NCBI GenBank assembly: GCA_020200195.1
Contig: JAIVJE010000292.1
Coordinates: 9,567-44,545 of the forward strand
DNA length: 34,979 nt
Reading direction: 5' to 3'
Source: Acidobacteriota bacterium
Lineage (GTDB): Bacteria; Acidobacteriota; Vicinamibacteria; Vicinamibacterales; 2-12-FULL-66-21
Part shown: positions 1 through 34,979 of the stretch, piece by piece
Position numbering within the stretch: position 1 is the first letter of the stretch
How the letters are laid out: every line of letters starts with the position of its first letter
Translations under genes and position numbers: made by a program
Notes under the pieces: generated by a model
Database searches by the model: none
Seen by the model: only the letters and a program-made list of their open reading frames with translations
Told to the model about the DNA's origin: nothing

Positions 1-173
1 GAGACCAACAGCCCCCGCTGTACGAGCCGCTGGAGGACCTTCGCCATCAACTCGATGGGAATGTTGTACTCCTCCGCGATCTCACGGGCGCTCGCGGAGG
101 CTGCGTCGGGGCGCACCGCGAGGTGCTTCATGGCGATGAGCGCGTAATCGGCCTTCTTAGATAGTCGAAGCAT
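1..173 (-). CDS. Rrf2-family transcriptional regulator, N-terminal part (runs off window)
   Basis: Reverse-strand translation MLRLSKKADYALIAMKHLAVRPDAASASAREIAEEYNIPIELMAKVLQRLVQRGLLVS matches the Rrf2/IscR-type winged helix N-terminus; located at the end of a suf operon. Confidence 0.85.
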   Translation of the reverse strand, partial: MLRLSKKADYALIAMKHLAVRPDAASASAREIAEEYNIPIELMAKVLQRLVQRGLLV

Positions 174-196
174 GGGGGCATCCTGTTTCCAGAGAC

Positions 197-224
197 GTGC
201 AACGTTCAGCGTGCAACGTTCACC
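197..224. repeat. Short tandem array, 7/14-bp period (GTGCAAC GTTCAGC GTGCAAC GTTCACC)
   Basis: Four consecutive heptads sharing GTnCAnC, read directly between the DUF59 stop and rrf2 start. Confidence 0.75.
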
Positions 225-615
225 ACATTCCCAGCTGGAGCTTCGCGGCGTCGGACATCCTGTCCTTCGTCCAGGCCGGCTCCCAGACGACATCGACCTT
301 GGCGTCCGAGACGCCGGGGACCGCCTTCACTTTCGTCGCGACTTCCACCGGCAGCGACTGTGCGGCAGGACACCCGGGCGCGGTGAGCGTCATGCGGATG
401 CCGGCGACGCCCGCGCTGTCCACGATGACGTCGTACACGAGCCCGAGCTCCCAGATGTTGACCGGAATCTCCGGGTCGAACACGGTGGAAATTGCAGCAA
501 TGATCTTCGATTTCAGTGCTGCGGTGTTCGTGGCATCCGGGACGAGCGCCGCGGTTTCCGTCCCGGACGCCGGTGGCTCTGGCGTTTCCGTGGGTGCCAT
601 CGGCAGCGGTTTCAT
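220..615 (-). CDS. DUF59/MIP18-family Fe-S assembly protein
   Basis: VFDPEIPVNIWELGLVYDVIVD...IRMTLTAPGCPAAQSLPVEVATKVKAVPGVSDAKVDVVWEPAWTKDRMSDAAK is diagnostic; lies in the suf operon. Confidence 0.93.
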   Translation of the reverse strand: MKPLPMAPTETPEPPASGTETAALVPDATNTAALKSKIIAAISTVFDPEIPVNIWELGLVYDVIVDSAGVAGIRMTLTAPGCPAAQSLPVEVATKVKAVPGVSDAKVDVVWEPAWTKDRMSDAAKLQLGMW

Positions 616-1055
616 TCAGTGCTCGCCTTCTCGTTTCGCTCCAGCGCGGCCTTCAGCGTGTGCCACGCGAGGCTCGCGCACTTCACCCGTACGGGAAACT
701 CACGCACGCCGGCAAATACGGACAGTTTGCCGAGATCCTCCACCGCGCGATCCGGAGGCGTCGTCACCATCTGGTGGAACCGGGCGAACAGCGACTGCGC
801 CGCGCCGACGGTCTGCCCCTTCACCGCGTCGGTCATCAGCGACGCCGAGGCCTTCGAGATAGCGCAGCCCGATCCTTGAAACGCCACGTCGGCGATTACG
901 TCGCCATCGATGGCCAGGAACAGGTTCAGGCGATCGCCGCACAAGGGGTTGAAACCTTCCGCGTGATGGCTCGCCTGCTCCAGCACGCGGAAGTTCCGCG
1001 GGCGCCGGTTGTGATCCAGGATGACCTCCTGGTACAGGTCGCTGAGGTCGCCCAT
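612..1055 (-). CDS. sufU: SufU/NifU-like Fe-S assembly scaffold
   Basis: LYQEVILDHNRRPRNF...NPLCGDRL...FQGSGCAISKASASLMTDAVKG is diagnostic. Confidence 0.95.
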   Translation of the reverse strand: MGDLSDLYQEVILDHNRRPRNFRVLEQASHHAEGFNPLCGDRLNLFLAIDGDVIADVAFQGSGCAISKASASLMTDAVKGQTVGAAQSLFARFHQMVTTPPDRAVEDLGKLSVFAGVREFPVRVKCASLAWHTLKAALERNEKASTE

Positions 1056-2293
1056 CAGGCGAACACCTCGCGCACCCGCCCGAGTGCGCGCACCAGTGCG
1101 TCCACATCATCGCGCGTGTTGTACATCGCGAGCGATGCGCGCGCGGTGGCCGGCACGCCGAACCGGTCCATGACCGGCTGGGCGCAGTGATGGCCCGTCC
1201 GTATCGCCACACCCTCCCGATCCACGATGGTGCCGATGTCGTGCGGATGCACGCCGTCCATGACGAACGAGAGGATGCTTGCCTTGTGCGCCGCTGTGCC
1301 GATCATCCGGATGCCCGGGATCGCGGTCAGCGCTTCGGTGCCGTACGCCAGCAGGTCCTGCTCGTGCCGCGCCGCGTTCTCGAGCCCGACCGAGGTGATG
1401 TAATCGAGCGCCGCGCCGAGTCCGATCGCACCAGCGATGTCCGGTGTGCCCGCCTCGAACTTATAGGGCAACACGTTCCAGGTCGACTTCTCGAACGTGA
1501 CGGACGCGATCATATCGCCGCCGCCGAGGAACGGCGGGAGGTCCGTCAGCACCGAGGCCTTCCCGTAAAGCACGCCGATGCCGGTCGGCCCGTACAGCTT
1601 GTGGCCGGTGGCGGCGTAGAAATCACAGTCGAGCGCCTGCACGTCGACAGGCATATGATATGCGGCTTGCGAACCGTCGAGTAGCACTGGAATCCCGTGT
1701 GCGTGCGCGATCCGGACGATCTCCGCAGCCGGGGTAATCGTGCCCAGCGCGTTCGACATGTGGGTGATCGCGACGAGCTTGGTGCGCGGTCCGAGCAGCG
1801 CTTCGAACGCGTCGAGCATCAGCTCGCCGCGGTCATCAATCGGCGCCACACGCAACCGGGCGCCCTGCCGCTCGCAGAGCAGCTGCCACGGCACGATGTT
1901 CGAGTGGTGTTCCATCGCGGAGATCACTACCTCATCGTCTTTTTGAACATGCTGCCGGCCGTACGCATGCGCCACGAGGTTGATGCTCTCGGTGGCGTTA
2001 CGGGTGAATACGATTTCGCGGGTCTCGCGCGCGTTGAAGAATACGCGGACTTTCACGCGGGCGCCCTCGTACGCTTCCGTCGCCACCTCGCTCAGCTCGT
2101 GCACCCCGCGGTGGACGTTGGCGTTGATTTCCGTGTAGTACCGGGTGATGGAGTCGATGACGACCTGGGGTTTCTGCGTGGTCGCCGCGTTATCAAGATA
2201 GACCAGCGGGCGGCCGCGCGCCTGGCGACGCAGCAACGGGAAGTCAGCGCGGACCTGCGCGACGTCGAATCCCGCCGCTACGACGGAGGTCAT
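1055..2293 (-). CDS. sufS: SufS-type cysteine desulfurase
   Basis: VYLDNAATTQKPQ, ATGHKLYGPTGIGVLYG (PLP lysine), RTGHHCAQPVMDRFGV. Confidence 0.97.
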   Translation of the reverse strand: MTSVVAAGFDVAQVRADFPLLRRQARGRPLVYLDNAATTQKPQVVIDSITRYYTEINANVHRGVHELSEVATEAYEGARVKVRVFFNARETREIVFTRNATESINLVAHAYGRQHVQKDDEVVISAMEHHSNIVPWQLLCERQGARLRVAPIDDRGELMLDAFEALLGPRTKLVAITHMSNALGTITPAAEIVRIAHAHGIPVLLDGSQAAYHMPVDVQALDCDFYAATGHKLYGPTGIGVLYGKASVLTDLPPFLGGGDMIASVTFEKSTWNVLPYKFEAGTPDIAGAIGLGAALDYITSVGLENAARHEQDLLAYGTEALTAIPGIRMIGTAAHKASILSFVMDGVHPHDIGTIVDREGVAIRTGHHCAQPVMDRFGVPATARASLAMYNTRDDVDALVRALGRVREVFA

Positions 2294-3575
2294 GCGGCGT
2301 CCGCCTCGGCGAGATCCTTGGCGAGCTGGGCGTAGAGCTCCGCTTCGAGCGCGATGCGAAGCGGTTCGACCTTGACGCGATCCAGGATGTCACCGGCAAA
2401 GGCGTGAATCAGCATGTCCCGCGCTTCGGCGAACGTCAGGCCGCGGGCTTGCAGATAGAAGAGTGCGTCGTCGTCCAGCTGACCGATCGCCGCCCCATGC
2501 GTGCACTTCACATCGTCCGCAAAGATCTCGAGCTGGGGCTTGGTGTTGATCGATGCGGAATCGGACAACAGCAGAGCACGGTTCGTCTGTTTGGCGTCGG
2601 TCTTCTGAGCGTCCTGCCGCACGATGATTTTGCCGTTGAAGACCGCCTTGGCGCGGCCGCCCAGGATGCCCTTGTAGATTTCGTGACTCGGACAATGCGC
2701 CTTCGCATGGTCGATGGTCGTGTGGTTATCGACCAGGCGCTCGCCGTCGGCCAGGTACAGGCCGTTCAGCGTGCACTCAGCGCCCTCGCCGTCGAGGACG
2801 GCGAAGACGTCGTTGCGAACGATGCGGCCGCCCAGCGCGAACGAATGCGACGAGAAGTTGCTGCTGCGCGCCGCGTGGACGTGCATGCTGGCGACATGGA
2901 ACGCGTCAAGGCTCTCCTGCTGGACTTTGTAGTGATCCAGCACGGATTGGCGAAGTACGCATCTCCGTGAGCGCCGACGTACGTCTCCACGATCCTCGAC
3001 TGGCTGCGGTCGCCGGCGACAATCAACGCGCGCGGATGCGACATCGTCCCGGCGCCCGACGAGACGAACAGCAGTTGCAGAGGCTGTTCGACAACGACAC
3101 CTTCGGGAATGTACACGTATGCGCCATCCTGCGAGAGCGCCGTGTTCAGCGCCGTGAAGCCTCTGGCACCGAACTCGGCAAGCTGCCCCATGTACCGCGA
3201 GACGACGTCCGCATGCTCGGTCACCGCCGTGGAGAGCGACCCGACGCGGATGCCAGCCGGTAGACCCGCGACGCGCGACAGCTCCGAGATCACTTGACCA
3301 TTGAGAATGACAAGGCGGTGGGGGGCATCGCCATAGAGGAAAGCGTCGAGGTCATCAGCGCGCACGGCGGAGCCATCGGCGATCGTGAACTCGGCTGCGG
3401 CGATAGGCGACACGTTCGTGAACCGCCACTCCTCGTCACGGACGGTTGGGAAGCCAACAGCCGCGAACTTCGCCGCCGCGCGCTCACGCAGGTCCTGCAG
3501 CCACCGCGGTCCCCCCTGGGGCCGCTGTTCGAGCGCCGCCTGCCACGTCTGTCTCTTCTCCACAACTGGCGTCAT
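2290..3575 (-). pseudogene. sufD: SufD Fe-S assembly protein, frameshifted/internally deleted
   Basis: N-terminal ORF (2766-3575) ends its homology at ...ETYVGAHGDAYFAN; C-terminal ORF (2290-2943) resumes in another frame at VLDHYKVQQESLDAFHV. Position and both halves fit SufD. Confidence 0.85.
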
Positions 3576-3587
3576 GTACCTCTCCGC

Positions 3588-4349
3588 CTACGCGCTCACC
3601 GGTTCGGCGCCGGTCTCAATCCAGCTGTAGCCCTTCTTCTCGAGCTCCAGCGCCAGCTCTTTGCCGCCGGATTTCACGATGCGGCCGCCGCTGAGCACGT
3701 GCACGTAGTCGGGCACGATGTAGTCGAGCAACCGCTGGTAGTGGGTGACGACGATAATCGCCCGATCGGGGGCGCGCATCGCGTTGACGCCGCGCGCGAC
3801 GAGCTTGAGCGCGTCGATGTCCAGCCCTGAATCCGTCTCGTCGAGCACCGCCAGCCTGGGTTCGAGCAGCGCCATCTGAAAGATCTCGTTGCGCTTTTTC
3901 TCGCCCCCTGAGAACCCTTCGTTGACCGCCCGGGTCAGCATGCTCTTGTCGATGTCCAGCAGCTCCGACCGCTGCTGGATCAACTGCATGAACTCCATCG
4001 CGTCGAGCTCCGGCTGTCCGCGGTGCTTCCGCATGGCGTTGACGGCCGCCTTGAGGAAGTAGGCGTTGTTGACGCCGGCGATTTCGACGGGATACTGGAA
4101 GGCCATGAACACGCCCTCGCGCGCGCGCTCGTCAGGATCCAGCTCCAGAAGGTCGCGTCCTTCATAGAGGACCGTGCCGCCCGTCACTTCGTAGTGAGGA
4201 TGGCCCGCCAGTGCGCGGGCGAGGGTGCTCTTGCCCGATCCGTTCGGACCCATGATGGCGTGGACTTCGCCCGCGTCGACGTGAAGGTCGACGCCTTTCA
4301 GGATCTCCTTTCCTTCCGCCCGAACCTGCAGATTCTTGATCTCAAGCAT
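3588..4349 (-). CDS. sufC: SufC ABC-type ATPase
   Basis: MLEIKNLQVRAEGKEILKGVDL...GPNGSGKST...FSGGEKKRNEI...LDETDSGLDIDAL. Confidence 0.97.
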   Translation of the reverse strand: MLEIKNLQVRAEGKEILKGVDLHVDAGEVHAIMGPNGSGKSTLARALAGHPHYEVTGGTVLYEGRDLLELDPDERAREGVFMAFQYPVEIAGVNNAYFLKAAVNAMRKHRGQPELDAMEFMQLIQQRSELLDIDKSMLTRAVNEGFSGGEKKRNEIFQMALLEPRLAVLDETDSGLDIDALKLVARGVNAMRAPDRAIIVVTHYQRLLDYIVPDYVHVLSGGRIVKSGGKELALELEKKGYSWIETGAEPVSA

Positions 4350-4381
4350 TGCGTGCGATTCCTCCGGCTGCCTTCAGCCGC

Positions 4382-5827
<1,446 letters not shown>

Positions 5828-5830
5828 TGG

Positions 5831-5866
5831 AAGCTTCCAGCTGGCAGCTACCGGCTCCCAGCAGCC
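5831..5866. repeat. Degenerate 7-bp tandem array (AAGCTTC CAGCTGG CAGCTAC CGGCTCC CAGCAGC)
   Basis: Period-7 recurrence of a CAGCTnC-like unit in the sufA-sufB spacer, read directly. Confidence 0.6.
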
Positions 5867-5902
5867 AGGTGACGTCTGGACGCTGAAACCGGAAGCGGGG
5901 CA

Positions 5903-6229
5903 CTACACGCTGAACGACGTACCGCACCCGCACGAGCTCTTCGCGTTCGGGTTGTTGAAGATGAAACCCTTGCTCACCAGGCTCATGTCGTAGTCGAGCG
6001 TCGTGCCCTGAAGGAACCGGTAGCTCTTCGGGTCGACGAACACTCTGGACCCCTCGGGTCCCTCGAATACCTGGTCCCCCTCGCGCGGGCCGGGCTCCCA
6101 CGCGAAGGTATAACTCAACCCCGAACAGCCCCCGGCCTTGATGCCGATGCGCAAACCCCCGTCAATCAGCCCATTTTTCATGGTCATCTTGCGGATGAGC
6201 TTGTCGGCGTTGTCGCTGATTTGGAGCAC
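5903..6229 (-). CDS. sufA: HesB/IscA/SufA-family Fe-S carrier
   Basis: LRIGIKAGGCSGLSYTFAWE ... FNNPNAKSSCGCGTSFSV (C-x(n)-CGC motif). Confidence 0.93.
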   Translation of the reverse strand: MLQISDNADKLIRKMTMKNGLIDGGLRIGIKAGGCSGLSYTFAWEPGPREGDQVFEGPEGSRVFVDPKSYRFLQGTTLDYDMSLVSKGFIFNNPNAKSSCGCGTSFSV

Positions 6230-6272
6230 GGTCCCCTCGCCCTGGCGAAACTACGACCAGAACAGTCCTATA

Positions 6273-7428
6273 TTAGTATTTCGGCTGGGTAGGATCAACC
6301 TGCTCGATCCACGCGAGGACACCGCCGGTCAGGTTCCGCGCGTGGGTGACCCCCCGCTCGTGCAGGAACGCCACGGCGCGTGCGCTGCGTCCGCCAGACT
6401 TGCAATAGACGACGACCTCAGCTTGTGGATTCAGATCGGCCCACCGGTAAGGCAGCTCTGCCATCGGAATGGAGAGCGATCCAGGAATGCTGCAGATCCG
6501 GATTTCGTGCGGCTCGCGCACATCGACGAGGACCGGTGGAGTTCCGGCACCGATGCGGGTACTGAGCTCGGTCACCGTCATGTCTCGCCCGGGAGCGGGA
6601 GCACAGTAGTTTTCGATCTCGCGCAGCTCCCGGATCGTTCGGTGCAGCCCGCACGCCGGACAGTCGGGATCCCTTCGCAGCCTGATCTCGCGGAAACGCA
6701 TGCGCAGCGCGTCATAGATCAGGAGCCGTCCGATAAGCGGTTCGCCGATGCCGAGAATGACCTTGATCGTTTCAGTGGCCTGAATCGTCCCGATGACGCC
6801 CGGCAGCACTCCCAGCACTCCACCCTCTGCGCAGCTCGGCACGATCCCCGGCGGCGGCGGCTCCGGATGCAAGCATCGATAACAAGGGCCGTCGGCTGAT
6901 GCGAATACCGACGCCTGCCCTTCGAAGCGGAAGATGCTGCCGTAGACATTCGGTCGTCCCGCCACCACGCATGCGTCGTTGACGAGATAGCGCGTTGGGA
7001 AATTGTCCGTACCATCCACGATGATGTCGTACGCGGAGACCAGCTCTATCCCATTCGCGGCCTGAAACGCGCGGTCATGGAGCTCGAGGTGGACCTCAGG
7101 GTTGATGGACTTCAACCTCGACCGCGCCGATTCAAGCTTCGGGCGGCCGACGTCGTCGGTCCCATGAAGGATTTGCCGGTGTAGATTGCTCAGGTCGACG
7201 GCGTCGAAGTCTACAATCCCGAGTGTGCCGACGCCGGCAGCGGCAAGATAGAGCGCGGCCGGCGAGCCGAGACCTCCGGCACCGATGCACAAGACGCGCC
7301 GCCTTGAGCCGCTGCTGGCCGTTCTCTCCCACTTCGGGGAGCGCCAGATGCCGGCTATACCGAACCAGTTCGTCCGGCGAAAACTCGTCAGCCATACCGT
7401 CCTCATCATTGTCCGCTGTTTCAATCAC
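6273..7428 (-). pseudogene. moeB: MoeB/ThiF-family adenylyltransferase with C-terminal rhodanese domain; apparent frameshift near 7293
   Basis: ORF 7132-7428 supplies MIETADNDEDGMADEFSPDELVRYSRHLALPEVGENGQQRLKAAR; ORF 6273-7424 supplies VLCIGAGGLGSPAALYLAAAG...TDNFPTRYLVND... plus rhodanese VVVYCKSGGRSARAVAFL. Continuity breaks in a GCGGCGCG tract. Confidence 0.85.
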
Positions 7429-7456
7429 CGGAGGTTTCGCCTAAACTTCGTCTATC

Positions 7457-8956
7457 GTGGATCTCAGCTCGTTGTCCCCGGTTCTGGCCGGCTTGGCCCT
7501 GGGTCTCGGGGTGGGCACGGTCATGTGGGTCGTCGCGTTGCGGCGACGGTCCGCGGAGCTTCGCGGGGAGCTTGCCGCCCGGGAGGAGGCGTTGGCGCGG
7601 CTGCACCAGGATCTCGCCTCGGCCCGTGAGGCGGGGGCCCGGCTGGGCGCTGAACTCGCAGCTCATCGCCAGTCGTCCGCCGAGAAACTTGCGGTGCTGC
7701 AAGGGGCGGAGGCCAGACTACGCGAGGCGTTCTCGGCGCTGTCGTCCGACGCGCTGAAACAGAACAACGAGTCATTCCTGCAGCTTGCGCGCGCTTCTCT
7801 CGGCGAGTTTCAGAAGACCGCGTCGATGGACCTCGACGGCCGGCACAAAGCAATCGAAACCCTCGTGCTCCCGCTCCGGGACTCGCTGACGAAGGTTGAC
7901 ACGAAGCTGCAGGAAGTCGAGCGCGGCCGTGCAACGTCGCAGGCCCAGCTCTCCGAACAGCTCCGATCGCTGACGCAATCCCAGCAGGTGCTGCAGTCCG
8001 AGACGAGCCGACTGTCGCGCGCGCTGCGCTCGCCCAACGTCCGCGGGCAATGGGGTGAACTGCAGTTGCGCCGTGTCCTCGAAACCGCCGGTATGGTGGA
8101 GGGCAGCCACTACGAGATCAAGGAGTCGGCGCGGGTCGACGAGAGCCGGCTGACGCCGGACGTCCTTGTCAGGCTTCCAGGGGGAAAAAACGTCGTCGTG
8201 GACGCGAAAGTGCCGCTGACCGCATACCTCGACGCCGGCGATCTCGATGACGACGCGCTGCGCGAGGTGAAGCTTCGGGACCATGCCAGGCAGGTCAGGG
8301 ATCACGTCGTCAGGCTCGGCAACAAAACGTACTGGGCCCACTTCCAGCCCGCGCCCGATATCGTCGTGATGTTCGTGCCCGGTGAGGCGCTGCTGCACGC
8401 CGCGATGCAGCACGACACCGCGCTGCTGGAGTTCAGCATGGCACGGGGCGTGATGCTTGCGAGTCCGCTGACGCTGGTCGCGCTGCTACGCGCAATTGCC
8501 TACGGCTGGCAGCAGGAGACGATCGCGAAGAATGCGCAGGAGATCAGCGAGCTGGGCCGCAACTTGTACGACCGGATCGCGAAACTCGCCGAACACTTCG
8601 AAAGCGTCGGCAAGAGCCTGGCGAAGGCGGTGCAGTCGTACAACAGCGCCGTCGGAACGCTCGAGAGCCGCGTGCTCGTAACGGCGCGGCGCCTGAAGGA
8701 CAAAGGCGTGACGGCAACGGAGGAGTTCCCGGAGCTCGAGACGATTGATCAGACGCCGCGGGCGCTCGGGGCCGCCGAATTGACCGGCCTGTTCGAGGAC
8801 GTGCCTGGTGACGGGACCGTGCTGAAGGAATGGTCTTTCAGATCGAATCTCACGCCGCTGACCGACGTCGCACCCGAGCCGACCGCGAGATCGAGTAACT
8901 CGCCGACGCGCGGCAGGTCATCCACTCGCACCTCGACGCTGTTTCGCGCGACATAG
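7457..8956 (+). CDS. rmuC: RmuC-family DNA recombination protein (3' end probably altered)
   Basis: LRSPNVRGQWGELQLRRVLETAGMVEGSHYE...LPGGKNVVVDAKVPLTAYLDA is diagnostic of RmuC; the tail after about 8830 is antisense to the SIMPL gene. Confidence 0.92.
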   Translation: MDLSSLSPVLAGLALGLGVGTVMWVVALRRRSAELRGELAAREEALARLHQDLASAREAGARLGAELAAHRQSSAEKLAVLQGAEARLREAFSALSSDALKQNNESFLQLARASLGEFQKTASMDLDGRHKAIETLVLPLRDSLTKVDTKLQEVERGRATSQAQLSEQLRSLTQSQQVLQSETSRLSRALRSPNVRGQWGELQLRRVLETAGMVEGSHYEIKESARVDESRLTPDVLVRLPGGKNVVVDAKVPLTAYLDAGDLDDDALREVKLRDHARQVRDHVVRLGNKTYWAHFQPAPDIVVMFVPGEALLHAAMQHDTALLEFSMARGVMLASPLTLVALLRAIAYGWQQETIAKNAQEISELGRNLYDRIAKLAEHFESVGKSLAKAVQSYNSAVGTLESRVLVTARRLKDKGVTATEEFPELETIDQTPRALGAAELTGLFEDVPGDGTVLKEWSFRSNLTPLTDVAPEPTARSSNSPTRGRSSTRTSTLFRAT

Positions 8957-9282
8957 CCGCGCAGCGTCTGACGGCCGTTTACGTAGTCGTACTCCGGTTG
9001 CAGATCGTACGAGGACGTTTTGAGCGCGTCGGGCGGTATCCCGGCGCCCTTCAGATTCTGCATGACGGCCGCCATTGCGTCCGCGTTGAGCCGCTGCGCT
9101 TCACGCGGGCTGCGGGCCCGCGACTCCGCTGTGATCGACACCCACGCACGGTCCGGCGCGCGTTTGACGATGGCTTGGCCGGCGGTCACGATGACGGGCC
9201 CTTCAGGGGTTACCGGGGCCTGCGCCCAGGCGGACGCCACAGCGAACGACCAGATCACGACCGCAGCGACGGTACGGTACAC
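8749..9282 (-). pseudogene. SIMPL-domain periplasmic protein, C-terminally truncated
   Basis: GTG start at 9282 with AGGAGG upstream; signal peptide VYRTVAAVVIWSFAVASAWAQ; VIVTAGQAIVKRAPDRAWVSITAESRARSPREAQRLNADAM...SVSGVRFDLKD, then homology ends and the frame continues antisense to rmuC. Confidence 0.75.
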
Positions 9283-9308
9283 GCGACCTCCTACATACAC
9301 TTCACGGG

Positions 9309-9364
9309 TGGTTCCGCACGAATGGTTCTGCACGAGTGGTTCCGCACGAGTGGTTCCGTATTCA
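9309..9364. repeat. 14-bp tandem repeat, about 4 copies (TGGTTCCGCACGAG)
   Basis: TGGTTCCGCACGAA / TGGTTCTGCACGAG / TGGTTCCGCACGAG / TGGTTCCGTATTCA read directly. Confidence 0.9.
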
Positions 9365-9374
9365 TGCTCACTAC

Positions 9375-10229
9375 TTAGACGTTGGCGAAACCGCCGTGGA
9401 CGTCACACGCGACGCGGAAACCTATGCCGTATGAATAGGTGTCGGGAGGCACCTTGTGTCGGTGGCTGCACGACAGCATCCGGACATCGGCGACCAGCCA
9501 GCTGCCGCCGCGCAGCACGCGCAGGTGACCCTTCGGCGGGCCGGTGGGGTTGCGGTCAGGCCCGGTGTGGTAATACGACGGATCGTACCAGTCCTGCACC
9601 CACTCCCACACATTGCCGATCACGTCGAACAACCCGTACGCGTTGGGGGGATAAGTTCGACACGTCGAAGTGCCGTGCGCGGCTTTCATCGACGGGTCAG
9701 TCAGGAAGTTCGCCAGATCACGTTCGAGCCGGTCGCCCCAGGGGTACCATTTGCGCTCGAGGCCGCCGCGCGCAGCCTTCTCCCACTCGGCTTCGGTCGG
9801 CAGCCGCAGGGTCCGGCCTGACGCCGTCGAGAGCCACGCGCAATACGCCACCGCATCGTCCCAGCGCACCAGCGTCACCGGGTGATCGAGGCGATCCGCC
9901 GGCGGCGCGGAGTCCGACCAGACGTACGGCTGGCCGGTCGCGCGGAACGCGCGCTCGCGCTCGCGGCCTCCGGCGGTGACGACTACCGGCAGTTCATAGA
10001 TCGCGGGCACGCGGTGTCCCGTCTCGTGAACGAAGCGCGCATACTCGGCCTGCGTTACCGGTTGCACCGCGATCAGAAACTCGTCGACATGAACCGAGCG
10101 CGACGGCCGTTCATCCGCCTCGGCCTCGTCGCATCCCATCGGAAATTCTCCCGCGGGAATGAGCGCCAGTTCAGGCAGGATGTCGGCAGCCATCAAAGCG
10201 GCAGACAGGATAACGCAACTTCTTTTCAT
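9375..10229 (-). CDS. Formylglycine-generating-enzyme (SUMF1/FGE-sulfatase) domain protein
   Basis: IPAGEFPMGCDEAEADERPSRSVHVDEF...RLPTEAEWEKAARGG...YGLFDVIGNVWEWVQDWY...RVLRGGSW...GFRVA. ATG at 10229 preferred over the longer ORF start. Confidence 0.93.
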   Translation of the reverse strand: MKRSCVILSAALMAADILPELALIPAGEFPMGCDEAEADERPSRSVHVDEFLIAVQPVTQAEYARFVHETGHRVPAIYELPVVVTAGGRERERAFRATGQPYVWSDSAPPADRLDHPVTLVRWDDAVAYCAWLSTASGRTLRLPTEAEWEKAARGGLERKWYPWGDRLERDLANFLTDPSMKAAHGTSTCRTYPPNAYGLFDVIGNVWEWVQDWYDPSYYHTGPDRNPTGPPKGHLRVLRGGSWLVADVRMLSCSHRHKVPPDTYSYGIGFRVACDVHGGFANV

Positions 10230-10244
10230 GTACACTTTTCGGCC

Positions 10245-11405
10245 ATGAAGCTCGAGACGTTCGCAATGGAACGGCTGCAGTCGACCTGGGAAAACCGGGT
10301 CGCCTGGAACCTGGCGGAAAGCGGCGTTCATCCATTCCGTCTGGAGGAGCTGGCCGACAGCGCCGAGTCGCGCGCGGCCGTGCTCGCGCAGGAGCTCGGC
10401 TACACGCAGACCAACGGCACGCAGGAGTTGCGTGCAGCGGTGGCCCTCATGTATCCCGGCACAACATCAGACCACGTCGAGATCACCAACGGCGGATCGG
10501 AAGCGAACTGCATCGTGCTCTGGCATCTGATCGAGCCGGAGGACGAAGTCGTCATGATGGCGCCGAATTACATGCAGGTGCGCGGCATCTCGCGTGCGCT
10601 GGGCGCGAGAGTCCAACCCTGGCCGCTCGTCGCTGACGAGGCTGCGCGCCGCTGGCGGCCGGATCTCGACCTCCTTCCGTCGCTCGTCACGGCCCGGACA
10701 AAGGCGATCCTGATTTGCAATCCCAACAACCCAACGGGCGCGCGGCTCACTGAATCGGAACTGACCGAGATCTGCCGCGTCGCGTCGCAGGCCGGTGCAT
10801 GGATCGTGTCCGACGAGATCTATCGCGGCGCGGAGCTTGACGGCATCGAAACCCCCACTGCGTGGGGCCGGTACGAGCGGGTGCTCATCACGAGCGGCCT
10901 GTCGAAAGCCTACGCGCTGCCCGGACTGCGTGTCGGCTGGGTTGTGGGGCCGCCGGGCGTCGTCGAGGCTTTGTGGGGCGTGCACGACTACACGACCATC
11001 GCGCCGGGGGCACTCAGCGATCGCCTCGCGCGTATTGCGCTCGCGCCCGCGCGTCGCGCGCAGATCCTCGCGCGAACACAGGGCATCGTGCGCTCGAATT
11101 ATCCAATCGTCAGACGGTGGGTCGAGAAGCGTGCGCCTCTTTTGTCCGTGATCGCGCCCGAAGCCGGGGCCATCGCGTTCGTGAGGTACCAGTACCCCCT
11201 CAACTCGACGAAGCTCATCGAGCGCCTGCGCGAGCAGCAGAGCGTGCTGGTCGTTCCAGGCGATCACTTCGAGATGGACGGCTATCTGCGCATCGGGTTC
11301 GGGGGCGAACCGTCGCACGTGAGCGGCGCGCTCGATCGTGTTGGCGAGATGCTGGACACACTCGCACCCGGCGCGGCGGCACGAATCGCGGCGGATGCGC
11401 GTTGA
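10245..11405 (+). CDS. PLP-dependent class I/II aminotransferase
   Basis: TNGTQELRAAVALMYPG, ICNPNNPTGARL, ITSGLSKAYALPGLRVGWVVG. Confidence 0.95.
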   Translation: MKLETFAMERLQSTWENRVAWNLAESGVHPFRLEELADSAESRAAVLAQELGYTQTNGTQELRAAVALMYPGTTSDHVEITNGGSEANCIVLWHLIEPEDEVVMMAPNYMQVRGISRALGARVQPWPLVADEAARRWRPDLDLLPSLVTARTKAILICNPNNPTGARLTESELTEICRVASQAGAWIVSDEIYRGAELDGIETPTAWGRYERVLITSGLSKAYALPGLRVGWVVGPPGVVEALWGVHDYTTIAPGALSDRLARIALAPARRAQILARTQGIVRSNYPIVRRWVEKRAPLLSVIAPEAGAIAFVRYQYPLNSTKLIERLREQQSVLVVPGDHFEMDGYLRIGFGGEPSHVSGALDRVGEMLDTLAPGAAARIAADAR

Positions 11406-12483
11406 TCTCGCGCTCATAGGGTTCGGTAATGTCGGGCGGCGGTTCGCCCGGCTCCTCAATGAGCTCCGCCCGCGTGTACTCACTGACTGCGATCTCGAAA
11501 CCCGGGTCGTGGCGATCGCAACCCGGACGCACGGTGCCGCATTTGACGTCGGCGGCATTGATGTGGGCGACGCACTCGTCCGAGTCGAAGGCGGACGGAG
11601 ACTCGCGAGCAGACTGGAGACAGCCGGACAACCGATCGCCGCGTGCGACGTCATCCGAAGGATGCGGCAGAGCGATGCCGCCCTTCGCGTCATGATCGAG
11701 ACGACCACTCTCGACGTCGGGGCCGGACGGCCGGCGATCGACCATGTGACGACCGCCCTGGACTCCGGCTGCCACGTCGTTACGGCCAACAAGGGACCAG
11801 CGGCGTTTGCCTATCGAGCCTTGCGGGATCGCGCGCGGACCGCCGGTCTGTCTTTTCTGTTCGAGGGCGCCGTGATGGACGGCGTCCCGATCTTCAACTT
11901 CGTACGCGAAACGCTCCCAGCGGTGAACATTCTCGGTTTCCGGGGGGTGGTGAACAGCACGACCAACCACATCCTGACTGCGCTGGAGGACGGCGACGAG
12001 TTCGGGCAGGCGCTCGCGCGGATGCAGGCGGATGGCATCGCTGAAGCCGACGCCTCTCTCGACGTGGACGGATGGGATGCTGCCGCGAAGGCCGCGGCGC
12101 TGGCCAACGTGCTCATGGACGCAGGGATCACGCCGCACGCGGTGGACCGGGCGGGGGTCGGCCCGGAGAGTGCAGAACGGGCGCGCGCAGCCAAAGCACG
12201 GAACGAGCGATTGCGGCTCGTCGCCCAGGCCGAGCGGGACACGTCAGGATCCGTCAGCGCCAGCGTTCAGCTCGTCGAGCTACCGGCGCGGGACCTGCTG
12301 GCGTCGCTGCGCGGCACCGCCAACGCGCTCGTGTTCCGGACGGATGTCCTTGGAGAAATCGCGGTGTGTCAGTTGGAAGGCACGCTGACGCAGACCGCGT
12401 ATGCGTTGCTGAGCGATCTGATCACGGTTCGCCGGCGGCATCCACAAGCGCCCGACGCAGCGCCGGTTCGTCGAAACCCTTGA
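11395..12483 (+). CDS. Homoserine dehydrogenase
   Basis: LALIGFGNVGRRFARLL; TANKGPAAFAYRAL; FEGAVMDGVPIFNFVRETLPAVNILGFRGVVNSTTNHILTALE; 11-bp overlap with upstream ORF. Confidence 0.93.
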   Translation: MRVDLALIGFGNVGRRFARLLNELRPRVLTDCDLETRVVAIATRTHGAAFDVGGIDVGDALVRVEGGRRLASRLETAGQPIAACDVIRRMRQSDAALRVMIETTTLDVGAGRPAIDHVTTALDSGCHVVTANKGPAAFAYRALRDRARTAGLSFLFEGAVMDGVPIFNFVRETLPAVNILGFRGVVNSTTNHILTALEDGDEFGQALARMQADGIAEADASLDVDGWDAAAKAAALANVLMDAGITPHAVDRAGVGPESAERARAAKARNERLRLVAQAERDTSGSVSASVQLVELPARDLLASLRGTANALVFRTDVLGEIAVCQLEGTLTQTAYALLSDLITVRRRHPQAPDAAPVRRNP

Positions 12484-12670
12484 TCGCGCGGCCGCCGATG
12501 ACGGTGACTGGTATCGTGCGGAAGCCTAGCGCCAGCAGATCGGTGTACGCCGCATGATCTTCCTCGACGTTGCGTGCCGTGAAGGGATGTCCGTCGCGTG
12601 AAAGTAACTCTTTCACCAGCTCGCAGGCTCGTCAATTCGAGCCGGAAAAGACCACGATCCCGGTAGCCAT
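12422..12670 (-). CDS. Glutaredoxin-like protein, candidate selenoprotein (UxxC; in-frame TGA at 12632-12634)
   Basis: Continuous frame MATGIVVFSGSN-[TGA]-RACELVKELLSRDGHPFTARNVEEDHAAYTDLLALGFRTIPVTVIGGRAIKGFDEPALRRALVDAAGEP; the TGA occupies the first Cys of the Grx CxxC motif; bSECIS-like hairpin follows. Confidence 0.75.
12598..12634 (-). promoter_or_regulatory. Candidate bacterial SECIS element
   Basis: mRNA sense: UGA-N15-GUGAAAG-AGUUA-CUUUCAC; perfect 7-bp stem, 5-nt loop starting 22 nt after UGA, G among first two loop bases. Confidence 0.6.
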
Positions 12671-12681
12671 CCGCTGATTGT

Positions 12682-13893
12682 ATGTCCGCACCGGATTCCG
12701 ATACGACTGCTCCGCTGTCAGGCCTGACGGTCATCGATCTGACGCGCGTGCTGTCGGGTCCCTACTGCACCATGTTGCTGGCAGATATGGGCGCCCGTGT
12801 CATCAAGGTCGAGCAGGCCGGTCGCGGCGATGACACGCGTGCCTGGGGTCCCCCGTTTCAGGGTTTCGAAACGGCGTATTTCCTGAGCATCAACCGCAAC
12901 AAAGAAAGCATCACCCTCGATTTGAAACGCCCGGAAGGCCGCCGGATCCTCGACGGCTTGCTCGATCGCGCCGACGTGTTGGTCGAGAACTTCCGCCCCG
13001 CGACGATGGAGCGACTCGAGTTGGGATACGAAACAGTCCACGCAAGATGGCCGGGCGTCATCTACTGCTCCATCTCCGGATTCGGGCAGACCGGCCCGCG
13101 GCGCGACGAACCTGGATATGACGCCGTCGTCCAGGCAGAGGGCGGATTGATGAGCATCACGGGTGATCCCGACGGGCCGCCGTTCAGGCTCGGCGTGGCA
13201 ATCTCCGACATCGTCGCCGGGATGTTTGCGGCACAGGGCATCCTCCTGGCGGTACTCGCGCGGGGAAAGACAGGCTTGGGACAACGTGTGGACATCGGGA
13301 TGCTCGATTCGACGGTGGCCCTGCTGACGTACCAGGCTGCGATTCATTTCGCTACCGGCATTCCGCCGGTCCGTCTGGGGAACAGGCATCCGACCATCGT
13401 TCCATACGAGACGTTTCAGGCCGCGGACGGCGACATGGTCCTGGCGGTCGGAAACGACGAACAATGGCGCCGGTTCTGTGACGCGGCAGGTCTGGAGGAA
13501 ATTGCGGAGGACCAACGGTTCTCCAACAATGCCGGCAGGGTCGCCCAATACGACCTGCTCCGATCTCTGCTGGCGCCGCGGCTGCGGCAGCGAACGCGCG
13601 CGGAGTGGCGCGCCAGGTTCAACGCCGCCGGCGTACCTTGCGGTGCGGTCCGCGACATCGCGGAGGTGCTCGCGGATCCGCAAGTGCGGGCACGATCCAT
13701 GATCGAGGCGGTCGAGCACGCCGCGCTCGGATCCATTCAGGTATTGGGCCTGCCAGTGAAGTTGTCCGACACCCCAGGACGAGTACGCAGCGCCCCACCG
13801 ACCCTCGGCCAGCACACCGACGAGATTCTGCGGAGGGATCTCGGCCTGTCCGAAAGGGACATCGCCGCGCTGCGCACGTCGGGAATCGTGTAA
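12682..13893 (+). CDS. CaiB/BaiF family CoA-transferase
   Basis: VIDLTRVLSGPYCTMLLADMGARVIKVEQ...GDDTRAWGPPF...NRNKESITLDLK...ENFRP. Confidence 0.96.
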   Translation: MSAPDSDTTAPLSGLTVIDLTRVLSGPYCTMLLADMGARVIKVEQAGRGDDTRAWGPPFQGFETAYFLSINRNKESITLDLKRPEGRRILDGLLDRADVLVENFRPATMERLELGYETVHARWPGVIYCSISGFGQTGPRRDEPGYDAVVQAEGGLMSITGDPDGPPFRLGVAISDIVAGMFAAQGILLAVLARGKTGLGQRVDIGMLDSTVALLTYQAAIHFATGIPPVRLGNRHPTIVPYETFQAADGDMVLAVGNDEQWRRFCDAAGLEEIAEDQRFSNNAGRVAQYDLLRSLLAPRLRQRTRAEWRARFNAAGVPCGAVRDIAEVLADPQVRARSMIEAVEHAALGSIQVLGLPVKLSDTPGRVRSAPPTLGQHTDEILRRDLGLSERDIAALRTSGIV

Positions 13894-13909
13894 AGAGGGA
13901 AGGTTCAGG

Positions 13910-14338
13910 TCAGCGTTCGACGAACGGCGCGATCTCCTCGAGCAGAAACGACAGGACGTCTTCGTCGGTGAGATCGGCCACGGCCGCCCCCTTCAGGACG
14001 GGACGTTCCGAGGAGACGCCACCCCGGCCGCGTGCCCGGCTGATGCGGCCGAACACCGCCGGCGGGTTGGACTCCGTGTCGAGCGCGAGCTCGATGAAAT
14101 CGTCGTTCGAGCGTTGCGATGCGAGGCGGACCGAGTTCGCAGGAGTGAACACCTTGAACTGGTGGCCTTCGGCGACCAGCGCTGACGCGACGGTATGAAA
14201 CAGCGGCACCGCACGCTGCTCGAGGAAGACCTCGTAATCACGAGCGGCGGCGTCGTTCCTGGTACGGCGCGCCTCCGCCTGGCGACGTGCCGCCTCGATG
14301 GCGGCGCGAAGCCGCCGGCGAACTTCCGGAATATCCAT
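13910..14338 (-). CDS. Conserved hypothetical protein, unknown function
   Basis: Intact ORF with consistent codon usage, 5 nt from the next gene; no family recognised. Confidence 0.6.
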   Translation of the reverse strand: MDIPEVRRRLRAAIEAARRQAEARRTRNDAAARDYEVFLEQRAVPLFHTVASALVAEGHQFKVFTPANSVRLASQRSNDDFIELALDTESNPPAVFGRISRARGRGGVSSERPVLKGAAVADLTDEDVLSFLLEEIAPFVER

Positions 14339-14343
14339 CGCGA

Positions 14344-16536
14344 CTACGCAAGCCTCTCGGCGAACGACGTATCGACGCCTTCCCGCTTGAGCGCCGCCAG
14401 CAACCCGTCACGATCGAGCGCCTTCCGGTAGGCTTCGCTCGCGTGGATCGTGCCCTCGCGCACGAGCGAGGCGAGTGAATCGTTCAACGGCATCATGCCG
14501 TGCCTGCGCCCGCTGTCGAGGGCGACGGGCAACTGGAAGGTCTTGCCTTCCATGATCAGCCCCGCGACGGCCGCCGTGTTCAGCAGTACCTCGCGCGCCG
14601 CGATCCGGCCGCCTCTGACCTTCCGCAGCAGGACCTGCGCGACGACGCCGCGCAGCGCGCCTGCGAGCGTTGTCTGCGACTGTGACCGACGGTCGGGCGG
14701 AAGCATCTCGAGGATCCGCTCCACTGCCGCGACCGTGGAGACGGCTGGAACCGATCCGAACACGAGCCGGCCGGACTCCGCGGCTGCGAGAGCGACCGAC
14801 GTGATCTCCGGCGTGCGCAGGTCCTCGATCACCAGCACGTCCGGGTCCTCGCGGAGTGCAGACCGGATGGCGGCGGCAGCCGCCTCGCTCGCCCCCCTGA
14901 CCTCGCGCTGGCTGACGAACGAACGCCGGCTCTCGTGCACGAAATCCACCTGCGACTCGATCGTGATCACGTGATCGCTGCGCGTGCGGTTGATCAAATC
15001 GACGAACGCGCTGAGCAAGGTGGACTTGCCGCTCGCGCGAGCGCCGGCAACGAGCACCAGGCCGTCCGGCTGCGCGGCGAGCGCCTGAACCTCGGCGGAC
15101 AACCCGAGCTGGTCCGCCGAGATCGCACGCGGCGGGACCATCCGGAAGATCACGCCCGGCCCACGATGATCGCGGAACGTCACGCAACGGACACGCCCAA
15201 CGTCGGGCACGTCGCACATCCACTCGACCGAATCGCTCTGCGCAGGATCGCGCCCCGGCGGCGGTGAGAGATCCATCAGCAGGCGCTCGACGTCCGGCGC
15301 CGTCATGACCGGCTCGGATTCGAGCGGGCTGATCTCGCCGTCAACGCGAATCATCGGCTTCGAGTGCGCTACGACGTACACCGTGGATGCCCCGCGCGCG
15401 GCGGCCACCCGCAGCGTCCGCTCCAGGGGAGCCAGCACCGCCGGTGACGCCTGCGACGGCGGCTCGGCACGAATGGGCGACCGCGAGATCGGGACGACGA
15501 TGCCGGATCGCGGTTCTTCGGCGGTCATTGGCTCGACGGTCGGATGGGTCTCGACCGCCTGCACCGCTGGCTGCTCGGCCTGCGCCACGGGGACCAGTTC
15601 TGACGCCTCGGCCTGAAGGGGCGGTCCGTACTCGTGTTCGACCGGCTCTTCGACCGACTGCATCACTGGAAGAGCGTCGGATGACGGCGAAGTCGTGTCC
15701 TCCGTCTGGAGCGCGATCGGTGCCCAGGATTCCTCTGCGTAAACCGTCTGTACGTCGGGCTCACCGGTCAGCGGCAGCTCCTCGGCGACGACGGAGGTTT
15801 GGGTCGACGGTTCCTCCATCTCCCTAACTGATTCAATGGCACCGCCGGTCTCCTGGAACGAGGTCAGGACGGTGGCGGCGGTTGCCTCGAGCAACGCGTT
15901 GACCTCCTCCTCGGTCGGTGCACTCTGCGCATCTTCGTCCACGATCTCGAATGGTTGGTCCTCTTGCGGGCGCAGTTGAACGAGGGCGACCAGCGCGGCC
16001 TCCGACTCCCCGGAGATGGCGTCACCAGCGGGCATGGCCGCTGGCGCGCTGGCCGGCGGTTCGGCGATGGATGGGATCTCGTCTGAGGCGATGGATGGGA
16101 TCTCCTCGGACTGGACCGGCCGCGCGCGGGGTTTGCGACGCACCTCCAGCCACACGTCGTCTCCGCCGCGGGCCGCCAGGACGGTGAAGCGATCGATCGC
16201 GTCATCGGCCGCGGGGACGTGGTACTCGATGGCGCCAAGCGTGTCCAGCTCCTGACGGATTTCGACCGGCAGAATCTGCGTCAGCATCCCGAGCACGGCA
16301 TCGCAGGTGAGGACCTTCGACGACAGCTCGACCTGCCCCCACGCAAGGGGTCCGCGATAGTTCGCCACCGACGTCGTCGTCACGACGTAAGGTTTTTCGC
16401 CTACGTGCATGACGAGCGTGTCGCCTTCGAGGCGGGCGATGGCGTCGAGCAGAGAATCAAGCAGATTCACGGACTTCCCCGAACAGTTGTCGGCCCCGCG
16501 GGCCGTTGTCATTAGGTGCGGCTGCGAGCGGTGCAC
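14344..16536 (-). CDS. PilT/GspE-like ATPase with N-terminal extra domain and long acidic linker
   Basis: LVLVAGARASGKSTLLSAFVDLIN (Walker A), VRGASEAAAAAIRSALREDPDVLVIEDLRTPEI, ...GRRHGMMPLNDSLASLVREGTI. True start may be GTG at 16470. Confidence 0.85.
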   Translation of the reverse strand: MHRSQPHLMTTARGADNCSGKSVNLLDSLLDAIARLEGDTLVMHVGEKPYVVTTTSVANYRGPLAWGQVELSSKVLTCDAVLGMLTQILPVEIRQELDTLGAIEYHVPAADDAIDRFTVLAARGGDDVWLEVRRKPRARPVQSEEIPSIASDEIPSIAEPPASAPAAMPAGDAISGESEAALVALVQLRPQEDQPFEIVDEDAQSAPTEEEVNALLEATAATVLTSFQETGGAIESVREMEEPSTQTSVVAEELPLTGEPDVQTVYAEESWAPIALQTEDTTSPSSDALPVMQSVEEPVEHEYGPPLQAEASELVPVAQAEQPAVQAVETHPTVEPMTAEEPRSGIVVPISRSPIRAEPPSQASPAVLAPLERTLRVAAARGASTVYVVAHSKPMIRVDGEISPLESEPVMTAPDVERLLMDLSPPPGRDPAQSDSVEWMCDVPDVGRVRCVTFRDHRGPGVIFRMVPPRAISADQLGLSAEVQALAAQPDGLVLVAGARASGKSTLLSAFVDLINRTRSDHVITIESQVDFVHESRRSFVSQREVRGASEAAAAAIRSALREDPDVLVIEDLRTPEITSVALAAAESGRLVFGSVPAVSTVAAVERILEMLPPDRRSQSQTTLAGALRGVVAQVLLRKVRGGRIAAREVLLNTAAVAGLIMEGKTFQLPVALDSGRRHGMMPLNDSLASLVREGTIHASEAYRKALDRDGLLAALKREGVDTSFAERLA

Positions 16537-16575
16537 GTACGCGCAGATGTGTAAACCTGCGGCGCCGGCTCAGCC

Positions 16576-17361
16576 CTACGATCGTAACAGAGTCGCGCGA
16601 TCGGAGTCGGATTGAAGTGCTGCGTTCGGGCGCTTTCGTGCGTCGTGGATCGCCATCAACCCGCCCAAAACGGGCAGGTATTCACAGGACGCGAATCCCT
16701 GACGGCGGGCCAGCTCACAGACGGCTGCGGCGCCCGGGTAGCGCCGGATGGATTCCGGGATGTAGCGATAGGTGTCCGGATCCCGATGAAGCACCAACCC
16801 CACCGCGGAGCCGACTATCGTGAGATAGGTGAGGTAGAGCGTCCGAAGTGCAGCGTTGGCCGGTCGATTGAAGTCCAGGGATAACAGCCGGCCGCCGGGT
16901 CTGAGGACCCGATGAATTTCCGCGATCGCCGTGGCGAGGTGAGGAACGTTGCGCAACCCATAACCGGTCGTGACCAGATCGAACCGCTCGGAGGGAAACG
17001 GCAACACCATCATGTCGCCAGCGACGAAAGCAGTACGCGGGTGCCGGGCTGCCGCAGGCTTGGCCCGCGCGATCTGCAGCATGCGGGGAGTGATGTCGAG
17101 GCCAATCGTCCGGGCACCCTCGCCAGCGACAGCGAACGTAATGTCACCGGTGCCGCACGCGAGATCCAGGGCGGTGGTGCCGGCTGATGCCTGCGCGAGC
17201 GCCACCAGCCTGCGTTTCCACCGTCGATCCTGGCCGTACGAGAGGAGAACGGTGATCAGGTCGTACCGGTCGGCGATCGTGGAGAACAGCTGGCGGACGT
17301 AGACGCGCTTGCCCTCGGGTGATGCCAGCGATGCGCGCAGGCCCGGGCGCGCAGGCGTCAT
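16576..17361 (-). CDS. ubiE: UbiE/MenG-family class I methyltransferase
   Basis: VRQLFSTIADRYDLITVLLSYGQDRRWKRRLV...ALDLACGTGDITF...GYGLRNVPHLATAIAEIHRVLRPGGRLLSLDF; ATGA overlap with cupredoxin gene. Confidence 0.92.
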   Translation of the reverse strand: MTPARPGLRASLASPEGKRVYVRQLFSTIADRYDLITVLLSYGQDRRWKRRLVALAQASAGTTALDLACGTGDITFAVAGEGARTIGLDITPRMLQIARAKPAAARHPRTAFVAGDMMVLPFPSERFDLVTTGYGLRNVPHLATAIAEIHRVLRPGGRLLSLDFNRPANAALRTLYLTYLTIVGSAVGLVLHRDPDTYRYIPESIRRYPGAAAVCELARRQGFASCEYLPVLGGLMAIHDARKRPNAALQSDSDRATLLRS

Positions 17362-17738
17362 TCGATCTCGATGGTCCCCCGCATCATGGCCGCGTGCGGA
17401 GAGCACGTATAAGGCTGAGAGCCCGGACCCGGCACGCGAAAGGTCACCGATGTTTCGCCAGCGCCCTCGAGGAGCTCAGTCCGGACCTTCCACCCTGGGA
17501 CAACGAAGTCGTGCGACATTCCTCGATCCGCATTCCGGAACACGAGCCTGACGCGCTCGCCCGCCTTGAATCGCAGCGTCGGATTCGGCGCGTCCTGACC
17601 CTCGACGTAAAACGTCATCTCACGAGCCACCACACGCAGCTCACGCATCTCGTCGCGCGAAGACGCGATTCTCGGCAACATGCCCGCCGTCACTGCCGCG
17701 GCTCCGACGATGATCACGACCCTTGTATATCGACGCAT
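17358..17738 (-). CDS. Cupredoxin-like secreted protein
   Basis: Signal peptide MRRYTRVVIIVGAAAVTAG; LRFKAGERVRLVFRNADRGMSHDFVVPGW...YTCSPHAAMMRGTIEIE (C-x2-H-x3-M type copper ligand pattern). Confidence 0.85.
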   Translation of the reverse strand: MRRYTRVVIIVGAAAVTAGMLPRIASSRDEMRELRVVAREMTFYVEGQDAPNPTLRFKAGERVRLVFRNADRGMSHDFVVPGWKVRTELLEGAGETSVTFRVPGPGSQPYTCSPHAAMMRGTIEIE

Positions 17739-17784
17739 TTTCCCTTGTCCCTTGTCCCTTGTCCTTTTCCCTTGTCCCTTTTCG
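17738..17784. repeat. 7-bp tandem array (TTTTCCC / TTGTCCC)
   Basis: TTTTCCC TTGTCCC TTGTCCC TTGTCC TTTTCCC TTGTCCC TTTTCG read directly. Confidence 0.9.
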
Positions 17785-17788
17785 TGTC

Positions 17789-19012
17789 TCATCCCACCAG
17801 CATGCCGGTGGCGTACATCACCACGAACCCCGCAAACAGGCCGATCATGACCGGCGCCGACGCGAAACGCTCGGACACAGGGCGAGCACCCGCCATCTGA
17901 CGCGCGATTTGCACGACGACTTGCGCGATGGCCCCGGCGCCGAGTGCCAGGAACAGCACGGCGGCGACCGGCGAGTACACAAGTCCGCCGAGCCATGCAC
18001 CAGCGATGGTAGGCACACCGCCGATGAGCCCGAGCTGGAGCAGGCTGCCGACGGACGGCTTTTCCTTCGCGATCGGGGCGATGATTGCGAGCCCCTCGGT
18101 GGTGTTGTGCAGCGTGAAGCCGATAATCAGCAACGTTCCGAGTGCGGCCTCGCCGAGCGCGAAGGCGGCGCCGATCGCCAGTCCTTCGCCGAAGTTGTGC
18201 AGTCCGATCCCGACGGCGATGAGCAGTGCCAGTACCCACCCAGGAGAACCGCCGATCTTCGCGCGAGCGCGTCGCGCCCGCAGCCACGCGCCGAGCGACT
18301 CCAATGCGAGATAGGCACCCGCCGCGCCGGCAACGAACAAGGCTGCTCCCTGATAAGAACCAGGTAACCCCGCCGCCGCTTCGAGCCCCTCGTGCACTGC
18401 ATCGACCAGCAGGAACACGAGCAGCCCTACCGTCAGCGCCAGCAGGACGTCGAGCCCCGTGCGGCCCAATCGTGCAACCAGCGGCAGCCACAGAAGCCCA
18501 AGCGCGACCGGAATCACGCCCACGTAGATGCCAATCAGCGTGAACACCGCGAGATGCCGGGCATCCGGCGCCGGGGTCCGTACCGCTACGGCAATCTCGT
18601 GTTCGAACGTCGTGCCTGTGGAGGTGATTAGCTTGACGAGGTGCGCCTCTCCGGCCACCCACGGATACGGAATCGAGATGGTCGTCTTTCCGAGGTGATT
18701 GAGCATCGAGCCCCGGTCCGCGGTGAACGCCCAGTACGCGTCGTCCACGATCACTTGCGCAATCGTCACGGGGTCCGGCCCGTCATTCAGTACCGACAGC
18801 GTGATTCCGTCCTCCCGCAGTACGGCGCGGTCGATGGACAAACGCTCCACCGGCGGCGCATCATCGCCACGAAGCCTTTCGGCAGGTCCCGTGCGGATGA
18901 TGAGGGCCACGAGCCCCGCAAGCAGGACGAGCGGCAGCAGCGCGGCCAGCCACAAGTGTGCGCCGGACCGGCGCGCCGGAGCGGCGTCAGAGGTCACGGC
19001 TTCAGGTGTCAC
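17789..19012 (-). CDS. ZIP-family metal transporter with long extracytoplasmic N-terminal region
   Basis: GIGLHNFGEGLAIGAAFALGEAALGTLLIIGFTLHNTTEGLAIIAPI is the ZIP HNxxEG/HNxxEG signature pair; GTG start overlaps upstream stop. Confidence 0.93.
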   Translation of the reverse strand: MTPEAVTSDAAPARRSGAHLWLAALLPLVLLAGLVALIIRTGPAERLRGDDAPPVERLSIDRAVLREDGITLSVLNDGPDPVTIAQVIVDDAYWAFTADRGSMLNHLGKTTISIPYPWVAGEAHLVKLITSTGTTFEHEIAVAVRTPAPDARHLAVFTLIGIYVGVIPVALGLLWLPLVARLGRTGLDVLLALTVGLLVFLLVDAVHEGLEAAAGLPGSYQGAALFVAGAAGAYLALESLGAWLRARRARAKIGGSPGWVLALLIAVGIGLHNFGEGLAIGAAFALGEAALGTLLIIGFTLHNTTEGLAIIAPIAKEKPSVGSLLQLGLIGGVPTIAGAWLGGLVYSPVAAVLFLALGAGAIAQVVVQIARQMAGARPVSERFASAPVMIGLFAGFVVMYATGMLVG

Positions 19013-20054
19013 GGCGTGGCCCCACTGCTTCGAACAGGCCCATCCACCCGAGCTCGGCGAACTCGCTCTGATGTGCATGGAACATGAATTTCCCTGGATA
19101 CCGGAAGCGCGTCTCGATGATTGCGCGCTCTCCCTGGCACAGCATGATCGTGTCGGTTCGTTCGGACGACGTCATGGACGTGCCCGTCCGGAACACGTCG
19201 AAGAACATGCCGTGCAGATGCAGGCTGTTCACCAGATCGAACTCCGTGAGGTTGACGACGTACATCCGGACAAGCTTGCCGATCTCGACACGCACCGGCT
19301 CGTACATGAAGTGGTGCGCCACGGTATTCACAGCGTAGACCTCGTTGTCGGCGTCGAAGTTCGTGTCGAACCCGTTCATGACCATGACGAGCTCGTCGGC
19401 GGCCGGCCGTGCGTTCTTTGGATCGACAATGAAGGCGCCATACAGCCCCTTGTGGATGTGGCGCTTGAGCGGCACAGCGTGGCAGTGGTACAGGTGCAAC
19501 CCGAACGGATCGGCATCGAACTCGTACAGGAACTGGCCGCCCGGCATCACCTGGTGCTCGGGCAGAGAGCCGTCCATTTCGGGGGTGTGCCAGCCGTGAA
19601 AGTGAATCGTATGGGGGTGTGAGCCGGCGTTCACGAACGTCACACGGATCCGATCGCCTTCAGTGGCTCGAATGGTCGGACCTGGGACCTGGCCGTTGAA
19701 CGTCCAGGCCGGAAAGAACACACCCGGGGCGATCTCGATGTCGCGGTCCACTGCAATGAGCTGGTACTCGCGCAGAAGCGTGCCGTCAGGCCGTGGCGTT
19801 TCTTTGTAGTATCGAGCCCGCTCCTGCGGCGGAAGGTCGGAAAAGTTCCATGCGCGCAGAAACGTGGACGGGTTGAAGCTCTCCAGCGAGACACGGCCGA
19901 CTGGACCCATCGCATGCGCGGCGTGGGTCATTGTTCCGCTGCCAGGCCCGTCCGGCGGCGTCTGCTGGCCACCGAGCTTCCGCGTACCGAGCAGCGTCGC
20001 CCCGAGCATCGAGCCGAGCCCCGCGATCCACGTCCGCCGATTCAGCGCCAGCAT
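19002..20054 (-). CDS. Multicopper oxidase
   Basis: TIHFHGWH, GLHLYHCHAVPLKRHIHKGLYGAFIVDP, NSLHLHGMFF, KFMFHAHQSEFAELGWMGLFEA; twin-arginine-like N-terminus LNRRTWIAGLGSMLGATLL. Confidence 0.95.
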   Translation of the reverse strand: MLALNRRTWIAGLGSMLGATLLGTRKLGGQQTPPDGPGSGTMTHAAHAMGPVGRVSLESFNPSTFLRAWNFSDLPPQERARYYKETPRPDGTLLREYQLIAVDRDIEIAPGVFFPAWTFNGQVPGPTIRATEGDRIRVTFVNAGSHPHTIHFHGWHTPEMDGSLPEHQVMPGGQFLYEFDADPFGLHLYHCHAVPLKRHIHKGLYGAFIVDPKNARPAADELVMVMNGFDTNFDADNEVYAVNTVAHHFMYEPVRVEIGKLVRMYVVNLTEFDLVNSLHLHGMFFDVFRTGTSMTSSERTDTIMLCQGERAIIETRFRYPGKFMFHAHQSEFAELGWMGLFEAVGPRRDT

Positions 20055-20079
20055 TGTTTTCGAAGCCCTCAATCGTTTA

Positions 20080-20123
20080 TTTTGACTTCTCAAAATATAT
20101 AATTGTATCCTTCCAAAGTCAAA
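20080..20123. promoter_or_regulatory. Candidate operator in the divergent spacer (TTTTGA-CTTC-TCAAAA; TTTGACTT...AAGTCAAA)
   Basis: AT-rich dyads between the multicopper oxidase and DtxR-like starts, read directly. Confidence 0.5.
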
Positions 20124-21586
20124 TGCCGCCATCCCAGACGGTCGAGAACTACCTGAAGGCCATTCTGCTGGCGCAGACCGGCCTCCCCGCCCGGGACGGG
20201 CTGGTCCCGATGGGGCAGCTCGCCTCGGCGCTGGGGGTCGTACCCGGGACCGCCACGACCATGGTCAAAGCGCTCGCCGAATCCGGCCTCGTCCGGTACG
20301 AGCCGTACGCCGGCGTCCGCCTGACGCGCGCCGGCGAAAAACTTGCCGCCCTCGTTCTGCGACGGCACCGGCTGATTGAGCTTTTCCTGGTGAAGGTGAT
20401 GGGCATGAACTGGAGCGACGTCCACGACGAAGCAGAACAGCTGGAGCACGCTGTGTCTGACCGCCTGATCGACAGGATCGACGAGATGCTCGGCCGCCCG
20501 GACGTGGACCCGCACGGCGATCCCATCCCAGGTCCTGAAGGGACCGTCAACCGGCTCGATTACGACACGCTGATGACATGCCCGCTGCGGGCGCAGGTGA
20601 CGGTCAGACGCGTGAGCGATCAGGACAGCGATTTCCTGCGCTTCGTCGAACGTCACGGCCTGAAGCCCGGGGAGGAAGTGCGGGTGGAAGAGCGGGACCC
20701 GGCGGCGGACAGTGTGCGGCTGCGGAGCCGTGACGATCGGGAGTTCACGATCGGCGCGCGCGCAGCCTCGAAAGTGCTCGTCGAAACCGTGCGCGTGCTG
20801 CTGCTGTGCGGGCTACTTGGGGGCGCGGCTTCCGCCCAGACCTCCCCTCAGCCGGCCGCCGCCGAGCCGTTCCGGATCGCGGACAATTCGTTCCTCCTCG
20901 AGGAAGCCTTCAATCAGCCGCCGGGAGTGTTCCAGAACATTTTTGGTGCGATTCGAAACAACGGGACGTGGGCGGCGTCGTTCACCCAGGAGTGGCCCGT
21001 GCTGTCCCAGACTCACCAGCTGTCCTACACGCTCGGATGGACGGACCCGGGATCCTCGGGGGGCTTTGGAGACACTCTCATCAACTACCGCTATCAGGCG
21101 CTCATGGAGGGTCCCGGGCAGCCGGCGTTCTCGCCCCGAGTCAGTGTCGTGCTGCCGACGGGCGACAGGTCCAAAGGGCGGGGCGCGGGTTCGCCGGGAC
21201 TTCAGTTCAACCTGCCGTTCAGCAAGCAGGCTGGCGACGTGTACTGGCACTGGAATGCTGGACTCACCTGGCTGCCGCGCGCCGAGCGATCTGACGACGA
21301 CACCGAGCGGCTCGTCTCACCCTTCATATCCGCAAGCGGCATCATCCGTATCCGTCCGATGTTTCACCTGATGCTTGAAAGCGTGATGTTGTCGGAGAAC
21401 TCGGTGGCCGATCTAGGCACCTCGCGCGACACACTGTTCACGCTGTCGCCGGGCTTCCGCGGCGGGCGGAATCTCGGAGATCACCAGTTGATCGTCGGGC
21501 TGGCGGCGCCGATTACCTGGGGCGGCGGGGACACCGACACCGCGGCGTTCGTCTACCTGTCCTACGAGCTGCCGTTCAAGCGGTAG
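20123..21586 (+). CDS. DtxR/MntR-family regulator in one frame with a signal-peptide-bearing outer-membrane-like protein
   Basis: N-terminal VENYLKAILLAQ...VVPGTATTMVKALAESGLVRYEPYAGVRLTRAGEKLA...HRLIELFLVKVMGMNWSDVHDEAEQLEHAVSDRLIDRIDEMLG plus SH3/FeoA-like domain; from codon 223 VRVLLLCGLLGGAASAQ then a beta-rich region ending YLSYELPFKR. Confidence 0.9.
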   Translation: MPPSQTVENYLKAILLAQTGLPARDGLVPMGQLASALGVVPGTATTMVKALAESGLVRYEPYAGVRLTRAGEKLAALVLRRHRLIELFLVKVMGMNWSDVHDEAEQLEHAVSDRLIDRIDEMLGRPDVDPHGDPIPGPEGTVNRLDYDTLMTCPLRAQVTVRRVSDQDSDFLRFVERHGLKPGEEVRVEERDPAADSVRLRSRDDREFTIGARAASKVLVETVRVLLLCGLLGGAASAQTSPQPAAAEPFRIADNSFLLEEAFNQPPGVFQNIFGAIRNNGTWAASFTQEWPVLSQTHQLSYTLGWTDPGSSGGFGDTLINYRYQALMEGPGQPAFSPRVSVVLPTGDRSKGRGAGSPGLQFNLPFSKQAGDVYWHWNAGLTWLPRAERSDDDTERLVSPFISASGIIRIRPMFHLMLESVMLSENSVADLGTSRDTLFTLSPGFRGGRNLGDHQLIVGLAAPITWGGGDTDTAAFVYLSYELPFKR

Positions 21587-21612
21587 GACGGGGTGGGTCG
21601 CGGCGGCCCGTC

Positions 21613-22026
21613 TCAGACTTGCCGGGACTCGCTGTACGACGCCACCGACGACGGGGTCTCCCACACGCGCACCGCGACGATATCGACATTGAGCTCGCGG
21701 CCCTTGTCGAAAATCAGCTTGGCTATACGCTCGACGGTTGGATTGCTCTCGAGCAGATACATGGGCTCGCCAAGCCGACGCAGCGGGGCGACGAGGGGAT
21801 CATCGTGCCTGAGAATCATCTTGTGATCCAGCTCGCGGTCGATCCAGCCCTTCACGATCCGTTTGATGTCGCTGAAATCGGCGACCATGTTGCGATTGTC
21901 CAGCCGATCGGTCCGGACATCCACCTCCACCACCGCGTTGTGGCCGTGGGGATGCTTGCAGATGCCGTCGTAGTCGAGCAGACGGTGACCGTAGCAGAAC
22001 TCGATCCGCTTGGTGACTAGATACAT
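21613..22026 (-). CDS. queD: 6-pyruvoyltetrahydropterin synthase/QueD family
   Basis: FCYGHRLLDYDGICKHPHGHNAVVEV...MVADFSDIKRIVKGWIDRELDHKMIL...NPTVERIAKLIF. Confidence 0.93.
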   Translation of the reverse strand: MYLVTKRIEFCYGHRLLDYDGICKHPHGHNAVVEVDVRTDRLDNRNMVADFSDIKRIVKGWIDRELDHKMILRHDDPLVAPLRRLGEPMYLLESNPTVERIAKLIFDKGRELNVDIVAVRVWETPSSVASYSESRQV

Positions 22027-22086
22027 GGAAACGTTCCGCGACGATCGAGACGAGCGTCATAACCCGCGAAGGCCCGTGATCGAGCG

Positions 22087-22812
22087 ATGGTAGCGTTACG
22101 CTTGGAGGAGGGTCAAGGCGCGGCGGTGCTGTTCTCGGCCGGCCTCGACAGCGCCGTGCTTCTGGCGCAGGCGGCGAGACAGGGTCGCGCGCAACCGGTG
22201 TACGTGCGCGTGGGACTGGCCTGGGAAGATGAAGAGCTTGCGCTGGCCGAGCGGCTGCTGCGCTTGCCTCCCTTCCTCGACTCCACGATGGTGTTGCCGA
22301 TGGTAGTGCTCGCCATAGACATGCGGGACGTGTACCCCGCGATGCACTGGGCAATGCGCGGTGACCCACCCGGCTTCGACACGCCCGATGAGGATGTCTA
22401 TCTCGAAGGACGCAACGTCATCCTGCTCTCGAAGGCCGGGGTGTTCGCAGCCCGCGCTAAGCTGACGCGAATCCTGATCGGGACGCTCGCCGGCAACCCG
22501 TTTCCAGACGCCCGGCCACAGTTCTTCCACGCCATGGGGAACGCGCTCACACTGGGTCTGGGTGCGCCGATCACGATCGAGGCGCCCCTCTCGACAATGG
22601 GGAAGAGCGACGTGATTCGCGTGGGCCGATCGCTTGGCGTGCCGTTGGAGCTGACAATGTCCTGCATGCGGCCAAGCGGCGGCGCGCATTGCGGGCGGTG
22701 CAGCAAGTGTCGGGAACGACGCGATGGGTTCAGGGGCGCGGGAGTGCCGGACCTCACGGTGTATGAGGCGGACCGGGAAACGGGCAGCGGTTCTAGTTCG
22801 ATTTCAGCCTGA
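22087..22812 (+). CDS. queC: QueC-like 7-cyano-7-deazaguanine synthase (ATPase of PP-loop type)
   Basis: AAVLFSAGLDSAVLL (PP-loop), YLEGRNVILLSKAGVFAA, APLSTMGKSDVIRVGRSLGVPLELTMSCMRP...HCGRCSKCRERRDGF. Confidence 0.85.
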   Translation: MVALRLEEGQGAAVLFSAGLDSAVLLAQAARQGRAQPVYVRVGLAWEDEELALAERLLRLPPFLDSTMVLPMVVLAIDMRDVYPAMHWAMRGDPPGFDTPDEDVYLEGRNVILLSKAGVFAARAKLTRILIGTLAGNPFPDARPQFFHAMGNALTLGLGAPITIEAPLSTMGKSDVIRVGRSLGVPLELTMSCMRPSGGAHCGRCSKCRERRDGFRGAGVPDLTVYEADRETGSGSSSISA

Positions 22813-23683
22813 TGGATCCGTCGCCGGTACGGACGCGCAGCAGGCGGCCGCCGGCGCCAAGCCGGCCGCGCACCGTACGGCGATTGGCCTGAACACCCTC
22901 GGTCGACGCGAGCGTCAGCTCATTGGTGATCGTTCCGTCTCCGGTGTGGGCATCGATCTCCGCGGAAAAATCGGGCGGCCAGTACAGAGCGACGCCGCCG
23001 TCGCCGGTCGAGATGTCCCAGTCTTCCGCCATCGCTCCGCCGGGCTCCGCCCGGAACACAATGGAGCCGTCGCCCGTGTGCATCTTCAACCCGCTGAGCC
23101 TTCCGGAGACGTGGACGCTGCCGTCGCCGGTATCCACAGCCAGCCGACCTTCGGCCCCCTCGACGTTGATGGAACCGTCACCAGTGTTAAATTCGAGACT
23201 GCCGGAGACGTCTGACGCCCGGATGCTGCCGTCGCCTGTTCGAACCTCGAGCCTCCCTTCCACGCGTTCGATCCGGATCGAACCGTCGCCGCTGCGTGCG
23301 CGCACGTCCGCCCGCGTTGGTATCGTTACGATCAGCCTGGCGCTCGCCGACCGGCGGAAGCCGATTGAGCTGAACGTTTCGGCTCGCGGCTTCTTGACCT
23401 CCAGCTCGATCACGTTCCCGTCCTGACTGCTCTTGACCTCCAACGCGTCGATCGCTTCACGCGTCGGCCCGCGCTTTTCGATCTCGATCAGCACCTCGGC
23501 GCGGTCCCATGACTGCACTTCGATGGAACCATCGAAGGTCGTTACGCGCACGTCCGGAGTCCCTGAAACGTTGAAGCGTTTTTCGTCCCGGACTATCTGT
23601 CCCTGGGAATCGACGCTGACGACGCACGCGGTGGATAGTGCCGTCGCAAGCAGGACGGTACAGACCAAAAAGGTGGATCTCAT
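22793..23683 (-). CDS. DUF4097-type putative lipoprotein with repeated TGDGSI motif
   Basis: MRSTFLVCTVLLATALSTAC lipobox-like; repeats SGDGSI, TGDGSI, TGDGSI, TGDGSV, TGDGSI, TGDGGV, TGDGTI, TGDGSI. Confidence 0.88.
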   Translation of the reverse strand: MRSTFLVCTVLLATALSTACVVSVDSQGQIVRDEKRFNVSGTPDVRVTTFDGSIEVQSWDRAEVLIEIEKRGPTREAIDALEVKSSQDGNVIELEVKKPRAETFSSIGFRRSASARLIVTIPTRADVRARSGDGSIRIERVEGRLEVRTGDGSIRASDVSGSLEFNTGDGSINVEGAEGRLAVDTGDGSVHVSGRLSGLKMHTGDGSIVFRAEPGGAMAEDWDISTGDGGVALYWPPDFSAEIDAHTGDGTITNELTLASTEGVQANRRTVRGRLGAGGRLLRVRTGDGSIRLKSN

Positions 23684-23714
23684 ACCCGCATAGACGGCCC
23701 GGGCCGTACCGCCG

Positions 23715-23782
23715 TTCCCTCTTTTCCCTTTTCCCTTTTCCCTTTTCCCTTTTTCTATTCCTTGTCCTTTTTCCCTTTTCCC
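23715..23782. repeat. 7-bp tandem array (TTTTCCC)n
   Basis: TTTTCCC x4 at 23722-23749, then degenerate units including TTGTCC, TTTTTCCC and TTTTCCC. Confidence 0.92.
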
Positions 23783-24951
23783 GGCCACACCTGCCCGCCC
23801 GATACGTAGGTTTGAACTACGCTGAACTGACGGTCCAGAACGGTGAGATCGGCCCGGGCACCGCGCGTGATCGCCCCCAAACCCTCCAGATTCAGCGAAC
23901 GGGCCGGCGTCGTGGCGCACATTTGCGCTGCCTCGACAAGCGGGATCCCCATCGTCCCGGCGAGCCGGGCGAACACGCGGTCCATGGTCAGGACACTGCC
24001 CGCGAGCGTCCCGTCATCCAGCCTGGCGGCGTCGCCGACCGTGATCCGGCGTCCGCCTATCATCGCGCGGGCACCCTCCGGAAGGCCAGCGCCGGCCGTC
24101 CCATCCGTGATGGCCATCAGGCGCGAGGAGCGTTTCGCAGCCAACGCGATTCTGACCATCGCTGGATGCACGTGGACGCCATCGCAAATGATCTCTGCGG
24201 CCACATCGTCGTGCTCGAGCACCGCCGCCGCCAGGCCCGGTGCCCGTTGCCCAATCGGGGTCATGCGGTTGAAGAGGTGGGTCGCGTGCCGCGCGCCAGC
24301 CGCGATGCCGGCGATGCCCTGCTCGTACGTGGCGCCCGAATGACCGAGGGACACCCGGTGGCCGGCCGCGGCCAGCGAGCCGATCAGGTCGAGCGCCCCC
24401 TCCAGCTCCGGCGCGACAGTCACGATCCCGACGTCACCTCGCGCTCTGGCAATTTCCTGCAGGATCTCGTCGCCAGCGAACTCGCCGCCCGGCGAGGCGC
24501 CGCGTGGGAGTCGCAGACAGTCGAGAGGTTGGGCGCCTCTGAATTCCGGGTTGATGAAGTTGCTCTCGAGGTGGGCAGGTAAGACCCGCGCGCAGCCGGG
24601 CACTGGAGACGCGCGCGCCATTCTCACGGCCGTCAGCATCATCCGAAGCGCCGACGGGCTGCACGCGATCGATGTGGGACAGAACGAGGTAACCCCGAAC
24701 CGCGGCATGCGTTCGGCGATCACCCCGATCGCCTCGGGTCCATCCAGGGTATCCGAGCCCTCGAGGCCGTGGACGTGGACGTCGATGAATCCCGGCACTA
24801 CGACGCGGCCGGTCAGATCGACACGGACTGCGGAGTCGCCGCGGTGAGATCCGCTCACGATCTCGGCGATGCGATCGTCTTCCAGGGCGATCGTTCCGGG
24901 GCTCAGGATCTTGTCGGGCAGGACGACGTCGGCGCCTGAGAGCAGGATCAT
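23755..24951 (-). CDS. nagA: N-acetylglucosamine-6-phosphate deacetylase
   Basis: VVVPGFIDVHVHGLEGSDTLDG...HLESNFINPEFRGAQP...VSLGHSGATYEQ...HATHLFNRMTPIGQRAPGL...AITDGTAGAGLPEG. Confidence 0.96.
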   Translation of the reverse strand: MILLSGADVVLPDKILSPGTIALEDDRIAEIVSGSHRGDSAVRVDLTGRVVVPGFIDVHVHGLEGSDTLDGPEAIGVIAERMPRFGVTSFCPTSIACSPSALRMMLTAVRMARASPVPGCARVLPAHLESNFINPEFRGAQPLDCLRLPRGASPGGEFAGDEILQEIARARGDVGIVTVAPELEGALDLIGSLAAAGHRVSLGHSGATYEQGIAGIAAGARHATHLFNRMTPIGQRAPGLAAAVLEHDDVAAEIICDGVHVHPAMVRIALAAKRSSRLMAITDGTAGAGLPEGARAMIGGRRITVGDAARLDDGTLAGSVLTMDRVFARLAGTMGIPLVEAAQMCATTPARSLNLEGLGAITRGARADLTVLDRQFSVVQTYVSGGQVWPGKGKKDKE

Positions 24952-24979
24952 GCGCGTACGAGCGGCGCGCGACGCGTGG

Positions 24980-25390
24980 TCATTCGTCTATGTGCCAATG
25001 AACCTTGCGGTGTTCCAGCGGCAGCGCCGGCGCGCCGTCGCCGCGGAACAGTTCGCGATCGGCGCGCATCAGCAATTTCTGCAGCCAGCGCTCGTCCGGC
25101 GCCGACAACACGATCACGCCGGCGCCTTCCTCCGGTGGGAATCTGCGATTGTCAACGTAGTCACGATCGAGCGTGACGAGCGTTCGCGCGAGCTGCCGGG
25201 CGAGCCGATAGTGGTGAATGTCGGGCGCGCGCCGCAGGTCCTCGTGTTCGATCACGAAGAGCACATCCCAGTGCAGGCGCGTCCGCATGAACCCCACCAC
25301 GCCGCTGGGAATGTTCGCATCGGCGTAGATGCGCGGACGACCCGAGACGCGGGCGACGTACGGACCCAGTTCCGACGCGAGATTGCCCAT
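24980..25390 (-). CDS. DUF5615-like PIN-like protein
   Basis: IYADANIPSGVVGFMRTRLHWDVLFVIEHEDLRRAPDIHHYRLARQLARTLVTLDRDYVDN resembles the DUF5615/Mut7-C PIN-like pattern. Confidence 0.75.
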   Translation of the reverse strand: MGNLASELGPYVARVSGRPRIYADANIPSGVVGFMRTRLHWDVLFVIEHEDLRRAPDIHHYRLARQLARTLVTLDRDYVDNRRFPPEEGAGVIVLSAPDERWLQKLLMRADRELFRGDGAPALPLEHRKVHWHIDE

Positions 25391-26548
25391 TCAGCGGTGT
25401 CGCTCCAGGTCGGGCATGACGTCGAGAGGCTCGACTGGCGATGTGCGCGCCTCGGTCGCCTGCCGCAGCAGGTCGGCGACGAGCGCGTCGCGGCGGTGCA
25501 CGAGCTCGCGGCGAGGCCGGCGACTTCGCTCGGAACCGACGGCATACTCGCAGAACAGCGGAAATGCGATCGTGGAATCGCAGTAAGCGACAACCGTGTC
25601 CGGCAGCACTCCTGGGTTGACCTTGCCCCAGCTCACCGCCTCGGCCGGCGTGGCACCCGACAGGCCGCCCCACACGACCTGGTCTGTCGTGATCTGGATG
25701 AAGTAGTCGTTGCCGCCCTTGGGGATTCCGTAGACTTCCCACAACGTCGGCTGCCCCTGGAGGTAGAAGTTCTTCGGCGAGCCGCCGCCCAGGATCACGC
25801 ACCCATTCTGCTTCGCCGCCAGGATGATGGCGCACACCTCGTTGACGTCCTTGTTCGGATCGATCATGAACGTGCTGCCGTTCATCAACTCGTGGTACGC
25901 GATGTTCATGCCGATCGAGCTGTCGCCCGGCGACGACGTGTAGATGGGCACGCCAGCCTGCGCGGCGCGGGCGACGACGGAGTACTCCTCGCACCCGGGA
26001 TGGAGATCGAGCAAATCCTGACCGAGGCGGAAGTGGAACTCGGCGGTGGACATCGGGCCGGCCAGTTGCGCGCGCACGAGAAAGTCCCGGATGTACGTGT
26101 CGGTCTCGAGGAGCACCGTCGACGGAAACAACACGTCGTAGATGCGGATAATCCCATGCTCGTACAGGTCGACATCGTTCAGGAACGGCGAGCCGCGATG
26201 AAGTGTGAAATTCAGCGCGTAATGCAGGTCGTGGTACAGGTTCGCGCCCGTGCTGATCACGAAGTCGATCAGACCGCGCTCCATCAGCTCGATCACGCAG
26301 CCGCCGAGGCCGGCCGGTGTCAGCGCGCCCGCAATGGTCAGACCGATGGTCGTGTCGTTCTCCGCGGCAAGCATCTTGTCGGTGTAGATGTGGCACGCCT
26401 CCGACAGACGGCCGGCGTTGAACGCCTGGAACCCGCCGTCAATGAGGTGCCGCACATCGGCGCTGCCGCGCGGCCGGTAGTAGGTAATGGGCTTGCCGGT
26501 GAGGTAGTTCTTCTTGCCACCCGGGGCACCGGGCGCTCGGTGGGGCAC
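25391..26548 (-). CDS. Deoxyhypusine synthase-like protein
   Basis: DKMLAAENDTTIGLTIAGALTPAGLGGCVIELMERGLIDFVISTGANLYHDLHYAL...SSPGDSSIGMNIAYHELMNG...ILGGGSPKNFYLQGQPTL...DYFIQITTDQVVWGGLSGATPAEAVSWGKVNP. GTG start at 26548. Confidence 0.93.
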   Translation of the reverse strand: MPHRAPGAPGGKKNYLTGKPITYYRPRGSADVRHLIDGGFQAFNAGRLSEACHIYTDKMLAAENDTTIGLTIAGALTPAGLGGCVIELMERGLIDFVISTGANLYHDLHYALNFTLHRGSPFLNDVDLYEHGIIRIYDVLFPSTVLLETDTYIRDFLVRAQLAGPMSTAEFHFRLGQDLLDLHPGCEEYSVVARAAQAGVPIYTSSPGDSSIGMNIAYHELMNGSTFMIDPNKDVNEVCAIILAAKQNGCVILGGGSPKNFYLQGQPTLWEVYGIPKGGNDYFIQITTDQVVWGGLSGATPAEAVSWGKVNPGVLPDTVVAYCDSTIAFPLFCEYAVGSERSRRPRRELVHRRDALVADLLRQATEARTSPVEPLDVMPDLERHR

Positions 26549-26704
26549 TGAGCAACCTCCAATTCGCGGTCGTTCGATTAGCTTAGCATCACTGACCTGC
26601 AGGAACGCGGCGTATTGGCCGAAAACCCTTGACAGCGGGCGTATTCGGAGCCAACGTACCACGCTTTCGCGACGACAGCATGAGCATGTTTCCGGAGTGG
26701 CGAC

Positions 26705-27130
26705 GTGGAACCAGGCACTGGCATGGATACGATGTGGCTGGCCGCGCTGGCCGCCGGCGCGCTGGTGTTCATCGCCGTCCTGTTCTTCTGGTTCAAGGGG
26801 CGGAAGATGCCGGGGGCGCACGTATTTCGGGCCAGTCGGCTGAGTCGCGGCAACCTGCTGTTGCCGGCGCAAATGGGAGTCAGGCCGACGAGCGTCGTGC
26901 ACTACAAACCGGAAGTCGCAGGCGGGCGCGAACATTCCATGCACATCGCACACGTCGCCTCGGTGCTGATCGATCGCAATCTCTTCTTCTCGGACGTGCT
27001 GATCGAAAGCTCCGGCGGGACCAGCCCCGTGCGCTGCCACGGCCACCGCAAGGCTGACGCCGTCGAGATGAAGCGACTCATCGAGCAATATCAGTCGGAG
27101 TATTATCGCGGACAGCATCATGGGCAGTAA
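26705..27130 (+). CDS. Small single-TM hypothetical protein
   Basis: N-terminal hydrophobic segment MWLAALAAGALVFIAVLFFWFKGRK; 11-bp overlap with the next gene. Confidence 0.6.
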   Translation: MEPGTGMDTMWLAALAAGALVFIAVLFFWFKGRKMPGAHVFRASRLSRGNLLLPAQMGVRPTSVVHYKPEVAGGREHSMHIAHVASVLIDRNLFFSDVLIESSGGTSPVRCHGHRKADAVEMKRLIEQYQSEYYRGQHHGQ

Positions 27131-28469
27131 GGCCGACAACGTGCCCGCGGCAGGCCGGCGCCCCCCCGATCCGTCGGAGGTCGAAGCGCGGTTCCAGTCG
27201 CTCGTACAGTCGCCGCTGCGGGCAGCGCTGCTGCGGTTTTTCTGCGCGCGGCCGGACGAGTCGTTCGACGTCGAGGCACTGATGCAGACGTTCGGCCGCA
27301 TGCGGCTGGACGTCGAGAACTGCGTCCGGGAGCTCGTCGCGTTCGGTGTCGCGAAGCGCATGCCGAGCACGGGCGCGGCGCGCTACGCCGCGGCGGAACC
27401 GGAGATTGAGGGCGTCCATCACCTGCTCGACGAGTTCCTGGAACGCCGCGCCACCGTCAGCCATGAGGACCGCTCGCCGGCGGTTCAGCGTTTTCGCGAG
27501 ATGATCGGCCGCGACGAGAAAATGCTCGTCGTGTTCGAGTGGATCCGCACCGCGGCGAAGTCCGATATTTCGGTGCTGATTCTCGGCCCCACCGGCTCGG
27601 GCAAGGAAGTCGTCGCGCGGATGATCCACGAGTTGAGCCGCCGCGCCACGCACAAGTTCCAGGCGGTGAATTGCGCGGCGCTGCCCGACACGCTTTTCGA
27701 ATCGGAGATCTTCGGCTACGAGAAAGGTGCGTTCACCGGCGCGCACGACCGCAAGCCGGGGCGGCTCGAGCTGGCGAACAACGGGACCCTGTTCCTCGAC
27801 GAAATCGGCGACATGTCGCTCATCGCGCAGGCGAAGCTGTTGCGCGTGCTTGAGGAACGCCGCTTCGAACGCCTCGGCGGCAATACGTCAATCGACGTCA
27901 ACTTCCGGCTCATCTCCGCGACCAACCGCCCACTCGATCAGTTCGTCCGCGACTCGCGGTTCCGCGAAGATCTGTATTACCGGGTCAACGCCTTCGCCAT
28001 CCGGCTGCCTTCGCTGCGCGAGCGCGCGAGCGATATCCCGGTACTGGCGCAGCGCTTCCTGGCGCGCTACTGCGCCGCGAACGGCTTAGCGCTCGACGGC
28101 AAGTCGTTCGCCAAAGAAGCGACCGAGCTCCTGATGCAATACCACTGGCCCGGCAACATCCGCGAGCTCGAAAGCACGGTGTCGCGGGCGGCGCTCTCGT
28201 CACCCGGTCGCGTGATCCGCGCCGGAGACGTGGAGTTCCTGCACGCCAGCGAGGCGCCAGTGCACGCCGCCCACGACCGGCTGCCCTCGCTCGCCGACGC
28301 CGAACGTGCGCACATCGTCCGCGTGCTCGAGAGCGTCCATTGGAACAAGAAACAGGCCGCGGGCGTGCTCGAAATCAGCCGCGGGACGCTCTATCGCAAG
28401 ATTGTCGAGTACGGCTTGGAGTCCGAGGCAAAACCGTCGCGGAATAGAACACATCGCCCTGCGAACTGA
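27120..28469 (+). CDS. Sigma-54-dependent transcriptional activator (AAA+ and Fis-type HTH)
   Basis: [79 protein letters not shown]-terminal [25 protein letters not shown]. Confidence 0.97.
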
Positions 28470-28720
28470 CTCGATTCCCCCCAAACACGCACCCACATAG
28501 GGTTACCGGTGTGTTAAAACGGACCATAAACCCGGTTCATACTCTACGTGAACGTCCTTTGTTTTCAGCCGTTTACGGCAGCTTTTGCCGACGGTGGGCC
28601 AAAACGGGACACCGTGGATGCTGGCCGCCTCCTGATCTGCCTCTTTACCCACCGAACAAAACATCCATAAGTCTCTGAGAAGATGGCGTTTAGCAACTGT
28701 CGTGTCGCCTGGTGGGCGCG

Positions 28721-28736
28721 CGGCAGATCACTTGCA
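28721..28736 (+). promoter_or_regulatory. Candidate sigma-54 (-24/-12) promoter
   Basis: CGGCAGATCACTTGCA vs consensus TGGCACGNNNNTTGCW: GG and GC at exact spacing, in the 366-bp spacer after a sigma-54 activator. Confidence 0.5.
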
Positions 28737-28835
28737 CTGGCGCACTCGTTAAATCTCTGATTATGCGGACACTTCCTCTCATGCCGGCGCGCATCTGATG
28801 ACGAACGTCACCCGCAAGGCCGTCTGGGGATTCTG

Positions 28836-31328
28836 ATGGTCGCCTTGCCGGCTCGCGCGCGGTTGTACGTCTACGCAGTCATTGCGCTGGGAGGGGTGTT
28901 GCTGTGTCGGTTTTTTCCTCTCGAATCGTTCAGAAAGCCTGGCCTATTCCTGGGGCTCCTGGCGCTTTCGTCGATCACCTCCGTCTTCAAGGTGAATCTG
29001 CCGCTCGCGCGCACCGGCGGATCGACGATGTCAGTCTCGTACGCCGTGGACTTCGCATCACTCCTGCTGCTCGGCCCGAACGAGACGATGCTCGTGGCCG
29101 CAGCCAGCGCGTACAGCCAGTGCACGTTCCGCATCAAGGAACGCAATCCGTTTCATCGCACGCTCTTCAGCATGGCGTGTCTGATCATCACGGTCCAGGC
29201 GGCAGGCACGGTCTATGCGGCGCTCGGCGGCCTTCCCGGACGCGTTGACTTCGGGACGCTGGCCACGCCGCTGGTTGGGGCCGCGACCACGTACTTCGTG
29301 ATCAACACGTTGACCATCGCGACCGCGATCGCCTTGTCCACGCGGCTCTCGATCGTCAAAATCTGGAACGAGAATTTCCTGTGGAGCGCCCCCAGCTATT
29401 TTGTCGGGGCGGGTGCGGCGGCGGTAGCCACGTGGATGGTTGTCGGCCTCTCGGGTCACTGGCTCGCGCTGGCGCCACTCGCGGCGGCGCCGCTGTATCT
29501 GACGTATCGCACCTACAAAGTCTATCTGGGCCGGATCGAGGACGAGCAGCGCCACGTCAGCGAGATGGCGGACCTGCATCTCGCCACGATCGAAGCACTC
29601 GCGCTGGCGATCGACGCGAAGGACCAGACCTCCCAGTCGCACATCCGCCGAGTGCAGCTCTATGCCGCCGAGGTCGCGCGGGCGATGGGGATGTCGGAGA
29701 ACGACATTCAGGGCGTCAAGACCGCGGCTCTGCTCCACGACATCGGGAAGCTTGCGGTGCCGGAACACATCCTGTCGAAGCCCGGACCGCTCACGCCCGA
29801 AGAGTTCCAGAAGATTCGCGCGCATCCGAAAGTCGGCGCCGACATCGTCAGCTCCGTCCCCTTCCCCTATCCGGTAGCTCCGCTGATTCTGAACCATCAC
29901 GAGCGGTGGGACGGCAAGGGCTATCCGGCGGGTCTGCGCGGGAACGACATCCCGCTCGGCGCACGCATTCTGGCCGTTGTCGACTATTTCGACGCGCTGA
30001 TGGCGGACCGCCCGTACCACAAAGCGATGGGATTCGACGCCGCCGTGGGGTTGCTGCAGCAGGAAGCGGGCAAGGGTCTCGATCCCAGCGTTGTGATGAA
30101 ATTCATCGACCTCCTCCCCGCGCTGCAGGCGGATGCGGTCAAGCTCGACCAGAGCATCCGCAAGCCTGCACCAGCTGAAAAGCTGCCCGCCGTCGGCGGG
30201 CCGGCGACCGGGCTCACGCCAGAGCCGAGCAAGAAGAATGTGTTCGACGACATCGCGCTGGCGCATCGGGAGATCTACGCGCTGTATGAAATCGCGCAGG
30301 CGATGGGCACCAGCCTTGGCGTCTCGGACACGATGGCACTGATCACGGCGAAGCTGAGCAACCTCGTTCCGTTCTCCTGCGCCGCGCTCTTCCTGTACGA
30401 CGAAGAAACCGAAATGCTCCGCTGCCGCTTCGCCACCGGCACCGACGCTGACATCGTCCAACAGGTGTCGGTGCAGAGCGGCGAAGGGTTGACGGGGTGG
30501 GTTGCGCGCAACCGCCGGCCGCTCGTGAACGCACGGCCCAGCGCGGACCTCGAGGCCGCCGGGCTGCCGTCGACGACGACGAGCCTGCAGTCGGCGCTGG
30601 TGTGCCCGTTGCTCTTCAACGAGCGGTTCATCGGAACGCTGTCGGTCTACCACGTGGACGCCGCGTTCTACCGCGACGACCACAGGCGTCTGCTCGATCG
30701 CGTGTCCGAGCAGGCGGCCGCCGTCATCAACAACTCGATGCTCTTCGAGCAGACGCAGGAGGATTCGCTGACGGACCCGTTGACGGGGCTCCCGAACACC
30801 CGGTTCCTGTTCATGCACCTCACCCGCGAGCTCGCGCGAGCCGAGCGCCTGAAGTCCGAGATTTCGCTGATGGTCATGGACCTCGATCATTTCAAGGAGA
30901 TCAACGACAGCCACGGTCACCACGTGGGCGATCGCGCGCTGTGCGAGGTCGCGCGCGTGCTCCGCGCTGCCATCCGGCCGTACGATATCTGCGTTCGCTA
31001 CGCCGGCGACGAGTTCATCGTGGTACTGTCCGGATGCGGCGCGGACGAAGCCGAGCAGAAGCGTCAGGAGTTGCAGAACAACATCGACGAGGTGTTCTTC
31101 GAGGCGCGGCCGGGCAAGCGCCTGGCACTGGGCATCAGCGTAGGTACCGCCGTGTTCCCGCAGGATGGTGAATCCTACGAGGCGCTGTTGGCCACGGCCG
31201 ACAGCCGGATGTATCAGGACAAGTCCGGTCGCAAACGCCGCGACAGCGCCCAGCAGATCCCGAGACCGTCCGCGTACCCCGAGCTGAGCGAATTCGACAT
31301 CCAGCGCGCCGTGGCGGGCATCCTTTAG
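28836..31328 (+). CDS. Membrane-anchored HD-GYP / GAF / GGDEF protein
   Basis: Multiple TM N-terminus; HDIGK and HHERWDGKGYPAGL (HD-GYP); GAF-like region; DPLTGLPNTRFLF...RPYDICVRYAGDEFIVVLSG (AGDEF with RxxD five residues upstream). Confidence 0.96.
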   Translation: MVALPARARLYVYAVIALGGVLLCRFFPLESFRKPGLFLGLLALSSITSVFKVNLPLARTGGSTMSVSYAVDFASLLLLGPNETMLVAAASAYSQCTFRIKERNPFHRTLFSMACLIITVQAAGTVYAALGGLPGRVDFGTLATPLVGAATTYFVINTLTIATAIALSTRLSIVKIWNENFLWSAPSYFVGAGAAAVATWMVVGLSGHWLALAPLAAAPLYLTYRTYKVYLGRIEDEQRHVSEMADLHLATIEALALAIDAKDQTSQSHIRRVQLYAAEVARAMGMSENDIQGVKTAALLHDIGKLAVPEHILSKPGPLTPEEFQKIRAHPKVGADIVSSVPFPYPVAPLILNHHERWDGKGYPAGLRGNDIPLGARILAVVDYFDALMADRPYHKAMGFDAAVGLLQQEAGKGLDPSVVMKFIDLLPALQADAVKLDQSIRKPAPAEKLPAVGGPATGLTPEPSKKNVFDDIALAHREIYALYEIAQAMGTSLGVSDTMALITAKLSNLVPFSCAALFLYDEETEMLRCRFATGTDADIVQQVSVQSGEGLTGWVARNRRPLVNARPSADLEAAGLPSTTTSLQSALVCPLLFNERFIGTLSVYHVDAAFYRDDHRRLLDRVSEQAAAVINNSMLFEQTQEDSLTDPLTGLPNTRFLFMHLTRELARAERLKSEISLMVMDLDHFKEINDSHGHHVGDRALCEVARVLRAAIRPYDICVRYAGDEFIVVLSGCGADEAEQKRQELQNNIDEVFFEARPGKRLALGISVGTAVFPQDGESYEALLATADSRMYQDKSGRKRRDSAQQIPRPSAYPELSEFDIQRAVAGIL

Positions 31329-31338
31329 GCCCACAGCA

Positions 31339-31359
31339 AAGCCCAAAGTCCCAAGCCCG
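31339..31359. repeat. Short 7-bp array (AAGCCCA AAGTCCC AAGCCCG)
   Basis: AAG recurs at 31339, 31346 and 31353; flanked by further AG/CCC-rich sequence. Confidence 0.5.
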
Positions 31360-31373
31360 AGTAAGATCCCCGC

Positions 31374-31596
31374 GAGCGTCGGTTCCTCTTTGTCGCCGGC
31401 GGCACCGGGATCGCGCCGCTCCGTTCGATGATCCGCCATGCCCTTCTCACCGGACCCCGACGCGGCTCAACGCACTCATCGATCATCCCGACACGCTCTG
31501 TTTTATCTGCGGGCCTGCATTGATGGTGGCGGAGGTGCCCGCGATGCTGCGGGAACTTGGAGTCGATCGCCGGCGGATCAACGTGGAACAACGGTC
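31374..31596 (+). pseudogene. Remnant of an NAD(P)-binding flavin/ferredoxin reductase domain
   Basis: ERRFLFVAGGTGIAPLRSMIRHALLTG in one frame, then RLNALIDHPDTLCFICGPALMVAEVPAMLRELGVDRRRINVEQ in another; N-terminal domain absent. Confidence 0.75.
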
Positions 31597-31650
31597 AGGC
31601 GGGGCGCGGGCCACAGGCTCGTCCCGTGGCCCGCCACCGGCAGGGTACCG

Positions 31651-31959
31651 CTACGGCTGGATCTGCAGCGTTGACTTGACGTCGGTCACGCCGCCGATCT
31701 TGCGCGCAAGAGCGATCGCCCTCGCTTCTTCCTCTTTGCTTTTCACGCGGCCCGACAGCGTCACGACCCCTTTGAAGGTATCGACGTCGATCCGAAGGCC
31801 GCCGACCTGTTCGTCGTTGAGCAGCGAGGTCTTCACACGCGTGGTGATCGTCGCATCGTCAATCGTCTCGCCGACGGACTTGCCGCACGCGGTCAGGAGC
31901 AGCGGCGTCATGAGCGCCACCAGCAGGAGCATGAGCGTGGTGTAGTTGAACTTCTTCAT
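31651..31959 (-). CDS. BON-domain lipoprotein
   Basis: LLLTACGKS lipobox; DDATITTRVKTSLLNDEQVGGLRIDVDTFKGVVTLSGRVKSKEEEARAIALARKIGGVTDVKSTLQI. Confidence 0.95.
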   Translation of the reverse strand: MKKFNYTTLMLLLVALMTPLLLTACGKSVGETIDDATITTRVKTSLLNDEQVGGLRIDVDTFKGVVTLSGRVKSKEEEARAIALARKIGGVTDVKSTLQIQP

Positions 31960-32034
31960 CGATACCGCCTCCAGAGCCGAATCCTGCGGACAATCGCGGA
32001 TTACCGTCGCCCTCAGAACGTTTATCGGTGCAAG

Positions 32035-32808
32035 CTACATGCCGGTGGCGTGGTACCCGGCGTCCACCATCAGAACCTCGGCGGTGACTGCGCGCCCTCC
32101 GGGACCAATGAGAAACATTGCCGCGTCAGCGACCTCGGCCGTTTCAACCGTACGCCGCAGCGGCGCTTTGTCACGGTAGTGCTGAAGGATCGTCGAGAAG
32201 CCCGCGATTCCCGACGCCGCAAGTGTCTTGATCGGACCGGCGGAAATCGCGTTGACGCGGATGCCCTTCGGGCCGAGGTCCGCCGCGAGATATCGGACAC
32301 ACGCTTCGAGCGCCGCTTTGGCGACACCCATCACGCCGTAGTTCTGGAAGACGCGCTCGCTTCCAAGATACGTCAGCGTCAGAATGCTTCCGCCGCCCCT
32401 GCGTTCCATCAGCGGCAGTGCGCCGCGCGACAGCGCCACAAGCGAATACGAGCTGATATCGAGCGAGAGACGGAAGCCTTCGCGGCTCGTCTGCACGAAT
32501 GGCCCGGACAGCTCATCGCGCGGAGCGAACGCTGCACCGTGGACGAGAAAATCGAGCCCTCCGAATTCCTGTTCGATCGCGCGGTAAACCGCCGCGATCT
32601 GCGCGTCATCGGTGACGTCACACGGCATGACGAGGGCGTCGGTCAGGCCCGCGGCCAGCTCCCGCACGTTCTCTTCGAGACGCTCGCCCTGGTAGGTGAG
32701 CGCGAGCCGCGCGCCCTGCGATGCCGCGGCTTGCGCGATTGCCCACGCGATCGAACGCTTGTTCGCGACACCGACGATGAGGCCGGTCTTTCCGGTGAGT
32801 TCAGGCAT
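32035..32808 (-). CDS. fabI: Enoyl-[ACP] reductase (FabI-type SDR)
   Basis: LTGKTGLIVGVANKRSIAWAIAQAAASQGARLALTYQGERL; YGVMGVAKAALEA (Y-x6-K); GPIKTLAASGIAGF. Confidence 0.96.
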   Translation of the reverse strand: MPELTGKTGLIVGVANKRSIAWAIAQAAASQGARLALTYQGERLEENVRELAAGLTDALVMPCDVTDDAQIAAVYRAIEQEFGGLDFLVHGAAFAPRDELSGPFVQTSREGFRLSLDISSYSLVALSRGALPLMERRGGGSILTLTYLGSERVFQNYGVMGVAKAALEACVRYLAADLGPKGIRVNAISAGPIKTLAASGIAGFSTILQHYRDKAPLRRTVETAEVADAAMFLIGPGGRAVTAEVLMVDAGYHATGM

Positions 32809-32904
32809 GTCGAATGATCTTCAGTTAACGCCTAATCACGAGCCGACGGCTATCACCACGGCCACGAAGTCCGTGTTGAAAACGTGGGCTCGGCCAGTAA
32901 CACC

Positions 32905-33906
32905 TCAGCGCGTTTTCGGTGGGAGCAATCGCTTCGGAAACTTTGCGACCACACTGTAGTTCGGATCGACGACGTTCGCGACGCGCGTGTGCCCGCCCTG
33001 AGACACGACCTGGTACGCGTCTATCCGGTCAAATCCATATTCGTCGACGAGCCATTCGATTAACTCGACCTGCGCAATGCGAAACGCGTCCACGAGCGGA
33101 CGCACGCTCCCGACGACCATGATGTCGTCGGCATCCTCCATGCGGGGCCATCGAATCCGCCGCCCTTTGATGAGGTCGAACTGGAACGTGACGTCCATGG
33201 TCGTTTCGAGACCGGAGCCGCAAATCTCGCCGTCCCCCTGCAGCGCATGTCCGTCGCCGAAATAAAACAGCGCCCCGTCATGGAAGATGGGCAGATAAAC
33301 GACGGTGCCTTCTCGCGCGTCAGACGCATCCATGTTGCCGCCGAAGTTTCCTGGCCAGAGACCGCCGAACTCCTCTTCACCCGCGGGGGCGACGGCGAGG
33401 CGGCCGAGCATCGGCTCGAGCGGCATCTCGATCCGCTTCGCCGCGGATTTCGGCAAGTCGAGGATGCCCACACTGCGCGCGCGATCGAGCTTCCAGATGA
33501 ATCGGCGTGCAGGCAGCGGGTCGTTGAGCATCCGGGTCCGCGAATCGCCAGTGACCGCACTTATGCCCCCCGGATTGACCGCCGAGACTGCCGTGTCGCG
33601 ATTCGGGCGCAGCCGGACGATGCGGACCACCAGCGTGTCGCTGGAGGTCGCCCCGTCGATGTAGAAAGGTCCGACTTCGCCGGGCCACGCCCCGCCGTCG
33701 CGTTCGTAGTAATCACCGGGCTTCGAGAACGTGCGCGTCTCGACAACCGCTCCGGGTGCGACGCGGAGCACGGGCTCGCGAACCGCGAACGTCGGCACAC
33801 CTGCGGTAGGCTCGAATCGGATCGGGGCCGCCGGATTGGGCGGCTGCTGGGCAAGGACGCTGGCGATGGCAGCGGCGAGACAGGCGGCGATCGGGACGGC
33901 CGCCAC
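32905..33906 (-). CDS. Acetamidase/formamidase family protein, secreted
   Basis: Signal peptide AAVPIAACLAAAIASVLAQ; GPFYIDGATSSDTLVVRIVRL; MLGRLAVAPAG...GPLWPGNFGGNMD-like GLWPGNFGGNMDASD; YFGDGHALQGDGEICGSGLET. Confidence 0.93.
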   Translation of the reverse strand: MAAVPIAACLAAAIASVLAQQPPNPAAPIRFEPTAGVPTFAVREPVLRVAPGAVVETRTFSKPGDYYERDGGAWPGEVGPFYIDGATSSDTLVVRIVRLRPNRDTAVSAVNPGGISAVTGDSRTRMLNDPLPARRFIWKLDRARSVGILDLPKSAAKRIEMPLEPMLGRLAVAPAGEEEFGGLWPGNFGGNMDASDAREGTVVYLPIFHDGALFYFGDGHALQGDGEICGSGLETTMDVTFQFDLIKGRRIRWPRMEDADDIMVVGSVRPLVDAFRIAQVELIEWLVDEYGFDRIDAYQVVSQGGHTRVANVVDPNYSVVAKFPKRLLPPKTR

Positions 33907-34495
33907 GGGGCTTTGTCCGAGGATCGCCGCCTCGGAAGTGCCCGCCCCCGCTGCGTGCGGCCGCCTGCCGGACGGTGAATTCGGGCAGCGGCCGCGCGTC
34001 CTTCTGCCCCTCGATACGAGGCAACTGCGCGCGAATCAACTGCCGATGTACCGGACCTTCTTCCACCTCCGGCGGTCCGGATGCCTCTACGTTGTCGCCG
34101 TCGTGATCATCATCATGCATGTCGTCGCTCGGAGTCGGTGCGCCTGGGCCATCCTCCACCGCGTCTGCGGCTTCGATCTCGATAACGTCTGAAGCGGCAA
34201 TCTCGGTGTCGTCAATGTTGGTGGGAGCGAGAGCGGAGGGCGCTGCAAGGACCGGCACGTTCTCCGCGTCCGGCATGCCCGCCAGAACTTCTTTGTATAA
34301 GCCCGCGGGAGATTCTTTCCTGCGCCGGCGAGGCACTTTCGCACCTTTGTACGCGTGCTCGGCGTCGCACGTCGTACACCGCGTCTGTTTGACGTTTTCT
34401 TCGATCATCGCGACGACGGCGTGATTGGTCACGCGTCGCTCACGCGGACAGTAGTCGTCCAATATGTCACCGAGACGCAGCGGGCGCTGCTCCAT
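33713..34495 (-). CDS. Conserved hypothetical protein with CxxC; 3' end uncertain (reads into acetamidase gene)
   Basis: LGDILDDYCPRERRVTNHAVVAMIEENVKQTRCTTCDAEHAYKGAKVPRRRRK is coherent; ORF tail after about 33906 overlaps acetamidase. Confidence 0.7.
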   Translation of the reverse strand: MEQRPLRLGDILDDYCPRERRVTNHAVVAMIEENVKQTRCTTCDAEHAYKGAKVPRRRRKESPAGLYKEVLAGMPDAENVPVLAAPSALAPTNIDDTEIAASDVIEIEAADAVEDGPGAPTPSDDMHDDDHDGDNVEASGPPEVEEGPVHRQLIRAQLPRIEGQKDARPLPEFTVRQAAARSGGGHFRGGDPRTKPRGGRPDRRLSRRCHRQRPCPAAAQSGGPDPIRAYRRCADVRGSRARAPRRTRSGCRDAHVLEAR

Positions 34496-34610
34496 TCACT
34501 TCCCCCGAAATATCCGTGTAAATTGGCTGGAAAAAGGCCGCCAGTGCAGGTGACTTGAGTCTAGCAGAGCACTCCTGCCGGCGCAACAATAACCCCGCAC
34601 GAAACCCCGC

Positions 34611-34979
34611 TCAAGGCTGCCGCAGCCCGGACCGCCCGCGTGCACGGTCGATCCATTCCAGCGCCGCTTCGAGCGGGCGATCGCGTCCCGCCAGCAGGTC
34701 GTCACGGCGCAGCGGCACGATCTCATCGGGTATGACGCCGCGGCCTTCGAGCCGCGTGCCGTCAGCGGTCACGAAGTCGCCGTACGCGTGAATCAGCACG
34801 TCGCCGTTTGGCAAGCGATCGAACAATGCGGGTAGCGCCTGCCCCATGGACGTCTGCCCGAAGACACGGGCGCGCCCGATCGACTGCATCCCTCCAGCAA
34901 AGCACTCGGACGCGCTGCCGGTGAGTGCATCGACCAGAATCGCTACAGGACCGGCGAAGACGCCGACGCGCTCGCCGCG
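34611..34979 (-). CDS. S41-family (C-terminal processing) peptidase, C-terminal part (runs off window)
   Basis: RVFAGPVAILVDALTGSASECFAGGMQSIGRARVFGQTSMGQALPALF...DFVTADGTRLEGRGVIPDEIVPLRRDDLLAGRD. Confidence 0.88.
   Translation of the reverse strand, partial: RGERVGVFAGPVAILVDALTGSASECFAGGMQSIGRARVFGQTSMGQALPALFDRLPNGDVLIHAYGDFVTADGTRLEGRGVIPDEIVPLRRDDLLAGRDRPLEAALEWIDRARGRSGLRQP

Follow-up and report, generated by a model that had tools for sequence, protein, structure and literature searches.

Selenocysteine in bacterial glutaredoxins

Glutaredoxins with selenocysteine (Sec) in a UxxC motif are an established family of selenoproteins (PMC13188914, PMC1794560), and the claim of an earlier sequence-only reading of the DNA described here, that Sec-containing glutaredoxins exist in bacteria, is borne out by them. 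The members from Geobacter sulfurreducens, Moorella and Alkaliphilus metalliredigenes resemble the gene described below in belonging to PF00462 and in the UGA-encoded Sec of their UxxC motif; the published proteins come from a limited number of species, among which the available sections of both papers do not report Acidobacteriota. For this phylum an early survey lists few selenoproteins (PMC1794560). By sequence, the nearest solved protein is cGrx1 of Clostridium (Alkaliphilus) oremlandii (7c10/7c12), which has a glutaredoxin fold and in its native form Sec as the first residue of U-x-x-C; its structure was determined with Cys replacing Sec (PMC7642778). The role proposed for cGrx1 is the reduction of a Sec-MsrA; for the gene described here, a partner of this kind is not known. 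Further small Sec-containing glutaredoxin-like proteins form the UXX-star families NF041212, NF041211, NF041114 and NF047338.

The grxU gene and its recoded codon

The window, i.e., the whole stretch of 34,979 nucleotides that was analysed, contains on its minus strand a gene, here named grxU, that the sequence-only reading had proposed as a candidate selenoprotein gene. The relevant features are the following.

12422 to 12670, minus strand: predicted Sec-containing glutaredoxin-fold gene (grxU), 82 residues, MATGIVVFSGSN-U-RACELVKELLSRDG...ALVDAAGEP
12632 to 12634, minus strand: in-frame TGA, codon 13 (predicted Sec13), first residue of UxxC, conserved throughout the 39 copies found in 38 genomes
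12623 to 12625, minus strand: TGC, Cys16, predicted resolving Cys of U-R-A-C, Cys in 39 of 39 TGA copies
12598 to 12616, minus strand: bSECIS-type hairpin GUGAAAG-AGUUA-CUUUCAC, beginning 15 nt after the UGA, loop at 12609 to 12605 with G second and then U

The reading frame opens with the ATG at 12670, passes through the TGA at 12634 to 12632 and ends at the terminator TGA at 12424 to 12422, with no other in-frame stop before the terminator; the frame given in the sequence-only reading was correct to the base. After MATGIVVFSGSN the text continues U-RACELVKELL..., and the TGA does take the place of the first Cys of a CxxC motif. The full read-through protein scores 42.9 bits with the glutaredoxin profile PF00462, above the Pfam gathering score of 22.9, and the fragment beginning at GTG 12616 scores 27.1 bits by itself; the frame is uninterrupted on both sides of the TGA. 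The internal "stop" almost certainly specifies the active-site Sec of a small redox protein, and grxU is a real gene that is easily misread: the ORF caller, as had been noticed, misses the N-terminus and starts at GTG 12616, the codon with which the hairpin opens.

That ORF callers start there might indicate that the protein itself does, in which case it would be a short fragment lacking the CxxC region and the upstream part would be untranslated. The probability of this is very slight, given that the first β-strand and U-x-x-C show protein-level conservation, their changes falling most often on third codon positions, that start codons occur at matching places in several relatives, and that GTG 12616 is part of the 5' arm of the hairpin. 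According to the structural model, a start at this codon would also cost the fold its first strand and its active site.

Homologs in the order

The window's order, represented by 162 genomes, was searched with a profile, and a match of 85 bits or more was counted as a close homolog. Close homologs of grxU were found in 39 genomes, of which 38 have TGA at exactly the Sec codon (39 copies) and one, G006, does not. Stop-free matches otherwise reached at most 56 bits, and therefore no close Cys form of grxU was seen in the 162 genomes. An earlier protein search among 60 relatives gave matches in 20 genomes, most with one in-frame TGA, and a one-protein contig search matched a single relative, L040, an Acidobacteria MAG that carries the same homolog as G003, a genome of the window's family. 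Homologs at family distance have either Sec or Cys at the position (Cys, for example, in L089 and L092 to L095), such that the Cys/Sec pairing, which the sequence-only reading had named as a check, is present between the TGA copies and the distant members. Conservation on both sides of the TGA is at the protein level, third codon positions being the most variable on either side, and the redox motif of the clade is mostly U-R-A/S-C. A gene tree of 73 columns, which is poorly resolved and served only to see that the Sec copies group, places 40 Sec rows together with an Arg copy in one group (support 100/99).

The Arg copy is that of G006 (L132, C40:36200-36800, minus strand; also L033). It has CGA at the Sec codon and an intact hairpin, and its frame is lost after VTVVG, although the genome possesses selA and selB. 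The altered codon and the loss of the frame further on mark it as a decaying copy.

It might be argued from this decayed relative that grxU is likewise a pseudogene, an ordinary Cys glutaredoxin interrupted by a nonsense mutation, or else that the TGA is a sequencing error, as a single base separates TGC or TGT from TGA and the assembly of the window's own genome is fragmented (G000; 4.0 Mb in 584 contigs, 81.6% complete). The same TGA, however, is shared by 38 genomes, in which the coding frame is preserved before and after it, and no close Cys homolog was found in the 162 genomes of the order. A sequencing error at 12632 to 12634 is ruled out in practice because other genomes share the TGA, and the probability of the whole explanation is close to nil. 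Since the recoded gene and its RNA signal recur in dozens of related Acidobacteriota genomes, the copies form, by their sequences, a new clade of a known selenoprotein type and are not an error.

Other Sec groups were encountered in the phylum. One has the motif U-M-F-C (L124, L125, L090). In G070 (L124) and G073 (L125) it is a second Sec-glutaredoxin paralog alongside the main one, and the loop of its hairpin seemingly measures 4 nt, with the U-A pair of the main clade seemingly replaced by C-G or U-G. In G166 (L090, approximately 1534 to 1610) the UMFC-type homolog contains an extra in-frame TAG just 3' of the hairpin, which reflects either a broken gene or an assembly fault. Another group has U-P-P-C (L096 to L098, L102; family f24) and a Cys sister, L089; inspection by eye suggested that a different hairpin, possibly CCUYUC-GGM-GARAGG, lies at a greater distance from the UGA, with a possible compensatory change.

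The hairpin downstream of the UGA

The bSECIS model (PMC13188914) comprises an upper stem of 4 to 16 bp and an apical loop of 3 to 9 nt with a G in the first two loop positions, the loop lying 16 to 37 nt after the UGA. The grxU hairpin conforms to the model with 7 bp and the 5-nt loop AGUUA 22 nt after the UGA; the perfect stem, the spacer of 15 nt and the distance of the loop that had been described from the sequence are found at 12616 to 12598 as claimed. Folding the RNA, which had also been proposed as a check, gave a stability not beyond chance for the single sequence, with an MFE z-score of 0.33 relative to shuffled sequences. Model-conforming stems of at least 7 bp follow 78 of the 916 TGA triplets in the window (8.5%) if G-U pairs are allowed, and 13 of the 916 if only Watson-Crick pairs are counted. 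Single-sequence folding was therefore dropped as standalone evidence, and the significance of the hairpin derives from its conservation across copies. An Rfam scan of the grxU locus returned nothing relevant.

The hairpins of the 39 TGA copies, which comprise 37 distinct sequences, were compared over 42 columns. All seven stem pairs are intact in every copy. One pair shows compensation of A-U by G-C in two sequences and two other pairs vary on one side only; as there is so little variation in the stem, covariation is thin and amounts to two compensatory cells. The loop occurs as AGUUN, CGUGG or CGUUG, always with G second and U third (39/39). When pairs of copies are compared, third positions differ in about half of the flanking codons vs. 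a fraction of 0.19 of the hairpin codons. Moreover, the Leu codon of the 3' arm is CTT in 37 of 39 copies, vs. 13 of 223 Leu codons in a set of five genes from the window, and the Ser codon of the same arm is TCA in 38 of 39 copies, vs. 13 of 137 Ser codons in those genes. The low rate of third-position change and the fixation of the rare synonyms CTT and TCA mean that protein constraint alone is insufficient to explain the conservation of the hairpin, with the proviso that these hairpin and codon counts are not independent, as the copies are related.

Selenocysteine machinery

The sequence-only reading saw no selA, selB, selC or selD in the window, which agrees with the Pfam results for 20 of its larger ORFs. 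The search of the whole genome that the reading had suggested was successful for three of the four components. G000 contains a tRNA-Sec with a UCA anticodon (58.4 bits), selA (544 bits) and selD (349 bits), whereas selB was not found in this 81.6%-complete assembly, either by profile or with the SelB protein of a relative. Weak partial matches to SelB (34% and 31% identity) were taken to be other GTPases and rejected. The missing selB is most likely an assembly gap, since 116 of the order's 162 genomes have selB above the cut-off, among them G002, G004, G009 and G010 from the window's own family. The selD gene has an in-frame UGA of its own in the motif SSCAGU (L013, C55, minus strand near 2397) and is a second Sec gene in G000.

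Among the TGA carriers, selA is present in 37 of 38 (in some only in part) vs. about 127 of the 162 genomes overall, an association with a Fisher p of 3.5e-4, calculated with no correction for phylogeny or kinship. The sole carrier without selA is G003, the genome of which is 57% complete. Together with the TGA homologs, the tRNA-Sec, selA and selD support the reading of grxU as a candidate selenoprotein gene.

The UGA might instead be read through or reassigned to a residue such as Trp or Cys, and readthrough as such would likewise keep the frame. General reassignment is argued against by grxU itself, which terminates on TGA, and the genome contains tRNA-Sec with its UCA anticodon, selA and a selD that is itself predicted to contain Sec. 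The site, furthermore, is the redox-active position, at which distant homologs have Cys. An amino acid other than Sec at codon 13 is accordingly highly improbable, and decoding as Sec is preferred.

Fold and relationship to known families

The AlphaFold model of the grxU protein (16 rows) has a pLDDT of 90. Its top fold matches in the PDB are 3zij (BC3987), 4fiw and 1h75; the nearest folds according to Foldseek are BC3987 and cGrx1, with a TM of about 0.9 to cGrx1. By sequence, cGrx1 (7c10) is the nearest solved protein (E 5.5e-22). According to the model, the grxU protein has a thioredoxin-like fold with an N-terminal [UC]xxC and a substrate-loop Pro, P54, which is invariant. With cGrx1 it shares a GFD where the GG-x-D-D segment would be, but identity in the fold alignment is approximately 32% and the motif of cGrx1 is C/U-P-H-C in contrast to the mostly U-R-A/S-C of the grxU clade.

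The best NCBIfam profiles for grxU are the NrdH-redoxin (TIGR02194; 43.6 vs. a cut-off of 85.75 bits) and the YruB-type glutaredoxin (TIGR02196; 46.6 vs. 88.55 bits); unlike NrdH and YruB, grxU has Sec at the first motif position. No NCBIfam model reached its cut-off for the proteins scanned. The UXX-star profiles match weakly and membership in these families was rejected on score, all values being far below the curated cut-offs (NF041212, 32.2 vs. 66 bits).

Proposed mechanism and electron donor

In this fold the first residue of the motif carries out a nucleophilic attack and the last achieves resolution. Built on the glutaredoxin/NrdH/YruB fold, the product of grxU would act as a small thiol-disulfide oxidoreductase, with U13 as the nucleophile and C16 as the resolving residue. 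The hairpin downstream would recruit SelB with Sec-tRNA(Sec), enabling the ribosome to decode the UGA at 12634 to 12632 as Sec. The selenolate would then attack an oxidised substrate, Cys16 would resolve the mixed selenenyl-sulfide, and an electron donor would re-reduce the U-C bond. We regard this overall explanation, a Sec oxidoreductase formed by hairpin-directed recoding and acting by such a redox mechanism, as very highly probable. Its starting points, which can be read from the sequences, are the gene, the recoding site and its conservation, the hairpin, and the genes for tRNA-Sec, SelA and SelD; from these, and from the gshB and bshC findings that follow, we infer Sec insertion itself, the redox activity, the donor and the substrate.

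The designation "glutaredoxin-like" in the sequence-only reading holds for the fold and has to be refined otherwise. The glutathione-binding signature of the GGxDD type is absent from grxU: the alignment has a conserved GFD replacing GG-x-D-D, a segment of Grx3. No gene for glutathione synthetase (gshB) exceeded the cut-off in 19 genomes of the order, in a search that covered the gshB route. The bacillithiol synthase BshC was present in 22 of 22 genomes examined, which accords with a published survey of genes in which Acidobacteria were included (PMC6282198). "Glutaredoxin" is therefore probably a name for the fold and not for the electron donor. Judging from the presence and absence of these genes, the donor in this order would probably not be glutathione but either thioredoxin reductase or bacillithiol, and the GFD likewise points to a non-glutathione donor. 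BshC occurs in genomes with or without grxU, and its co-occurrence is thus uninformative with respect to a role as a bacilliredoxin. The more specific proposal that grxU encodes a Sec redoxin serving a bacillithiol-based rather than a glutathione-based system, with a bacilliredoxin- or NrdH-like function carried out by Sec, and that the gene stays strictly Sec in the clade and is lost rather than converted to Cys when Sec is given up, is conceivable but rather unlikely.

Genomic neighbourhood

The gene is flanked by two genes on the opposite strand.

11338 to 12483, plus strand: homoserine dehydrogenase (PF00742), convergent neighbour, its 3' end overlapping the 3' end of grxU by 62 bp
12682 to 13893, plus strand: CoA-transferase family III (PF02515), divergent neighbour, its ATG 11 bp from the ATG of grxU

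An aminotransferase gene precedes the homoserine dehydrogenase gene. The gap of 11 bp (12671 to 12681) implies that the promoters lie within coding sequence or that the CoA-transferase III starts further in. The order homoserine dehydrogenase, grxU, CoA-transferase III is shared by many relatives belonging to several families. This pattern suggests that the gene was inherited vertically from early on and lost many times, and says nothing on a shared function.

Significance

Novelty appears to lie in the grxU clade, in the strictness with which it is kept as Sec in the order, and in its occurrence in bacteria that seemingly cannot make glutathione. With grxU, a well-supported clade of Sec-glutaredoxins is added to the Acidobacteriota. 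The gene is probably truncated or missed in annotation, as the ORF caller starts within the hairpin and no NCBIfam cut-off is reached. With a nearly invariant hairpin and fixed rare codons in 39 copies, the gene offers a clean case from nature on which the bacterial SECIS model can be tested. That a Sec glutaredoxin occurs where glutathione is seemingly not synthesised poses the directly testable question of which electron donor serves it.
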